DNA of 63,746 bases from Acetomicrobium thermoterrenum DSM 13490 (GTDB lineage Bacteria; Synergistota; Synergistia; Synergistales; Acetomicrobiaceae). Under the pieces are notes generated by a model that saw nothing but the letters and a program-made list of their open reading frames with translations, was not told where the DNA came from and did no database searches. Below, piece by piece: positions 1 to 63,746 of the stretch. The stretch spans positions 1-63,746 of the forward strand of contig NZ_FNPD01000011.1 of NCBI RefSeq assembly GCF_900107215.1. The letters run 5' to 3'. The translations under genes and the position numbers were made by a program. Numbering within the stretch: the stretch's first letter is position 1; each line of letters starts with the position of its first letter.

Positions 1-239
1 CTTTTGTCCTCACGCCTTTCTACGACTAACCCTCTTTCCTTTCGAGATGTTTTGTCCTTTAATATGGCCTCATCTGCAAGCTCGAAGTAAGCCTTTATCA
101 GTTCTCGGATGAAGGCCTTCATGATCCGAGAGATTTCGTCTTCAATTTCCGCTAATGTCCTGACCTCGGAATCACCGAAGAATTCAAGCAACTCCTTGAT
201 GAAGTTTATTGCTATTTGTAGTAAAATATCCTTGTTCAA
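1..239 (-). mobile_element. ISLre2-type (UPF0236) transposase, N-terminal part
   Basis: An open frame runs off the left window edge. It starts at a TTG at 239-237 behind an AGGAGGG ribosome site. The 79 visible residues contain the stretch RKERGLVVERRED, which is characteristic, to my recollection, of the N-terminal region of UPF0236/ISLre2 transposases. An acidic helical N-terminus (FIKELLEFFGDSEV) precedes it, as usual for that family. The catalytic part lies outside the window, so whether the copy is intact cannot be told. The open frame on the other strand at 109-318 is its shadow. Confidence 0.7.
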
Positions 240-242
240 GTT

Positions 243-303
243 GGGACCCTCCTTTATGAGTTTTTGTGTGCTACAAAGATTCTACCAAAAGGAGGGGTCC
301 CTT
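243..303 (-). promoter_or_regulatory. Hairpin that sequesters the transposase ribosome binding site
   Basis: On the minus strand GGGACCCCTCCTTT (303-290) can pair with AAAGGAGGGTCCC (255-243), 13 bp with one bulged C. The second arm contains the Shine-Dalgarno sequence of the TTG-initiated transposase. Folding of a read-through transcript would hide the ribosome site. Such protection from outside transcription is known for other insertion sequences; for this one it is inference. Confidence 0.55.
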
Positions 304-397
304 TCTTTTTACCTCTGAAAATCTCCTACAAATATTTTACGCGATCTCAGAGTTTTGAAATGTACACAACCCTGTATTTGAATAAGGAGAGCTGAAT

Positions 398-625
398 GTG
401 AGGCAAATAATCTTAATTTTATCTATAGCTGCAACGTTCTTTATCGGTTATGCCGTGGCTGGCATAAGCACCTTTTTATATGGTTCCGGCAGAAAGGATC
501 TGATTTTGATAGGATTATTGGGCGGAATTTCATGCAGCATCCTTGCCTTAATGCTGTGGAAGAAGCTCGTCATTCCAAGATCTACAGAGAATAGAAAGGA
601 CAAAAGAAATATCCGACAGCCTTAA
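398..625 (+). CDS. Small two-helix membrane protein, unknown
   Basis: A 75-residue protein starts at GTG 398, seven bases after AAGGAGA. Residues about 3-28 and 36-54 are hydrophobic and likely form two membrane helices; the last 18 residues are basic and polar. I recognise no family. Its 3' end overlaps the convergent regulator gene by 78 bp, so both C-terminal tails are encoded by the same DNA. It could be spurious, but the hydrophobic pattern and ribosome site favour a real gene. Confidence 0.45.
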   Translation: MRQIILILSIAATFFIGYAVAGISTFLYGSGRKDLILIGLLGGISCSILALMLWKKLVIPRSTENRKDKRNIRQP

Positions 626-1921
626 AGAGCTGACAGAAAGCCTGACCGCTTCTACATCCTCCCCTTTAACCGAAAACGCAACCCCGGGGACAACTGAAAC
701 CCCTTGGCCCGCCGCCTTGAGAGCCGCTTTGCTGCCTTTAAGGTTTGGCATATTAAGCCACAGGTAAATACCGCCTAAGGGCATCTCGAAAAGGGCTTGA
801 GGCAGCATTTTCCTAAAGCCCTCGCACAACGATCTCATTCGCATGGAGATTTGATTTCTAACAAATTCCAGCGTTTCATATAACCCTCCCTCTTCAAGAA
901 ATGTAAGCACGAAATATTGGACCAAAGATGAAACAGAGCCGTAAAAAATCCTTTTTATGTCGAGGCAACTTTTCATTAAATTTTCAGGCAAAAGAAGGTA
1001 ACTCATTCTGAAACCCGGGAAAAGCACTTGGCTGAAGGATCCCAAATACGCTATCTTTTCGGCATTTTCCATGGCCTTCAAAGCGGGCACGCTCTCCTTG
1101 CCGTACCTCAATTCCCCATAGGTGTCATCTTCTATTATCAAAAGCGACTTCCTTTTTGCGATTTCCAATATCGAACTTCGCGTCTCTAAAGAAAGCGTGC
1201 GCCCCGTAGGATTGTGGAAACTCGGTATCAGATAAAGGACATCGCCTTTGGAGGCATCTTTTAAACTGTAGGCCGGGTCGTTCAAAGATATGCAACAAAC
1301 TTGCATTTTATTCTTCGTGGCCAACTCCACGACAGGAGAGTAAGTTAGTTCTTCTACAAATATATTTTTTACGCCCTGTTCTTTAATCGCTGCGATCAAA
1401 ATGGCAAGTGCCTCCAATCCACCAGCAGTAACCAGCACTTCATCGGATCGTGCTGGAATCCCCCTTAAAGCAGCATGCTTAACCAGTGCCCTTCTAAGTT
1501 CGGGAACTCCGGCCAAAGGCGCCGGCAAAATCAAATCTTTACTTACATTTAATGACAGGTCTTTCAATATCTTGGATAAAAAACGTGTCGCAATCAGACT
1601 TTTATCGGGTAACCCGGAAGCTAGGTCCCATATAACTTTTTCTGAGCACACCGCTTTTTCTCTTGATACACCGGCAACATTTTTGCGGCGGACATAACAC
1701 CCGCTCTTTTTCTTCAACTCGACATAGCCCTCTGCTTCCAGAAGATGCATGGCTTCATTTACGGTAGTCCTGCTTACGCTCAAATCCTCGGCCAATTGGC
1801 GCGTTCCCGGCAGTTTATACCCCTCTGGAAGCGTACCGCTTTCGATCATGCGCTTCAGATGAAACGCTATCTGGCGATAAATAGGAGTTTTAGACCCGCG
1901 CTCCAGAGGTATCTCCAACAT
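548..1921 (-). CDS. MocR-family GntR regulator with aminotransferase domain lacking the PLP lysine
   Basis: A 457-residue protein from ATG 1921, chosen because AAGGGG lies about nine bases upstream; an in-frame ATG at 1930 is possible. Residues about 1-75 form a GntR winged helix (IYRQIAFHLKRMIESG, SVSRTTVNEAMHLLEAEGY). The rest is a class I aminotransferase fold with the NPTG motif and a C-terminal RLSVS. In family members the motif is SFSK-x-L-x-PG, the Lys holding PLP; here it reads SFSQVLFPG, with codon CAA at 1030-1028 (about residue 298). The effector domain therefore probably cannot form the usual internal aldimine. It is divergent from the HAD gene and may control it. Confidence 0.85.
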   Translation of the reverse strand: MLEIPLERGSKTPIYRQIAFHLKRMIESGTLPEGYKLPGTRQLAEDLSVSRTTVNEAMHLLEAEGYVELKKKSGCYVRRKNVAGVSREKAVCSEKVIWDLASGLPDKSLIATRFLSKILKDLSLNVSKDLILPAPLAGVPELRRALVKHAALRGIPARSDEVLVTAGGLEALAILIAAIKEQGVKNIFVEELTYSPVVELATKNKMQVCCISLNDPAYSLKDASKGDVLYLIPSFHNPTGRTLSLETRSSILEIAKRKSLLIIEDDTYGELRYGKESVPALKAMENAEKIAYLGSFSQVLFPGFRMSYLLLPENLMKSCLDIKRIFYGSVSSLVQYFVLTFLEEGGLYETLEFVRNQISMRMRSLCEGFRKMLPQALFEMPLGGIYLWLNMPNLKGSKAALKAAGQGVSVVPGVAFSVKGEDVEAVRLSVSSLRLSDISFVLSILCRSWNDELLPQH

Positions 1922-2077
1922 AACAACCATCCCCTTGAATAAATCACCCGTCGATGTCAAACTAATTATGCTTGGAAGTATGATCTCTTAAATGTAGCGA
2001 CATTAATTATATGTTTAATCATGCGATTCTCTCAATATATCGTATAAAATATATAGCACCAAGACATGGGAGGAAAT

Positions 2078-2917
2078 ATGGATAAATTAAAAAAAATTCA
2101 CGATGCCCTTATTTTCGACATGGATGGCGTGCTCATTGATGCAACCTTCTCTTATCCAATGGTCATAAGAATGGCTGTACAATGGGGGTGGCGCTACCTG
2201 CTCGGCAATGACGTAGATTGCACCGCCTTTTCTTATGGACATTTCTACATCAGCAAGACACATCCGGCCTTTAACGATGACTACGATATTGCATGGATTT
2301 TATTGTCCCTTGCAGCTTCAAGGGGAATAAGATCTTTAAAAAAGGCTTTTCCCACCCCAAAACAGTGGGAAGAAATTCTACAAAATTTCAATGGCGACGA
2401 CCCTTCGCTACTGCTTTCGGACAATTTTAACAATATCGTTCCCAGATCATCTGTGAGACAGTTATGCGAGGAGATCTACTTCGGTCGTGAGGAATACATT
2501 TCTTTACAGGGCAAAAAACCTAATTGGTACAAAGGAAAGGGACTTTGGCGAAGAGAAAGAGCTCTTATCGATGTGCATTGGAAAGATCTTCCCTTGCCTG
2601 TCTGCATTTTCACAGGAAGGTCTCGGAAAGAGTGTTTTCTTGGGCTAAAGCTTCTTGGCTGGGAAGACCTTCCCATGGAGAGGATATTCACTTTAGAGGA
2701 CGGCATGCCTAAGCCTTCCCCCGAAGGCTTAGAAGTCTTGTCCGCGAGGGTGGGTGCCAAAAATCCGATATTTTTCGGAGACACGAGCAGCGATTTGGAA
2801 TCGGCTAAAAGATTTGGCAGAGGAAAGTTCGTATATGTCGGCAAAACCCCTAAAGACTTACCTTTGGTCTTTGAAGATACACAAAAGGCACTGTCCGAGC
2901 TGGGGTTTATCGATTAA
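2078..2917 (+). CDS. HAD-superfamily IA phosphatase (TIGR01548-like)
   Basis: About 279 residues. The preferred start is ATG 2078 because GGGAGG sits just ahead; the ATG at 2066 would contain that site. All HAD motifs are present: DMDGVLID (nucleophile Asp near residue 11), FTGR (motif II), PKPSPEG (Lys, motif III) and FFGDTSSDLESA (motif IV). The overall pattern, including the long cap region, resembles the TIGR01548 group sometimes linked to histidine synthesis genes. The substrate is unknown. It converges on hldA with only one base between the stop codons and is divergent from the MocR-like regulator. Confidence 0.75.
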   Translation: MDKLKKIHDALIFDMDGVLIDATFSYPMVIRMAVQWGWRYLLGNDVDCTAFSYGHFYISKTHPAFNDDYDIAWILLSLAASRGIRSLKKAFPTPKQWEEILQNFNGDDPSLLLSDNFNNIVPRSSVRQLCEEIYFGREEYISLQGKKPNWYKGKGLWRRERALIDVHWKDLPLPVCIFTGRSRKECFLGLKLLGWEDLPMERIFTLEDGMPKPSPEGLEVLSARVGAKNPIFFGDTSSDLESAKRFGRGKFVYVGKTPKDLPLVFEDTQKALSELGFID

Positions 2918-2918
2918 A

Positions 2919-3890
2919 TCATTGGTCTCCGTCGAAATAGGGCTTTAACTTTTCCCACTCGGGAGAATTCTCGATTTCTTCCGGAGTAACAGTGGCAGTA
3001 CCCATCTTTTGTACGACCAGCCCGGCTGTCAAAGTAGCAAATTCACAAGCTACACGCCAAGGCAGCCTCAATCCAAGGGCAACGGCTATAGATGCGACTA
3101 CCGTATCACCAGCTCCGGAAACATCGTAAACCTCCCTTGCACGGGCCGGGAAATGGATCAATTCATCCTTTGCGGCAAGCACCATACCCTGGTCTCCAAG
3201 GGTAATGACAACAGCCTCCATGGAAAGACCTTCCCTAAGTAATTGAGCACCCTCCAGAGGAGTGAAATTCCCATCAAAGGCACGCCCTAAAAGCATTTCC
3301 GCTTCCGATTTATTGGGAGTCATAACAGTTGCTCCTATATAGCGTTCTTTATGTTGCGGTTTAGGGTCGACTATAATGGGAATACCCCTTCCTTTGGCCC
3401 AATTGATGCACCCACCGGCCACTTTTTCACTTACAATGCCCTTCGCGTAATCTGAAATGACCAATACATCGGCATCAAGAGTAGGCAAAACTTTTAAAAT
3501 ATCTTTCGAAATATCGCATAAACGATCATCAATATAGTTATCCCAATCTACTCGTACAATCTGCTGAGAACGGGCAAGAATCCTCGTCTTACGTATCGTC
3601 GGCATGTTTAAAGTTATTGGAGAACATATGGCAACCCTTGTCTTATTCAGCAGAGATTCCAACAGGCCCCAATAAATATCCTGCCCCTTGGGAGCCACTA
3701 AAACAGCATCGAATCCGAAAGCAGCAACGTTATTAGCCACATTAGCCGCTCCACCCGGCCGATAATCCTCCTCGATAACTTCAACTACCGGAACGGGGGC
3801 TTCAGGCGACAATCTGCTCGCACGACCAATGATATAATGGTCGAGCATAACATCCCCCACTACGGCAACTTTGCATCGCTTCGCTTTCAC
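2919..3890 (-). CDS. hldA: D-glycero-beta-D-manno-heptose-7-phosphate kinase (RfaE1/HldA)
   Basis: A 323-residue PfkB/ribokinase-fold kinase that phosphorylates heptose 7-phosphate at C1 in the cytoplasm, a step towards the ADP-heptose of the LPS core. The N-terminal GDVMLDHYIIGRASRLSPEA and GGAANVANNVAAFG are close to the RfaE N-terminal domain, and GAGDTVVAS carries the catalytic Asp. The protein stops where bifunctional HldE would continue into the cytidylyltransferase, so it is the split form. It is the last gene of a tight minus-strand group, 10 bp after the acyl-CoA ligase. It indicates an outer membrane. Confidence 0.88.
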   Translation of the reverse strand: MKAKRCKVAVVGDVMLDHYIIGRASRLSPEAPVPVVEVIEEDYRPGGAANVANNVAAFGFDAVLVAPKGQDIYWGLLESLLNKTRVAICSPITLNMPTIRKTRILARSQQIVRVDWDNYIDDRLCDISKDILKVLPTLDADVLVISDYAKGIVSEKVAGGCINWAKGRGIPIIVDPKPQHKERYIGATVMTPNKSEAEMLLGRAFDGNFTPLEGAQLLREGLSMEAVVITLGDQGMVLAAKDELIHFPARAREVYDVSGAGDTVVASIAVALGLRLPWRVACEFATLTAGLVVQKMGTATVTPEEIENSPEWEKLKPYFDGDQ

Positions 3891-3900
3891 GGATACTCCC

Positions 3901-5382
3901 CTATTCTTCTCGCAATGCTGACCTTTTGGCCTTGCCCAGGGCAGTTTTGGGCAGGTTATCTACAAATTCGATGATCTTTGGGATTTTATAAGAGGCCAAA
4001 AGCCGTCTGCAATGGGACCATATATCTCTTTTTGCCGGCTGCTTATCCAATTTAGGCACTATAAAAGCTTTAACGATTTGTCCGCTCATGCTCTGGTTTA
4101 CTCCAATAACGGCAGCTTCTTTTACTAATGGGTGTTTCAGAAGAATCTCTTCGACTTCTTCCGGAAATACTTTGAAGCCTCCAACCATAATTACATCGCT
4201 CTCGCGAGAGTGAAGCCTTATGTAACCATCGTCATCGATCGACACTATATCCCCCGTATTAAACCAACCGTCTTTGAAGAAAGCGTCAGTCAACCCGTCG
4301 TCTTCGAAGTAGCCATCCGCTACTGAGCCGCCTCTAATCCAAAGCACGCCCTCATGCCCTTTGGGCAATTCCTTCCCCTCATGATCGCATACTTTGGTTT
4401 CCACTATCGGAAGGGCAGGGCCTACAGTGCCAAGTTTTCTCGCAGAATAAGACCTATTAACGGCTACCACCGGCGATGCTTCCGTCAAACCATACCCCTC
4501 CAGCACGCCGATTCCTAAATACTTTTCGAGAATTTCGTCCAAAGCAAAGGGGAATTTATCTCCCCCGGAGATTGCAGCTTTGATACGCCTTGGCAAGCTT
4601 TCTCCCTGTGATAGAGCTGATGTTATGAATTGATACATCATTGGCACGCCAACCAATACATTGGTCTCGGAGCTTCTAATTGCTTCCAATACGTTTTTTA
4701 CGGGCATAAAACTGGACAACATGCATTGAGAAAGGTTTAACAGCAGTGGCAATAAACCACATATTGAAAATCCGAGAACGTGAGAATTGGGAAGAGCGTT
4801 AAGAAGTATATCCCCATCCTTTATGGGTTCTACCTGATCGATGCAACTTATGGCGTTCATATATAAAGATGAGTGACTTAATGGTACGGCTTTAGGCTTA
4901 CCGCCTGTCCCAGAAGTATAAAATATGACGGCGCCGCCTTCTTGGCCGGGGTATTCAGGTAAGGCCTGAACGGATTCCTTAAAAGGTGCATCGTATAGGG
5001 CCAGCCCCCAAGGGATATGCTCACGATTCAGCTCGTCAACCAAATTGGAACGCTCTTTAGACAAGACGACCATAGAAACCTTTGCATGTTTCAAGGCACT
5101 TGTAACGGCATTTACAGGCTCGCGATGATTATATGGAACTACAGCACCCCCTAAACGCCATGCTGCCAAAACGTGGGCCCAAAAGGAGGGGCAGTTCGGC
5201 ATCACTAAACCCAAATGCATCCCCGATTTAAATCCACTGTCGTAAAGCTTTTCCGTAACAGCTTCCACCAAACCCCAGAACGCTCCGCGAGACCACCAAA
5301 CCCCATTAAACCAAATTGCTCTGTCCCAAGGAAATCTACGGCAGATGGATTCTATCTCTTTATCCAATCTATCCAATCTCAT
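3901..5382 (-). CDS. Acyl-CoA synthetase (AMP-forming), FadD-like
   Basis: 493 residues from ATG 5382, which follows GGGGGAAG and overlaps the end of the upstream amidohydrolase gene by 14 bp; the frame stays open upstream but only inside that gene. ANL-superfamily motifs are visible: FYTSGTGGKPKAVPLSH (phosphate-binding loop), GYGLTEASP, NTGDIVSIDDDGYI and the C-terminal Lys motif TALGKAKRS. It adenylates a carboxylic acid and transfers it to CoA; the acid cannot be read from the sequence. It is translationally coupled to an M20 amidohydrolase, so the pair may release and then activate an acyl group. Confidence 0.85.
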   Translation of the reverse strand: MRLDRLDKEIESICRRFPWDRAIWFNGVWWSRGAFWGLVEAVTEKLYDSGFKSGMHLGLVMPNCPSFWAHVLAAWRLGGAVVPYNHREPVNAVTSALKHAKVSMVVLSKERSNLVDELNREHIPWGLALYDAPFKESVQALPEYPGQEGGAVIFYTSGTGGKPKAVPLSHSSLYMNAISCIDQVEPIKDGDILLNALPNSHVLGFSICGLLPLLLNLSQCMLSSFMPVKNVLEAIRSSETNVLVGVPMMYQFITSALSQGESLPRRIKAAISGGDKFPFALDEILEKYLGIGVLEGYGLTEASPVVAVNRSYSARKLGTVGPALPIVETKVCDHEGKELPKGHEGVLWIRGGSVADGYFEDDGLTDAFFKDGWFNTGDIVSIDDDGYIRLHSRESDVIMVGGFKVFPEEVEEILLKHPLVKEAAVIGVNQSMSGQIVKAFIVPKLDKQPAKRDIWSHCRRLLASYKIPKIIEFVDNLPKTALGKAKRSALREE

Positions 5383-6616
5383 CTTCCCCCATAGAGAGCA
5401 TGTTAGACAAACAAAAAGCAAGATAGGCTTCCAAACCTGCGGCAAAAGGAAGCAGATCTTCCGGTACATCATACTTCGGATGATGCAACCAATATTTACC
5501 TCCCGTCCCAAACAGAAGAAAACATGACGGAATGACTTGCGTGTAAAAAGCGAAATCTTCGCCGGCCATCAATGGCCTATCCATAATCTCCAAGTTCTCG
5601 TCTCCAAAAGAGTCACGGGCAATCCTTAAAACTAAACTTGTAAGCCTTTCATCGTTTATCACCTGGGGGTAGTTGCGATGATATTTAATAGTACCAAGTC
5701 CCCTAAAGGTTTTTGCCAGTAAAGGAACCATTTCCTCCAGTCTGTTTTGAAGAAAATCGCGAACCTCTACGTTCAATGCCCTCAGAGAGCCCCACAGGTC
5801 TATTTGTTCGGGAATAACATTATGCGCTTCTCCTGCTTCCAGGTGCCCAAAGGAAATAACGGCGCTTTCCGTAGGGTCTATTTCCCTACCCACTAACGCC
5901 TGAGCAGCGAGTATTACATGGGCAATGATCGTCCAAGGATCTACCGTAAGATGGGGGGCAGCGGCATGGCCACCGACACCTTGAATAGATATATGAAACC
6001 TGTCGGAGAGGGCAGTCATAATTCCAGGCCTCAACAATAATTTGCCGTACCCGTATTTGGGCCAAAAATGAAAACCCAAAGCATAACCAATATTATAGAT
6101 GTCCAAAAGACCCGCATCGATCAACCGTTTTGCCCCACCAAGACCTTCTTCGGCTGGTTGAAACACCAACACCACGGATCTGTCGAGCATCTCTCTTCTT
6201 TGGGATAAAAGCAGTGCCACTCCCAACAACACCGCCATGTGGGCATCATGACCACAACCGTGCATTACCCCAGGGATACACGAAGCAAATGTAAGATCGG
6301 TTTCCTCTTGAAGAGGCAGGGCGTCCATAGGACACCTGATCATTATTGCCCTTCCTTCCCTTTTGCCACTTATTTTTCCTATGACGGCGGTGGTTTCCCC
6401 AAAGGCCTGCGTAACTTCAACACCGGGCATGCTTTTGAGGATTTGGAAAACTCTGGAAGATGTTACCCTTTCCTCAAAGGCCAACTCGGGAAAAACGTGA
6501 AAACCTCTTCTCCACTCGACCAATTGATCGTAAATATTAGTTGCCTCTTCAAAAAGATCTTCTTTTGTCTTGAGCCTCTCTTGCTTCGATATTCCCACAA
6601 CCATCACCGTCGTCAA
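5369..6616 (-). CDS. M20-family metal-dependent amidohydrolase / aminoacylase
   Basis: Up to 415 residues. The peptidase M20D (hippurate/IAA-amino-acid hydrolase) pattern is clear: MHGCGHDAHMA provides metal-binding Cys/His/Asp, PAEEGLGGAKRLIDAG holds the catalytic Glu, and a central dimerisation domain precedes the C-terminal LMAGEDFAFY. Such enzymes cleave N-acyl amino acids. The start is uncertain: a TTG at 6616 overlaps the preceding stop, and GTG or ATG codons follow within 20 bases, none with a strong ribosome site. It is the second gene of the 7989-to-2919 group. Confidence 0.85.
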   Translation of the reverse strand: MTTVMVVGISKQERLKTKEDLFEEATNIYDQLVEWRRGFHVFPELAFEERVTSSRVFQILKSMPGVEVTQAFGETTAVIGKISGKREGRAIMIRCPMDALPLQEETDLTFASCIPGVMHGCGHDAHMAVLLGVALLLSQRREMLDRSVVLVFQPAEEGLGGAKRLIDAGLLDIYNIGYALGFHFWPKYGYGKLLLRPGIMTALSDRFHISIQGVGGHAAAPHLTVDPWTIIAHVILAAQALVGREIDPTESAVISFGHLEAGEAHNVIPEQIDLWGSLRALNVEVRDFLQNRLEEMVPLLAKTFRGLGTIKYHRNYPQVINDERLTSLVLRIARDSFGDENLEIMDRPLMAGEDFAFYTQVIPSCFLLFGTGGKYWLHHPKYDVPEDLLPFAAGLEAYLAFCLSNMLSMGEDEIG

Positions 6617-7989
6617 CTAAACATTTTTAGCATAATTTCGGGATTGCTCCAAAACTCCGGCTTCACCGCAAAGGCCGAAGCATTTCCATACACCCAACCG
6701 TCTTCTATCGGAGCTTGAGAACCCTCTTGCTTTACAGTCCACGTTGGCATGCAGTTAAAACCCTTCACCTCAAGCTTAACCCAGGTAGGCCAATATCCGC
6801 TCAAAGATTTCCCGGTGCGTTTTTCGGAAGATATATGTTCGATATTGACTTTATGGCATGGGCCTGAGCTCTCTGCATAATAACCCTTGAAAGGGAAAAA
6901 TGACAAGCCCCTTATCTGATCCCCATTGGACAGGAAAAAGGATTCTCCGAATATTGGAGATGATCCCCCTTCGATTAAGAGTTTCCCCTTAACGAGAACA
7001 GACGAAAAAGCTTTTACTAAAGAGCGATTTTCAACGAGATCTTTCATAAACACATATCCTATGCCATGGGGAACATATATGAAGTCTAAGTCACTATAAT
7101 TCGTTATTTCATCATATGGAAGTGATATTACGTCATATCCTAGGGCCACCAGCAACTTTTCGTTATTGTCCCCTCCCAAAGTAAGAGCAGGATGATGCAC
7201 CACTCCAACCTTTCTCTTATCGGAACGATAGCTCATATCGAACTCCAACATTTCCACGTTCAACTGTGCTGCGCCACGAGCATGAGCCACAACTACCTCC
7301 CACTCGATTTGTCTTTCCATCGCTATGAGCCGGGCAGCTGCAGTTTTCAACGACAGCAAGGAACGGTTGCCCGACAATTGGCCAACTATGGATAAAAAAT
7401 CCGGTTTTTGCTTGAAAATAAAACCCGGTATATAACCCAAAGCAGTCCATGGAAGATCTCTGCCGACAGATATTTCTAGAAGTTGATACTCCCTAGGGTT
7501 TAAGACGGAGGAGAAGGCGACAGCATTTATTAAATTTGAAACGGAGTTAGGCAATTGCCGCGCAAACTCCAAAACGCGCCTTGCAGTTGTAGCGGAGGAA
7601 CCGCTGGAAAAAAATACGGGAATAATAGGGCATTTCAATTGCTCAGCCACAGACGCCAAAACAGGGTTAACTTTAATTTTCTCCTCGCTACAACTTCCGA
7701 GGGAAGCAAAGAGTATATTTAAACGATCTTCCCGTGCCGCTGTGACGAACAGTTGTTTCAAGCGGTGTACGTTTTCAAGCAAACGCGAATCCAATACAGT
7801 TGCCGGCTCACCGAAAAGGACATACAGCAAAGCCGTCAGATGCTCGTCGATGCCCACTACGAAGGGTTTTATCTTATAACCTGCCTGTTGCAACGCAATG
7901 GCCATAATTACACCTGGAGGGATCAACGATTCATCTCGCTCGTCTGCAAATATAACTCTTGGCATCGAAAAGGTTTTATTGTCACTCAT
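6613..7989 (-). CDS. Degenerate CbiA/CobB-like amidotransferase homologue
   Basis: 458 residues that align in layout with cobyrinic acid a,c-diamide synthase: an N-terminal dethiobiotin-synthetase-like domain (IKPFVVGIDE matches the family's VqPFKVGPDY, PWTALGYIP matches the pvlGyiP segment) and a C-terminal class I glutaminase-like domain (YVPHGIGYVFMKDLVENRS, LIEGGSSPIFGE). The P-loop (GxxSGxGKT in the family) reads ADERDESLIPPG here, and the glutaminase Cys of the AECGG motif is replaced (IEGGSS). Both catalytic centres therefore look lost. It may have acquired a binding, structural or different catalytic role. It heads a four-gene minus-strand group. Confidence 0.65.
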   Translation of the reverse strand: MSDNKTFSMPRVIFADERDESLIPPGVIMAIALQQAGYKIKPFVVGIDEHLTALLYVLFGEPATVLDSRLLENVHRLKQLFVTAAREDRLNILFASLGSCSEEKIKVNPVLASVAEQLKCPIIPVFFSSGSSATTARRVLEFARQLPNSVSNLINAVAFSSVLNPREYQLLEISVGRDLPWTALGYIPGFIFKQKPDFLSIVGQLSGNRSLLSLKTAAARLIAMERQIEWEVVVAHARGAAQLNVEMLEFDMSYRSDKRKVGVVHHPALTLGGDNNEKLLVALGYDVISLPYDEITNYSDLDFIYVPHGIGYVFMKDLVENRSLVKAFSSVLVKGKLLIEGGSSPIFGESFFLSNGDQIRGLSFFPFKGYYAESSGPCHKVNIEHISSEKRTGKSLSGYWPTWVKLEVKGFNCMPTWTVKQEGSQAPIEDGWVYGNASAFAVKPEFWSNPEIMLKMFS

Positions 7990-8075
7990 GAATAAAGTTT
8001 ATCACACTTGCTATGACTGACAAACTCTTCAAAATTAGATGGCGGATTGCAGATCAGAGTCGCACTTTAAAAAAA

Positions 8076-8117
8076 TACCTTGGCCCACTAAAGATAATAA
8101 TTTCGTGGGCCAAGGTA
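8076..8117 (-). terminator. Rho-independent terminator after the HesB-like gene
   Basis: A 13-bp stem (TACCTTGGCCCAC with GTGGGCCAAGGTA on the plus strand) with a 16-base loop. On the minus strand it is followed by a TATTTTTTT tract. It ends transcription nine bases after the HesB-like stop and ahead of the CbiA-like gene. Confidence 0.9.
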
Positions 8118-8125
8118 TCGACAAT

Positions 8126-8452
8126 TTATTTACAACCCGAGCATCCTGAAGTTGGAAGCACTGCGGACTTAACTATCAACTTCGACCCCCAAATGGAACG
8201 CATTACTTGGATGTCTATGGTATCGCTTTGAAAGGACATGCCCTTCGGAACCCACAGATCGACATCCCCATCCTTAACCTCAAAGTAATCTTCGAGATTA
8301 GCCGGCTTCCCGCCCTCAACGAGGGCCGCATAATAGGAAGATCAACCCCCTCCCATTCTTTTCACCGTAATGTATCCTTCGTTGCCCGACTCTTGTAGCT
8401 TTTTGCGAGCATCTTCAGATATAGAAACACCTAATTTAGCTATATTTTCCAT
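8126..8452 (-). CDS. HesB-like selenoprotein (in-frame UGA read as Sec37)
   Basis: Starts at ATG 8452 behind GGGGGT. The frame reads 36 codons, meets TGA at 8344-8342, then continues without another stop for 71 codons to TAA at 8128-8126, giving 108 residues. The product has HesB/IscA layout: RMGGG-Sec-SSYY occupies the family's GGGC-S-x-x-Y position and the C-terminus is SGCSGCK, the usual CxxC/CGC pair. The recoded residue thus sits exactly at the first conserved Cys. A GC-rich hairpin lies 15 bases after the UGA. HesB-like selenoproteins are known; the role here (Fe-S or redox) is inference. Conventional gene callers would miss or split it. Confidence 0.85.
8312..8326 (-). promoter_or_regulatory. 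Candidate bacterial SECIS element
   Basis: A perfect 6-bp stem, GCCCTC-GTT-GAGGGC on the minus strand, begins 15 bases after the in-frame TGA (8344-8342). Bacterial SECIS elements are small hairpins inside the coding region just downstream of UGA, with G and U in the apical loop, as seen here (GUU). Binding by SelB is inferred. Confidence 0.65.
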
Positions 8453-8494
8453 TCAATTTCACCCCCAGCAAGTATCTCATACAATTTAAAGCTA

Positions 8495-9418
8495 TTATAG
8501 CATACCTCTTATGGTATCCAAAGATAAATCAAAAAGACCTATCACAATTACCATATCTGCAGGCAATGGTGCGCAAAATTTTCTACCCGCCAAATAACTC
8601 AAATCATTCCCAAAAATTTCCAGAGAGTAGGCATGCAGCATTGGCCTTCCTGCTTCTTTGCCACTGTCGCCGTACTTGACATCGCCAACGATAGGATGCC
8701 CGATGTGCGATAGATGAACCCTAAGTTGATGCGGTCTCCCGGTAATCGGCTCCAATGCCACCAAAGAGGCACGATTTCCTGCCGACAAAGACATGTATCG
8801 CGTGGCAGACCTCTTGCCTTCCCCCTTGTTTACTACCGTCTTGAGAGAATGTTCGTCCCTTTCAAGGGGAGCTTCTATTACGCCTTCTCCGGATATACAT
8901 CCCCTTACAACGGCCAAATATGTCTTGGCAACCCTTCTGTTTCTGAATATAGCTGTCAGTGCTCTTAAAGAACGAGGATTTAAGGCGAGGGCCATTACCC
9001 CGGATACATTACGGTCTAGCCTATGTGCCGGGGTAGGAATAAAATCCCCTTTAGTTTTATTGATCAAATTGAGTGCTCTGTTAACGACCGAGTCATCCTC
9101 TCTGGATGCCGGTTGGCTCAAAAGCCCGGCAGGCTTATTTATTATCAAAACATTTTGATCCATAAATATCACTTCCAAAGGTTTATCCACTACATTTAGC
9201 GAGGACTTTAGTTTCGCAGGATCTTCAAAGGGTACGCTGACTTCGTCTCCCCTATATAAGCGATAGGAGGGCTCTGTTTTTTCTCCGTTAACGGTGATCT
9301 TTCCTTTTCTGATAGCGCGCATAATGGCACCCAAGGGTACCTGACTATATTTCTTTCGCAGGAATCTATCCAGCCTCACGCAATCGTAATCTTCATCTAT
9401 CTTCCATATTTTCGCCAT
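8495..9418 (-). CDS. RluA-family 23S rRNA/tRNA pseudouridine synthase
   Basis: 307 residues from ATG 9418 (AAAAGGT precedes it; an in-frame ATG at 9442 lies deeper inside the upstream gene). It has an N-terminal S4 RNA-binding domain (RLDRFLRKKY, GKITVNGEKTE) and the catalytic domain with HRLDRNVSGVM, whose Asp is the nucleophile, plus GRPHQLRVHLSHIGHPIVGD. It resembles RluC/RluD, which modify 23S rRNA; which position is modified cannot be told. It overlaps the upstream PEP-binding-domain gene by 26 bp and lies upstream of the selenoprotein gene. Confidence 0.87.
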   Translation of the reverse strand: MAKIWKIDEDYDCVRLDRFLRKKYSQVPLGAIMRAIRKGKITVNGEKTEPSYRLYRGDEVSVPFEDPAKLKSSLNVVDKPLEVIFMDQNVLIINKPAGLLSQPASREDDSVVNRALNLINKTKGDFIPTPAHRLDRNVSGVMALALNPRSLRALTAIFRNRRVAKTYLAVVRGCISGEGVIEAPLERDEHSLKTVVNKGEGKRSATRYMSLSAGNRASLVALEPITGRPHQLRVHLSHIGHPIVGDVKYGDSGKEAGRPMLHAYSLEIFGNDLSYLAGRKFCAPLPADMVIVIGLFDLSLDTIRGML

Positions 9419-11183
9419 CGCACGTACCTTTTCTGACGGCAACGATTCCTATATTTCTCGCACAGTCCATATATACATCAAAGGATCCTTTGTATATTTT
9501 GATCCCCAGATCTTGCATCTTCTGGCAACATGCCGATTCAAACCACTCCTGCCTGAAGACATTCCCCTTCTCCCCTGCGAATACCGGCATATAGAGGACG
9601 TTATCTATTTCCAGATCGGAGTAAAAATGGGTACCATAGGAAAGTTCGGGCATAAATCCCAACACGGGAATTCCAACTTCTACAATGCACTTACAGTTTG
9701 TTAATTCGCTATATTGAACTGGGACTCCCAAGGCAGGATTGCTCGATCCAACTCTGCCGGGTGCCACCAAAATATAGGAATTAGGATACAACTTCTTGTT
9801 GATCTCTCCTATGGCTCTTGCAATCTCATGTTTATTAGCCGCCGTCACGTATACTTTATGATCAACATATACCAGATATGGCACGTTCTCAAGCTGTCCG
9901 TCGGTGACCATTCTGTCCGCCTTGAGAATTACAAGCTTACCCTCCAGGTCCCTTTCATCAAATTTAGAATCACAGCAACCCGTCCAAAGAGGCCTGGCCT
10001 GCAGCAACTCCAATTTCCTTTCGCTCGGTTCGTAGGCAAACTCTATATCCACAGGGGCACCCATGGAATCTTCCAAATGCTTAAGGAGTTTTTGCATTCT
10101 TGTAAAGAAGTCAGGGTTGTGTCTCGTAAACCTTTCAAAGGTAACGCAAACCTTGCTGTCGTCTTCCTGTTGCCTGAAATAAGACAAATCGAGGTTTTCC
10201 CAATAACCGTTACCGTCATCTTCACGATATACCTGGGCATACTCTCCAAGCTCTCTTCCGTAATGCGTCAACAAATAATCTAATATTCCCTTATCGTTTA
10301 TGTTGTAAGTTACTATATCTCCTCTATCTCCGTCTATCATTTGAAAGCTCTCCTGGGAATGCCTCATTACGTTGTAAGGATGATTACCTTCCGGCCTGAG
10401 ATTGGGATTTGAAAGCGAAAAAATTCTAGCGTAACCACGCCTAGTGCTCATTGTTCCAAGGCCAAATACCAGCCGCAACAAACCATCTTCTACGTTCAGG
10501 CGAGTGCACCACCTTCTCAAGTTTAATGAATATCCTACTCCTGCCGTAGTTGGGAAATAATAGCGACCTCTCCACTTACCTGAGGCTCGCATGACGATTA
10601 TTCCCATTTTGTCATCGCCCAATTTGTGTTTGTTGCGGTATTCTACAGCCGTTGGGAAAAAGGTCCTGGCATATATTCGCTTTATTTCGTTCTCGATCGC
10701 CAAAACTCGTTCGTTTAAGTCTCCGCTGGCGTGCAGTAGCCGTGATCTGTATTTTCCGGCGAAGGAATATTTGAGCGAATCTTCCAGCATGGACGATGAA
10801 CGTACCGCGATGGGGGAATCGACACATTCAAGAAATGAAGCTATACGTTCCCTTACATTACTGGGCAATTCAGCGTCAAGAAACCTTCGCTCAATTCTTT
10901 CGGGCTCACTGTCCAAGACGTTGTCCAAATCATCTATTTGGCTTAAAAATTTATCGAAGGCCTCGATGCTTATAAAAATAGATTCCGGCATCTCCGTAGA
11001 AACAAGTTCATCGACACCACTTTCGAGAAGGGATTTCATTCCAAAAAGAAGGGACCTTCCCTTTCCGCCGATATGACCGGCTCCCACGATCGAGCTTGCA
11101 AAACGATCATCGTTACATGGGTCCCAAGAAAAATAGCTTGCCAATTTATCCTCTCGCACTCTGCCAGAAACTTCAGAACCCAC
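9393..11183 (-). CDS. PEP/pyruvate-binding (PPDK_N) domain protein, paralogue 2
   Basis: 596 residues. It contains the ATP-grasp-like nucleotide-binding domain of pyruvate phosphate dikinase and PEP synthase (GGKGRSLLFGM near residue 39, SPIAVRSSSMLEDSLKYSFAGKYRS, IEFAYEPSERKLELLQARPLW). The phosphohistidine swivel and the PEP TIM barrel of full-length enzymes are missing. A C-terminal region of about 170 residues (YILVAPGRVGSSNPALGVPV, ELSYGTHF) replaces them and is shared with the adjacent paralogue. The function is unknown; phosphotransfer from ATP is plausible. It lies 14 bp after the first paralogue. Confidence 0.75.
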   Translation of the reverse strand: MGSEVSGRVREDKLASYFSWDPCNDDRFASSIVGAGHIGGKGRSLLFGMKSLLESGVDELVSTEMPESIFISIEAFDKFLSQIDDLDNVLDSEPERIERRFLDAELPSNVRERIASFLECVDSPIAVRSSSMLEDSLKYSFAGKYRSRLLHASGDLNERVLAIENEIKRIYARTFFPTAVEYRNKHKLGDDKMGIIVMRASGKWRGRYYFPTTAGVGYSLNLRRWCTRLNVEDGLLRLVFGLGTMSTRRGYARIFSLSNPNLRPEGNHPYNVMRHSQESFQMIDGDRGDIVTYNINDKGILDYLLTHYGRELGEYAQVYREDDGNGYWENLDLSYFRQQEDDSKVCVTFERFTRHNPDFFTRMQKLLKHLEDSMGAPVDIEFAYEPSERKLELLQARPLWTGCCDSKFDERDLEGKLVILKADRMVTDGQLENVPYLVYVDHKVYVTAANKHEIARAIGEINKKLYPNSYILVAPGRVGSSNPALGVPVQYSELTNCKCIVEVGIPVLGFMPELSYGTHFYSDLEIDNVLYMPVFAGEKGNVFRQEWFESACCQKMQDLGIKIYKGSFDVYMDCARNIGIVAVRKGTCDGENMEDR

Positions 11184-11197
11184 AACCTAAACCTCCT

Positions 11198-12928
11198 TTA
11201 GGTCTCGTCGACAATGACTCCTATTTCCCTTTCCCCATTTAAATACACTCCGAAATTTCCTTCGTAGATCCTTAGGGCTTCATGTTCGCCCATAAAGAAG
11301 GGCGTCTTCTCAAACCACTGCTCGTTGCAAATATTGCCATGCTCTCCGCAAAAAACGGGCAAATAAAGTATCTTGTCCGTGTCGAGGTCAAGGAAGAAGT
11401 GAGATCCATAGGACAATTCAGGCACAACTCCAGCACTAGGGACACTTACTTCCACTATGCAGCCGCATCCCGATATCTCTCCGTATGACACGGGTACTCC
11501 AAGCAAAGGATTTGTACTGCCCCATCTTCCGGGGCCTACCAATATGTACCTTTCTCCCAAAAGCTTTTCGTTTGCCTTCCCTACGGCTCGCGCAATCTGA
11601 ACGAATTCCCTCGTATCCATATATAGCTTGGGGTCTACATAGACGAGATGGCGAACACCCCTCAACTTTCCGTTGGAAATCATTCTGTTTCCTCGCAATA
11701 CTATCCGTTCAGACGGTATTTGGGGAATCTCCACATCACCCCACTCTTCAAAAGTAGCAAGAGGCCTCATTTGCACTAAAGCGAGCCGATCATCTTCGGT
11801 CTCGTACGTAAATTCCAAATCCACAGCAAGTCCCGCTCTTTCCTCCATCAGCCTCAACAGGGAACGTATTTTTTCAAAAAATGTGGAGAATCTGCGAGGA
11901 AAGTTGGAGAAAGTCATAACAGGCCACATTTTTTGAATATCAGAAACAATACCGCCGTGTAGCATATAAAACATCTCTCCGTCGCTCAATTCCAAAAAGG
12001 AAGAGGCATTTTTGTGGTGAGTAATTATGTGGTCTAAGGCCATATCTATTCTGTTGCTTAAAAAGAAACCTCTTTTTAAATCGATATAATCGAATTCGTC
12101 TTGAGCATGAGCGATGATATCGCTGGCCCTGTTGCCCTCGACTCTAAGTCCCGGCAGGCTTAAGTAAAAAACCTTGGCATTAGCCCTTGCGACGGCCCTG
12201 GTACCAAGGCCAAAACACAGTCGCAACAAGCCCTCCTCTCTTCTTACTCTAGGACTTGGGCGACGATATACCTTTGAGAAGGCTACTCCGGCCAACTCGG
12301 GGTAATATAATTGACCTCGCTTCCTGCCTACAATTGGCTGTATTATTATGGCCATCCTTTCCTGTGCCAGTTTAATGCCGTGTCTTCTGCGATACTCCTT
12401 GGCAGATGGGTTGAAAGTGGATGCGTAAACTAATTTTATTGCCCTTTCAAACCTGTGAAGTCTGTATTCCAGATCTCCACTATTTCCAAAAAACCTCGTC
12501 GAGTATTTGCCGGCAAAGGAAAAGGCAAGATCGTCTTCCAGAACTGACGAAGACCTGACTGCCACTGGTGTGTCGATATCAAGCAAAATGTTAACAAGGG
12601 TATCGCGCAAACTCTCAGAAAAATTGGCCCCTTCAAAAGCCCTCTCGATCTCCTCAAAATTTTGGGCACCCCTGACAATAGGCTCTAAATTATTGCGCAC
12701 CATGAAGTCATTAAATACCTCTGTGGTAAGTACATAGGACACCCTGGGGAAATCTATACACTTCCCCAAAGGGTTGGTCTGAAGGGCTTCCGCAGCAAAA
12801 GCTACTCCCTTTGCCTTGCCCCCTATCTCGCCTTCCCCTATGGACCATTTTTTTGATCGATAGAAGGATGTTCCTTCATAATGTGCATACGGTGCGCTTG
12901 CCATTGACATCCACCAACTCCCGCTCAC
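11198..12928 (-). CDS. PEP/pyruvate-binding (PPDK_N) domain protein, paralogue 1
   Basis: 576 residues with the same architecture as the next gene: an N-terminal PPDK ATP-binding domain (GGKAKGVAFAAEAL, TPVAVRSSSVLEDDLAFSFAGKYST, LEFTYETEDDRLALVQMRPLA) and the same C-terminal region (YILVGPGRWGSTNPLLGVPV, ELSYGSHFF). The paralogues are clearly diverged throughout, suggesting an old tandem duplication with two retained roles. No swivel-His or PEP-binding barrel is present. It lies nine bases after apgM, whose product 2-phosphoglycerate is one step from PEP; a metabolic link is only suggestive. Confidence 0.75.
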   Translation of the reverse strand: MSGSWWMSMASAPYAHYEGTSFYRSKKWSIGEGEIGGKAKGVAFAAEALQTNPLGKCIDFPRVSYVLTTEVFNDFMVRNNLEPIVRGAQNFEEIERAFEGANFSESLRDTLVNILLDIDTPVAVRSSSVLEDDLAFSFAGKYSTRFFGNSGDLEYRLHRFERAIKLVYASTFNPSAKEYRRRHGIKLAQERMAIIIQPIVGRKRGQLYYPELAGVAFSKVYRRPSPRVRREEGLLRLCFGLGTRAVARANAKVFYLSLPGLRVEGNRASDIIAHAQDEFDYIDLKRGFFLSNRIDMALDHIITHHKNASSFLELSDGEMFYMLHGGIVSDIQKMWPVMTFSNFPRRFSTFFEKIRSLLRLMEERAGLAVDLEFTYETEDDRLALVQMRPLATFEEWGDVEIPQIPSERIVLRGNRMISNGKLRGVRHLVYVDPKLYMDTREFVQIARAVGKANEKLLGERYILVGPGRWGSTNPLLGVPVSYGEISGCGCIVEVSVPSAGVVPELSYGSHFFLDLDTDKILYLPVFCGEHGNICNEQWFEKTPFFMGEHEALRIYEGNFGVYLNGEREIGVIVDET

Positions 12929-12937
12929 AAAAAGGTT

Positions 12938-14146
12938 TTAGGCACCGTACTTTGACAGCCTCAACCCGTGAGCTAACATTAAACCCATGAGATAATGGGC
13001 GGGCATAATTCCCAGCGCTCCCTTGGCACACTCCCTTTCACCAAAGCCGGAGCAATTACCGTGACGAACATACGGACTAACCAACAAAACAGGCACCGGA
13101 TGCCAGGAATGGCTTTTTAATTGGCTTGGGGTGCTATGATCTCCGGTTACTACTAAGACATCGGGCTTAAGCTCCAATACCTTTGGTATCAAGGAATCAA
13201 GTTTTTCCAAAACTTCCTTTTTAGCATCATAATTACCATCTTCGCCGTAGCTGTCGCTATACTTTACGTGGACGTAAAAGAAATCGTATTTGTCCCATTG
13301 AGAAGAAAGAGCTTCGAAAAGTCCCTCTAATCCTCTGTCAGCCTCAACCACTTCCATGCCAACCAGACGGGCAATGCCTTTATACATGGGATAGGTGGCG
13401 ATTGCGACGGGATTTATCTTATAGAGCTGAGATAAAGAAGGCATATGGGGAGCTTGTGAAAAACCTCTCAACAAACAACCGTTGGCCTGTTTTTCCTCCG
13501 CCAGCAACTCTCTAACCCTCTTTATAAATTCGTTCGCTACGCTCGCCATAAGACTTCCCCTTGAAGATGAAGGTTCTGCCCACCTCATAGGAAGACCATT
13601 CTTCTGGGGGTCGGCGTCCTCGACTTCCTCCGACAGGCCCTCACCGGAGAATACAGCCACGAATCTATGTTCTTCCCCAGGGTAAAGTTTTACTTTTACT
13701 CCCTTTATTTCCTCTATATTTTTCGAAAGAAAGGCTATTAGCTCCTTGTTTTTTTCCGAGGATATACGACCAGCCCTTCTGTCGACAATGACATCGTCGG
13801 GGCCCCAGGTCGAGAAGTTCCCCCTCACGCATACATCCTGTGGTGCTACTTGAGCCCCTACGCCCAAAGCTTCGAGGATTCCTCTTCCAATGCTAAAGTC
13901 CAAGGGATCATAGCCGAATAAGGCCAAATGCCCGGGACCGCTGCCCGGAGTAATCCCCGGTTCTACCATCTGCAGCAATCCGACTTCGCCCTTAGAGGCC
14001 AACTTATCAAGGTTAGGAGTCGAGGCGGCCTCTAACTCCGTTTTGCCGTTCTCCCCCGGCAAACCGCCTAGCCCGTCTATCACCAGTAATAATAGTTTTG
14101 TTTGGTTTTCCAGCACTAACTCGCTCAACAGATCTATTCTTTTCAT
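12938..14146 (-). CDS. apgM: Cofactor-independent phosphoglycerate mutase, archaeal type
   Basis: 402 residues, the usual ApgM length. It interconverts 3- and 2-phosphoglycerate in glycolysis/gluconeogenesis. The alkaline-phosphatase-superfamily metal site is visible: LLVIDGLGGLPGENGKTELEAA with the metal-binding Asp, PGITPGSGPGHLALFGYDP with the phosphoserine region, VVTGDHSTPS and HSWHPVPVLL with metal ligands. The archaeal-type form also occurs in some anaerobic and thermophilic bacteria. It is the first gene of the minus-strand group running to 8126. Confidence 0.9.
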   Translation of the reverse strand: MKRIDLLSELVLENQTKLLLLVIDGLGGLPGENGKTELEAASTPNLDKLASKGEVGLLQMVEPGITPGSGPGHLALFGYDPLDFSIGRGILEALGVGAQVAPQDVCVRGNFSTWGPDDVIVDRRAGRISSEKNKELIAFLSKNIEEIKGVKVKLYPGEEHRFVAVFSGEGLSEEVEDADPQKNGLPMRWAEPSSSRGSLMASVANEFIKRVRELLAEEKQANGCLLRGFSQAPHMPSLSQLYKINPVAIATYPMYKGIARLVGMEVVEADRGLEGLFEALSSQWDKYDFFYVHVKYSDSYGEDGNYDAKKEVLEKLDSLIPKVLELKPDVLVVTGDHSTPSQLKSHSWHPVPVLLVSPYVRHGNCSGFGERECAKGALGIMPAHYLMGLMLAHGLRLSKYGA

Positions 14147-14244
14147 GTGCCAAAGCCACCTCCTGCAATTTTCGTATCCTATGTTTGTTTATGATATTTT
14201 ACACCAATTTTATTATTCATGACGGTGCGAGCAGCAAAAACTCT

Positions 14245-14274
14245 TTGAGCAGTCACTAGATTGCATGCTATAAT
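14245..14274 (+). promoter_or_regulatory. Sigma-70-type promoter for the aminotransferase gene
   Basis: TTGAGC (14245-14250), 18 bp spacer, TATAAT (14269-14274). Transcription would begin near 14281, about 40 bases before the ATG at 14323. It lies in the divergent region shared with apgM. Confidence 0.65.
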
Positions 14275-14322
14275 ATAACTATGTTTTGTGGCAGGACTAA
14301 CAAAAGTAGGAGGCGAGAGATA

Positions 14323-15534
14323 ATGAGCGTTTGGGAAAAGCTGTACAGCGAAAAGGTAAGCACTTTGAGGCCTTCGCCGATAAGGGAAATGCTGCACGTG
14401 ATAAGGCAACCGGGAATGATCTCTTTTGCAGGCGGTAATCCCGACCCCCAAAGCTTTCCGGTGGACTTGTTCTATGAGTCTGCCAGTATTTTAAAAGAAC
14501 AAGGAAAAGACGTGCTCCAATACGGAACCACTGAGGGATATCCTCCACTCAAAAGCTTTCTCTGTTCGTGGCTTAAACCCAGAATGGGCAGGGCCATCAC
14601 GGAAGATGAACTTTTAATAACGACGGGATCCACTCAAGTGGTAGATCTCCTTTGTTGGGCAATTTTGGACAAGGGCGACTTGATCATAACGGAAGAGCCC
14701 ACCTTCGTAGGGACTGCACTGACCATGCACAATCATGGCGCTCAATTTCTAACCATACCATGTGACGCCAATGGAATGCTTGTGGATCAGCTACCCGAAA
14801 AGATAGAAAAAGCCCTATCTCAGGGCAAGCGGATAAAGTTTATCTACACAATACCTAACTTCCACAACCCCCTTGGTTGCACTATGTCCTTAGAAAGAAG
14901 GAAGAAACTGGTCGAAATAGCCAACAGATACGGGATTGCCATTCTCGAAGACGACCCTTATGCATACATACGCTTTGAGGGCGAAGACCTGCCCACGCTC
15001 TTTTCATTAGATCAGTCCGGCCTTGTAGTCCATGCCTGCACTTTTTCCAAGATCCTGGCTCCCGGAACGCGCGTTGCTTGGGCTGTAGGCAACAAGGAAA
15101 TAATAAGAAAAATGGCGATCTTCAAACAAGGCATCGATTTATGCTCAAGTGTAGTAGCCCAAGCGTTGGTATATGAATATTGCAGAAAGGGACACCTCGA
15201 CAGCTACTTACCCAATATTGTTGATCATTATCGCAAAAAAAGAGACAACATGGAGGAATGTCTCAAAAAACACCTCCCCCTGGAAGAAGTTTCCTGGGTA
15301 AAGCCAATGGGAGGGTTTTTTTACTGGCTTGAGATGAAAAATTTAAAGACGGCCGATCTTTATAAGAAGGCCTTGCAAAAGAAGGTAGCTTTTGTGCCTG
15401 GCGAATCTTTTTACCCAAATCAAAACGGCGGCAAAAACTGCTTCAGAATGTGCTTCACCTTCGCTTCTCCAAGCGACATGGACGAAGGCATCAAACGTCT
15501 AGGAGAGGCTATGAAAGAGCTTTTGAAGTCCTAG
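14323..15534 (+). CDS. PLP-dependent aminotransferase (class I/II, LysN/2-aminoadipate type)
   Basis: 403 residues from ATG 14323, which follows GTAGGAGG; the upstream in-frame ATG at 14281 lies at the expected transcription start. Fold-type I motifs: FAGGNPDPQSFP, YGTTEGYPPL, PNFHNPLGCTMS (Asn/Pro), EDDPYAYIRF (Asp), HACTFSKILAPGTRVAW with the PLP Lys, and a C-terminal FRMCFTF with the substrate-binding Arg. The pattern is that of aromatic/2-aminoadipate aminotransferases without the GntR domain. The substrate is uncertain. mnmE follows 80 bp downstream. Confidence 0.85.
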   Translation: MSVWEKLYSEKVSTLRPSPIREMLHVIRQPGMISFAGGNPDPQSFPVDLFYESASILKEQGKDVLQYGTTEGYPPLKSFLCSWLKPRMGRAITEDELLITTGSTQVVDLLCWAILDKGDLIITEEPTFVGTALTMHNHGAQFLTIPCDANGMLVDQLPEKIEKALSQGKRIKFIYTIPNFHNPLGCTMSLERRKKLVEIANRYGIAILEDDPYAYIRFEGEDLPTLFSLDQSGLVVHACTFSKILAPGTRVAWAVGNKEIIRKMAIFKQGIDLCSSVVAQALVYEYCRKGHLDSYLPNIVDHYRKKRDNMEECLKKHLPLEEVSWVKPMGGFFYWLEMKNLKTADLYKKALQKKVAFVPGESFYPNQNGGKNCFRMCFTFASPSDMDEGIKRLGEAMKELLKS

Positions 15535-15614
15535 CGAAAAACAACTGCCCTCTCTTTCTGTTCCAAGAAAGAAGAGGTATAATTGTACGATCTTTTGGAC
15601 AAGGGAAAGAATAA

Positions 15615-17006
15615 TTGGTGTTGGAAAAAAGTTTTTTAAACTTAGATGACACTATCGCATCTATATCTACAGCTTGGGGTGAGGCCGGAATAGCCATAGT
15701 AAGGCTTTCCGGCCCCCAAGCTCTTGATATTGCAGAAAAGGCATTTAGAGGAATCAAACCCCTTAAAGACACGCCCCCCAGATATATGCGAAACGGATTC
15801 TTACTCGACGAAAGAGGTGCCCCAATAGATGAGGTGTTGGGAGTTTGGTTTCGCTCGCCAAAAAGCTATACGGGCGAAGATGTGGTAGAGATCCACTGTC
15901 ATGGCGGCTTGCTTGTCGCCTCAAAATGTCTCGAGCTCCTGATTGCTCAGGGTGCCCGCCTTGCTGAGCCTGGAGAATTTACACAGAGGGCTTTTCTGAA
16001 CGGAAGAATAGATTTGACCCAGGCTGAAGCAGTGCTTGGTGTGATAAGAGCCAAAAGTGACGAAGCGCTCCTTTCTGCTGCAAGAACCTTGCGTGGAGAG
16101 CTGTCCGCCAAGGTCAATAGTATATACGATTCCCTGCTCAATATTTCTGCAACTTTAGAGGCTAACCTCGATTTTCCCGAGGAAGATATACCATATCTAT
16201 CTAAAGATGATCTCTTCCAAAGTTTGAATGCAATAGCTTTAAATCTCCAAGATGTGATATATCGCTGCAAAGTTGGCAAAGCGCTCAGAGATGGAATAAA
16301 GGTAGCGATAGTCGGCCGCCCGAATGTGGGGAAATCTTCCATATTTAACGCCCTTTTAGAGGAAACGCGTGCCATTGTAACCCCCATACCAGGCACTACA
16401 AGAGACATCATAGAAGGAAGCATAGTGCACAAAGGAATTCCCATCATATTTATGGATACGGCAGGCTTGAGGGCAACGGATGACTTAGTGGAAACAATTG
16501 GCGTAAGCATGGCCCAAAAGGCTTTAAGAGAGGCCGACTTGAGGCTATGGATAATAGATGGAAGCGAGCAACTCACTAAAGAAGAGATCGACATGGCAAT
16601 GGAGCTTAAAAATCACTCCCACATCGTGGCGATCAACAAAGCCGATATCCCCCAAGTAATTTCTCTTGAAGACGTTAGGCAAATGCTTCCAGAAAGCGAA
16701 ATAATGGTCCTCTCTTCTTATGACAAAGAAGCCATAAGGGAATTAAAGGAACGAATTGTCAAGAAACTGTTCAAAGATTCGGCAATAAACGAGGGTTTTA
16801 ATGCAACGGCAAGGCAAATAGAGACCTTAAAAAGCGTGTTATCCTGTGTTGAAAATTCCATATCTTCCCTAGTATCCGGAGAGCCGCAAGATCTCGTCGC
16901 TTCCAATTTGCTCGAGGCAAGATATCATATTGACAGATTACTGGGACGTAATTTCGACGAAGACCTGATCCATTTGATTTTTAGCCAGTTTTGCGTGGGG
17001 AAATAA
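15615..17006 (+). CDS. mnmE: tRNA modification GTPase MnmE
   Basis: 463 residues, full length. With MnmG it installs the carboxymethylaminomethyl group on U34 of certain tRNAs. It has the N-terminal formyl-THF-binding-like domain (DTIASISTAWGEAGIAIVRLSG, EFTQRAFLNGRIDL), a G domain with GRPNVGKSSIFNAL, the GTTRD switch, DTAGLR and NKAD, and the conserved C-terminal FCVGK. The start codon is TTG 15615 or the adjacent GTG 15618, after AAGGGAAAG. A TATAAT at 15578-15583 may be its promoter -10. The C-terminal Cys is thought to matter for activity. Confidence 0.96.
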   Translation: MVLEKSFLNLDDTIASISTAWGEAGIAIVRLSGPQALDIAEKAFRGIKPLKDTPPRYMRNGFLLDERGAPIDEVLGVWFRSPKSYTGEDVVEIHCHGGLLVASKCLELLIAQGARLAEPGEFTQRAFLNGRIDLTQAEAVLGVIRAKSDEALLSAARTLRGELSAKVNSIYDSLLNISATLEANLDFPEEDIPYLSKDDLFQSLNAIALNLQDVIYRCKVGKALRDGIKVAIVGRPNVGKSSIFNALLEETRAIVTPIPGTTRDIIEGSIVHKGIPIIFMDTAGLRATDDLVETIGVSMAQKALREADLRLWIIDGSEQLTKEEIDMAMELKNHSHIVAINKADIPQVISLEDVRQMLPESEIMVLSSYDKEAIRELKERIVKKLFKDSAINEGFNATARQIETLKSVLSCVENSISSLVSGEPQDLVASNLLEARYHIDRLLGRNFDEDLIHLIFSQFCVGK

Positions 17007-17098
17007 TTAATACAAAGGTCATTAAGAAACGCCTTTCGTCGCTCAAAAATCCCCTCTTCGGTGATCGAATAAAATTACCGATTCACTGCCTCGACAAA

Positions 17099-17995
17099 CT
17101 ACCAGCGTGTGACGAGATCTCTCATAAGGCCGCGATGAATAGCGTCTAGGAAATACAAAAAAATCCCCGATACCACCAAATCTGCTGTCGTGCCTGGATT
17201 TCTTTTGTTGCCTTTTTTCCGGAGGAAGTTATCGAAATTATGAATAGATTTTCTTCCTCTTTCGGTCATAACCCCTCCCCTCTCCAAAACCTCGAAGGCC
17301 TTTCCGGAAATCTCTACCGCTTCCTCCCATCCCAACTTGCGGAATATCAAAGTATCGGGAACCTTGGAAAGGATTGTCAAAAAGGCTTGCACAGCAGCAT
17401 CTCGCAATCTCAACCCCCTCTCCAGCGCGTCGGCAAAGGATGGCAAAGAGAGCTCAAAGGTAATGGAAAAATCGGTCACGTATTCCCTTGCGATAGAATC
17501 TCTATCCGAAGCTTCAGCCATTGCTTCTCTCAAAGTGATTCCCCGAGGCATCTCATTTACGTCATATAGGTCCACCCGACCCATACCGCCTGCGCCCGAC
17601 ATCCTTATGGCTTCATATGTCTTGACGGCGTCGCTTTCGCTTAGACTGCCAAGAACACCTCTTAAGGAATTGCGAATAGCTTCAGCATCAGAATCGTTAT
17701 CGCAACATAGGGCAGCCTTAGAAAGGGGAGCCAATAGCAATATAATGCCTAAATTCACATTTGCAGAGGTGAGCTTTGCTCTTGCTTTAATGCTTTCCAA
17801 AACGATTTCTCCCACGGACAATCTGTCAAGCTCTTGAAAGGCCGAACCCAATGCGACAGCCCCTGCAAAAAAATCAAAGGGGTTAGTGTCGTGAAAAGAT
17901 CTGTTTATATGAACGTTGCCGGGTTTCTTTGAGCATACTTCAACGATTGAAGCTAATTGAGCGGCCCAGATAATCTCGTCTATAGCATACATCAT
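17099..17995 (-). CDS. CitG/MdcB-like triphosphoribosyl-dephospho-CoA synthase family protein
   Basis: 298 residues. CitG-family motifs are present: EVCSKKPGNVHINRSFHDT (the PGNVxR-like loop), LGIILLLAPL, ALCCDND, YVTDFSITFEL and RNPGTTADLVVSG. Classical members make the prosthetic-group precursor of citrate lyase. A branch of this family (COG1767) co-occurs with H4MPT-dependent C1 genes in methylotrophs and methanogens, and this copy closes such an operon, 14 bp after the MptN-like gene. No citrate lyase gene is in the window. A role in H4MPT or methanofuran side-chain chemistry is therefore more likely; this is inference. Confidence 0.75.
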   Translation of the reverse strand: MMYAIDEIIWAAQLASIVEVCSKKPGNVHINRSFHDTNPFDFFAGAVALGSAFQELDRLSVGEIVLESIKARAKLTSANVNLGIILLLAPLSKAALCCDNDSDAEAIRNSLRGVLGSLSESDAVKTYEAIRMSGAGGMGRVDLYDVNEMPRGITLREAMAEASDRDSIAREYVTDFSITFELSLPSFADALERGLRLRDAAVQAFLTILSKVPDTLIFRKLGWEEAVEISGKAFEVLERGGVMTERGRKSIHNFDNFLRKKGNKRNPGTTADLVVSGIFLYFLDAIHRGLMRDLVTRW

Positions 17996-18009
17996 GTTTA
18001 ATCACTCTA

Positions 18010-18867
18010 TCACATCATAGCATCGACAATGGTCGATGCTATGTCCGATTGCGCAACCTGCTGGAGCCCTCTCCAACCTGGTATTCCGTTAACCTCCAAT
18101 AAGTAAAGCTCTCCTTCTTTGGAGGGCAAAATATCAACTCCTGCATAAAATGCTCCAACGGCCTCGACAGCGCGGAGGCTTAAATCAACTATACTGGTGT
18201 CCGGATCCAAAGGGCTAACCTCTGCTCCTAGGGCCACATTGCACCTCCAATCAGAGGAGTGCCTCTTCATCGCTGCTATAACACGCCCATTTACCACGAA
18301 GACCCTTATATCACTACCTTCGTGGGGAATGAACCTTTGAAGATAGTATACATATCTACATTGATATAATGCCATAAATACTCTATGAGCAGTCTCGGGA
18401 TCCGTCACCCTTATCATACCCCTGCCTTCCGAACCAAAGAGAGGCTTGACCACTACATCACATCCCAGTTCCTTAAAGGCAGCCATGGCATCTTCATATC
18501 TTTCAGTGATGTAAGTCTCCGGAACTTTCAATCCTGCCCGGGAGAGCAAGGCTGTAGTATACATCTTGTCCACAGTCCTCTCCAAAGCCCGAGGGGAATT
18601 TACAATCTCTACGTCCTTAACTTCCTCCAGCACATGAAGCAAGTCGACCCTAAATATCACCTGCTCCAACGAACCTCCAGGCAAGGAACGTACTAAAACC
18701 ACATCTCCAATATCTGTCCCAACGCCCGGACAAGCTATATCGTCCTTTATAAAAGCCTTCATTTCTTTGGCGCGAAGAACGCTAACGACAACACCTCTTT
18801 TTTGAAATGCCCTTATCAGTGCCTCAACGTGCCAGGCGTTATCCGATCCCAATATCGTTACCTTCAT
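18010..18867 (-). CDS. RimK-type ATP-grasp ligase, MptN-like
   Basis: 285 residues of the RimK/MptN fold: KVPETYITERYEDAM, VVKPLFGSEGRGMIRV (ATP-binding loop), YYLQRFIPHEGSDIRVFVVNGRVIAAMKR, and a C-terminal YLLEVNGIPGWRGLQQ with metal-binding Glu and Asn. RimK-fold ligases in H4MPT gene clusters (MptN, or Orf17 of methylotrophs) add glutamate to the pterin cofactor side chain. The start overlaps the mch stop by 4 bp (ATGA), so the two are coupled. The exact substrate is inferred from context. Confidence 0.75.
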   Translation of the reverse strand: MKVTILGSDNAWHVEALIRAFQKRGVVVSVLRAKEMKAFIKDDIACPGVGTDIGDVVLVRSLPGGSLEQVIFRVDLLHVLEEVKDVEIVNSPRALERTVDKMYTTALLSRAGLKVPETYITERYEDAMAAFKELGCDVVVKPLFGSEGRGMIRVTDPETAHRVFMALYQCRYVYYLQRFIPHEGSDIRVFVVNGRVIAAMKRHSSDWRCNVALGAEVSPLDPDTSIVDLSLRAVEAVGAFYAGVDILPSKEGELYLLEVNGIPGWRGLQQVAQSDIASTIVDAMM

Positions 18868-19808
18868 TGTTCAAACCATTCGCGCCTCAGAAGCTCGAGG
18901 TTTTCTCTTCCAAAGTTCTGCCAACGCCCTGTAGCAATATTGTTTATTGATACGCTTGCCGGACTGAAAAGCATGGGGTCGACTTGGTAAAAGTCGTAAT
19001 TATATCTTTTAAAAAGCTCCGAAAAAGGTAGACCGTAATCTTTAGAAGATGCGGAGGGCAGTTTTTCGGCAATGGAATCGATTGCAGAATCTTTGTCGCA
19101 GAGCGTAAACCATACCTTGCCACCATATAATACCGCATCATTAGTCCAACCCATAGCAGTCATAAAATCTCCTGGTGTCGGGGAAATGGGGCAAATTCCG
19201 TAACCATGGATGAGCATCGTCGTATCGTAACCTAGTTCGAATAGTTTATGAACCCCTGTTTCAACTACTCTCGATACGATCTGAACGGCTCCTGCCAAGG
19301 AATTGGTAGGTGCCACCAAAACGTACAGATCCCTCGGATCGACGTCGCATTTTCTTGATATCGAATCCAATAAGCTTTCAGGGGGAAGTATAGATGATTC
19401 GATCGCCAGCACGGCAATGGGTGAAGTTTCTTTGTATTCAAGCACAGAATACAAGGGCTCGTTGCAGTAAAGCGACCTGGCGGGGCCGGAACCCAGTGCG
19501 AAAAAATCTCCCTCTTTCAGAGCCCAACCAGCATATTGCGAAGCAAGGCAGGCAACTGCAGGATTTGCAACCTGCACTGTAACGCTAGGGATCGATAATC
19601 CGGGATAGACGCCGAAACTCACCTCTCCAAAGCCTCCCATACAGGCCTCTGCGAAAAGTCTGCCCGCCTCATAAGAACCATTCGAACCTATGCCAACATC
19701 TAAAACTGTCGATCCTGTCTTTGTCTTAATAACGGATATGCCCAATTCATAAGACTTTTCGATCATTTCGCTTACGCGTTCATACGCTCCCTCATTAAGA
19801 GTTTTCAA
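18864..19808 (-). CDS. mch: Methenyl-H4MPT cyclohydrolase
   Basis: 314 residues, the usual length. It hydrolyses methenyl-H4MPT to 5-formyl-H4MPT in the cytoplasm. Family segments are clear throughout: GSTVLDVGIGSNGSYEAG, GLSIPSVTVQVANPAVACLASQYAGW, FALGSGPARSL, LVAPTNSLAGAVQIVSRVVETG and GICPISPTPGDFMTAMGWTND. It overlaps the fwdC end by 14 bp. With MtdB, Ftr and Fwd in the same operon it completes the oxidative H4MPT branch. Confidence 0.93.
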   Translation of the reverse strand: MKTLNEGAYERVSEMIEKSYELGISVIKTKTGSTVLDVGIGSNGSYEAGRLFAEACMGGFGEVSFGVYPGLSIPSVTVQVANPAVACLASQYAGWALKEGDFFALGSGPARSLYCNEPLYSVLEYKETSPIAVLAIESSILPPESLLDSISRKCDVDPRDLYVLVAPTNSLAGAVQIVSRVVETGVHKLFELGYDTTMLIHGYGICPISPTPGDFMTAMGWTNDAVLYGGKVWFTLCDKDSAIDSIAEKLPSASSKDYGLPFSELFKRYNYDFYQVDPMLFSPASVSINNIATGRWQNFGRENLELLRREWFEQ

Positions 19809-20661
19809 GGATCAAAATCTCCCCCTTCCCCAGCGAAGACATATCTCCAACATACCTTCTGTAAAGACCGTTAAAAATTTCATCGGTAATGGGAAAACCT
19901 TTATCCCATAAATACTTAAAATAAAGCTTCAGGTATGTGGGCGAATAAAGACAACTATAGCCAAACGTTGAAAGCACTCTATCGGTTCCTCCTATCGATA
20001 CTATGCTCCCCCTCTTCATGCCACCGCCTGCGTTGAGCCCCATTTTTCCAAATACTACAATCGTGCCTGCTATCATGTTGGCTCCGGCAAAATCTCCGGC
20101 ATCTCCCGTCACTGCTATGAGGCCTCTCCTCATCCCCTCTCCAACCCTGTTTCCAACAGAGCCGAAGACCATGATCATACCGCCTCTCATGCCTTTGCTG
20201 TTTCCTGGAAGAGGAGAGCCTAGCATGGCCTTCGCATTGCCCTTTACGACTACCGTCCCGCCCGACATCTCACAACAGCACCGTGGCTCTAAATTACCAT
20301 TAACGACAATCGTTCCGCCTTTCATGCGTTGGCCCAAGTGCATGCCTGCATCTCCCTTGACCATGATTCGCCCCTGAGACATGTTTTCGCCTATTCGCTT
20401 TACGCTTTTTAGGTCTCCTTCGAATATCAAAACCTCGTCTCCGTGGCACTTGATATCAAAGATATCCCCAAGTTCAACTGTTTGCTTTCCAATTTGCACC
20501 TTTAATTGGCCAATCTCCTTTGCACCCAGGCTCAACACCGTTTCAGGTAAAATTCCGTCGACTTCGACAGGGACTTTACCGATTTCTTTCAAGGTTAAGG
20601 TAACGCCCCTTTCATTCACCGAATAGATTTTCCCCAAGGTACATAGGGCACAACCTCTCAT
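19795..20661 (-). CDS. fwdC: Formylmethanofuran dehydrogenase subunit C
   Basis: 288 residues from ATG 20661, chosen because GGGGTGA lies six bases upstream; the frame is open further, to an ATG at 20817, but with no ribosome site there. The body is the GltS C-terminal-like beta-helix built of repeated G-x-x-G turns (MKGGTIVVNGN, MSGGTVVVKGNA, MRGGMIMVFGSVGNRVGEGM, AGTIVVFGKMGLNAGGGM). An N-terminal CxxC (RGCALCTLG) is unusual to my knowledge. FwdC scaffolds the complex. It is separated from the other fwd genes, lying between ftr and mch. Confidence 0.9.
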   Translation of the reverse strand: MRGCALCTLGKIYSVNERGVTLTLKEIGKVPVEVDGILPETVLSLGAKEIGQLKVQIGKQTVELGDIFDIKCHGDEVLIFEGDLKSVKRIGENMSQGRIMVKGDAGMHLGQRMKGGTIVVNGNLEPRCCCEMSGGTVVVKGNAKAMLGSPLPGNSKGMRGGMIMVFGSVGNRVGEGMRRGLIAVTGDAGDFAGANMIAGTIVVFGKMGLNAGGGMKRGSIVSIGGTDRVLSTFGYSCLYSPTYLKLYFKYLWDKGFPITDEIFNGLYRRYVGDMSSLGKGEILILENS

Positions 20662-20907
20662 AAATTTCACCCCGGCCTTCGGTCTTAAATTACTACAACT
20701 TATCCTCTCAAAAAGCAGGGACCAATTAACTACCGAATCCTCCGATATTAACTTATTGCGATTCCCACCAGAATTGCCTGGCAATTTCCTTGAGCAGTTG
20801 CCCTGAAATACGATCATCCTAATATGCTAAGCCAAAAATATATAAATACAGGTCTTTTATCGATGTTTTTTGAATATACCTTAATATTTTTATGATATAT
20901 TATCAAG
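20662..20907 (-). other. Leader between ftr and fwdC with AT-rich palindrome
   Basis: The longest gap within the C1 operon (246 bp). It starts with an AT-rich stretch holding the perfect palindrome TGATA-TAT-TATCA (20893-20905) and a TTGATA box, which could form a second promoter or operator. The remaining part is an open frame continuous with fwdC. I see no riboswitch I can name. An internal promoter for fwdC-mch-mptN-citG is possible. Confidence 0.35.
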
Positions 20908-21798
20908 TCATATATTTTTTAAAATATCGAGCAAAGAAAATTTGTACTGCCCAAGACTTCCGCCGTAGTTTCCTGCTGTTACCGAGACTACATCAACGGC
21001 ACATACGGCCAAGAGACCGTACCCCATCGCATCTCTTACAGACTTTTCATCCAAACCGTCTATGACTATTTCATAAACGGCATTCACTTCTTCTGACAAC
21101 GAAGTCTTTACTTGCCTTTTCAGGGTGGGACAAAAAGGGACATTTGTGGAAGCGTTCAAAAAAGGGTATGTAGAGCCAACTTTACTACCGCTTCGGACGA
21201 TACCGCCGGGAAAGGGAAGAATTATCCCTGGCACTTTCTTCATGGACTTTACGGCCCTTTGGGCAGCTTCGAGACAAGAGGTAACGTCTTTAGCCAAAAT
21301 CAACAAGTTCCCGCCACCCACGCCTTTCTTCACGCAAAACTTTTGCTCGACCAAAAACTCCCCATCCATTACGGGAATCCTCCAAAATCTCCTCTTGTCG
21401 AGAAATTTGCTCGATTGATAAGAATCCCCGAAATATCTGAGTTTTCCGCCAACGTCTATCTGCTCTCCCTCATCAAGTCCGTTGTAGCAGGCCGTAGTGG
21501 GACAGGTCATTATGGATTGGCCTATTCTAGAGATGAGCTGAGACTCCAAAGCTGACTTGGAAACGCCAAAGATCAAAATGCTTGTTCCGGGACGGCCGTC
21601 CGGTGTCTGAGTGCTATTCAACTCCGCCTCTATTCCCGCCTCACAGCCACAACCAATGACGGATGTGGCAAATCCCGTGGCAGACACCGCTGCCGTCATG
21701 GCCCATTCAGGGGTATCTGCCGTAACTACGAGGCGGCTTCCCCACATTGAAAATGCCTCTGCGTAAGTATCTTCGACATTAACTCCATTATAAATCAT
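20908..21798 (-). CDS. ftr: Formylmethanofuran:H4MPT formyltransferase (Ftr/FhcD)
   Basis: 296 residues, standard length. It moves the formyl group between methanofuran and H4MPT. Recognisable family stretches: EDTYAEAFSMWGSRLVVTA, SVIGCGCEAGIE, DGRPGTSILIFG, CPTTACYNGL, FGDSYQSSK and GVGGGNLLILA, with a C-terminal AVCAVDVVSVTAGNYGGSLGQYKF. In methylotrophs the orthologue FhcD sits in the formyltransferase/hydrolase complex. It follows mptG by 4 bp. Confidence 0.95.
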   Translation of the reverse strand: MIYNGVNVEDTYAEAFSMWGSRLVVTADTPEWAMTAAVSATGFATSVIGCGCEAGIEAELNSTQTPDGRPGTSILIFGVSKSALESQLISRIGQSIMTCPTTACYNGLDEGEQIDVGGKLRYFGDSYQSSKFLDKRRFWRIPVMDGEFLVEQKFCVKKGVGGGNLLILAKDVTSCLEAAQRAVKSMKKVPGIILPFPGGIVRSGSKVGSTYPFLNASTNVPFCPTLKRQVKTSLSEEVNAVYEIVIDGLDEKSVRDAMGYGLLAVCAVDVVSVTAGNYGGSLGQYKFSLLDILKNI

Positions 21799-21802
21799 TA
21801 AA

Positions 21803-22756
21803 TCAATCCCCTCTCACTTCCACGCTTGCCCCTTCCTGCGCACAGGAAGTAACAAATATCAACGAGCCATCTCCAAATGTGTCTTTAAGCTTCGCGCAAA
21901 TAACTCGTGCAGTCCCTTGATCTTGTGTTATGCCGTAAACTGTTGGCCCCCATGAACTTTGTCCAATGCCTACAGCTCCTTCTTTTTTCATACAAAGCGC
22001 CATGTCCTCAGACAGTTGCGAGTTGAAATTCCCCCCTTGTGCTTTAGAAAAACAACGGCCAATCAAATCCTGTATTCCTGTAACAGCTTCACCGAAGCCA
22101 CAGATTTCTTTTTCTACAATGGAAGGCAACAGTTTCATCAATGTAATTCGACATATACTTGAAGACAACTCCTCGTGTATGCTTAGGGATCGAAATTTTT
22201 CGTCCTCTTCAGCACCGCTTATTCCTTTAAGAAACAAAGGTATTGCAACGACAAAGGCCCACTCGCGCGGAAGCAGGCTGTGAAAGAGCAAAGGAGGAAA
22301 ACCTGTTCCGTCCCACCTTTTGTGTCCCCCATCCAAGACAAACCCTCCTCTTTCAAACGTTACGGTACCGACGCTTGACCTTTTGCTTCTTCCCATTATG
22401 CCTGCCAAATCCTTCACCGATACGTCTATCTCGAAGAGGACAGAAAGGGCCCTGCCTACTGCTAAGGCCAATCGCGTTCCCGATCCCAGCCCGACGTGGG
22501 AGGGTATGGAGGAAATGATTTTTATGTCGACACCTCCTTGAATGCCGAAGAAAGACAAAAACTTCTCTGCGTACTGCAATGCCCTTTCAGCATCCTGTCC
22601 CTCTACTGTCAAAATGTCGTTCAAGGAGACATCCAGCACTACCTTTGGCTCGTTTATGCCCACGCCTATGCCGCCGAAAATTCTTCCAAGGCTCCCGTTT
22701 AAATCAAGAAAACCAAAATGCAGTCTGGCGCCTGTTTCGACGTGAACAACCCTCAA
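21803..22756 (-). CDS. mptG: Beta-ribofuranosylaminobenzene 5'-phosphate synthase
   Basis: 317 residues. It condenses 4-hydroxybenzoate (or 4-aminobenzoate) with PRPP in the first committed step that builds the H4MPT arylamine part. GHMP-kinase-fold features: VETGARLHFGFLDLNGSLGRIFGGIGVGI, then IPSHVGLGSGTRLALAVGRAL, SSVGTVTFERGGFVLDGGHK and GIGQSSWGPTVYG near the C-terminus. Its start overlaps the DUF447 gene by 4 bp. It indicates that the organism makes its own H4MPT-type cofactor rather than importing it. Confidence 0.92.
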   Translation of the reverse strand: MRVVHVETGARLHFGFLDLNGSLGRIFGGIGVGINEPKVVLDVSLNDILTVEGQDAERALQYAEKFLSFFGIQGGVDIKIISSIPSHVGLGSGTRLALAVGRALSVLFEIDVSVKDLAGIMGRSKRSSVGTVTFERGGFVLDGGHKRWDGTGFPPLLFHSLLPREWAFVVAIPLFLKGISGAEEDEKFRSLSIHEELSSSICRITLMKLLPSIVEKEICGFGEAVTGIQDLIGRCFSKAQGGNFNSQLSEDMALCMKKEGAVGIGQSSWGPTVYGITQDQGTARVICAKLKDTFGDGSLIFVTSCAQEGASVEVRGD

Positions 22757-23304
22757 CTAAATACCCCCTTAAGATAATTATCTATGACGGCAAGCGCTTC
22801 CATTTCCCGCTCTCCTCCAGTCTTTTCTACTATGATCTTCGCCTCGGATATGCACCTATCAAAAAAACTCTTTTTGTAAAATTGATATCTTGTTGCTGCT
22901 ATCAAAAGTTCCATAATTGAACATTTAGCTCTATTATAGCCCTTAAAGGGATGCCCTATTCCATAATAAAGAACGGAACAGAGGAAGCTTCCTCTATCTG
23001 TTTCTTCGCTCACCTCGCAGGCTTCAAATTCAATCCAGGAACAAACATCTACATATACAAATCCGGCTATTTTTTGAGCTTGTCGGCATTGAAGATCGGG
23101 ATCATCCAGGGCACTAAGGCAAAAGGATAAAATGTCATCTGTGATATTGGCTACAAAATAGCCAAATCTCAATAGATTTCTGTATGTATGGCTGGATTTA
23201 TAGGGGCACAAAAAATATCGGCCTTCACTTTCTTTTAAGCCCATAGGTGCCCAATTGGGAGATCCGTCGGCATTCAAGGTGGAAACTATAACTTCATAAA
23301 TCAT
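22753..23304 (-). CDS. DUF447-family protein (flavin-reductase-like fold)
   Basis: 183 residues starting MIYEVIVSTLNADGSPNWAPMG, followed by YFLCPYKSSHTYRNLLRFGYFVANITDD, the DUF447 (COG2457) pattern. Homologues occur in archaea and in the H4MPT gene clusters of methylotrophic bacteria, where their role is unknown; the fold suggests FMN binding. It overlaps its neighbours by 11 bp and 4 bp. A role in cofactor synthesis is inferred from context alone. Confidence 0.75.
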   Translation of the reverse strand: MIYEVIVSTLNADGSPNWAPMGLKESEGRYFLCPYKSSHTYRNLLRFGYFVANITDDILSFCLSALDDPDLQCRQAQKIAGFVYVDVCSWIEFEACEVSEETDRGSFLCSVLYYGIGHPFKGYNRAKCSIMELLIAATRYQFYKKSFFDRCISEAKIIVEKTGGEREMEALAVIDNYLKGVFS

Positions 23305-24622
23305 CGTCTGACAAATAGCCCCAGTCCAAGGGGCGCTCCTGCATATATTTTTTGCCCAATTTCGCGGCCAAAGAAGCTTTTTCGAGCTCTCTACCTAAAT
23401 AAAAAGCATGACCCGGATCGTTAACACCGATGGATTGAAAAAGCATATTAATATCTTTGCCCTTCAAAAATATCGAATTGTTGAAAATATATATATACCC
23501 ATCTGCTACAAAAATACGGAAGTTTTTATCCGTTACTTTTTTATGAATGTCGATTATCTCCTCTTCGCTATAGACCTCGAAAGGAGTATCCTTGGCTGTC
23601 ACTAATCCCAGGTTAAAACCCTTGGGCAACATCCCCGATTCCCTTGCACTTTCGTTCATTAAGCTCGCCAGGTATGTTTCCCTTACTGCACCCCTAGCCC
23701 AACTTGTCACTTCAGTTGTCAAGACATAATTGATCTCAAGCTCCGCACAAATTCCCAAAAGAATGGCATTTATTCCGGTAGAGTCTGCTTCCGTAAGTTC
23801 TGTCAAATTTCCGATCCCCATAAGCATCTCATCATCAGGGAAGCGTCTTCTGTATTCTACGTAGCGTCCGATCGACTCGGAAAGGCCAAAGGGAAGGGGG
23901 TCAAGAATGGGATCAACCAGATATTTCTTGCCTCTATCCCTTAATCTGGCCACATTTCTTTCCAATGAATTAAGGTTTTTGTCTTCAAAATCGGGTATTA
24001 CAACCACCGGACATGACAAACTGAAGGCAAGATCTATGTTGAAACTGTTGACACTCAAATAAAGGTCGATGCCGAATTTATCAGCTTCTAGGGCTGTCTT
24101 TTCGTCAAATGTGTCAAGGCTAACGCATAAGTTCAACTCCTTCAAAACCGACACAATGTCGCCAATGTTGGGGATAGACCCCTTATTTGGTCCGCCAATG
24201 TCAATTATCGTTGCTCCCTTGTCTTTGTAATCAAGTGCTTTATTGACAATTTCGTTTAACGTCATCTTATGGGCATCAACTATCTCGGCCAATATCCTTA
24301 TATTGGGCTTTGTCTTTTTCAAATGCGTCGAAAAACCGAAAAAGCTGGGGAGGTCTTTTAGGTCCTTAGGACCCCTCTTGACTTCCACGCCCAACGCTTC
24401 GGCAAGCACCTTCTCATCGCCCTGACACAGGCCGGGCAAAATGACGACATCCGCATCCCCTGCGCTCCTAAGCTGCGACATAACCCAGGTAACGTTCATA
24501 AGAGCCGCAACGGAGATAGGCAAAACGGACACTTCATAAGAAAAAGGAGGGTCCATATTCTTCAAAATATTAAGCAAGGCGTTATGGGCTAACCTGCCAG
24601 TTACAAATAAAATCTTAGACAA
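23294..24622 (-). CDS. Dihydropteroate-synthase-like protein of H4MPT clusters
   Basis: 442 residues from TTG 24622 (GGAG eight bases upstream). An N-terminal domain of about 130 residues (MSKILFVTGRLAHNALLNIL, VVILPGLCQGDEKVLAEALG) precedes a DHPS-like TIM barrel: DKGATIIDIGGPNKGSIPNIG, LCVSLDTFDEKTALEADKFG, LYLSVNSFN and KYLVDPILDPLPFGL. It matches the archaeal DHPS-related family (TIGR00284), found in H4MPT gene clusters. It probably takes part in joining pterin and aryl moieties, but the reaction is not certain. It overlaps the flavoprotein gene by 22 bp. Confidence 0.8.
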   Translation of the reverse strand: MSKILFVTGRLAHNALLNILKNMDPPFSYEVSVLPISVAALMNVTWVMSQLRSAGDADVVILPGLCQGDEKVLAEALGVEVKRGPKDLKDLPSFFGFSTHLKKTKPNIRILAEIVDAHKMTLNEIVNKALDYKDKGATIIDIGGPNKGSIPNIGDIVSVLKELNLCVSLDTFDEKTALEADKFGIDLYLSVNSFNIDLAFSLSCPVVVIPDFEDKNLNSLERNVARLRDRGKKYLVDPILDPLPFGLSESIGRYVEYRRRFPDDEMLMGIGNLTELTEADSTGINAILLGICAELEINYVLTTEVTSWARGAVRETYLASLMNESARESGMLPKGFNLGLVTAKDTPFEVYSEEEIIDIHKKVTDKNFRIFVADGYIYIFNNSIFLKGKDINMLFQSIGVNDPGHAFYLGRELEKASLAAKLGKKYMQERPLDWGYLSDDDL

Positions 24623-25122
24623 TCTTCCAACTCCCTGAGATTATTTACTACCCCTACTCCCGGAAAAGTCTTCAGAGTCCGGAGGTGTTGCAAATCGACG
24701 GGCCTGGGGTACACCATAATTTTTCTTCCCGTTGGCGTAAGAGACTCTATCCTTGGAGATACGTCGCTTGGTAAAACCAATATCGGAACTTTTGATTTTC
24801 CAGCCTGGGAAAATAGATTTGACGGAAGGGAATCGGCTATCCCTAAAGCGCACTTAGCCACTGTATTCGAGGTCGCAGGCGCTATGACCAAAAGATCGTA
24901 TCTTCCGGCAGCAAATGCTCCACAGGATGGCGAGCTCGACTTGTAGTCTTTTACTATGTTGATATCCCTACGTTCTAAGAAATCGCCGTATTTGTACATC
25001 TTTATTACTTCAATGCCGGCGCTTGATAAAAAAAGGTCTATTTTGTCTTTGTTTTTTTCGATAATTTCCAAACATTCTTTTAGAAAATGTCCTGCCCCGG
25101 TAACAACCCATGCGACTTTCAT
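24601..25122 (-). CDS. DmrB-like archaeoflavoprotein, candidate dihydromethanopterin reductase
   Basis: 173 residues from ATG 25122 (ATGA overlap with the upstream gene). The flavoprotein/HFCD fold is evident: VAWVVTGAGHFLKECLEII, then SSPSCGAFAAGRYDLLVIAPATSNTVAKCALGIADSLPSN. Archaeal homologues include DmrB, which reduces dihydromethanopterin to H4MPT with reduced ferredoxin-type donors. Bacterial methylotrophs use the unrelated DmrA, so a DmrB-like enzyme here fits an anaerobe. Function is inferred from fold and operon. Confidence 0.72.
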   Translation of the reverse strand: MKVAWVVTGAGHFLKECLEIIEKNKDKIDLFLSSAGIEVIKMYKYGDFLERRDINIVKDYKSSSPSCGAFAAGRYDLLVIAPATSNTVAKCALGIADSLPSNLFSQAGKSKVPILVLPSDVSPRIESLTPTGRKIMVYPRPVDLQHLRTLKTFPGVGVVNNLRELEDCLRFYL

Positions 25123-26585
25123 AGCTTCAACCACTCTTCCAAAGTAACACTTGAACATAAGATATCATCTTTTAAGCGTATTTCACCTCTTATATCGCCC
25201 AGTAATCCGCTTCTTTCCGCAAAGGCATTATGTTGATGGATGCTTTCCAAGCTCTCCTCTCTAGCCAATACAAAAGTATCATCGGGAAGATCGGGGTAAA
25301 CTTCCACCAAATTCAATAGCATATGCCTAACAACGTCCTCAGCAAACCTGGCATTTTGATGAGCTTTATTGACAACAAAAAACTCATCAGGCCTTTTAAG
25401 CAGTTCATATGTCTCGGAACTCATTGATGCCTCTATAATATGTACCAGATGCTCCGCTCGAACGGACATGTCAGAACCGACGAGTAGCGTCCCCCTTGCC
25501 CTCTGATTATGAGTGGCCATCGGGATCAAACTGACGATCTTTGCTGCTTCCTCTGAAGTATAACCTGCTTCCTTAAGCAACATCCTCGAATGTGAAGCCA
25601 TCATGTCTTGAGCGCAGGGACAGGCAGTCATCCCTTCAACTTCTACGCCGATAACCCTGCGAGACATTTTGCCGTCAGTCGATGCGATACCGATAAATGT
25701 AAACAATTCCTCGGTCTTCTTGGCCGAGATCGGAGTTACCCTTTCCATTGGATACTTCGCTTTTATCCGCACCTCAGCTTTCTTAGCTCTCTGAGACTGA
25801 ACAACCTGAAGGGCAAGCCTCTCGGCAAGGCTTTCAATATCCGGAGAAGGTTCCAGGGAAATCTCTTCTACTATGCCTTCCAATACATCTGTAAATCTTG
25901 ACATGTGCACACCTGCTTTGTATGGATCGAGGTAGGCAAAAAAATCAAGCGTGGCGTAAAAAAGCTCCGCCTTACCCTTAACCCCCAACCTTATTACCCT
26001 ATTCAAATTTGTAATGCCCACCCTGGACAGGCCGACATTGATAGAGGGTCGACCACCCTGTATATCGCTTTCCAGTTTGAATTTAAGGCTTCTGTCTACC
26101 TTTTTCACAGTTGAAGCATCTATTTTTTGAGACATATCTTTTATCGTCTCGTTTGTAAGGGGGTGAACGTAGTCTGGAGCTATTTCCGCCAAGGGAATTA
26201 GAGTAAAAGCTCTTTCCTGCATTCTAGGATGAGGTATCCATATATCACTTTCCTTTATTATGAGATCATCGTAAAATAAAAGATCTATATCTATGGGTCT
26301 GGGAGCATTTCTCTCAGCAAAGGTGCGTCCCATCCTCCTCTCTATCCACTTCAAAAAAGCCAACAGGTCTTTGGGCGAATCGTCGGTGATAATTTGACAA
26401 GCCATGTTCAGGTACTTCGGCTGGTCACTTCCGTCTAACGGCTCCGTTTCGTAGAAAGAAGATACCCTTTCTACTTTCGCTCTTACCTGGATATATTGAA
26501 GCGCCTGTAAAATATTGCTTTGTCTGTCGCCTAAGTTGGCTCCTAAAAGGATAAAGGCAACGTGTCTCTGTTCCTGTAAGTTCAC
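25119..26585 (-). CDS. FolK-MptA fusion: HPPK plus GTP cyclohydrolase IV/FolE2-type domain
   Basis: 488 residues from GTG 26585 (4-bp overlap with fwdA). Residues about 8-160 are 6-hydroxymethyl-dihydropterin pyrophosphokinase (LLGANLGDRQSNI, SSFYETEPLDG, NAPRPIDIDLLFYDD). Residues about 175-488 are an MptA/FolE2 GTP cyclohydrolase (SINVGLSRVGITNLNRVI, HMSRFTDVLEGIVEE, GVEVEGMTACPCAQDMM, THNQRARGTLLVG). MptA opens GTP to 7,8-dihydroneopterin 2',3'-cyclic phosphate; FolK activates the hydroxymethyl group before aryl coupling. Steps at both ends of pterin assembly are fused. I do not know of this fusion as a common arrangement. Confidence 0.85.
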   Translation of the reverse strand: MNLQEQRHVAFILLGANLGDRQSNILQALQYIQVRAKVERVSSFYETEPLDGSDQPKYLNMACQIITDDSPKDLLAFLKWIERRMGRTFAERNAPRPIDIDLLFYDDLIIKESDIWIPHPRMQERAFTLIPLAEIAPDYVHPLTNETIKDMSQKIDASTVKKVDRSLKFKLESDIQGGRPSINVGLSRVGITNLNRVIRLGVKGKAELFYATLDFFAYLDPYKAGVHMSRFTDVLEGIVEEISLEPSPDIESLAERLALQVVQSQRAKKAEVRIKAKYPMERVTPISAKKTEELFTFIGIASTDGKMSRRVIGVEVEGMTACPCAQDMMASHSRMLLKEAGYTSEEAAKIVSLIPMATHNQRARGTLLVGSDMSVRAEHLVHIIEASMSSETYELLKRPDEFFVVNKAHQNARFAEDVVRHMLLNLVEVYPDLPDDTFVLAREESLESIHQHNAFAERSGLLGDIRGEIRLKDDILCSSVTLEEWLKL

Positions 26586-28243
26586 TGGCAGGCCACCCCT
26601 TTAGTGTCTTTTAAGTACTCTTCCTGGACGGGATAATTATCAAAAGAAAGGGTATAGTATCTCTCAAAATCTTCTCTTATTTTATCTACGATTAGCCCGT
26701 CATAAGAAGGATTCACCCTATATACCACCCCGGGGATATCCCTTAAAATCGCACCATCCCTCACGACTATTTCTCCACCCTTTATAACCCATGACGGAAA
26801 ATCAAGAGCTCGGCGACAAGGTTTAAAGCTGCAGAGACACTTTCTTTTTCCGAACTGATTAGGATCATATACCGCCACGTCTCCATCGGCTCCAATGCCC
26901 AGATGTCCCTTTTCCGGCAAGCCTAATATCTTTGCTGGAGCAGCTCTCGTTATTATCGCTATTTCATAAAGAGTATACTCTCGATTCAATTCCCTCAAGA
27001 CCGACCCCCTGAAGGCCTTCGGAGGCAATAAGCTTATAAAGTGATCCCTGTAATCTTTATCCATCAAAAGCCTTACAACCTGAGGATAACAGAAGAAAGG
27101 TCCTGCATTGGGATGATCTGTCGTGAGAGCCAACTGCCACGGATCTTTAGTCAGTAAAAAAAGCTCCAAACCAGTAATCCATTGAACTGCCGACGAGACC
27201 GATTTAATTTTATATTCCAAAGGAACTACTCCACCACCGGTCTCACACTCCACATCATCATTACACCACTTATGGCCCGTCATTTTTTGTATTCTATACT
27301 CAAGAGGCCCATCGGACGTCATAGTGACGGCATTGCCGAAAACGATTTGCCCGACGTCCATTGTCACGTTGGGATGCCCATTTAAAACTTCGGCAACAGC
27401 CGAGGCGCCACTACGAAGCCCACCTTTTTTGTTCCTTCCATAGCTCATAAACTGCAGGTGACAGAGGTGAAGTCTGCCAGGGATATCTTTTATGATCTCC
27501 GCTGTCGTATCTGCGTTTCCGGGCAACCCCAAGTTAATTCCGTGTAGATGCACCGAATGGGGAAGTTTGAGCTCATCAACTATAGTGACTAGAGTATTTA
27601 TCAATTTTCTCGATGAAATGTCAAAATGTCGTACTTCGTCATCCCAACTTTCTACATTACCTCCCCACTTCCAGTTTTCCACTCCGCCTGGATTTACTAC
27701 TTTAACGCCATAACCTCCAGTTGATTTCAGCAGCCAGGCCACGATATCCCTTGCTTCGTCGATTTTGCCCTGCGAAATCCTATCCATCAAAATTTCGTTA
27801 TTACCCATGGTAATTAATATTGCTTTATCCATAGAAGGCATGTCTCTTAATTCTTCGTGTGTATGACGTGTTACCAGAGGGGCAGATGCAGCTTCTACGA
27901 CCGTGGTGTACCCCATCTCGACGTATCTGTAGGCAGTCATGAAAGTCGTAGGCACTCTGGAACCGACGCCGGACCTTAATCCCCTTTCGGCAATCCTAAA
28001 ATGCTCGTAATGATCTTCAGGGCAGAGCTTTCTGCCCATATTCACTTTGGACCCTGCAATATGAGCATGCATATCAATACCACCCGGCATCACAATCATG
28101 CCATCTGCATCTATTGATATCGTATCTTTAGGGATGTGCTCGGGCTTTCCCACAATCTTGCCGCCCTCAATGTAAATGTCCCTAATTTCTCCCTTTACAC
28201 CGTTTATCGGGTCATATACCCGACCGTTTTTTATCACTAACAT
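26582..28243 (-). CDS. fwdA: Formylmethanofuran dehydrogenase subunit A (amidohydrolase)
   Basis: 553 residues. The amidohydrolase-superfamily subunit hydrolyses or forms the formyl-methanofuran amide at a binuclear metal site. Features: PGGIDMHAHIAG (His59, His61), GVKVVNPGGVENWKWG (candidate carboxylated Lys), HLHGINLG, LHLCHLQFMSYG and LTTDHPNAGPFF (metal/catalytic Asp). The length fits FwdA/FhcA. It overlaps fwdB by 7 bp and the fusion gene by 4 bp. Confidence 0.95.
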   Translation of the reverse strand: MLVIKNGRVYDPINGVKGEIRDIYIEGGKIVGKPEHIPKDTISIDADGMIVMPGGIDMHAHIAGSKVNMGRKLCPEDHYEHFRIAERGLRSGVGSRVPTTFMTAYRYVEMGYTTVVEAASAPLVTRHTHEELRDMPSMDKAILITMGNNEILMDRISQGKIDEARDIVAWLLKSTGGYGVKVVNPGGVENWKWGGNVESWDDEVRHFDISSRKLINTLVTIVDELKLPHSVHLHGINLGLPGNADTTAEIIKDIPGRLHLCHLQFMSYGRNKKGGLRSGASAVAEVLNGHPNVTMDVGQIVFGNAVTMTSDGPLEYRIQKMTGHKWCNDDVECETGGGVVPLEYKIKSVSSAVQWITGLELFLLTKDPWQLALTTDHPNAGPFFCYPQVVRLLMDKDYRDHFISLLPPKAFRGSVLRELNREYTLYEIAIITRAAPAKILGLPEKGHLGIGADGDVAVYDPNQFGKRKCLCSFKPCRRALDFPSWVIKGGEIVVRDGAILRDIPGVVYRVNPSYDGLIVDKIREDFERYYTLSFDNYPVQEEYLKDTKGVACQ

Positions 28244-29508
28244 TCTTTCACGCCCTCAAAGATAGCTTCCAAAACCTCTTCATCACTCTTTCTCTGCCGT
28301 TCCAAAGGAGCTTTTAATCGCAAGGGTACACTGTCCATTCTATAGGCAGTGCCTTCACAGTCTACTCCATACATAGCGGTTGGGAAATAAACAGTAGCGA
28401 TTTTCGCGGTCAAGCTCTCCACGGGATCTATCACTATGGATGGAATATTCTCGATATGCCTTACCGCCTCAGCAGGAAAGTGTGCAACCGGATCTGATGC
28501 TATGACCAGCAAAGCGTCTGCCTCTCTGCCGGACAATAAATCGACAGCGGTAAACTCGCCTGGGCCGTATCTAGGATACCCCTTGGAAAAGTTGATGGCA
28601 AAAGGATACCCGCATAGCCAGGACATAACCTGATCCGCTCCGGTCACGTTGCCGTGACCTCGCATCGGCATAGCAGAAAATCTCGTATAATTATTCAACT
28701 CCCTGACCAGAGAAAAGACCTCGCGAACGTTTAAATCCCTACCTTTCGTCATGGTCAAACCCATTCCGAAAAAGATGACACCATAACGACATGACTTCAT
28801 CGTATGAACAAATTGTTGTAATAGTTCTGTCGGAACCCCTCCAACCTCGGTTGCGCTTAAAACCTTCCCTTTTAAAAGGGCCTTTATCGCTAAAAGAACC
28901 TCGTAGTCATATCCTTGCCTTATTTGTATAAATATGTCTGCCGACTTGGCCGTCTCTGAACGACGGACATCAACGACTACGACTTTGCGGTCTTTCCTCC
29001 CTTCTGAGATGAAACGCCCCTTGGGCATGGCTGAATACCTGGCGAAGTGTCTGCTATGAGATACAAGGGGGTTGCAACCCCAAAATACGAGCAGATCTGC
29101 CCTATTTTTTATCTCCCCCAAGGTGCAGGTCGGCTCTCCAACGGACTGCATGGCCAGACCCGTGGGCCCATGACATACAGAAGAAGTAGAATCTATTGAA
29201 GCACCGATAGTTTCTGCGAGCTGCACCGAGATGCGTTGCGCTTCGACCGATGTGGAAGATAAACCGTATATTAACGGATACCTAGCAGAGGAGAGAATAT
29301 TCGAGGCTTCTTTTATTGCCTCTGGAAAGGCAACCTCCTTACCGTTGACTCGGGGCGCACGGAATTGAGGATCGTAACCTTCGAACAAACCTCTTCCGTT
29401 GGCACATGCCTTCTCGACCTTGGTTATGTTGTTATTCTCAATAGTTAGGGTTATATCGTCACACAGGCAACCGCAAAAGGTACATATGACGTTCTTCTCG
29501 ATTTTCAT
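28237..29508 (-). CDS. fwdB: Formylmethanofuran dehydrogenase subunit B (Mo/W-pterin subunit)
   Basis: 423 residues. The catalytic redox subunit interconverts CO2 and formate with a molybdenum or tungsten bis-pterin. The N-terminus keeps a [4Fe-4S] motif (Cys9, Cys12, Cys16, Cys35, in CTFCGCLCDD and KACANG). Cys112 in SSVCHGPTGL matches the metal-ligand Cys/Sec position of archaeal FwdB. The orthologue in aerobic methylotrophs (FhcB) is reported to have lost such residues and the complex acts as a hydrolase, so this copy looks redox-competent. It overlaps fwdD by 4 bp. Confidence 0.93.
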   Translation of the reverse strand: MKIEKNVICTFCGCLCDDITLTIENNNITKVEKACANGRGLFEGYDPQFRAPRVNGKEVAFPEAIKEASNILSSARYPLIYGLSSTSVEAQRISVQLAETIGASIDSTSSVCHGPTGLAMQSVGEPTCTLGEIKNRADLLVFWGCNPLVSHSRHFARYSAMPKGRFISEGRKDRKVVVVDVRRSETAKSADIFIQIRQGYDYEVLLAIKALLKGKVLSATEVGGVPTELLQQFVHTMKSCRYGVIFFGMGLTMTKGRDLNVREVFSLVRELNNYTRFSAMPMRGHGNVTGADQVMSWLCGYPFAINFSKGYPRYGPGEFTAVDLLSGREADALLVIASDPVAHFPAEAVRHIENIPSIVIDPVESLTAKIATVYFPTAMYGVDCEGTAYRMDSVPLRLKAPLERQRKSDEEVLEAIFEGVKEC

Positions 29509-29861
29509 CGCGCCTTGTCGACCTCCACTTTTAAGCCCTTAAAGGATGGCATACCTGTCCCCTCAGTCTCGGGTCCTACCAGAAGGTTGACCATTGGGCC
29601 CATGGGCATGAAAACCACGTCTTCAGGCAATCCCATGTCTGCGCACGTCTTTACCCGCACACTTCCATAGGGAGTCGTCAATAAAATCTCCTCTCCCTCA
29701 CTTAAACCAAGTTTTTCCAGAAGCAGGGGCGATAAAAAGGCCTTTTCGACTGCTTTTTTATAGCCGTCATTATTTTTACCGCCATGCATGCCCTTGGCCT
29801 GCTCCAGCGTCCGTCCGGATATCAAAGTACAAACTTGCACGTCAATCTTTCCGCCTTTCAT
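29505..29861 (-). CDS. fwdD: Formylmethanofuran dehydrogenase subunit D (pterin-dinucleotide-binding)
   Basis: 118 residues of the molybdopterin-dinucleotide-binding C-terminal fold: VQVCTLISGRTLEQAKGMHGGKN, LGLSEGEEILLTTPYGSVRVKT and MPMGPMVNLLVGPETEGTGMPSFKG. In archaea FwdD completes the pterin site of FwdB. Its presence supports a metal-cofactor-loaded complex. It overlaps the ATP-grasp gene by 20 bp upstream and fwdB by 4 bp downstream. Confidence 0.9.
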   Translation of the reverse strand: MKGGKIDVQVCTLISGRTLEQAKGMHGGKNNDGYKKAVEKAFLSPLLLEKLGLSEGEEILLTTPYGSVRVKTCADMGLPEDVVFMPMGPMVNLLVGPETEGTGMPSFKGLKVEVDKAR

Positions 29862-30981
29862 GACAATCGTCGCTTCTTAACTCTCGATATACCTCATTTG
29901 CTCTTTCATATAGATGGAAAAGACAGCCTCCTTCGCTTATACCTTTACCAAATACGCTACATACAGGAGAACCCTTGGGAATGCTCTCGCCTGGAAATGG
30001 AATGTCGGCATGCATCCCAAGCCAACTGGATGTATCGGGGGTCACTGAATCTGCTTTGGCATAAACTATGCCTTTAGAGACGAATTCTGACGTATTGACC
30101 AAGGATACCTCTTCCAGCTTGCCCTCGCAAGCCAATGTGTGGAGGGCGAGTAAGGACATGTTGATATAGGGTTCAATCAGCTCCATAGAAGCCGTGTATC
30201 GAGGATTGATCTCCACTAAACAGGGCCTTTCGTCTCCGCCTAATATAAAATCTATACCGAACAGGCCTTTCAGGCCAAAATGACCCACCACTTTCTCTCC
30301 CCATTGTGATATCACATCTGCCAGACCAGCAAAATCAGGCGAAAGGGGAAACACGTTGCCGCACCACTTAAAGCCCGAACCCCCAAGCAATTCATCACCT
30401 ATGAGCTGTCGTGTCATGCCTAGAAGCTGACAGCCCTTTCCGTTAGACAAGAAAGACGCTGAGGCTGGAAGACCTGACACGAACTTTTGAATGTAAAATC
30501 CTTCTCCTAGCTCCTCCCCCTCATAAAAACGGATACCAAAACCGCTTCCACCATACACCGGTTTCACCAACCAACCTTCATTAAGATCCATATTGCTCGT
30601 TTCATCGGGCAGCAAGGTCGTTGGGAAATTAATCCTCATTGTGCGACAGGCGTCGCGCAATGTTACAGGATCTCTGATGTCGCGCAAAACATCGGAATCG
30701 TTGCCCAACAATAACTTGTCTTTCGAAATAAAACGTATAAGAGAGGGCTTGATATCTGCTCCCCCGGTATAAATAACGGCATCATATTCGATCAAGGAAC
30801 AAACTTTAACGATCGATTCCTCGCTAAAAGGAAGACCAAAATCCCTTCCTACTGCCAAACTGGGAATTATGAGACTTTGATCAAGATCTCCGAAATAGTC
30901 GACAGCAACGATATTTAGGCCCGCCTTTAATGCGGACTGCGCTATAGCCCTTGTGCTCACTCCTACGAGTAAGACCCTCAA
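29842..30981 (-). CDS. ATP-grasp protein of H4MPT clusters (OrfY-like, COG2232-type)
   Basis: 379 residues from TTG 30981, immediately after the mtdB stop with GGAG eight bases upstream. ATP-grasp features: WLVKPVYGGSGFGIRFYEG, FYIQKFVSGLPASASFL, FGLKGLFGIDFILGGDERPCLVEINPRYTASMEL. It resembles the predicted carboligase called OrfY in methylotroph H4MPT clusters, whose substrate is unknown to me. A ligase step in methanofuran or methanopterin side-chain assembly is plausible. Confidence 0.75.
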   Translation of the reverse strand: MRVLLVGVSTRAIAQSALKAGLNIVAVDYFGDLDQSLIIPSLAVGRDFGLPFSEESIVKVCSLIEYDAVIYTGGADIKPSLIRFISKDKLLLGNDSDVLRDIRDPVTLRDACRTMRINFPTTLLPDETSNMDLNEGWLVKPVYGGSGFGIRFYEGEELGEGFYIQKFVSGLPASASFLSNGKGCQLLGMTRQLIGDELLGGSGFKWCGNVFPLSPDFAGLADVISQWGEKVVGHFGLKGLFGIDFILGGDERPCLVEINPRYTASMELIEPYINMSLLALHTLACEGKLEEVSLVNTSEFVSKGIVYAKADSVTPDTSSWLGMHADIPFPGESIPKGSPVCSVFGKGISEGGCLFHLYERANEVYRELRSDDCHERRKD

Positions 30982-31839
30982 TTAGGAAAGCTCCTTGGCC
31001 ATCTCTAATATCGATTTTGCGTCATAGACGATGTCGTTTTTCTCGAAAAGTTTTGCAACGCATGCCCTGTGCACTCTCATCTTGAGTCCGCCGATTCCCA
31101 TGGAACCAAACAATACCTTCCCCTCTACCACCTCTCCGTTGAAAGAAGATTTCATCCCCTCCACGCCAAGGGGCGGCACAGCATTGACATCCCCAAGGAC
31201 TCGCAAAGTAGGATGGCCCTTCCACAACTCCTCCCCGATTAAAGTAACTCCGGGCGCTCCGGTGCAAAGAGCGGCTACAGCACCATCAAGGGCTTCTTTC
31301 GTGCTTTCATCGTCGAAGGCGGCACATGCATTTGCTTCCAAACCAAACATAGCCTTTATCTCTTCCGCAGACCTTTTTGCCTTTTCCAGCTTTCTGGATG
31401 TAACAAAGACCTTTGCTCCTTCCATGGCAAACATCGCTGCAGCCCGTTGTCCTACGGGACCGGTACCCGCCAAAACAACTACCTTTTGTCCCTTTACGTC
31501 GCATTCTTTGGTCATCTTTGCAACTGCAGCAGCAGCTGTGGTATTGCAACCACTGGGATCGAACATGACTGAATTCCTCACATTGCCGAAAAATGTACTT
31601 TTTACTATTTCAAGTATTTCGGCAGCCTCAATTACCTTGGAACCGCCTATAAAAATGGCGCTGAATTTCAAATTGTCTCCTCCGCGGGTAAACATAACTC
31701 CATAAACTAAATCCCTGACGTTTTCTTTCGTTATATTTCCATATTGCAGGACGATATCAGCTCCGGCGTCATAAGCTGTTACGGCATCGAAAACGCTGGG
31801 CAAAGAATCGCAATCCAATTGAAGCAGGATTTTTTTCAA
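30982..31839 (-). CDS. mtdB: NAD(P)-dependent methylene-H4MPT dehydrogenase
   Basis: 285 residues from TTG 31839, eight bases after an AGGGGGG site. It oxidises methylene-H4MPT to methenyl-H4MPT. MtdA/MtdB pattern: LKKILLQLDCDSLPSVFDAV, YDAGADIVLQYGNIT, FDPSGCNTTAAAAVAKM, a Rossmann motif VVVLAGTGPVGQRAAAMFAMEGA with TSRKLEKA behind it (a Ser-Arg-Lys pattern compatible with NADP), and LGDVNAVPPLGVEGM. With ftr, fwd and mch in the operon, H4MPT is the natural substrate. No Fae gene is nearby. Confidence 0.9.
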   Translation of the reverse strand: MKKILLQLDCDSLPSVFDAVTAYDAGADIVLQYGNITKENVRDLVYGVMFTRGGDNLKFSAIFIGGSKVIEAAEILEIVKSTFFGNVRNSVMFDPSGCNTTAAAAVAKMTKECDVKGQKVVVLAGTGPVGQRAAAMFAMEGAKVFVTSRKLEKAKRSAEEIKAMFGLEANACAAFDDESTKEALDGAVAALCTGAPGVTLIGEELWKGHPTLRVLGDVNAVPPLGVEGMKSSFNGEVVEGKVLFGSMGIGGLKMRVHRACVAKLFEKNDIVYDAKSILEMAKELS

Positions 31840-31865
31840 GACATTTACCCCCCTTTGCATATTAA

Positions 31866-31893
31866 GGGGGGCCGGAATTTCTCCGAACCCCCC
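31866..31893 (-). terminator. G6/C6 hairpin between DUF2193-like gene and mtdB
   Basis: On the minus strand GGGGGG-TTCGGA-GAAA-TTCCGG-CCCCCC folds into a very stable stem with a GAAA tetraloop, 18 bases after the first gene's stop. Only a weak U-tract (TTAATAT) follows. It may act as a partial terminator or 3'-end stabiliser, giving the first gene a higher transcript level than the rest of the operon. Confidence 0.6.
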
Positions 31894-31910
31894 ATTCTAC
31901 AAGACCCTAA

Positions 31911-33446
31911 CTAAACAGCTCTATACCATTCGCAATATCCGCAGGGGCCTGCCCCTTCGCCTTTGACGTACGGGACGTTTCTCTTGATGAGCTTCGTCAC
32001 GGCACATCCCTTGCAGGCTCTAACAGGAGCACCGGGCATACCGGGATTCTTGGCCACGATGTTAGTCATCAAAGTGGCGGTAGTACATTCGGGTGTCAAG
32101 TAGCACGGAAAATCTGCCAGCGCCATCAAAGCAGCAAACCTCTGAGTTATAGCGCAGGCAGGATAGGTGTACCTTTGAGGATTGCTCACTATTTCGTGTT
32201 TGTCAATTGGCGAAAGGTCTACCTCGATTCCCTTAATTTTACCACCTGCTCCAAGGGGACTGATATCCAGAATTTCTTCCCCTCTCAATATTACGTCCAT
32301 GAAATCCACGTTGTGAAGTTCGTCGGCCTCCCCTCTCTTCGGGTTCATAGCACAATAGTTATAGAATCGCTTTGTAAGAAGATCAATCACCATAGGAACA
32401 GTGAAGCTGTCAAGCCATAGGATATAAGCCACGGCGCATGCCGGGGCCCCAGTAGCGACTGCTAAAACGTCCCACTCGCTTTTGAAAGCCCCTTCTTTCA
32501 AACCCTTCTTAAGGGTGTTTTCGAAGACCTGCATTACAGCATCGTATATCCCAAAGACCATGTCATTTTTAAACATATTGTACGCCGATTGTGAAATGTG
32601 ATGTCCCACATCGCCGACGCAATAAGCCGGAACAGCCGTTATGTTGGCCGGATGCACGCCGGCCTTCAAGGCAGCCACAACGTAAGGACGCATTCTTTCT
32701 TTATATTGTGCCATATACTTTCTCACATCGAAGGAGCTGTGAGGACCGTGTCCGCCAAGGTTATGAGTCTCCATGAGCCTCGCCTGAGCTTCCACGGGTT
32801 CCTTATATATGAACTGGAACTGTTTTACCTCTGCATCTTCCGCCTCGGCAGCCGATTTCCCTGCCTCAATGGCAGCCCGAAAGGCAGCTCCAAAGCCGTA
32901 GGATGTATTCATGCCCCAGGATTTGCAAGCAAGGATTGTCTTTTTGTCTTTGTCCGGAATATCTAATCCGAGTAAAATTTTATTCACAAGATTAGGCACA
33001 GAACCTACGGACATCGCAAAATCAACAACACATGTAGGGCCGTACATGCCGCCATATCTGCGAGCCGCCTCGCGCCCGATCAACGCCCTGTTTTCACCGA
33101 TAGCTTCGATGAACTTGTCCATTGATTTTTTGAAATCGGGGTCTTCCTCATAGAGTATTTCGAGTATGGGCGGTGTTTGATAATGTTCCACAAAGGGATC
33201 ATCTTCCGGCCGAATGTAATCGGTCAACCCTTTTAAAATTTCGTAATGGGCATTGACCGACTGGACGTGAAGATCGATGACTTCCTTGCACTGACCCTCG
33301 CCTACGGACATCTTGTTGACCGCATCGACATAGGGTTTGCAGTCATCTAGCCTAAACTGACCACCGCGTTTTTCTTTTATCACAAGAAAAACGGATTTTG
33401 TTGCATCAATTGCTTCATTAACCATCTTTTCAATTAAAGTAACCAT
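31911..33446 (-). CDS. DUF2193-like protein, first gene of the C1 operon
   Basis: 511 residues from ATG 33446 behind AGGAGGGGGAAGG. Segments such as RPEDDPFVEHYQTPPILEIL, AARRYGGMYGPTCVVDFA and KSWGMNTSYGFG match what I recall of DUF2193, a family otherwise described from methanogenic archaea; its function is unknown. The C-terminus is Cys-rich (RACKGCAVTK, GPCGYCEWY), which may bind a metal or cluster. No membrane segment or signal peptide is seen. Leading an H4MPT operon under its own strong promoter suggests an abundant C1-related protein. Confidence 0.7.
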   Translation of the reverse strand: MVTLIEKMVNEAIDATKSVFLVIKEKRGGQFRLDDCKPYVDAVNKMSVGEGQCKEVIDLHVQSVNAHYEILKGLTDYIRPEDDPFVEHYQTPPILEILYEEDPDFKKSMDKFIEAIGENRALIGREAARRYGGMYGPTCVVDFAMSVGSVPNLVNKILLGLDIPDKDKKTILACKSWGMNTSYGFGAAFRAAIEAGKSAAEAEDAEVKQFQFIYKEPVEAQARLMETHNLGGHGPHSSFDVRKYMAQYKERMRPYVVAALKAGVHPANITAVPAYCVGDVGHHISQSAYNMFKNDMVFGIYDAVMQVFENTLKKGLKEGAFKSEWDVLAVATGAPACAVAYILWLDSFTVPMVIDLLTKRFYNYCAMNPKRGEADELHNVDFMDVILRGEEILDISPLGAGGKIKGIEVDLSPIDKHEIVSNPQRYTYPACAITQRFAALMALADFPCYLTPECTTATLMTNIVAKNPGMPGAPVRACKGCAVTKLIKRNVPYVKGEGAGPCGYCEWYRAV

Positions 33447-33536
33447 GAAACCCTTCCCCCTCCTCAATTTTTAAATTTTCCTCTAACGGAATATAGAGCA
33501 AATTTTATATCCCCTTTCTCACCCCCTCTGTTTTGA

Positions 33537-33546
33537 ATGAATTCAT
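33537..33546. promoter_or_regulatory. Palindrome in the leader of the C1 operon
   Basis: ATGAATTCAT is a perfect 10-bp palindrome lying about 15-25 bases after the predicted transcription start of the C1 operon. Its position suits a repressor site, but a palindrome of this length can arise by chance. Confidence 0.25.
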
Positions 33547-33566
33547 AGATACACTACCTTTTTTTA

Positions 33567-33595
33567 ATTCTCGCAAAGCATCCCTACTTTGTCAA
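33567..33595 (-). promoter_or_regulatory. Promoter of the H4MPT/C1 operon
   Basis: On the minus strand TTGACA (33595-33590) is followed after 17 bp by GAGAAT (33572-33567). The -35 box is perfect and the spacing ideal. Transcription would begin near 33560, giving a leader of about 115 bases before ATG 33446. Confidence 0.6.
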
Positions 33596-33640
33596 GAAGA
33601 GCTAATGAGATGCAGTATCCATTTGTTATTCAGTGCTCTA

Positions 33641-34858
33641 TTACTTAGCGGTCTCTCGGGCAAAGATGTGAAAAACACAGGCTATACATATAACAAATGA
33701 AGCGTTCAAAAGTATCGGTGTCGAAAAACCTACCCTATCGGCAAGCCAACCCAACATAACCGGCCCAACCACGAAGCCAATATCGCTTATTGCCCTGTAC
33801 AATCCCATACCTATCCCGTATTCCTCCCGCGACAGGGTATCTGCGACGTAAGCAGATATAACGGGTCCCGCTAAGCCTATGCCGATACCCATAACCATAG
33901 CACTAACGATTAACGACCAATAGCTTCTGCTGAAGGCCACCAATGCCAATCCTATGCCCAAAGCAACGCTCCCAGGCGTTATTAAAATTTTCCTGGGAAG
34001 TCTGGCGGATAGCCTGCTAGCGACAAGCAGCGCCAAAAACTGAAAAATTGTTACCACAGTCAAAACTGTACCTATGAGCGAGGCCGAAAGATCCAATCTA
34101 TCTGCTCCGAGCAAGGGTATGAGTTGGTTTTGCGTGCCGGTACGGGTGAAAAATATACCGAAGGTCACAAGCGAACCAAGCAGGAATTCTTTCTTTTCAA
34201 ATAACTTCAATATGCTTCCCATAAACGTTGCTCCAGGCCTGGTATCTCCGCTTTCATCGATAGAAATGTCGTCGCAAATCTCCCTTACCGTCTTAGGGGA
34301 CTTAGTTTCAGGTAGTTTAAAGTAAGCCCAGGCTGTAGCGAAAGCCGCCATGAATGCATAGGCTATGAAGGGAGCTCGAATACCCCATATATCAGCTATG
34401 TACCCCCCAAGAGTCGGACCAAGCCCTGCACCGATTAATATAGCGCCTTGATAAAAACTCATCATGGGACCTCTGGTCCTAACGTTGCTGATATCGGCAA
34501 GCATGACCATCGCGGCTGTTGTATATAAACCGGAGCCCAGACCCTGCAAAAATCTGAAAAACAACAGCTGCGGATAGGTCTTGGCCAGGGCGCAAAAAAA
34601 GGACGCTCCCCCAAGTAAAGCGGGCCCGGCAATCAACATGGGTCGCCTTCCCAATACCTCGACCAATCTTCCGGCAGGAATATCCACCAAAATTCTTGCA
34701 ACGCCAAATCCTGTAATCAAAAGTCCGACCATAGCGATATTTACTCCAAATGATCTCGCATAATGCGGTAATATAGGGCTAACTATTCCAATACCTATCA
34801 TCATGATTATCGCTATTGTACACAACACGATCAATACTTCTTTTCTCTTCCTCAACAT
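33641..34858 (-). CDS. Major facilitator superfamily multidrug-type exporter
   Basis: 405 residues from ATG 34858, which follows GGAGGT; the open frame upstream has no ribosome site. Twelve hydrophobic segments can be traced. The MFS signature between helices 2 and 3 is GFGVARILVDIPAGRLVEVLGRRPML, and helix 5 carries the GAGLGPTLGG motif typical of drug/H+ antiporters. The substrate is unknown. It diverges from the trp operon. Confidence 0.8.
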   Translation of the reverse strand: MLRKRKEVLIVLCTIAIIMMIGIGIVSPILPHYARSFGVNIAMVGLLITGFGVARILVDIPAGRLVEVLGRRPMLIAGPALLGGASFFCALAKTYPQLLFFRFLQGLGSGLYTTAAMVMLADISNVRTRGPMMSFYQGAILIGAGLGPTLGGYIADIWGIRAPFIAYAFMAAFATAWAYFKLPETKSPKTVREICDDISIDESGDTRPGATFMGSILKLFEKKEFLLGSLVTFGIFFTRTGTQNQLIPLLGADRLDLSASLIGTVLTVVTIFQFLALLVASRLSARLPRKILITPGSVALGIGLALVAFSRSYWSLIVSAMVMGIGIGLAGPVISAYVADTLSREEYGIGMGLYRAISDIGFVVGPVMLGWLADRVGFSTPILLNASFVICIACVFHIFARETAK

Positions 34859-34930
34859 TACACCTCCATAAAATCTATCTATTCGCTTAAAAACAATCAC
34901 ATAAATAAATACAAAAAATGTTTTTACCAC

Positions 34931-34959
34931 TTGACAATTATTATCAGGCCATGATAAAT
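34931..34959 (+). promoter_or_regulatory. trp operon promoter
   Basis: TTGACA (34931-34936), 17-bp spacer, ATAAAT (34954-34959). Transcription would start near 34966, about 27 bases before the leader peptide start. Confidence 0.7.
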
Positions 34960-34992
34960 TCTACCCAACCTGACGAAAGGGGCAATAGCAAT

Positions 34993-35052
34993 ATGATGAT
35001 ACTCAATGATCTCAATAAAAAGAACAATAATTGGTGGTGGCAGGCTCGCTGA
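34993..35052 (+). CDS. trpL: trp operon leader peptide with three tandem Trp codons
   Basis: A 19-residue reading frame, MMILNDLNKKNNNWWWQAR, with Trp codons at 35032-35040 and stop TGA at 35050-35052. AAGGGG lies about ten bases ahead. The position between the promoter and an intrinsic terminator before trpE is the classical layout of ribosome-mediated attenuation. The run of Trp codons overlaps the 5' arm of the first leader hairpin. Confidence 0.88.
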   Translation: MMILNDLNKKNNNWWWQAR

Positions 35053-35195
35053 GTCTGCCTACCGTGGCCTAGATAAATTTTAAAGAGGGCCAGGGAGGCA
35101 GATCCCACAAGGATCGGTCTTCGTGGCCCTCTGTTTATACCCAGGTGTAATAAAACCGGAGGGCCCTCTAAAGAGGACTCTCCGGTTTTATTTTT
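35036..35195 (+). promoter_or_regulatory. trp attenuator: alternative hairpins and terminator
   Basis: Hairpin 1 pairs GGTGGCAG (35036-35043, including Trp codons) with CTGCCTACC (35055-35063). AGAGGGCCA (35084-35092) is perfectly complementary to TGGCCCTCT (35124-35132), and its first eight bases also to GGCCCTCT (35162-35169) inside the terminator. The terminator pairs AAAACCGGAG (35152-35161) with CTCCGGTTTT (35180-35189), has an inner CCTCT/AGAGG stem, and ends in a T-rich tract to 35195. Ribosome stalling at the Trp codons would free downstream segments for antitermination; the exact pairing scheme is inferred. Confidence 0.82.
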
Positions 35196-35231
35196 AGAGA
35201 TTAATTTTACTGATATGAGGAGTGATGGGAA

Positions 35232-36608
35232 ATGTATGTGCAAAGAAAAAAATCACTGGCGACAGTTTCGGACAATACAAACCTCAAATCACCATACGAT
35301 AACTTAATAGCCGAAGATAAAAGGGATTTATACGAGATATTGAAATACTACGAACCATCTTTTTTGATGGAATTCAATGATTATATCGTTATTGGCACTT
35401 CTCCAAAAAGAATCTTTCAAGCTAAAAAAGACGAAACTATTGTATTAGACCAGGAGGGGCGAGAGAGCAAATTCCCAAAAAGGGACTTCTTCAAAATAGT
35501 AGATGAATACCTTAAAGAAAAGAGACCCTGTCCGAACAACTACGCGCCCTTCGACGGAGGACTTTTAGGATATATAGGATATGACATTATATCGGACTCG
35601 TGCTCATTTTCGCCCTTCCCCGATGCCTTTTTATTCGAGCCAGGGGTTTATTGCGTTGCAGATAAGTCCACCGGAAAGATTATTTCTTCCAACCAAAGGG
35701 CGTTCTTCGATGAATTATACTTTGAAACAACCTCTGAAGCTCACGGATATGAAGATGTGTCTTTCAAGTTAGAGTCCATCCCGTCGAAGGAAGACTTCAT
35801 CAGCATGGTTTCCAAAGTATTAGATCGAATAAAAAAGGGCGAGGCAACTCAGGTCGTCCTATCAAGACAAATCAAATCCAAAGACGTTTTCTGCCCTCTC
35901 TCGTTGTACAAAACATTAAAAACCGTTAACCCCTCCCCTTATATGTTCATCATGAATTTCGACGGGAAAAGTCTGATCGGATCCTCTCCGGAACTTCTTT
36001 TAGGGATCAGAAATGGCGTAGCCGTCACCAGACCGATAGCAGGCACCAGACGGCGAGGCAAAGACCTCGATGAAGACAATTTCTTCGAGATAGAGATGTT
36101 GTTTGACGACAAGGAACGTGAGGAGCACATGCTTTTATTGGAGCTATCTATGGAGGAATTCAGAGGAATATGTCTTAAAGAAAGCATCAAAGTCTCTAAG
36201 TACTTTGAGGTGGAAAGGTACAGCAAGGTCATGCATCTCGTCTCTCAAGTAGAAGGAAAGCTCAGACCTGATATCAGCGCAATCCGGGCTCTTCAAGCCT
36301 CCTTCCCGGCAGGGACGGTAACGGGAACGCCTAAGGAAGTCGCCATAAAAATTATAGGTGAGGCGGAGCCCTTTTCGAGAGGTCCCTATGGTGGCGCAAT
36401 AGGATATGTGGGGTTTAATGGCAACTTAGAGATGAGTATTGCCATTAGAACCTTCATGCAAACCGATGAAGGGCTGACAATTCAGGCCGGAGCAGGAATA
36501 GTCGCAGCTTCCGACCCGAAAAGAGAGTTTTTAGAGACGCAAAACAAAGCAGCAGGCTTGATCGAAACTTTAAAAATTGCGAAAACCAGGAGGGATAGCA
36601 ATGCTTAA
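35232..36608 (+). CDS. trpE: Anthranilate synthase component I
   Basis: 458 residues. It makes anthranilate from chorismate. Chorismate-binding motifs: GEATQVVLSRQI, SPYMFIMNFDGKSLIGSSPELL, PIAGTRRRG, LEIEMLFDD-like DNFFEIEMLFDDKEREEHMLLLEL, FPAGTVTGTPKEVA and GPYGGAIGYVGFNG. The N-terminal region is short and the usual Trp-binding LLES motif reads FLMEF here, so feedback control may differ. No glutaminase domain is fused and no trpG follows. trpD starts 8 bp inside its end. Confidence 0.93.
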   Translation: MYVQRKKSLATVSDNTNLKSPYDNLIAEDKRDLYEILKYYEPSFLMEFNDYIVIGTSPKRIFQAKKDETIVLDQEGRESKFPKRDFFKIVDEYLKEKRPCPNNYAPFDGGLLGYIGYDIISDSCSFSPFPDAFLFEPGVYCVADKSTGKIISSNQRAFFDELYFETTSEAHGYEDVSFKLESIPSKEDFISMVSKVLDRIKKGEATQVVLSRQIKSKDVFCPLSLYKTLKTVNPSPYMFIMNFDGKSLIGSSPELLLGIRNGVAVTRPIAGTRRRGKDLDEDNFFEIEMLFDDKEREEHMLLLELSMEEFRGICLKESIKVSKYFEVERYSKVMHLVSQVEGKLRPDISAIRALQASFPAGTVTGTPKEVAIKIIGEAEPFSRGPYGGAIGYVGFNGNLEMSIAIRTFMQTDEGLTIQAGAGIVAASDPKREFLETQNKAAGLIETLKIAKTRRDSNA

Positions 36609-37626
36609 AAACTATATCGAAAAACTTACCGCGGGAGAAAACCTATCTTTCGAAGAGATGCACGAAGCCGTGGTGGAAATCCTAAACGGCACCGCCACCG
36701 AAATAGAGTCTGCAGGGTTTTTAGTGGCTCTAAGAAGCAAAGGAGAAACCGTCGAGGAAATCACTGCCGCAGCAAAGGTAATGCGGGAAAAGGCAACTAA
36801 AGTCACCGCCCCCTCTACGGCCATAGACACCTGTGGCACGGGCGGAGATGGGGTGGGCACGTTTAACATCTCAACTATCGCGTCTATCGTAGTAGCCGGC
36901 GCCGGAATTCCTGTGGCCAAGCACGGAAACCGCTCAGTTTCGAGTAAAAGCGGTAGCGCCGATTTGATTGAAGCTTTAGGAATAAAAATTCTGTCATCTC
37001 CTGACATGATAAATGAAGCAATATCTCGGGTTAACTACGGATTCCTCTTCGCTCCCAACTTTCACAAAGCTATGAAAAACGTGGCCAGAACCAGAAAGGA
37101 ATTGGGTATCAGGACGCTTTTCAACCTACTTGGCCCTTTAAGCAACCCTGCCTTCGTAAACTACCAGATAATGGGCGTATACGACGACTCTCTGACGCGA
37201 CCTATTGCAGAGGTCTTAATGAACCTGGGGCTTAAAAGCGGAATGGTGGTTCATGGCCATGGAGGACTAGACGAATTGTCTCTCAGCGGCCCAAATCACG
37301 TCGTCTATTTCAGGGGAGGACAAATGAAAGAATTTTACCTCGCTCCTGAAGACGTAGGATTGAAAAAAGCTCCCATAACAAGCTTATTGGCCAACTCGCC
37401 CAAGGAGAACGCAAAAATAGCGTTAGAGATCTTAAACGGCAAGGAACGCGGCCCTAAAAGAGACGTAGTTACGCTAAATGCAGGTGCTGCCCTTTTCGTT
37501 GTCGGAGCAGCTGGCGATCTCGTCGAAGGAATAAGGCTCGCCGCAGAGGTGATCGACGAGGGCCTTGCTGCAGATATACTTTACAGAATCGTTAAATTCA
37601 CTAATAGCTTTGGTGAGGCTGCATGA
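36601..37626 (+). CDS. trpD: Anthranilate phosphoribosyltransferase
   Basis: 341 residues from ATG 36601 (CCAGGAGGGATAGCA precedes), overlapping trpE by 8 bp. It transfers the phosphoribosyl group from PRPP to anthranilate. Motifs: DTCGTGGDGVGTFNIST (PRPP loop), KHGNRSVSSKSGSADLIEALG, FLFAPNFHKAM, RKELGIRTLFNLLGPLSNP and HGHGGLDE. The protein lacks a TrpG-type N-terminal domain. The stop overlaps the trpC start (ATGA). Confidence 0.95.
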   Translation: MLKNYIEKLTAGENLSFEEMHEAVVEILNGTATEIESAGFLVALRSKGETVEEITAAAKVMREKATKVTAPSTAIDTCGTGGDGVGTFNISTIASIVVAGAGIPVAKHGNRSVSSKSGSADLIEALGIKILSSPDMINEAISRVNYGFLFAPNFHKAMKNVARTRKELGIRTLFNLLGPLSNPAFVNYQIMGVYDDSLTRPIAEVLMNLGLKSGMVVHGHGGLDELSLSGPNHVVYFRGGQMKEFYLAPEDVGLKKAPITSLLANSPKENAKIALEILNGKERGPKRDVVTLNAGAALFVVGAAGDLVEGIRLAAEVIDEGLAADILYRIVKFTNSFGEAA

Positions 37627-38372
37627 TACTAAATCAAATTGCAAGAGAAAAAACTAAAGAACTGAGAATTCTCAAGGCTCCTAAAAGATCGCTTTATGCA
37701 GCATTGGACAAGCCTGGCATCTCAATAATTGCCGAGATCAAAAGGGCCTCGCCCAGCGCTGGCACGATCTTGGAAGATATCAATATTCCATTGCGAGTCA
37801 AACAATACGAGATGGGAGGAGCAAGTGCTATTTCGGTAGTCACTGAAAGGCGTTTCTTCAAGGGAAATATAGGCATGCTTGAAGAGGCCAAAAGGGCGAC
37901 TCCTCTGCCCGTTCTCCGGAAGGACTTCATTATAGACCAAATTCAAGTCTACGAAAGCCTCTTTGCAGGAGCTGATGCCCTTCTTTTGATCGTCTCTCTA
38001 ATCGAAGAGGAGAAAAAATTAAGGGATTTGTTAAATCTAGCCTATGAACTTGGAATGGAAGCTCTCGTGGAAGTCCACGACGAAGAAGAACTGATAACAG
38101 CTCTGAAGTGCGATGCCAAGATCATAGGATTTAACAATAGAAACTTGAAAACCATGACCGTTGATGTCAACCGATGCGAGCACCTTATGTCCTTTTTCAA
38201 AAAGCTCGACCCAAAAAGCAACAGGAAGGTAGTGGCAGAAAGCGGAATGAAGACAAAGGAAGATGTAAAAAGGCTAAAGGAACTGAACTTCGACGGTCTT
38301 CTTATCGGCGAAACTTTGATGCGCTCTTCTTCTCCAGACAAGACCATTAGATCCTTACTAGGTGGGGAATAA
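37623..38372 (+). CDS. trpC: Indole-3-glycerol-phosphate synthase
   Basis: 249 residues, monofunctional. The TIM barrel carries the expected residues: IIAEIKRASPSAG (catalytic Lys), SVVTERRFFKG, LPVLRKDFIID, EALVEVHDEEE, IGFNNRNLKT and VVAESGMKT, then GLLIGETLMRS. It closes the indole ring of indole glycerol phosphate. It is coupled to trpD by a 4-bp overlap and to trpF by a 2-bp gap. Confidence 0.96.
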   Translation: MILNQIAREKTKELRILKAPKRSLYAALDKPGISIIAEIKRASPSAGTILEDINIPLRVKQYEMGGASAISVVTERRFFKGNIGMLEEAKRATPLPVLRKDFIIDQIQVYESLFAGADALLLIVSLIEEEKKLRDLLNLAYELGMEALVEVHDEEELITALKCDAKIIGFNNRNLKTMTVDVNRCEHLMSFFKKLDPKSNRKVVAESGMKTKEDVKRLKELNFDGLLIGETLMRSSSPDKTIRSLLGGE

Positions 38373-38374
38373 TC

Positions 38375-38998
38375 ATGAGGGTAAAGATCTGCGGACTGAC
38401 CAGGAAAAATGACGTAGAGGCTGCTTTGAGAGCGGGAGCAGATGCAATCGGCTTTATATTGGCACAAAGTCCGAGGAAAGTAGATTTAGACACAGCGAAA
38501 AAACTGGCCTGTTGCATTCCGCCTTTCGTTTCAGTCGTGGCTGTAGTAAAAAATCCGACAATTGAATTTTTGAATGAAGTCATAAAGTCCAAAATCTTCG
38601 ATATGGTCCAATTTCACGGCCAAGAAGATCCAGACCTCATATACGATTGCCCCCTTAAGACAATTAAAGCCATACCCGTAAAAGATGAAAGAGATCTCCA
38701 AGCTATATCTCGTTATGCCCATGTTGCTAATTTTTTTCTCTTCGATACTAAAGCGGGATCCCTTTCGGGTGGGACGGGCAAGACCTTCGATTGGCGAGTA
38801 ATCAAAGGTCTTGACCCGGGTAAACCTTTTATACTGGCAGGCGGCATAGGGCCAGAAAACATAGAAGAGGCCATCGAATTTGTAAATCCACATGCAATTG
38901 ACGTTAACAGCGCTGTCGAATCTTCTCCGGGAATTAAAGACGAGAAGAAAATTTACGAACTCATGGAAAAGTTAAAAAACTGGAAATATAAATTTTAG
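38375..38998 (+). CDS. trpF: Phosphoribosylanthranilate isomerase
   Basis: 207 residues. It catalyses the Amadori rearrangement before TrpC. Motifs: [16 protein letters not shown] with the catalytic Cys, [44 protein letters not shown] (catalytic Asp) and [15 protein letters not shown]. It is a separate gene rather than a TrpC-TrpF fusion. Confidence 0.95.
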
Positions 38999-39009
38999 GA
39001 GGGATAAAA

Positions 39010-40194
39010 TTGGATCTTAAAGGATATTTCGGAAGATTTGGAGGAAGGTTCGTACCGGAGACGCTAATTCCGGCCCTGGAGGAATTGGAAGAGGCCTTTT
39101 ACGAAGCCATAAACGACGAGACCTTTATGGCACAATACCGATATTTGTTGAAGGATTATTCCGGAAGACCGACGTCGCTTTATTTTGCCGATCGCCTCTC
39201 GAAGCACCTTAGCGACATCAAGCTTTACCTCAAGCGCGAGGATTTAAATCACACGGGAGCTCACAAGATCAACAACGTCCTTGGACAGATCCTTCTGGCT
39301 CTTCGCATGAACAAAAAAAGGATAATAGCCGAGACCGGCGCAGGACAACATGGCCTGGCCACAGCCACGGCGGCGGCCAAGTTTGGCCTTGAATGTCACA
39401 TCTACATGGGATTGGAAGACATGCATCGCCAAGCCCTAAACGTCTACAAGATGAGGACTTTAGGAGCCGAGGTCATACCAGTTACTTCAGGTACGATGAC
39501 GCTCAAGGACGCCACCAATGAAGCCATAAGAGATTGGGTAACAAACGTGTCGACCACTCACTACGTCATAGGCTCCGTCGTCGGCCCCCACCCCTATCCC
39601 ATGATGGTACGTGAGTTCCAACGCGTAATAGGAGATGAAACGAAAGAACAAATACTGCAAAAGGAGGGTCGCCTTCCCGACCTTTTGGTTGCCTGTGTCG
39701 GCGGGGGAAGCAACTCCATGGGAATGTTCTATCCCTTCGTAAACGATAAAGATGTGAAGATGGTCGGAGTCGAAGCGGCAGGATACGGAATAGAGACAGG
39801 GCAGCACGCCGCAGCACTCACAGGAGGTAGCGTTGGCGTGTTGCACGGATCGCGCTCTTATATCCTTCAGGACGAGAACGGCCAAATTGTTCCTGCAGTT
39901 TCCATATCGGCAGGCTTGGATTATCCAGGGGTAGGTCCTGAGCACAGTTTTTATCATGAGACTGGCAGAGTTCACTATACCCATGCCACAGATGACGAAG
40001 CCATAGAAGCCTTCAAGCTCTTATGCGAAACGGAGGGCATCATCCCGGCGTTGGAAAGCGCCCATGCCCTTGCATTCTTAGTGAGAGAACACAAAAACAT
40101 CGAGCCGGGAACGCTCGTAGTCCTATGCCTTTCCGGCAGAGGAGACAAGGATATGGAAGCGATAAAGGGAAAACTTTTCGAGGAGGAGATGTAA
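39010..40194 (+). CDS. trpB: Tryptophan synthase beta chain
   Basis: 394 residues from TTG 39010 behind TAGGAGGG. It condenses indole with serine on PLP. Motifs: [40 protein letters not shown] (the PLP Lys), [32 protein letters not shown] (phosphate loop), and the C-terminal LSGRGDKDM. It is the short TrpB1 type that pairs with TrpA. Confidence 0.97.
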
Positions 40195-40196
40195 TT

Positions 40197-40994
40197 ATGA
40201 GGACATTAAGCGAGGCTTTCGATGCCGGCAAAATACTCATACCCTACATAGCAGCCGGCGACCCGGACCTTGATACGACTGCCGAGATCATAGGAGAGCT
40301 GGACAAATTAGGGGTGGGGATCATAGAAGTGGGTATGCCTTTCTCAGATCCGCTTGCAGATGGACCGATTATCCAGGCGGCATCCCAGCGCGCATTAGCC
40401 AGCGGGACTAATATATCGAGGATATTTGAGATGTTGGAAGAGTTAAAGGACGTCAAAACACCCATCGTCTTAATGGGATATTTTAACCCTATTATGAAGT
40501 ACGGCGAAAAAAGCTTCATCGAAGATGCCCTCTACTGCGGAGTCTCTGGCGTGCTAATACCCGATCTTCCCTTCGACGAAGGCAAAGAATTTTACGATAT
40601 TTGCTCTGAAAAGGGCCTGTGCCCCATCTACATGGTAACGCCAAACACCAAAGAAGAAAGGCTGTCTCAAATCGGAAGGAAAGCACGGGGATTCTTGTAC
40701 TGCGTGTCTCTCCTTGGTATAACGGGAGATAAAAGAGGACCCATAGAAGGGATAAAGTCCTACATGGAGAGAGTAAGAAGTCATGTCTCCGTTCCCGTTG
40801 CCTTGGGTTTCGGCATAGACAGCCCCGATAAAATAACAGCAGTAAGGCCTTACGTGGACGGAATAGTAATAGGAAGCGCAATAGTGAATATCATCTCTGA
40901 AAAGGCTGACATGGGAAGAAAGGCCATCGTCGACGAAGTATCGGTCTTTACATCCGCACTCATCGACGCCCTGAGAACAGCTTTGCAACCTTAA
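40197..40994 (+). CDS. trpA: Tryptophan synthase alpha chain
   Basis: 265 residues from ATG 40197, two bases after the trpB stop, with GGAGGAG ahead. It releases indole from indole glycerol phosphate. Signatures: IPYIAAGDPDL, GIIEVGMPFSDPLADGPIIQAASQRAL (catalytic Glu), VLIPDLPFDEG (catalytic Asp), and LGFGIDSPDKI. It is the last gene of the operon; a strong terminator lies 39 bp downstream. Confidence 0.96.
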   Translation: MRTLSEAFDAGKILIPYIAAGDPDLDTTAEIIGELDKLGVGIIEVGMPFSDPLADGPIIQAASQRALASGTNISRIFEMLEELKDVKTPIVLMGYFNPIMKYGEKSFIEDALYCGVSGVLIPDLPFDEGKEFYDICSEKGLCPIYMVTPNTKEERLSQIGRKARGFLYCVSLLGITGDKRGPIEGIKSYMERVRSHVSVPVALGFGIDSPDKITAVRPYVDGIVIGSAIVNIISEKADMGRKAIVDEVSVFTSALIDALRTALQP

Positions 40995-41032
40995 ACGCCT
41001 GATCATACCTAAAGACCTTTCTCTCCACACAT

Positions 41033-41070
41033 AAAAAGGAGCGAGGATAAAAAGATCTCGCTCCTTTTAA
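41033..41070. terminator. Bidirectional terminator between trpA and the 5-oxoprolinase cluster
   Basis: AAAAGGAGCGAG pairs with CTCGCTCCTTTT (41057-41068) across an 11-base loop. T/A tracts on both sides serve both the trp operon and the convergent cluster. Confidence 0.88.
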
Positions 41071-41077
41071 AAACTTC

Positions 41078-41875
41078 TTAAAATATGGCGTAGTCTGAGT
41101 CCTTAGGGTCGCATACGAACATATGGCCCGGTGCATGAGTTATCGCGAAGGGTGGCTTACTTGCCATTAAGGCTGCCTGAGGAGTAACGCCGCAGGCCCA
41201 AAAGACGGGCACCTCTCCTTGGTTTATAGGGACGGGATCGCCAAAATCGGGTCTGTTTATGTCTTTTATCCCTATGACAGAGGGCTCGCCAATGTGTATG
41301 GGAGAGCCGTGCACTGCGGGAAATCGTCCCGTGGACAAGACGGCCTTTGGCACCTGATGAGCGGGAATGGGCCTCATGCTAACTACCATTGGGCCGGAAA
41401 GCCTCCCGGCCGGCACGCACTGGATGTTCGTTATATACATCGGGACGTTGCAGCCGCATTCTATATGGCGCACAGGGATTCCGGCATCAAGCAAAGCGGA
41501 TTCGAAGGTAAAGGAACAACCCAACAAAAAGGCAACAAGATCATCTCTCCAACAAGATATAATATCTGTAGGTTCGTCAACTAATTCGCCTCTTTCCCAA
41601 ACCCTGTACTTGGGCAAATCGGTGCGAAGGTCGGCTCCCCTTGCTACAAGCTTGGGCTCGGGATCCCCAGGTTCCGTAATATCCAACACTGGGCAAGGTT
41701 TCGGATTACGTTGTGCGAACACGAGAAAATCGTATGCCCAATCCTTTGGCAATATGACCAAGTTTGCCTGCACGTGCCCCTTGGCCATTCCGGCAGTGGG
41801 ACCCGTCCACTCCTTATTTCTGATCGCCTGTCTGACTTCTTTGGGACTCTTTGAAGCGTAATCTATTGCTTTCAT
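41078..41875 (-). CDS. D-glutamate cyclase-like protein (YcsI/DUF1445 family)
   Basis: 265 residues matching the putative hydro-lyase/YcsI family: [73 protein letters not shown], and the C-terminal [33 protein letters not shown]. Mammalian D-glutamate cyclase shares this domain and converts D-glutamate to 5-oxo-D-proline. Its position beside pxpABC fits 5-oxoproline metabolism. It overlaps pxpA by 4 bp. Confidence 0.85.
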
Positions 41876-42645
41876 CGTCTAATCACCTCTGATATGGGCG
41901 CTATCTTTATACCTGCAGCTTGCAAGCCTTTTCTGATTTCGGTGGCCATCTGAACGGCTTTGGGCGAATCGCCGTGCAAACATATGGAATGGGGCTTAAG
42001 ATCTATGACATGACCGTCTATGGTCTCGACTTTGCCTTCCTTAACCATGCGAACTACCCTAGCTACTGCCAAGCTGACGTCATGTATCATGGAACCCTGG
42101 ACTTTGCGCGGCACCAACGTGCCATCCGCTTGATAAGCTCTATCGGCAAAGGCCTCCGCTGCATAGGGCACGCCAACTTCCGCTGCCGCATTGTCGAACT
42201 CGGAATTAGCCAACCCCAGCAGAATTAAACCTTGGCCTGCATCCTTGACAGCCTGTGCTATGGCGACAGCGAGTGCACTATTTTTGGCTGCTTGGTTGTA
42301 TAAAGCCCCATGGGCTTTTACGTGCTGCAGTTTAGCGCCCACGGCATGGCACGCTGCCTGCACGGCACCTATCTGGTACAGAGTGTAGGCATAGACTTCA
42401 TCCTGCGTTACTTCCATATTTCTACGTCCAAAGCCAATTAAATCGGGATAACCGGGATGGGCTCCTATGGCCACACCCTTTTCCTTGGCAGCCCTCACTG
42501 TTGAAAGCAACACTACGGGATCCCCGGCATGAAAGCCACAGGCTATATTGGCAGAACTGACGAACTGCAATACAGCATCGTCATTGCCCATTTTCCAGGC
42601 CCCAAAGCTTTCGCCAAGATCGCTGTTTAAATCGATGGCATACAT
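41872..42645 (-). CDS. pxpA: 5-oxoprolinase subunit A (LamB/YcsF family)
   Basis: 257 residues from ATG 42645, eight bases after AGGAGG. Signature [40 protein letters not shown] is strongly conserved, as are [45 protein letters not shown] and ICLHGDSP. With PxpB and PxpC it forms the ATP-dependent 5-oxoprolinase of bacteria, turning 5-oxoproline into glutamate. Confidence 0.93.
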
Positions 42646-42678
42646 GAAACACACCTCCTCAGAACATCTTTACAGAAT

Positions 42679-43746
42679 TCAATCGACCTCTTCAACGGTT
42701 ACATCATAAGTCACTTCTTGAATCTTGAGCCTCATGCGATAAACTTCTTTCCTAACCCTTCCCTCTCCGGGAAAAACTTTGCGAGTCCTGTATGAAGCTC
42801 GAAGCCTTAAAAGCTCTTCTATCTGTTCCCTTTCGACCTTTACGGCAGCTATGGATTCTTCAAGGGTTATAGACTTAAAACGTACCCTTTGTCCCGGCAT
42901 TCGCTGCGCTAAATTAGCTATATCGGGGGTACAAAGCACTGCTATTTTCGTATAGCCTCCAGTAGTCTGTCTGTCGGACAACATGCAGATAGGCTTGCCG
43001 TGGCCGGGAACCTGAATTGCCCCTAAGGGGATGGCATCTGAGATAATATCCGCTCCGGATTTGTGCTCTATCACCGGTCCCTCAAGCCTGTAACCCATTC
43101 TGTCCGCCTCGTTTGTTATGGTGTACTCCGATTCCAAAAAGGCCCTGATTCCCTTTTCCGTGAAGGCATCGTCTTGTGGACCCAAGACCACGCGCAATGG
43201 AGAATCTTCGCTTCTGTCCGGTCTCAGATGCTCGGGGCATTGGAAATCGGCCGTCTGCCATGTTAAGGGTTTAAGAGGACCCGTGGAAAGCTTATCTTGT
43301 GCTTTAAGGGGGCGCCCTTCCAAGCCGCCTACTTTTGCCCTTAGATAGGTAGATTTGCTTCCCATTACCACCGGGACATCGATGCCGCCCGATAAGCAAA
43401 GATAGGCTCTGCAACCTCTTCCCTGGGGTGAAGCGACTAAAATTTCGTCACCGGCTTTTACCTTAATCGATTGCCACATAGGCGCACCGACACCGTTAAT
43501 ATTAAACCCCAGCTCCGCTCCAACTAAGGCAATCAGCCCTTCCCCTTCCTCCACAATCAATTTAGGTCCCATGGCCGTAATCTCCAAAGCAGCTTCCTTG
43601 GGATCGTTTCCCACCAATATATTCCCTATCTGCAGGGCCTGTGGATCCATTGCCCCCGCCACCGGCATTCCCTTTCCCTGATATCCCCATCGGCCTAAAT
43701 CCTGAACGGTCGTCAGCAATCCCGGAGTCTGCACTTCTAATATCAT
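42679..43746 (-). CDS. pxpC: 5-oxoprolinase subunit C (KipA/carboxyltransferase-like)
   Basis: 355 residues. Family features: VQTPGLLTTVQDLGRWGYQGKGMPVAGAMD, ALEITAMGPKL, RGCRAYLCLSGGIDVPVVMGSKSTYLRAKVGG and DAIPLGAIQVPGHGKPICMLSDRQTTGGYTKIA. The last 20 residues (RMRLKIQEVTYDVTVEEVD) extend beyond the core and resemble the beginning of a biotin-carrier domain, without the biotinylated part. It overlaps pxpB by 4 bp. Confidence 0.92.
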   Translation of the reverse strand: MILEVQTPGLLTTVQDLGRWGYQGKGMPVAGAMDPQALQIGNILVGNDPKEAALEITAMGPKLIVEEGEGLIALVGAELGFNINGVGAPMWQSIKVKAGDEILVASPQGRGCRAYLCLSGGIDVPVVMGSKSTYLRAKVGGLEGRPLKAQDKLSTGPLKPLTWQTADFQCPEHLRPDRSEDSPLRVVLGPQDDAFTEKGIRAFLESEYTITNEADRMGYRLEGPVIEHKSGADIISDAIPLGAIQVPGHGKPICMLSDRQTTGGYTKIAVLCTPDIANLAQRMPGQRVRFKSITLEESIAAVKVEREQIEELLRLRASYRTRKVFPGEGRVRKEVYRMRLKIQEVTYDVTVEEVD

Positions 43747-44492
43747 GCAACATCACCGCTTTTTTGCAATATTTCAGGCTTGTAAGTTCTCGAGGCTACT
43801 TCGGATGCAATTTCGTCGTATTCCTCCCTGTCGATGCTTTTAAATCTAACCCACATACCGGCATCGATCAAAAAAGGTTGTTCGCCTTGAGGATCAAAAA
43901 GCCTCAAGGGAGTCCTTCCAATCAGTTGCCATCCTCCCGGGCTGTCTATGGGATATATGCCGGTTTGCTTTCCCGCTATTCCCACGCTTCCCGCGGGAAT
44001 CACCTTTCGAGGCTCCTTCAACCTTGGAGTAGCGAGACTCTCGTCCATCCCTCCCAAATAGGAAAAGCCGGGCGTAAAACCCAACATATAACAATAGTAA
44101 TCCGGAGCTGTATGCCTGCGTATAATTTCTTCTTCCGAAATCCCCGTATGGCTTGCAACATTTTCCATATCAGGCCCAAATTCCCCACCGTAACAGACGG
44201 GAATTGCTATGACAAGTCCTCCTTTGGAAATTTCTCCTTTGGTCCTTTGGGCCATGCTTTTGAGCTTTTCAAAGAAGAGGCCTATATCGCCTACGGCAAG
44301 AGGATCAAAATAAATTGCCAGGGACCTGTATGTTGGGACCAGTTCCACAATGCCGTAAAGATGTGAGTTTTCAATGTATCGGCGAAGCTGTTGAACCCTG
44401 GCGTTGATTTTCATATCTATACTGTCCCCGAATTCGATAACTACCGCACTATCGCCGGCGCACATGATCTTGGGTTCAAGATATTCGGCCAA
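43743..44492 (-). CDS. pxpB: 5-oxoprolinase subunit B (KipI/carboxyltransferase-like)
   Basis: 249 residues. CT_C_D-domain features: GDSAVVIEFGDSIDMKINARV, IPVCYGGEFGPDMENVASHTGISEEEII, YYCYMLGFTPGFSYLGGMDESLATPRL, KVIPAGSVGIAGKQTGIYPIDSPGGWQLIGRTP. In Bacillus its homologue KipI also inhibits a sporulation kinase, but the widespread role is in 5-oxoprolinase. A hairpin lies between it and the transporter gene upstream. Confidence 0.93.
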   Translation of the reverse strand: MAEYLEPKIMCAGDSAVVIEFGDSIDMKINARVQQLRRYIENSHLYGIVELVPTYRSLAIYFDPLAVGDIGLFFEKLKSMAQRTKGEISKGGLVIAIPVCYGGEFGPDMENVASHTGISEEEIIRRHTAPDYYCYMLGFTPGFSYLGGMDESLATPRLKEPRKVIPAGSVGIAGKQTGIYPIDSPGGWQLIGRTPLRLFDPQGEQPFLIDAGMWVRFKSIDREEYDEIASEVASRTYKPEILQKSGDVA

Positions 44493-44520
44493 TTAAACAC
44501 ACCCCTTAATGCCCTAATAT

Positions 44521-44554
44521 AAAGGGCAGAAGGCTATTAGCGCCTTCCGCCCTT
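44521..44554 (-). terminator. Hairpin between the NRAMP and pxpB genes
   Basis: AAGGGC-g-GAAGGC with GCCTTC-t-GCCCTT forms an imperfect stem in the 69-bp gap. It is followed on the minus strand by TTATATT, a weak U-tract. Partial termination or a processing site is more likely than a full stop. Confidence 0.5.
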
Positions 44555-44561
44555 AACAATC

Positions 44562-45794
44562 CTATCCAAACATAGTAAATATTCTGCCCAGCGAAGTAAT
44601 GCCCATCCACAACGTAATGGCCACCATGAGATACCCCGTAACGGTCAACCATTTAGGATGTCGATACTCTCCAATGATATCCTTTCTGTGGGCTGCGAGC
44701 ATGACCGACAACAAAGCCAAAGGAAGGATCAATCCGTTGACCGAACCGGCGAAGATCAACAGCGTCACGGGTTGACCTATTGTAATCAGGACCACAGTAG
44801 AAGTAACGATGAATCCTATGATCCACCAACGATTATTCTTCTGAATTCCCTTAAATAAAGTCTGCAAGAAAGATATGGACGTAAAAGAAGCACCTACGAC
44901 GGATGTGATCCCGGCAGCCCAAAGCACCACTCCAAAAATTCTATAGCCAATCTCGCCTGCCCCCAACCTAAAAGCAGAGGCCGGAGGGTTTTGCGGATCT
45001 AAGGTGTGACCTGCCCATACAACGCCAAGGATTGCCAAAAACAGGAGTATCCTCATGATACCTGTTATTACGATGCCGTTAGTTGCTCCTCTCGTCACGT
45101 CCTTGATATGCTCAACACCGCATATTCCAGCGTCCAAAAGCCTATGGGCCCCTGAAAAGGTAATATACCCGCCGACGGTGCCTCCGATTAACGTAATGAT
45201 GACCATCCAATCGATTTGAGAGGGCATGAAAGCTTCTCTAGTCGCAACCCCAACAGGCGGCTTAGTAACAAAGACAGTATATAAGACCAAAGCTATCATG
45301 ACAAAACCAAGTATTTTAGTGAACTGATCCATAGCTCGTCCCATTTCTCTGTATAAAAATAACATGATGCCTATACAGGCACTAATAACTGCTCCCCATG
45401 CAATGGGTATCCCTGCTATTACATTTAAACCCATAGATGCTCCGGCAACGTTTCCTATGTTAAACACCAAACCGCCCAAGGCAACTAAAAAGGCAATAAA
45501 ATATCCAAGACCGGGAAAGACTTTGTTTGCCACGTCTTGGGCACGCATCTTAGATACGGCTAATATTCGCCATACATTGAGCTGAACTATCAAATTAATG
45601 ATAATGGAAATCAAAATAGCAAAGGCAAAAGAGGCTTTGAGTTGGTTAGTGAAGACCGCCGTTTGCGTAAGAAACCCCGGACCTATCGAGGATGTGGCCA
45701 TCAAAAATGCGGCACCTAACAGTATGCTTAACGTTTCTTTTCTGCTCCTTTGTCTTACATTGTCAATGCCATTCTGAGTTTCTTGCTGTGACAA
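44562..45794 (-). CDS. NRAMP-family divalent metal or related transporter (YcsG-like)
   Basis: 410 residues from TTG 45794 behind GGGAGGTGG. Eleven hydrophobic segments can be followed. The family pattern near helix 1 is SSIGPGFLTQTAVFTNQ, in place of the DPGN of classical metal-transporting NRAMPs, so the metal site is not canonical. Helix 6 region reads GGYITFSGAHRLLDAG. The equivalent YcsG gene accompanies ycsF/ycsI/kipI/kipA in Bacillus, suggesting transport linked to 5-oxoproline use. Confidence 0.78.
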   Translation of the reverse strand: MSQQETQNGIDNVRQRSRKETLSILLGAAFLMATSSIGPGFLTQTAVFTNQLKASFAFAILISIIINLIVQLNVWRILAVSKMRAQDVANKVFPGLGYFIAFLVALGGLVFNIGNVAGASMGLNVIAGIPIAWGAVISACIGIMLFLYREMGRAMDQFTKILGFVMIALVLYTVFVTKPPVGVATREAFMPSQIDWMVIITLIGGTVGGYITFSGAHRLLDAGICGVEHIKDVTRGATNGIVITGIMRILLFLAILGVVWAGHTLDPQNPPASAFRLGAGEIGYRIFGVVLWAAGITSVVGASFTSISFLQTLFKGIQKNNRWWIIGFIVTSTVVLITIGQPVTLLIFAGSVNGLILPLALLSVMLAAHRKDIIGEYRHPKWLTVTGYLMVAITLWMGITSLGRIFTMFG

Positions 45795-45826
45795 TTAATC
45801 CACCTCCCAATAGTTTAAATAGCTTT

Positions 45827-46363
45827 TCAGGAAACTATTTTTACTAGTGCTTCGGCAAATATCTGATAGGCCTCATCATCATATAGATATATGGCAATTT
45901 CTTTTAGCGATGTATCCTCTTCTTCTATGTAATACATCATTTCTTCCAACATTGCCCCCGCACATGTCTCGTAGTCGATGGAACCCACGCCCGTACCCAA
46001 AGCCGGAAAGGCAACGCGCTCGATCTTCAATTCGTCACAACGCATTAGTGCGCTTTGAGTAGCCTCTCTTATCGACCGCTCATTTGTTTTAAGATCTTGG
46101 TCCATCACCACAGCATGAATTACATAGTCAACTTTCAGTTTTCCGGCCCCAGTAACCACTGCTTCCCCCACTTTTACCGGCCCTTCGGAGATTGCTTCTT
46201 TCTCTATTGCGTCACCTCCTTTTTTCTTTATCGCTCCAGCAACCCCAGAACCCATCCAAAGGTGATTGTTCGCTGCATTGACTATGGCATCCCCATCGTA
46301 TGCAGTTATATCTCCTTTATAAAGCCTTATCGTAACAGCTTTAACCTTTGCCTCCGTAAGCAT
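45827..46363 (-). CDS. Macro-domain ADP-ribose-binding protein
   Basis: 178 residues. It has the macro-domain core: LYKGDITAYDGDAIVNAANNHLWMGSGVAGAIKKKGG, VKVGEAVVTGAGKLKVDYVIHAV and VAFPALGTGVGSIDYETC. Such domains bind or hydrolyse ADP-ribose derivatives, for example O-acetyl-ADP-ribose or ADP-ribosylated residues. It lies 32 bp upstream of the transporter gene, on the same strand. Confidence 0.87.
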   Translation of the reverse strand: MLTEAKVKAVTIRLYKGDITAYDGDAIVNAANNHLWMGSGVAGAIKKKGGDAIEKEAISEGPVKVGEAVVTGAGKLKVDYVIHAVVMDQDLKTNERSIREATQSALMRCDELKIERVAFPALGTGVGSIDYETCAGAMLEEMMYYIEEEDTSLKEIAIYLYDDEAYQIFAEALVKIVS

Positions 46364-46517
46364 CTTTCTCCCCCCAAGGGAAATATTAGATAGCGTTTAA
46401 CTATATGATAATACACGCTTGACAATAGACTCAATTATTATCGAAGCTTGCAATAGCTTTAAAACTGTGCATAAAACATCTGCCGCCCATTGCACAGACC
46501 AGAATATTCCCATATCG

Positions 46518-47963
46518 CTAATAGGCCTTGGCAAATACGGCTAATTTGCCGCCCTTTTTTTTCGTATAAAAACACGTTCCCTCAGTTGGCTCGTTTAACA
46601 GGAAACATCGTATGGTAGCGGTAGTTGCTTCCTTTATGGCCTTCTCGTCCTCGGGAGAGCCGGCAAAATATGCTTTGATAAACCCTCCTTTTTTGTTTAA
46701 GACCTCATTAAATTCCTCAAAGGAAGTCACGTGATAGGTGTTTTCCTCTCTGAAAGATCTTGCTCTCCGGTACAATGTGTTCTGTATATTTTCTAAAAGC
46801 CTGGGAACTTCTCTCTCTACAGCATCGAAGGATATGTTTACCACCTCACCCGTATCCCGTCTTACAGCACGTAAATGGGATGACTTCATCTCTGCTTCTC
46901 CCAACTCCAATCGCAGAGGAACGCCCTTTTGAAGATGATAAAAGAACCTATCGCCCGGTCTCATATGAAATTGTGTATCCAAAACAACCCTATTTGCTCC
47001 TAAAATTTTCTTAAGCCTTTCCAAGATCTTTTCTGCTTCGGGCAATATTTTCTCTTGTAACAGATTTTGATCAGGAGTTATCGGTAAAATTACAGTTTTA
47101 ACGGGTGCAACATTTGGGGGCAATACAAGGCCATCGTTATCGGCATGAGTCATGATAATTGCACCTATCAAACGCGTGGAAACACCCCAACTTGTCGTCC
47201 AGGCGTATTCCAATTCCCCATCCTTATTCTGAAATCTTATGTCGAAGGCCTTTGCAAAATTTTGGCCTAAAAAGTGGCTTGTTCCGGCCTGCAGTGCACG
47301 CTTATCTGTCATCATAGCCTCGCACGTATAAGTGTTTTCCGCTCCTGGGAATCTTTCTCCTTCCGACTTCTCGCCCGTCAGCACCGGAAGAGCCAGAACC
47401 TCTTCCATGAAAGAACGATAAACTTCCAACATTCGAAGAGTCTCTTCGAGGGCTTCTTCTCTCGTCGCATGGGCAGTGTGCCCCTCTTGCCACAAAAACT
47501 CAGAAGTGCGCAAAAACAGCCGCGGCCTTTTCTCCCAGCGAAGAACGTTACACCATTGATTTATCAGGATGGGAAGATCTCTCCACGACTGTATCCATTT
47601 GCTGTACATGTGCCCAATTACCGTCTCCGACGTCGGCCTGATAACCAAAGGCTCTTCCAGCTCTTCGCCTCCGGCGTAAGTAACGACAGCGCACTCCGGG
47701 GAAAATCCCTCAACGTGTTTGGCTTCCTTCTCCAAGAAAGAACTGGGAATCAAGAGAGGAAAATAGGCATTTACGTGCCCCGTCTCCTTGAAGCGCTCGT
47801 CCAGTTGGCTTTGTATGGATTCCCATATTGCATACCCCGTAGGGCGGATGACCATGCACCCCCTCACTGGGGCGTAGTCGGCCATTTCTGCAGCTTTTAT
47901 TACATCCAGATACCACTGCGAATAATCTTTTTCTCGTGGTGTAATATTCCGAGCCATCTTCAT
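46518..47963 (-). CDS. proS: Prolyl-tRNA synthetase, archaeal/eukaryotic type
   Basis: 481 residues. Class II motifs: IRPTGYAIWESIQSQLDERFKETG, VIRPTSETVIGHMYSKWI, FLRTSEFLWQEGHTAHATREEA (motif 2) and WGVSTRLIGAIIMTHADNDGL. It lacks the bacterial editing insertion. It carries the C-terminal extension ending in Tyr (LAVFAKAY), typical of the archaeal-type enzyme also found in some bacteria. Start M1 at 47963 or the ATG at 47957. Confidence 0.94.
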   Translation of the reverse strand: MKMARNITPREKDYSQWYLDVIKAAEMADYAPVRGCMVIRPTGYAIWESIQSQLDERFKETGHVNAYFPLLIPSSFLEKEAKHVEGFSPECAVVTYAGGEELEEPLVIRPTSETVIGHMYSKWIQSWRDLPILINQWCNVLRWEKRPRLFLRTSEFLWQEGHTAHATREEALEETLRMLEVYRSFMEEVLALPVLTGEKSEGERFPGAENTYTCEAMMTDKRALQAGTSHFLGQNFAKAFDIRFQNKDGELEYAWTTSWGVSTRLIGAIIMTHADNDGLVLPPNVAPVKTVILPITPDQNLLQEKILPEAEKILERLKKILGANRVVLDTQFHMRPGDRFFYHLQKGVPLRLELGEAEMKSSHLRAVRRDTGEVVNISFDAVEREVPRLLENIQNTLYRRARSFREENTYHVTSFEEFNEVLNKKGGFIKAYFAGSPEDEKAIKEATTATIRCFLLNEPTEGTCFYTKKKGGKLAVFAKAY

Positions 47964-47981
47964 TCCCTCCGCAATCTCGAT

Positions 47982-48230
47982 CTACAAATTGATTATCCCT
48001 TCGTCCTCTAGGAGGCTCAATAGACGATCTTTGTTGAAACCAACCACGAATTTGTCCCCTATTTGAACCACGGGCACAGCCAGCTGATGAGTTCGCCTGA
48101 CAAGCTCCATAGCCGCATTTCTATCGCGACTAATATCCACCACCTCAAAACCTATCCCCTTTTCAGATAAAACCTCCTTAACTTTTTCGCAAGCCGGACA
48201 GGATGGGCTCGTATAAACCTTGATATCCAT
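47982..48230 (-). CDS. Glutaredoxin-like thiol-disulfide protein
   Basis: 82 residues from ATG 48230; earlier in-frame ATGs lie within the upstream permease gene. Fold: IKVYTSPSCPACEKVKEVLSEKGIGFEVVDIS, with redox motif CPAC, and a cis-Pro segment QLAVPVVQIGDKFVVGFNKDRL. The NrdH/Grx-like family reduces disulfides using thioredoxin reductase or glutathione-like thiols. It lies 18 bp upstream of proS. Confidence 0.88.
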   Translation of the reverse strand: MDIKVYTSPSCPACEKVKEVLSEKGIGFEVVDISRDRNAAMELVRRTHQLAVPVVQIGDKFVVGFNKDRLLSLLEDEGIINL

Positions 48231-48259
48231 AAAAGTATCACTCCCCATTTGCCAATAAT

Positions 48260-49177
48260 TTAAAACAAAATAGCAACCCATAAAGGAATAGTTATTAACG
48301 AAACAAAAGTGCTAGTTGCGATAAGCCTGGCTGCATAGTCATGATCCATATTCATGCCCTTGGCAACAATGAATGTGTTTACAGCAACAGGCATTGCAGA
48401 AACTAGTATAACAGCGTTTCTAACATTATGGCCAACCGGCCAAAAGGAAAATAAAAACATGAGCAAAAGAGGATAAACGGCGTTTTTCATCAGAGTGTCG
48501 ATCCCAGTTTCTTTCAAAGATTCGCCCATTTCCCTCAAGCGTATGTTTGCTCCCAGGGCAAGCAACGCCAATGCTGTGGCCGAATTGCTTAATATCTTAA
48601 GGGATTCGTCAATCCACAAAGGTAAATTGATGCGAAATATTTCTGAACACACCATAGCAAAAATACAAGAAATTATTAAGGGATTTTTTACTAATTCCTT
48701 TAGCGTCTTTGAAACAGCGTTAAAGTTAAGTTTACCGTAAAGGCCGAGCTGTCCGCATGCAACGGAAAAAATATGGTAACCTACAAGCGATATCCCTAAA
48801 TATTTGGATGCTGCCGTTACCCCTACCTCCCCCATAACTAAAGAAACAACGGGTATCCCCATATAAATGTTATTCGACCTCATGCAGGTCAGGAGGGAAA
48901 CCCCCCGCCTTTGAGGATTTTTCTTCCACGGAGACATCACAAAAGAGACAGCGGGCATGATAATGAAAGAAACATACACAACATACAATAAATTTAGATC
49001 CTCTTTCGCAAATCCTCCTGAATAAAAGATGCTCCTGAAAAGAAGGGCCGGCAGTATTCCCCAATATAGAATGTTTTCCAAATTACCTACATCGCCTTTG
49101 ATAACTTTTATGCGCCGCAAAAACCATCCCAATCCCATAATTGCAAATATGGGCAATACCACAGCTACATACTTCAC
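48260..49177 (-). CDS. AEC-family (auxin efflux carrier-like) permease
   Basis: 305 residues with about ten hydrophobic helices in two repeats: VVLPIFAIMGLGWFLRR near the N-terminus, MRSNNIYMGIPVVSLVMGEVG (family-typical NxxxMGIP), and LALLALGANIRL in the second half. Bacterial AEC members export or exchange organic acids such as malate. The substrate is unknown. Confidence 0.82.
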   Translation of the reverse strand: MKYVAVVLPIFAIMGLGWFLRRIKVIKGDVGNLENILYWGILPALLFRSIFYSGGFAKEDLNLLYVVYVSFIIMPAVSFVMSPWKKNPQRRGVSLLTCMRSNNIYMGIPVVSLVMGEVGVTAASKYLGISLVGYHIFSVACGQLGLYGKLNFNAVSKTLKELVKNPLIISCIFAMVCSEIFRINLPLWIDESLKILSNSATALALLALGANIRLREMGESLKETGIDTLMKNAVYPLLLMFLFSFWPVGHNVRNAVILVSAMPVAVNTFIVAKGMNMDHDYAARLIATSTFVSLITIPLWVAILF

Positions 49178-49296
49178 AAGGCATCTACTCCTCTCAAAGA
49201 AAGACGCAGGGATCTCGAAAAATTATAAGCTACTTTTAGAAAAATTAATTACCGATCCTCTATCTAATGCTAAACTTTAATTGGAGGTGTATAAGT

Positions 49297-51570
49297 TTGG
49301 AAGCGCTCATGCACAAGAAAGATTTAACGGAATTTTTAAAAACACTTCAAATTCTTCCCGGGGAAATCGCTGCCTATGAAAAGATCCCCGCACAAGAGGC
49401 AAAATTTGGACCGTGGCCGAAAATCGACCCCAGACTTTCTGAATCCTTAAAAAAACTGGGTATAGAGAAACTATATACACACCAAACAAAGGCTATCGAC
49501 CTTGCAATGGCCAATAAGCACCTAGTTGTCGTCACCCCAACTGCATCCGGAAAAACTCTATGTTACAACATACCGGTAATACATTCAATTCTACAGGACC
49601 AATCTTCAAGATCCCTTTACATATTTCCAACAAAGGCTTTAAGTCAAGATCAATTAGCTGAGATTAACTCTATAACAGAGGGAATCGATGTTTCTATAGC
49701 GACCTATACATATGATGGAGATACTCCTCCAAACGAGAGATCGAGGATCAGGGCTGCGGGACACGTTGTAATAACAAATCCAGACATGCTGCACACAGCG
49801 ATCTTGCCTCATCATACCAAATGGATAAAGCTCTTTGAGAATTTACAATACGTGGTAATAGATGAACTTCACACATATAAAGGGATTTTCGGATCCCATC
49901 TGGCGAACGTGATAAGGCGACTTAAAAGGATTTGCGCTTTCTACGGATCACATCCAACCTTCATTTTCTGTTCCGCCACCATTTCGAATCCCGGGCAATT
50001 GGCCGAAGGGCTGATCGAGGAACCCGTTGAGTTGATTGCCGAAAACGGGGCACCGAGGGCAGAAAAACACGTAATGATTTACAACCCTCCACTGATCAAC
50101 AAAGGGCTCGGGATAAGGGCGTCTTCTATTTCTGCAACGGCAGACATTGCAACTCAGGCAATAGCCAATGGGATAAGCACTATAGTGTTCACCAGGTCAA
50201 GGATAAACGTTGAACTCTTGTTGACATATATCAGGGAAGGCCTCAAAAAGCTGCGTATAGACGAAAATCTCGTCAGTGGGTATCGTGGCGGATATTTGCC
50301 CAAGGAGCGAAGAAAGATTGAACGAAATCTCAAGAGCGGAAAAATTTTGGGCGTCGTTAGCACAAACGCCCTGGAGCTTGGGATAGATATAGGAAGCCTC
50401 TCTCTTGCCATAATACACGGCTATCCGGGCAGCATTTCTTCCGCTTGGCAACAGATCGGCAGAGCCGGCAGGCGTTTCGGGCATTCTGCGGCAATAGTAG
50501 TGGCCTCTTCCGGACCTCTTGACCAATTCATCGCCACAAAACCGAGTTACTTTTTTGGAGGATCACCCGAGTTGGCGAGGATCAATCCAAATAATTTATA
50601 TATTTACGTCAATCACGTAAAATGTTCAGCTTTCGAGCTGCCCTTTTCCGAAGATGAACCCTTTGGTTCAACGAAACCAAAAGAGGCGCTCGAATACCTG
50701 GCCCAATATGACATCTTACATAAAGCCGGGTCAAGATATTTTTGGCAAAGCGATTCCTTTCCCGCACAGGATATTTCTCTAAGAAGCGCGACGAACGATA
50801 ACTACACGATCATCGACATCACTGAACAGCATAAGCCTAAAGTAATTGGAGAGGTAGACAGGCCAAGCGCGCCAATGCTGATCCACCCTGAGGCGATATA
50901 TTTTCATGACGGAAAAAGCTATCAGGTAACCGAACTGGATACTAAGGGTTTGCGTTGCTATGTGAAACGTGTATCTGTGGACTATTATACAGATGCAGAT
51001 CTTGCTACGCGTTTGCAGGTTCTGGATATATTTAAGGAGGACGGCCATTGGGGTTTAGGCGAAGTTTTATTGAGCTTTAGACCTACGGTTTACAAAAAGA
51101 TCAAGCTCATGACTCACGAAAATGTCGGATACGGACAAATTTACATGGACGAGGAAGAAATGCACACAACCGCATGTTGGTTTAAACTGGGAAAAGAATT
51201 TATTGACTCATTAAATGAAAGTTTCTTGAGTTCTGGGCTTTTGGGTGTCTCCCATCTGATGAAAGTTGTCGCACCTTTGTTTTTAATGTGCGATCGCAGC
51301 GATATAAGAGTACATCACATGGTTCGAGATCCCTTTTTTGAAACACCCAGTATATATATTGCAGACAACGTTCCTGGCGGAGTTGGCTTAGCGGATGGAG
51401 CCTTTGCCTTAAAGAAAAAACTAATAGATGCAGCCTCTGAGGCAATATATAATTGTCCCTGCAAGAATGGTTGTCCTGCCTGTACGGGCGCCTTGGGGGC
51501 AACGATGAATGCAAAATATGCCACCATCGCTTTGCTCAATCTTTTAAGCACACAAGAGGGTATAAGATGA
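49297..51570 (+). CDS. mrfA: DEAH-box helicase MrfA (YprA, DUF1998)
   Basis: 757 residues from TTG 49297, eight bases after GGAGGT; the ATG at 49267 would place that ribosome site inside the gene. Helicase motifs: VVVTPTASGKTLCYNIP (Walker A), VVIDELHTYKG (motif II), FCSATIS (motif III), GVVSTNALELGIDIG and QQIGRAGRRFG (motif VI). The C-terminal DUF1998 region ends with the zinc-binding CPCKNGCPACTG. In Bacillus MrfA works with MrfB in repair of mitomycin-type DNA damage. Confidence 0.9.
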   Translation: MEALMHKKDLTEFLKTLQILPGEIAAYEKIPAQEAKFGPWPKIDPRLSESLKKLGIEKLYTHQTKAIDLAMANKHLVVVTPTASGKTLCYNIPVIHSILQDQSSRSLYIFPTKALSQDQLAEINSITEGIDVSIATYTYDGDTPPNERSRIRAAGHVVITNPDMLHTAILPHHTKWIKLFENLQYVVIDELHTYKGIFGSHLANVIRRLKRICAFYGSHPTFIFCSATISNPGQLAEGLIEEPVELIAENGAPRAEKHVMIYNPPLINKGLGIRASSISATADIATQAIANGISTIVFTRSRINVELLLTYIREGLKKLRIDENLVSGYRGGYLPKERRKIERNLKSGKILGVVSTNALELGIDIGSLSLAIIHGYPGSISSAWQQIGRAGRRFGHSAAIVVASSGPLDQFIATKPSYFFGGSPELARINPNNLYIYVNHVKCSAFELPFSEDEPFGSTKPKEALEYLAQYDILHKAGSRYFWQSDSFPAQDISLRSATNDNYTIIDITEQHKPKVIGEVDRPSAPMLIHPEAIYFHDGKSYQVTELDTKGLRCYVKRVSVDYYTDADLATRLQVLDIFKEDGHWGLGEVLLSFRPTVYKKIKLMTHENVGYGQIYMDEEEMHTTACWFKLGKEFIDSLNESFLSSGLLGVSHLMKVVAPLFLMCDRSDIRVHHMVRDPFFETPSIYIADNVPGGVGLADGAFALKKKLIDAASEAIYNCPCKNGCPACTGALGATMNAKYATIALLNLLSTQEGIR

Positions 51571-52727
51571 ACGACTATATGCCGTTACACATGAAATTTC
51601 TGCTAGACAACTCAAAGAGGAAGAACGAAGAAAGGAAGAGAACCTTTATAAAAGGCCTTCCCTCGGGGCAATTTTTGGACGATGACGTATATTTTTGCGA
51701 GAGCAAGCATGAAATGTTACCTTACAAAAACCGGGGCGAGTTGGAAAATCACTTACAAATCCTCTCCCATTGGGGAGCGAAGGAACCGTTGGTCTTTTTT
51801 GACCTGGAGACAACTGGGCTCTCCGGAGGGACTGGCACTTACGCTTTTTTGGCAGGAATAGGCATGCTCGATCAAGACCAATTTATCGTTCGTCAATTAT
51901 TCTTGTGCTCTCCAAGGGCCGAAGGAATCTGGCTCCAAAAGCTTATGGAAATAATTCCCTACAAACCTTCCTTCGTGACATATAACGGCAAAAATTTCGA
52001 TCTTCCCTTAATCAACACTCGCTTTATCCTATCAAGGATGGAACCGATTGAACCTACCGGACATTTAGACCTACTCCACCTCGCAAGAAGGCTTTGGAAA
52101 AAGCGGATAGGCTCGTGCACCCTATCCAATGTGGAAAAACAAATTCTTGGCATCGACAGAAAAACCGAGGATGTCCCGGGATTTCTCATACCTGAACTTT
52201 ACGCTCAATTTCTTAAAACGGGAGACGCTTCAGGATTAAGTGGCGTATTTTATCACAACAAGATGGATATTTTGTCGCTTTACATGCTCTTCAGTAAAGT
52301 GGCATTGACCCTTTCCGGAAGGAGCACCGACCCACACGAAATCGATATGGCCGGAGATGCTTGGTATAACTACGATTTAAATAAGGCCAGCCACTTATGG
52401 GAAAAGGCTTCCTCGCTAACTCCACCGGCAAAAAACGCCATATGGAAGCTGGCAATTGAATACAAGAGGCAAGGAGATCATTGCGAAGCTTTGTCTCTCT
52501 TTAAAAAGTTATATGACATGGAATACAAAAGGATCGACGTCGCCGTTGAAATATCCAAAATCTATGAACATCAACTCAAGAACGCAAAAGAAGCCCTACT
52601 TTGGGCCGAAAAAGCTATGGATAATTTTCTTAGGTATAGACCTTTCTTATCTTCGATAAGAAAGGAAAAAATGGCCGAATTAACTAAACGAATAGATCGG
52701 TTAAGAAATAAAATCCGCCTACGTTGA
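51567..52727 (+). CDS. mrfB: Exonuclease MrfB (YprB), DEDD nuclease with TPR-like tail
   Basis: 386 residues from ATG 51567, overlapping the mrfA stop by 4 bp. RNase H-like DEDD exonuclease residues: VFFDLETTGLSGGTGTYAFLAG (first Asp/Glu), TYNGKNFDLPLINTRF, GHLDLLHLARRLW, and HNKMDILSLYMLF (last Asp). The C-terminal 100 residues are helical TPR-like repeats (KNAIWKLAIEYKRQGDHCEAL). The pair is conserved as yprA-yprB in Bacillus. Confidence 0.85.
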   Translation: MNDYMPLHMKFLLDNSKRKNEERKRTFIKGLPSGQFLDDDVYFCESKHEMLPYKNRGELENHLQILSHWGAKEPLVFFDLETTGLSGGTGTYAFLAGIGMLDQDQFIVRQLFLCSPRAEGIWLQKLMEIIPYKPSFVTYNGKNFDLPLINTRFILSRMEPIEPTGHLDLLHLARRLWKKRIGSCTLSNVEKQILGIDRKTEDVPGFLIPELYAQFLKTGDASGLSGVFYHNKMDILSLYMLFSKVALTLSGRSTDPHEIDMAGDAWYNYDLNKASHLWEKASSLTPPAKNAIWKLAIEYKRQGDHCEALSLFKKLYDMEYKRIDVAVEISKIYEHQLKNAKEALLWAEKAMDNFLRYRPFLSSIRKEKMAELTKRIDRLRNKIRLR

Positions 52728-52741
52728 TATAAAACACTATA

Positions 52742-52802
52742 ATTACATACTTAAAGCCATTAAAACCTTTGATAAAGGCTTTAATGGCTTTAAGTATGTA
52801 AT
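52742..52802. terminator. Long perfect inverted repeat between mrfB and the symporter gene
   Basis: A 23-bp perfect stem (ATTACATACTTAAAGCCATT and three more bases, with its complement at 52780-52802), plus an inner CCTTT/AAAGG mini-stem in the 15-base loop. It separates two convergent genes. Neither side has a good T-tract, so it may be a bidirectional terminator or a transcript-stabilising hairpin. Confidence 0.6.
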
Positions 52803-52840
52803 TACTATATTAAATTAAACTTTCTTACTTTTTACCCACC

Positions 52841-54217
52841 CTATTTATTCGTAAGCAGGGAAACAACTACAAAAACCACAAGGGAAATTAAAGCAGCGAA
52901 TATCTCCACAGGGGCTCCAAACAGCGAAACTCCGCCAACTATTCCCCATAAAGCAACGATCGAGCCTACGACCAAAGAAGCTAAGGCTCCTGCTTTAGTG
53001 GCGCCCTTCCATAAAAATCCTCCGATGACGGGGACAAATACACCTGCAGTGTACATAGTGTAGGAATAAATCAGGGCATCTATGATACCGGGTACCATCA
53101 ATGCAATTACCAAGGCTAATATACCAATGACAAAAGTAGAAATTCTTGAAATCTTAAGCAATTCTTTTTCTTGATCTGTTTCGCTAGCATGAAATATTTC
53201 AATCCAGAAGTCCTTTACAATATGAGATGTGGCAGCTGATAACAATGAATCTGCCGTCGACATAATGGCAGCCAACAGCGCAGCAAGGATCACTCCGCCG
53301 AGCAATGGTCCCATCATGTTCTTTAATATCCAGGGTACGGCCATCGACGGATCTTCCAGATCTGCCAAAGCATTGGCACCCATGCCCATAATGGCAGGGA
53401 AAAAGCTGACTATTACCAAAACAATGCCGCCTACCAGGGCAGCTCCTTTAGCTGTTGTCCCATTTTTAGCAGAAAAAAGCCTTTGGTAAAAGTCTTGACC
53501 TATAAGAGTGTACATCACTGTAGGGACGAGCAACCACATGATACTTGCGGTTCCCATTCCCCATATGCTCAAATATTCCGGCCCCACGGCTTTCGCTTGA
53601 AGAAGCGATTCCAGACCTCCAAAACCTCCAGTATGTCCCAAAACTACAAATGCTGCAACTATAACTCCGATAGCTCCAAGAAGCATCTGTATTAAATCGG
53701 TTAAAGTTACAGCCCACATCCCCCCCGCAGTGGTGTACATGATGAAGACAAGGGTCGCCAGAATTGCTCCGGTATTTCCGGTTATTCCCAAAATACCCAA
53801 AGCTCCTCTGGCCGAAAGCACCTGTGCTGCCAAAATTCCTATTAAAGCAACTATAGAAAGCAATGAACCGAGAGCCCTAATAGTCTTGCCACCATAGCGC
53901 TTCTCCAGGTAATCCGGGACGGTATAAAAGGCCAGATCGCGAAATTTTCTCGCCGTAACCAAACCCAATAAAATTAATCCAATGCCGCAGGAAACACCAT
54001 ACCACGCTCCGGACAGCCCATACCTGAAACCATACTCTCCGCCACCCATGACTGCACCGCCCCCAAAATGCGTTGCAGCAAGAGTAGCGGCACAAAGGAC
54101 AATTCCGAGCCTTCTGCCCGCAAGCAAAAAGTCAGTCATCCCCTTGACATAAACCTTGCCAACCCACCAACCTATTAAAAGAAGCACAGCCATATAAAAT
54201 ATAACTATGTATAACAC
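52841..54217 (-). CDS. Sodium:solute symporter (SSS family)
   Basis: 458 residues with about 13 hydrophobic segments. SSS-family pattern: DFLLAGRRLGIVLCAATLAATHFGGGAVMGGGEYGFRYGLSG near the N-terminus, YTTAGGMWAVTLTDLIQM in helix 6, and AAIMSTADSLLSAATSHIVKDF around helix 9. It imports a small organic solute with Na+. It starts 4 bp after the LarA-family gene, so a hydroxy-acid substrate is plausible. Confidence 0.87.
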   Translation of the reverse strand: MLYIVIFYMAVLLLIGWWVGKVYVKGMTDFLLAGRRLGIVLCAATLAATHFGGGAVMGGGEYGFRYGLSGAWYGVSCGIGLILLGLVTARKFRDLAFYTVPDYLEKRYGGKTIRALGSLLSIVALIGILAAQVLSARGALGILGITGNTGAILATLVFIMYTTAGGMWAVTLTDLIQMLLGAIGVIVAAFVVLGHTGGFGGLESLLQAKAVGPEYLSIWGMGTASIMWLLVPTVMYTLIGQDFYQRLFSAKNGTTAKGAALVGGIVLVIVSFFPAIMGMGANALADLEDPSMAVPWILKNMMGPLLGGVILAALLAAIMSTADSLLSAATSHIVKDFWIEIFHASETDQEKELLKISRISTFVIGILALVIALMVPGIIDALIYSYTMYTAGVFVPVIGGFLWKGATKAGALASLVVGSIVALWGIVGGVSLFGAPVEIFAALISLVVFVVVSLLTNK

Positions 54218-54221
54218 CGCT

Positions 54222-55487
54222 TCACACCTCCCTCTTAACTTTCTCTACGTGAACAGCATTCCCGGTAGGTATGTACAAAGCCCTTCCGGCAAAAGCCTCG
54301 CCCAAAACGTAATTTGCTGCCTCTTCTATATTGTCTGTTATAAGTCCCGGAAAGGCAACGTTCTTGTTTTTTGTGACTAAGGCACACCGTCGCCCCTGAA
54401 GCTCGTGAACCGTTTTAGTAGCTATATAAGCAGGAATTGTAAAATCCTTCTTCAGTTCCTCTATCGCTACAACTAAGTCACCCATTGCAATCCTCATAAA
54501 TCTGTCGAAAATGGGAGTACCCATGCCTTCCCTGAGCTCCGCAACCAAAATTATGCCTCCCCTATCTTTGATGCCATGATATACGGCCGTCAGCGCTTTT
54601 GTCGCCTGGTAAAGCTCTAAATCATAGGGATAACCGCCACATGAGACAAAGGCAACATCTGCAAGCTCATCCACCCATATGGTCTGTAAAGCCTGAGCTT
54701 CTCTTACTCCTTTTCTCCAGGCCTCCAAGAAATTCCCTGCTACATACGAATGTGGTTTTCCTCTCTCGTCAGTTATTACGTTTAAAAGAAATGATTTTTT
54801 GTTGTTCAAAACAACCTTTGTATATTCTTCCATATCTAGAGCTACAGGGTTTTTATCGAGCTCGCCACAGGTAACTTTTTCATTAAATTCATTTCCGATC
54901 AATCCGTTACGGTGGTTTGCCTGGATCGATTCTCTTGAACTTATGCCCGGAATTATGATTTTTCTTCCCCCTGCAAAGCCGGCCAAATCGTGATAGCAAA
55001 TGCCTCCCAAGAGGATCAAAAGATCTGCCTCATAGGCATCTTTTTGTATCACTATAGGTGTGCCGCGGCTGGTTACCTTACCGGTATCCGTTAAATTTTC
55101 GGTGGATTGATGACACAGGACATGGTCTTGAGGTTTTCTCGCTTCGCCTAAAACTGCCCTTTCTTCATCACCCGACATCCTGCGATGTTGACCTGTAGCT
55201 ATAAGCCAAGTTACCTCACCTACGCCTGCTGTGCTCAACCTTTTTCTGACGGCTACGCACATCCTGTCTATTCCCTGCCAGGCTCGTGTGATATCGGGCA
55301 CTAAAACGACAACCTTGCGGCAACCGGCAGCAAGTTCTTCCAAACGAGGCGATTCTATTGGGGAATTCAAAGCTTGCTCTACGTCGAAGGGTCTTACTGA
55401 TCCCGCTCGAGTTGTCGTATTTATTATGTCATACTGGCACTCCCAAAGAAGGGTATCGTCGCCCATTTTAAAAGCCAATGATTTCAT
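54222..55487 (-). CDS. LarA-family (nickel-pincer) racemase homologue
   Basis: 421 residues. LarA/DUF2088 features: VVVLVPDITRAW (the D-x-TR motif), WLIATGQHRRMSGDEE (GxHR), HQSTENLTDTGKVTSRGTPI, and AGFAGGRKIIIPGISSRESIQANH with a Lys at the cofactor-attachment region. LarA racemises lactate with a nickel-pincer nucleotide; homologues act on other hydroxy acids. The cofactor genes larB, larC and larE are not in the window. It is cotranscribed with the symporter. Confidence 0.83.
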   Translation of the reverse strand: MKSLAFKMGDDTLLWECQYDIINTTTRAGSVRPFDVEQALNSPIESPRLEELAAGCRKVVVLVPDITRAWQGIDRMCVAVRKRLSTAGVGEVTWLIATGQHRRMSGDEERAVLGEARKPQDHVLCHQSTENLTDTGKVTSRGTPIVIQKDAYEADLLILLGGICYHDLAGFAGGRKIIIPGISSRESIQANHRNGLIGNEFNEKVTCGELDKNPVALDMEEYTKVVLNNKKSFLLNVITDERGKPHSYVAGNFLEAWRKGVREAQALQTIWVDELADVAFVSCGGYPYDLELYQATKALTAVYHGIKDRGGIILVAELREGMGTPIFDRFMRIAMGDLVVAIEELKKDFTIPAYIATKTVHELQGRRCALVTKNKNVAFPGLITDNIEEAANYVLGEAFAGRALYIPTGNAVHVEKVKREV

Positions 55488-55634
55488 AAAAGTCCACCTC
55501 CCACTGTCAATAGATTAACATAAAAAACGATCATTTGAAGCATAAAGTGTAGCGAATCCGTAAGACTGATGCAATATAATGTGATCTAAAATATAATAGA
55601 ATTTAACCCTTGACGAAGAAGGAGATGATCTTTT

Positions 55635-56117
55635 GTGTTCGTTAGCCCTACTTACGGTCCTCTCGAACTCGACCAAGTGATCAAACGAATGTGCAACTTT
55701 ATGGCTCAAGAGGGAAATTATCGGATAATAGTTGGAACCGATTCACAACTTCTAATCAACAGTACGCTTTTCGTTTCCGCAATAGTGGTCCACAGAATTG
55801 GACGGGGTGGGATTTATTTTTACAAAAAAACCTACGATTCAAAACCCTACTCCATCAAGGAGCGCATCTTAACGGAAACATCGATGAGCCTTACGCTTGC
55901 AAGCGAAATACTCCAACTTCTCGCTCAAGACATCATCCTCTGCGAACAATATAGACAATTACTTGAGATACACCTCGACGTCGGAGAAAAGGGTCTTACG
56001 AGGGAGATATTAAATATGGTCGTCGGCATGGTAAAAGGAAGCGGCTACGTGGCCCATATAAAACCGGATGCCTTCGCCGCTTCCTGCGTAGCCGACAAAT
56101 ACACAAAGAGCGCTTAG
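55635..56117 (+). CDS. YkuK-like RNase H-fold protein (DUF458)
   Basis: 160 residues from GTG 55635 with AGGAG ten bases upstream. The N-terminal pattern YRIIVGTDSQL contains an RNase H-like first-strand Asp, followed by FVSAIVVHRIGRGGIYFYKKT and LEIHLDVGEKGLTREILNMVVGMVKGSGY. It matches the ribonuclease-H-like YkuK family, of unknown function. Its stop overlaps the convergent copZ stop by 4 bp. Confidence 0.78.
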   Translation: MFVSPTYGPLELDQVIKRMCNFMAQEGNYRIIVGTDSQLLINSTLFVSAIVVHRIGRGGIYFYKKTYDSKPYSIKERILTETSMSLTLASEILQLLAQDIILCEQYRQLLEIHLDVGEKGLTREILNMVVGMVKGSGYVAHIKPDAFAASCVADKYTKSA

Positions 56118-56314
56118 TTTTTTAACGTGGCTTTGTATCCGATTTCGTCCAGAGTTTCTATGACGCTTTCAATGTCATCGGTATCTGCTTCGACCGTCTT
56201 GTTTTCCAGGTTCACTTTAAATTCCGTTAAACCCAGCTCTTCTAAAGTCTTGGAAATTCTTTTAACGCAATGTTGACACGACATATCCGGAACGTCCAGT
56301 ATGAAATGCGCCAT
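56114..56314 (-). CDS. copZ: CopZ-like heavy-metal-associated domain protein
   Basis: 66 residues forming one HMA domain: FILDVPDMSCQHCVKRISKTLEELG, with MSCQHC as the Cu(I)-binding motif, and VETLDEIGYKATL-like C-terminus. The AAGGAGG site is about ten bases upstream. It probably delivers copper to the CopA ATPase encoded two genes upstream on the same strand. Confidence 0.87.
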   Translation of the reverse strand: MAHFILDVPDMSCQHCVKRISKTLEELGLTEFKVNLENKTVEADTDDIESVIETLDEIGYKATLKN

Positions 56315-56341
56315 CCATAAATCTCCTCCTTACTTTACTTT

Positions 56342-58159
56342 TTACCCTTCTAGTATCAGTTCTTTTAACGTGTTCAAATCTTCCTCAAATTTTTTACAAG
56401 TCATTTCCAATGGTTGAGGTGAAGTCATATCCACTCCCGCTACCTTCAAGGCGTCAACGGGATCCATGGAATCGCCCAAGGAAAGAAACTTCAAATAGCG
56501 ATCCACCGCCTGCTTTCCGTCTTTCAATATGCTCGCAGCAATTGCAGTGGCAGCCGAATAGCCGGTGGCGTATTGGTAAACATAATAGGCATTATAAAAA
56601 TGCGGAATTCTGGCCCATTCCAAAGGCAATTCTTCATCTATAAATAAAGTATCGCCGTAATGCCTTTCATACAAATCTCTCCATATGGAGCTAAAGTCTT
56701 CATTCGTTAAGGGAACACCTTTCTCCAATCTTTCGTGCACTTGAAGCTCAAATTCCGCAAAGAGCAATTGCCTGTAGACCGTGGTGCGCACCTGTTCCAA
56801 TCCATAGTTGATCAAATAGACCTTTTCGGCTTTATTGTTAGCTCTTTTAATCATGTGTTCAAGCAATAATATTTCGTTAGTCGTTGAAGCGACCTCGGCC
56901 GTAAAAATGCTGACACCGGAATATACGTAAGGTTGGTTTTTAAAAGTAAAATGGGAATGCATCGCATGTCCCATTTCGTGAGCCAAGGTGAAGACGTCCC
57001 TGAAGGTCCCGTTGAAATTTAAAAGCACGTAGGGATGTACTCCGTAAACGCCCCAAGAGTAGGCCCCATTCCTCTTGCCCCTGTTTTCGTACACATCCAA
57101 CCACCTGTTTTCGAAGGCTCCCAGAAGAGCTTTCCGATACTCCTCGCCCAGAGGAGACAGGCCCTCTATGACGATATTTTTTGCTTCATCAAAGCTGTAT
57201 CTCGTCTTGGGTTCCGGAAAAAGAGGAACATAAAGGTCATAAAAATGCATCTCATTCAGGTTTAAAATTTCTTTTTTAAACAATACATATTGCCGAAGGG
57301 GAAACAGCCATTGGTTTATCGTTTCTAACGCTTTTTCATAAACGATTGTCGGGATGTTCTCGGGATGAAGCGAGGCCTCCAGTGTTCTGTCGTAATTCCT
57401 CGCTTTGGCATAAAACATGTCCTTTTTTAAGCTTCCCAAATAGGTGGCAGAAAGGGTATTTTTAACTTTTTTATAACTTGAGAAAAGACCTTTAAAAGCA
57501 TCGCGACGCAAACGCCTGTCTCTGCTGTGTAAAAAATATGAATACCTTTCCTCGGATAGTTCCACCTCCGTTCCTTCTTCGTCTTTGATCTTCGGGAACT
57601 CCATATCTGCATTTGTTAAGAAGGAAAATATATCTTCGGGAACTCTCGCCACATCTCCGGACATGGCAAGCAATTTTTCCCCCTCAACAGAAAGAATATG
57701 ACCCTTAAGGCGCATTATCCTGGCAAGTTCAACCCTGTATAAATCAAGGCTAGGGTCCTCGGTTAAATACCTTTCGACTCCCTCCGGACCCAACGATATT
57801 ATGTTGGGTACAAAAGAGGATACTGCCTCGGAAAAGCGCAGATACATCAAAGAAGCGCGTTGCACCATGGATTGAGCCTTTGTATCACGGGCATCTTCGT
57901 GACATTTAAAAGAAGCATAGGCATAAAGTTTTCCCAACTCCTCCGCAACTTCGTCCCTGAGCTTAAGAGCATTCAAAAGCGATCTGGCCGAAGATACAAT
58001 GTCCTTGCCGGCTCTTTGCAATTCCTCCACTTTAACTTCCAGATTACGTAACCTTTCGTCCCAGGCCTCTACATTCGGATAGAGATCTTCCAGTCGCCAC
58101 TTATATTCCTCCGGTATTTCATCCCTCTCGGGAATGTCTGAAATCCTTTCTTCGGACAT
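56342..58159 (-). CDS. pepF: Oligoendopeptidase F (M3B metallopeptidase)
   Basis: 605 residues from ATG 58159, six bases after AAAGGAG; an ATG at 58180 overlaps the copA stop. M3 features: TLAHEMGHAMHSHFTF with the HExxH zinc motif, the second Glu region FTAEVASTTNEILLLEHM, and RIPHFYNAYYVYQYATGYSAA near the C-terminus. It cleaves peptides of roughly 6-20 residues in the cytoplasm. It lies inside a copper-handling group without an obvious reason. Confidence 0.93.
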   Translation of the reverse strand: MSEERISDIPERDEIPEEYKWRLEDLYPNVEAWDERLRNLEVKVEELQRAGKDIVSSARSLLNALKLRDEVAEELGKLYAYASFKCHEDARDTKAQSMVQRASLMYLRFSEAVSSFVPNIISLGPEGVERYLTEDPSLDLYRVELARIMRLKGHILSVEGEKLLAMSGDVARVPEDIFSFLTNADMEFPKIKDEEGTEVELSEERYSYFLHSRDRRLRRDAFKGLFSSYKKVKNTLSATYLGSLKKDMFYAKARNYDRTLEASLHPENIPTIVYEKALETINQWLFPLRQYVLFKKEILNLNEMHFYDLYVPLFPEPKTRYSFDEAKNIVIEGLSPLGEEYRKALLGAFENRWLDVYENRGKRNGAYSWGVYGVHPYVLLNFNGTFRDVFTLAHEMGHAMHSHFTFKNQPYVYSGVSIFTAEVASTTNEILLLEHMIKRANNKAEKVYLINYGLEQVRTTVYRQLLFAEFELQVHERLEKGVPLTNEDFSSIWRDLYERHYGDTLFIDEELPLEWARIPHFYNAYYVYQYATGYSAATAIAASILKDGKQAVDRYLKFLSLGDSMDPVDALKVAGVDMTSPQPLEMTCKKFEEDLNTLKELILEG

Positions 58160-58176
58160 AAAGATACTCCTTTCAT

Positions 58177-60333
58177 TCAAACACTTTTTATCCTTAACGA
58201 ATTCAATATTACTGATATAGAACTCAAAGCCATAGCTCCTTCGGCAATAATTGGGTGCAGCAAGGCAGACATTGCCAAAGGAATCGCTATAACGTTATAT
58301 CCAAAAGCCCAGGCCAAATTTTGTCTAATTACACTAAAGGTTTCTTTCGAAATCTCGATGAGATCCACAACCTTTGAGGCTCCACCATTTAATATTACGA
58401 CGTCTGCACTGTCTATGGCCAGATCTGTGCCGCTCCCCATGGCCACACCTACATCGGCAGCTTTCAAAGCAGCAGCGTCATTCATGCCGTCTCCTGTCAT
58501 CATAACCTTTTTGCCCGCTCCTTGATAGTGTCTTACTATATTGACCTTATCATCCGGACGAACGCCCCAATAAAAGTCCTTTATACCCAATTCACTTGCG
58601 ACCACTTTAGCTGTTCCCTCGCCATCGCCTGTGGCTAACACGACATCTACACCCATGCTCTTAAGGCGACGCACAACCTCAAAGGAATCCTCCCTTATTG
58701 GGTCAAATACCCCAATGTAGCCCAATATAGAACCATCCCTCATTACTTCGACAACTGTGTAGCCCTTCTCAAGTAATTGACGATATCTTTGAGGATTTTC
58801 CGGTCTTCCGACCAAGTATGATTGACCCCTTGCCGTACCTCTGATGCCTTCGCCAACTATCTCTTCGAAATCATTTATCTCGACATCGCCTTTCTTTAAT
58901 TCAGCTATAGCTTTCCCTAAAGGGTGATTGGACAGGGACTCCAGGTTTCCAACGATATTTGCCACTTCTTCTGTAAGGTTGTGCTCTACAACCTTGGGTG
59001 ATCCCAAAGTAAGGGTACCAGTCTTATCGAAGATAACGACGCCTACATCTTTTGTAGTTTGTATGGCCTCTGCATTTCTTATTATGAGCCCCTGACGCAT
59101 AGCCTTGTTCGTTCCCGTTATTAAAGCCATTGGTATCGCTAAACCAAGCGCACAGGGGCAGGCGATCACTATGGTTGTAACAAAGGCAAAAACTCCTACC
59201 GACAGAGGATCTCTGGACTCGATAACCCAGGGCAAAATCTGTTTAGCATGGTTTAAAAAGCTTCCCCACTCTTCAACGTTAAAAGCCCATAGCACACCCG
59301 ATAGCAGAGCAAGAAAAGTCACTATTGGAACAAAAACATTTGTAATCCTATCCGCAAGAGCCTGAATGGGAATCTTTGAACCCTGAGCTTCCTGAATTAA
59401 TGATATCATCTGCGAAAGAAAGGTATCTTCACCGACTTGAGTAACGCGAACCTTGAGGAAACTCGATAGGTTAAGAGAGCCAGAAGTAACTTTATCGCCC
59501 GATTTTTTAAGAACGGGCATCGGTTCGCCCGTGATCATCGCTTCATCCACGGAAGAGACTCCTTCTGCAACTTCACCATCTGCGGGAATGCGCTCCCCCG
59601 GTTTAACTGCTATCAAAAATCCCTGCTTTACGGCTTCTATGGGCATTAAGATTTCCTTGCCATCTTCGGTGATAACTCTTGCTTCCTGGGCTTTCAGCTT
59701 CAGTAACGCCTTTACTTCTTTGGAGGCTTTGTCCCTCAGGCGTGATTCTATAAAACGTCCAGTCAGATGAATTGACATAATCATTGCCCCTATGCTTCCA
59801 AAAGACGTCTCAAATAAACCGACCGAGGCTAATAGGGCAGTTATCAATGAAGTGAGGGATCCTAAAAAAACGAGAACATCCATATTAGCATGAAAATGAG
59901 ATAAAGCGATCCATGCCCCCTTTATCGTCTGTTTTCCTGCTATAAATATGACCAATGCCGAGGCTATTGTTTCAGCGTAATAAAACCACGAAATATGATA
60001 TCCCGCCATATGCAAAAACATCAATAACATTAGAGGAACCGTTATAGACCATGCGAATATAACGTTTCGTTTAGATGCCCTGTAACGTCGGGCTTCAAAG
60101 TTTTCTTGAGATTCATAGGTTACACCGTAACCTACCCTTTCGACTGCCTCTTCCAAAACCCTCTGGGGAACATCTTTCTCTAAAAGAACAAACGCCGTTT
60201 CAGTCGCCAAATTTACAGCGGCAAACTTAACCCCCTCTACTTTTTTCAATGCCTTTTCGACAGTCATTGCGCATGTCGCACAAGTCATTCCCGTTATTCG
60301 AAAATTCCTTTTCTCCTCAGTAGTCATATTCAT
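58177..60333 (-). CDS. copA: Copper-transporting P1B-type ATPase
   Basis: 718 residues. One N-terminal HMA domain (ITGMTCATCAMTVEKAL, Cys18 and Cys21), the transmembrane metal motif ACPCALGLAIP, phosphorylation site FDKTGTLT, TGE in MITGEPMPV, and GDGMNDAAALKAADVG. The CPC motif and the C-terminal helices point to Cu(I) export. An AT-rich inverted repeat lies just upstream (60359-60396). copZ and pepF follow on the same strand. Confidence 0.94.
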   Translation of the reverse strand: MNMTTEEKRNFRITGMTCATCAMTVEKALKKVEGVKFAAVNLATETAFVLLEKDVPQRVLEEAVERVGYGVTYESQENFEARRYRASKRNVIFAWSITVPLMLLMFLHMAGYHISWFYYAETIASALVIFIAGKQTIKGAWIALSHFHANMDVLVFLGSLTSLITALLASVGLFETSFGSIGAMIMSIHLTGRFIESRLRDKASKEVKALLKLKAQEARVITEDGKEILMPIEAVKQGFLIAVKPGERIPADGEVAEGVSSVDEAMITGEPMPVLKKSGDKVTSGSLNLSSFLKVRVTQVGEDTFLSQMISLIQEAQGSKIPIQALADRITNVFVPIVTFLALLSGVLWAFNVEEWGSFLNHAKQILPWVIESRDPLSVGVFAFVTTIVIACPCALGLAIPMALITGTNKAMRQGLIIRNAEAIQTTKDVGVVIFDKTGTLTLGSPKVVEHNLTEEVANIVGNLESLSNHPLGKAIAELKKGDVEINDFEEIVGEGIRGTARGQSYLVGRPENPQRYRQLLEKGYTVVEVMRDGSILGYIGVFDPIREDSFEVVRRLKSMGVDVVLATGDGEGTAKVVASELGIKDFYWGVRPDDKVNIVRHYQGAGKKVMMTGDGMNDAAALKAADVGVAMGSGTDLAIDSADVVILNGGASKVVDLIEISKETFSVIRQNLAWAFGYNVIAIPLAMSALLHPIIAEGAMALSSISVILNSLRIKSV

Positions 60334-60358
60334 TCAGTCATCTCCACCGGCGATTTCT

Positions 60359-60396
60359 ATTTAGGTATATATTAACATTATTAGTAATACCTAAAT
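60359..60396. promoter_or_regulatory. Inverted repeat upstream of copA, candidate operator
   Basis: ATTTAGGTAT (60359-60368) and ATACCTAAAT (60387-60396) are perfect 10-bp arms separated by 18 AT-rich bases, 25 bp before the copA start. Location and symmetry suit binding by a dimeric metal-responsive repressor. No regulator gene adjoins it. Confidence 0.5.
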
Positions 60397-60411
60397 TCTA
60401 TTAACCATTTT

Positions 60412-60444
60412 AGGGCAAGCTCTTTTATAATTCAAGCTTGCCCT
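60412..60444. terminator. Hairpin after the OB-fold-like gene
   Basis: AGGGCAAGCT pairs with AGCTTGCCCT over a 13-base loop, 14 bases after the stop of the minus-strand OB-fold-like gene. The T-tracts on both sides are short (TTTT, TAAAA), so efficiency is uncertain. Confidence 0.55.
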
Positions 60445-60457
60445 TTTAAGGCACCGT

Positions 60458-60778
60458 TCAAGAAAGAGGCGTCACGCTTTTTATCAATATATACATCTTT
60501 CCGCTGCCGAGAGAGGAGCGGGCCTCTCCCTCGATGTAAATGGGAGCGCCATCTTCGAGAGAGCATAAAGTTTCTTCGATTTGAGGATCATAAGTTCTCA
60601 TAAGCAAATAGTCATGCCTGGGTTCCCCGTTTATATCGATGAAATCCCTTCGCAGAGAACACTGAAAGTACCTTCCACATCTGTTTTCCTTTATCGATTC
60701 GCCGCTAAGAAAATGCAAATAGCCAGACACCCTAACCTCGTTTACCCCCAATTTTTCCTTGAGCGTCAAATCCTCCAC
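60458..60778 (-). CDS. Small OB-fold-like protein, unknown
   Basis: 106 residues from GTG 60778, eight bases after AAGGAGG; the frame continues upstream but without another ribosome site. VNEVRVSGYLHFLSG, CGRYFQCSLRRDFIDING, and APIYIEGEARSSLGSGKMYILIKSVTPLS suggest a five-stranded OB fold like that of single-strand DNA-binding or related proteins. I recognise no named family. It starts one base after the stop of a small upstream reading frame. Confidence 0.5.
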   Translation of the reverse strand: MEDLTLKEKLGVNEVRVSGYLHFLSGESIKENRCGRYFQCSLRRDFIDINGEPRHDYLLMRTYDPQIEETLCSLEDGAPIYIEGEARSSLGSGKMYILIKSVTPLS

Positions 60779-60779
60779 T

Positions 60780-60947
60780 TCAGTCGCCTCCTTTAAGATA
60801 AAAAAATTGGAGAGGGCAGGACACCCCAACCCTCTCCGGACACAAACATATCGTTTTATTTTTCTCTGAGGCATTACCGACGCCCTTGAACGCCACCTCT
60901 TCGGGCGTGTTGGAAATTACCCTGAACGTCAGTAACCCCTCCCTCAT
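60780..60947 (-). CDS. Small 55-residue ORF upstream of the OB-fold-like gene
   Basis: From ATG 60947, seven bases after AGGAGG, to TGA at 60782-60780. The product starts MREGLLTFRVISNTPEEVAF and ends with a Cys-containing part (CLCPERVGVSCP). The stop is followed by one base and then the next gene's GTG, and the next gene's ribosome site is within it, so translation is probably coupled. It may be a leader peptide, since a terminator hairpin lies inside it. Confidence 0.45.
   Translation of the reverse strand: MREGLLTFRVISNTPEEVAFKGVGNASEKNKTICLCPERVGVSCPLQFFYLKGGD
60801..60837 (-). terminator. Intrinsic terminator inside the small ORF (candidate attenuator)
   Basis: On the minus strand GGAGAGGG (60837-60830) pairs with CCCTCTCC (60816-60809) around a 13-base loop, followed by AATTTTTTT. 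It lies within the translated small ORF and just before the next gene's ribosome site. This is the position expected for a translation-dependent attenuator. Confidence 0.65.
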
Positions 60948-61036
60948 CTAAACGCCTCCTAAAATTGTCTTGTAACAATATAGTAACCTAGTTTTAGAAA
61001 TTATCCAAGTACCCTTTGTGTAATTTTCATTTAATT

Positions 61037-61483
61037 TTATTGGTTATTCGATGGTGCACCGCTTTGTCGCTGCTCTATACCCTTAAGCCACTGCTCAAAT
61101 TGCCATCGGGAGACATCCGTTCTCAGAGATAAAATCCTTTCATGTAGCTCCGTTGCCTTTTTTTGATCTAATTTATCCTCCAAAAACAACATTCTTAATT
61201 CTAATTGAGTGCGCTCGAGATCGCGCATCTTCTGGGCTATCTCTGCCGGGACTTCATATCTATAGGGGTATCCCCCTAATCCTTTTCGCCCCCCAAAGTC
61301 ATCGTCACCGTCGTAACCGCCCCACATGTAGGCAGGACCGGGGCACCATCCTCCCCACATTCCCGGTCCTCCCCGACCGGCACCCCACATACTCCTAGGG
61401 CCGGAACCATAAAAGGCAAAGGCAGAACCACCGATTAACAATACGAGCAAAGCACCTAAAACAGGAACCCAAGGTCTCTTCAT
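61037..61483 (-). CDS. Secreted Spy/ZraP-like metal- or stress-associated protein
   Basis: 148 residues. An N-terminal signal peptide (RPWVPVLGALLVLLIGGSAFAF) precedes a Gly/Trp/Met-rich stretch (about 30-75) and a helical C-terminal part (VPAEIAQKMRDLERTQLELRMLF, KATELHERILSLRTDVSRWQFE) with the LTxxQ-like amphipathic pattern of the Spy/CpxP/ZraP family. The protein would be periplasmic. Its place near copA suggests a role in metal or envelope stress, which is inference. Confidence 0.62.
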   Translation of the reverse strand: MKRPWVPVLGALLVLLIGGSAFAFYGSGPRSMWGAGRGGPGMWGGWCPGPAYMWGGYDGDDDFGGRKGLGGYPYRYEVPAEIAQKMRDLERTQLELRMLFLEDKLDQKKATELHERILSLRTDVSRWQFEQWLKGIEQRQSGAPSNNQ

Positions 61484-61613
61484 GACCTAACACCTCCGTT
61501 ATTTCATTAATTTTCATTCTACGTTCATATGATAACAGGGATGTCATGCGAGTCCTCGGTATTCCAAAGTATACCCCTATGAGTAAAAATACTTAAACAG
61601 TGTCCAAATAAAT

Positions 61614-62654
61614 TCAATGCACCGAGCAAAGGCATGTTCTGTGTATGGCTAAAATATCGGACAACAATGCCTGACCTGTTTCTATTCTTCCCGCCCCGGG
61701 ACCTATGACAGTCACCTCTCCTAAGTGATCTGTAGCCACTGTCAATGCATTTGTAGGACCCATCACGTTACCTAAAGCATGACTAACGGGAATGAACTTG
61801 GGAGATACGCTTGCCAAAATCTCGTTCCCCTCTTTTCTGACCTCTGCAATTAATTTAATGCGCTCTCCTCCTTTTTTTGCCTTGATCACTTCTTCTTTTG
61901 TAACCTTTGTTATACCCTGTCGTGCGATATCAGTAACTTTAACATTCGCCCCAAAAAATAACTTCGCCATTATAGTCGCTTTTACTGCAGAATCCCAGCC
62001 TTCTACATCTGATGTCGGATCCGACTCGGCGTATCCCATTTTTTGCGCTTCCATCAAAGCTTCAAGATAGTCGTAGCCCTCTTCCATTTTGCTCAATATA
62101 TAATTAGTTGTACCATTAACAATACCCGCTACGGACTTTACATCGCACCCGCTCATGCATTCCAACACCATATTTATGCAGGGCGTACCCGATAGAACTA
62201 CACCTTCATATCTCAAACAAACACCATTTTCTTTGGCGACGCTTTCCAGTTCTTCCAAAGCTAAGGCTATAGGTCCCTTATTAGAGGTAACGACATGGGA
62301 TCCGACTGAAAGAGCCTTGCGCATGTGCGACAACCCAGGCTCTCCTGACTCTAGATTAGTAATAGTCGCCTCGGCGACGATATTGGCTTTTGCCCTTTCA
62401 ATTAGTTGTAAAGTCCCTTCAGCTGTAAACTCCGGCCTATCTTTCAAAGACCCCTTCTGAGCCATTTCCTTCAATACAGCATCTAAATCCAATCCGTCTT
62501 CATTGAATAGGGAACCTCTAACGGGATCTGCAATGAAGGTCACCAAAAATTCAAAGTCGTAACGCTGTTGCAATGCCTCTTTCTTGCGATTCAAAATGTG
62601 AGCTAAACCTTGTCCGACGTTCCCAAACCCGACGATACCAATCTTCCAAAGCAA
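61614..62654 (-). CDS. hom: Homoserine dehydrogenase
   Basis: 346 residues from TTG 62654, eight bases after GGGGG; GTG codons at 62669 and 62663 are alternatives. It reduces aspartate semialdehyde to homoserine for Thr/Met synthesis. IGIVGFGNVGQGLAHIL binds NAD(P); ATITNLESGEPGLSHMRKAL, VTSNKGPIAL (catalytic Lys region), GIVNGTTNYILSKMEEG, and YAESDPTSDVEGWDSAVKA are family signatures. It lacks the C-terminal ACT domain found in many bacterial enzymes, so threonine feedback may be absent. Confidence 0.92.
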   Translation of the reverse strand: MLWKIGIVGFGNVGQGLAHILNRKKEALQQRYDFEFLVTFIADPVRGSLFNEDGLDLDAVLKEMAQKGSLKDRPEFTAEGTLQLIERAKANIVAEATITNLESGEPGLSHMRKALSVGSHVVTSNKGPIALALEELESVAKENGVCLRYEGVVLSGTPCINMVLECMSGCDVKSVAGIVNGTTNYILSKMEEGYDYLEALMEAQKMGYAESDPTSDVEGWDSAVKATIMAKLFFGANVKVTDIARQGITKVTKEEVIKAKKGGERIKLIAEVRKEGNEILASVSPKFIPVSHALGNVMGPTNALTVATDHLGEVTVIGPGAGRIETGQALLSDILAIHRTCLCSVH

Positions 62655-63144
62655 AGCATACACCCCCACAGCCTACATACTATAAACACCGTATATAGTT
62701 AATTTATACCTCAAATACGCAGAGAAGCCAAAGGTTTCCTAAGAATAAATAACCAAGACCGCTGAAAATTCTAATATACATTATTGTATTAACTAATGAC
62801 ATTACGAATGATACTTACTATAGATAATGTTTGCTTAATTTCGGTTCAAACTGAGGTCTATATTAGGAGATTCATACACTTTTTTTAGCAACCTCTAACA
62901 ATAATTTCTTATATCAGCTCGTCAATGAAATTATCAAACCCAAAAATATCTTATTCCATTTGCCGCTGGACAAAATAATAACAGTTAATTACAATTTTGG
63001 AAGGTTGTTTTATAGTATGGTATAATATTTCATAATATTTCTAGTGAAGGAGGTGAGGGTTTTATCAACATTGTATAATTTATTCAGAATCGGGGCAATT
63101 TTAGTAAAATTGCAAAATAGTGCATGCATGAGAGGTGAGGAGAA
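62655..63144. other. Divergent intergenic region between hom and the binding-protein gene
   Basis: About 490 bp, AT-rich, without a convincing gene. It must hold the promoters of both flanking genes. On the plus strand TTGGAA (62997-63002), 18 bp, TATAAT (63021-63026) is a credible promoter for the binding protein. A perfect ribosome-site core, AAGGAGGTGA, lies at 63047-63056 with no proper start codon at the right distance. Confidence 0.5.
62997..63026 (+). promoter_or_regulatory. Promoter of the sugar-type binding protein gene
   Basis: TTGGAA, 18-bp spacer, consensus TATAAT. Transcription would start near 63033, about 110 bases before ATG 63145. Confidence 0.6.
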
Positions 63145-63746
63145 ATGCGTAAAGTTTTGTTGGGGTTGTTGATATTGGTGTTTATGGTCGCTCTCATTGC
63201 TAATCCATCGAAAGCCCAGGATAACAAATATCGTATAGGAGTAGTTTTTAAGGCGCTGGATAGTGATTCTTGGTTAACAATGAAAAAGGGTGTCGAGGCA
63301 GCTATGGAAAGTCATAATGTTGAAGCAACTATTTTAGCTCCGGACCGAGAAGTCAATGTTCAACAACAAGTACAAATTGTTGAAGATCTCATTACGCAAG
63401 GAGTTAATGCCCTTTGCATAGCACCTTCTGGATCGCAGGAGCTTATACCAACATTTGAAAAAGCATACCAAGCTGGGATTCCCGTGCTTTTAATTGACAC
63501 CGATGCACCTTGGGACAAAAAAGCTTGTTACATAGGAACTGATAACTATCAAGGAGGCACTGTAGCAGGTTCGTTTATTTCCCAAAGCCTGAATGGCAAG
63601 GGAAAGGTAGCTTTAATAACAGGTATAATGGGACATCAAACTCACATGGATCGTGTAAAAGGAGCTGAAGACGTTTTTGCTAAGTTTCCTGATATAAAAA
63701 TAGTCGCAAAGCAGCCAGCTAACTCGGAAAGAGCTCTAGGTATGCA
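63145..63746 (+). CDS. Sugar-type ABC transporter periplasmic binding protein (RbsB-like), partial
   Basis: ATG 63145 follows AGAGGTGAGGAG; 200 codons are visible before the window ends. Residues 1-25 are a signal peptide (VLLGLLILVFMVALIANPSKAQ). The mature part has the type I periplasmic-binding fold: YRIGVVFKALDSDSWLTMKKG, IVEDLITQGVNALCIAPSGSQEL, GIPVLLIDTDAP, YIGTDNYQGGTVAGSFIS. It resembles ribose/galactose-type receptors. The transporter genes should follow to the right. Confidence 0.88.
   Translation, partial: MRKVLLGLLILVFMVALIANPSKAQDNKYRIGVVFKALDSDSWLTMKKGVEAAMESHNVEATILAPDREVNVQQQVQIVEDLITQGVNALCIAPSGSQELIPTFEKAYQAGIPVLLIDTDAPWDKKACYIGTDNYQGGTVAGSFISQSLNGKGKVALITGIMGHQTHMDRVKGAEDVFAKFPDIKIVAKQPANSERALGM

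Follow-up and report, generated by a model that had tools for sequence, protein, structure and literature searches.

Synergistetes have been described as a selenoprotein-rich phylum (PMC5029168). Among the selenoprotein families already listed, NF041239 (the 'CC/Se motif family (seleno)protein') is a predicted one that was initially recognised in Moorella thermoacetica (PMC13188914, Table 1), and for which CxxU is given as the representative motif in the summary of that review, outside the curated family definition. HesB-like selenoproteins form a separate family, TIGR01911, with a UxGP motif (PMC13188914). Both can be set beside the A-type Fe-S carriers IscA, SufA and ErpA (PF01521), in which three cysteines (35, 99 and 101 in IscA) make up the cluster site. 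Here we describe a locus on contig NZ_FNPD01000011.1 of Acetomicrobium thermoterrenum DSM 13490, in a stretch of 63,746 nucleotides that was analysed as a whole (hereafter "the window"), where a sequence-only reading had proposed a HesB-like selenoprotein gene with an in-frame UGA.

Results

The candidate selenoprotein gene lies at 8126..8452 on the minus strand, and its reading frame is as the sequence-only reading had described it: 36 codons, a TGA at 8344-8342 and a further 71 codons that end in SGCSGCK. With TGA translated as selenocysteine (Sec), the 108 codons, which are followed by TAA, yield a protein of 108 residues with Sec at position 37, where the in-frame UGA (8342..8344, minus strand) forms part of a GxGU motif. 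A purine-rich putative ribosome binding site (GGGGGTGAAA, 8456..8465, minus strand) can be read directly 5' of the ATG. Directly after the second stop is an intrinsic terminator (8075..8118, minus strand), consisting of a 14-bp inverted repeat and then a T run, with a minimum free energy of -27.4 kcal/mol and a z-score of -7.6; its loop is 16 nt long, and it was missed by a consensus terminator scan, spotted by eye and then checked by folding. The open frame by itself is not beyond chance within the window, in which 15 TGA codons are flanked on either side by open runs just as long, compared with 4-8 in shuffled sequence.

When the protein was scored with Sec entered as Cys, NF041239 was the sole NCBIfam match (42.6 bits; cut-off 40), residues 9-95 aligning with positions 3-89 of the 91 in the profile. 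Residues 34-37 read G-G-G-U and so lack the CxxU motif, the motif in Synergistota being GxGU. Membership of NF041239 was kept because the score passes the curated cut-off and because CxxU describes one representative only. The protein is a new member of an already listed, uncharacterised selenoprotein family and, since the gene scores above the cut-off, it may already be present in NCBI's current annotation. Many Synergistota members fall under the same cut-off, yet are clearly homologous to one another.

The sequence-only reading had implied that selA, selB, selC and selD would be present in the genome, and a search for the four genes recovered them all. The tRNA-Sec scored 75.4 bits and has the anticodon TCA; selB scored 373.9 bits, with selA (575.4 bits) directly before it; and selD (331.8 bits) has an in-frame TGA of its own at the usual N-terminal place. 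The genome therefore holds SelA, SelB, SelD and tRNA-Sec, the set that bacterial selenoproteins require.

Bacterial selenoprotein genes also carry a SECIS-like hairpin shortly 3' of the UGA with a G within its apical loop, and such a hairpin is found here. The 6-bp stem with a GUU loop that had been proposed to begin 15 nt past the TGA was confirmed at 8326-8312 (8312..8326, minus strand; GCCCUC-GUU-GAGGGC), so that 21 nt separate the UGA from the apical loop. To judge from one sequence alone, the window hairpin is not significant (P ~0.08 under same-peptide codon randomisation); folding of 66-nt and 39-nt single strands gave weak z-scores of -0.47 and -1.62, and one-sequence folding was dropped as hairpin evidence on that account. 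Covariation was then measured over 39 divergent sequences, picked by hand so that UGA and loop are always the same distance apart; near-identical rows and a few members with other spacing were excluded. In this set 91% of cells are paired and two-sided changes occur in 6 of 8 pairs, a result that was equalled in none of 500 shuffles and that slid versions of the hairpin likewise fell far below. The clearest covarying pair joins the third, synonymous base of an Ala/Val codon to the first base of the next Ser/Gly codon (C-G in 27, T-A in 24, other in 5). In addition, CTC stands immediately before the loop in 49 of 56 sequences, whereas among the Leu codons in the rest of these ORFs its share is 113 of 583.

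The NF041239-type selenoprotein family is widespread in Synergistota. The comparison covered this phylum, a scan of genome contigs having returned close Acetomicrobium relatives only; homologues, mostly with one in-frame TGA, were found in 48 of 188 genomes with the NF041239 profile and in 73 of 188 with alignment A1. The TGA is kept in 56 of the 63 homologues that were extracted, mostly within GxGU, and the only invariant positions in the Synergistota alignment are G34, G36, Sec37, V45, G48 and P50. Past the UGA, dN/dS is ~0.06-0.1 between close Acetomicrobium pairs: this part of the gene is under purifying selection. Some Synergistota possess 2-4 paralogues (e.g. G182, G183 and G184; loci of paralogue-rich genomes are L040, L057, L058, L059, L063, L068, L072, L079, L083 and L084), and several paralogues in multi-copy genomes combine a signal-peptide-like N-terminal stretch with an in-frame TGA. 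One genome, G113, has a tandem pair ~450 bp apart (L026 and L055), one a Sec form and the other a Cys form; the Cys paralogue reads GLGCGA at the Sec column, and its codon ahead of the loop is CTG, not CTC.

Upstream of the selenoprotein gene, on the same strand, is a gene for an RluA-family pseudouridine synthase with S4 and PseudoU_synth_2 domains (8495..9442, minus strand; TIGR00005 213 bits, PF00849). A gene of this family is found directly upstream and on the same strand in 28 of the 30 loci with flanks, across which the identity of the synthases falls to ~36%; the two loci without it are exported-looking paralogues. Beyond the pair, the genes in Acetomicrobium loci are unlike those of other families, and since the flanks vary in this way the selenoprotein gene and the RluA-family gene form a conserved unit. 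Further along the minus strand of the window, 9393-11183 and 11198-12928 encode adjacent proteins of ~580 residues whose Pfam match is to PPDK_N (AMP/ATP-binding) only, with no phosphoenolpyruvate synthase match over the cut-off. On the other side, 6613-7989 (minus strand) encodes a 458-residue protein without a Pfam match, which scores 45 bits against the CobB profile TIGR00379 (cut-off 261 bits).

The sequence-only reading had placed the TGA at the first conserved Cys of the HesB/IscA fold. In an hhalign comparison with an IscA set, in which the E. coli IscA sequence was verified against 1r94/1s98, we obtained a probability of 91 and an E-value of 9e-7, with Sec37 opposite IscA Cys35. PF01521 was matched by 6 of 26 family members, all weakly (best E 2.3e-5, 25.0 bits against a gathering score of 26.3). 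A Pfam search of the window protein returned no match, PF01521 included, and a sequence search of solved structures in the PDB returned nothing meaningful for either the window protein or the family profile. An AlphaFold model, generated from the single sequence only, was poor (pLDDT 55.5); its Foldseek matches, mostly to immunoglobulin folds, were discarded as meaningless. The position claimed for Sec is thus plausible on weak but consistent profile evidence, though the model did not confirm the fold.

The alignment of Sec with Cys35, together with the C-terminal CSGC kept in the window protein, could indicate a classical A-type Fe-S carrier, one that stands in for the missing IscA/ErpA of Synergistota: PF01521 was matched in 0 of 188 Synergistota genomes and in 9 of 14 control genomes, and canonical A-type carriers are possibly absent from the phylum. 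We nonetheless regard such a stand-in as unlikely. The first of the three cysteines is replaced by Sec, any C-terminal Cys is present in only 36 of the 56 Sec members, so that the three-ligand site is not conserved, and 115 of the 188 genomes had no family member detected with alignment A1. Because the C-terminal Cys is not conserved and Sec is the sole invariant chalcogen, the three-Cys cluster site is not a family feature, and a canonical three-Cys carrier role for the family is not supported by these sequences.

The label 'HesB-like selenoprotein' given by the sequence-only reading turned out to be wrong, and membership of this established family is highly improbable. In its favour, the protein is of similar length, has GGG-U near residue 36 and a C-terminal SGCSGC, a layout like that of IscA/HesB, and it has remote profile similarity to IscA. 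However, TIGR01911 gave no match to the window protein at E-values up to 1 and none anywhere in this genome, and the protein reads USSY at the place of UxGP (PMC13188914); it belongs to NF041239 instead. Across the phylum, TIGR01911 gave only two weak matches under its cut-off (L091 and L092), both without a TGA. These come from two genomes of another Synergistota family, L091 reading SSCSCCGPSY, which is UxGP-like with Cys.

There is scarcely any likelihood that the TGA is a real stop, in which case the locus would encode a peptide of 36 residues or be a pseudogene that retains read-through remnants. Although a post-TGA open frame of such a size is not rare in the window, the TGA column is kept in dozens of species, and purifying selection, a covarying hairpin and a full Sec machinery also argue against this. 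Finally, the two antisense ORFs that overlap the gene, 8013-8231 and 8207-8398 (plus strand), are open in the window, as had been noted, but in close relatives these frames are broken by stops where the selenoprotein frame is retained, so that neither can seriously be taken for a real gene.

Discussion

We conclude that 8452-8126 on the minus strand is almost certainly a functional selenoprotein gene and a member of NF041239, a reading founded on sequence comparison: the TGA column is conserved, the hairpin covaries, selection after the TGA is purifying and a terminator lies past the second stop. The NF041239 match, the TGA column in dozens of homologues and the hairpin covariation together bring the claim well above chance. 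Ordinary stop-codon logic would split this gene, which the analysis confirms.

SelB with Sec-tRNA(Sec) would recognise the mRNA hairpin 15 nt past the UGA, so that Sec would be inserted at position 37 to give the 108-residue NF041239 protein; SelB-dependent decoding at this position is very likely. The N-terminal three quarters of the protein probably adopt an IscA/HesB-like fold, in which Sec37 would sit where IscA has its first cluster-ligand Cys. As Sec is the sole invariant chalcogen and the C-terminal Cys motif is found only in part of the family, we tentatively propose a one-selenolate role in redox or in metal/thiol handling, distinct from that of a classical three-Cys Fe-S carrier, although the odds lie somewhat against this particular assignment. 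From its synteny with the RluA-family gene alone, a connection with the maturation of RNA or of ribosomes may be suspected in this anaerobe. More speculatively, and with a good deal less confidence, the Synergistota NF041239 proteins might represent a divergent, Sec-dependent offshoot of A-type carriers that has a single selenolate, is functionally tied to an RluA-family pseudouridine synthase and has, in some lineages, given rise by duplication to exported versions. An uncharacterised family in this way gains three testable handles: it is remotely connected to Fe-S carriers, with Sec where their first ligand lies; it has a conserved RluA-family neighbour; and it occurs in a phylum in which no canonical IscA/HesB was detected.

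Compared with NF041239 as it has been described, the protein shares a nearly whole-length match above the cut-off, a small size and a single Sec, and differs in having GGGU, with no Cys before Sec, where the review lists CxxU. With the HesB-like selenoproteins of TIGR01911 it has in common its size, a Sec in a Gly-rich turn and a remote relationship to IscA; the residues following Sec are different, and there is no profile match. Like IscA, SufA and ErpA (PF01521), it aligns over its N-terminal part, with Sec37 at Cys35, and a pair of Cys lies in the C-terminal part of the window protein; unlike them, it falls below the profile cut-off, Sec replaces the first Cys, and the C-terminal Cys are not family-wide.
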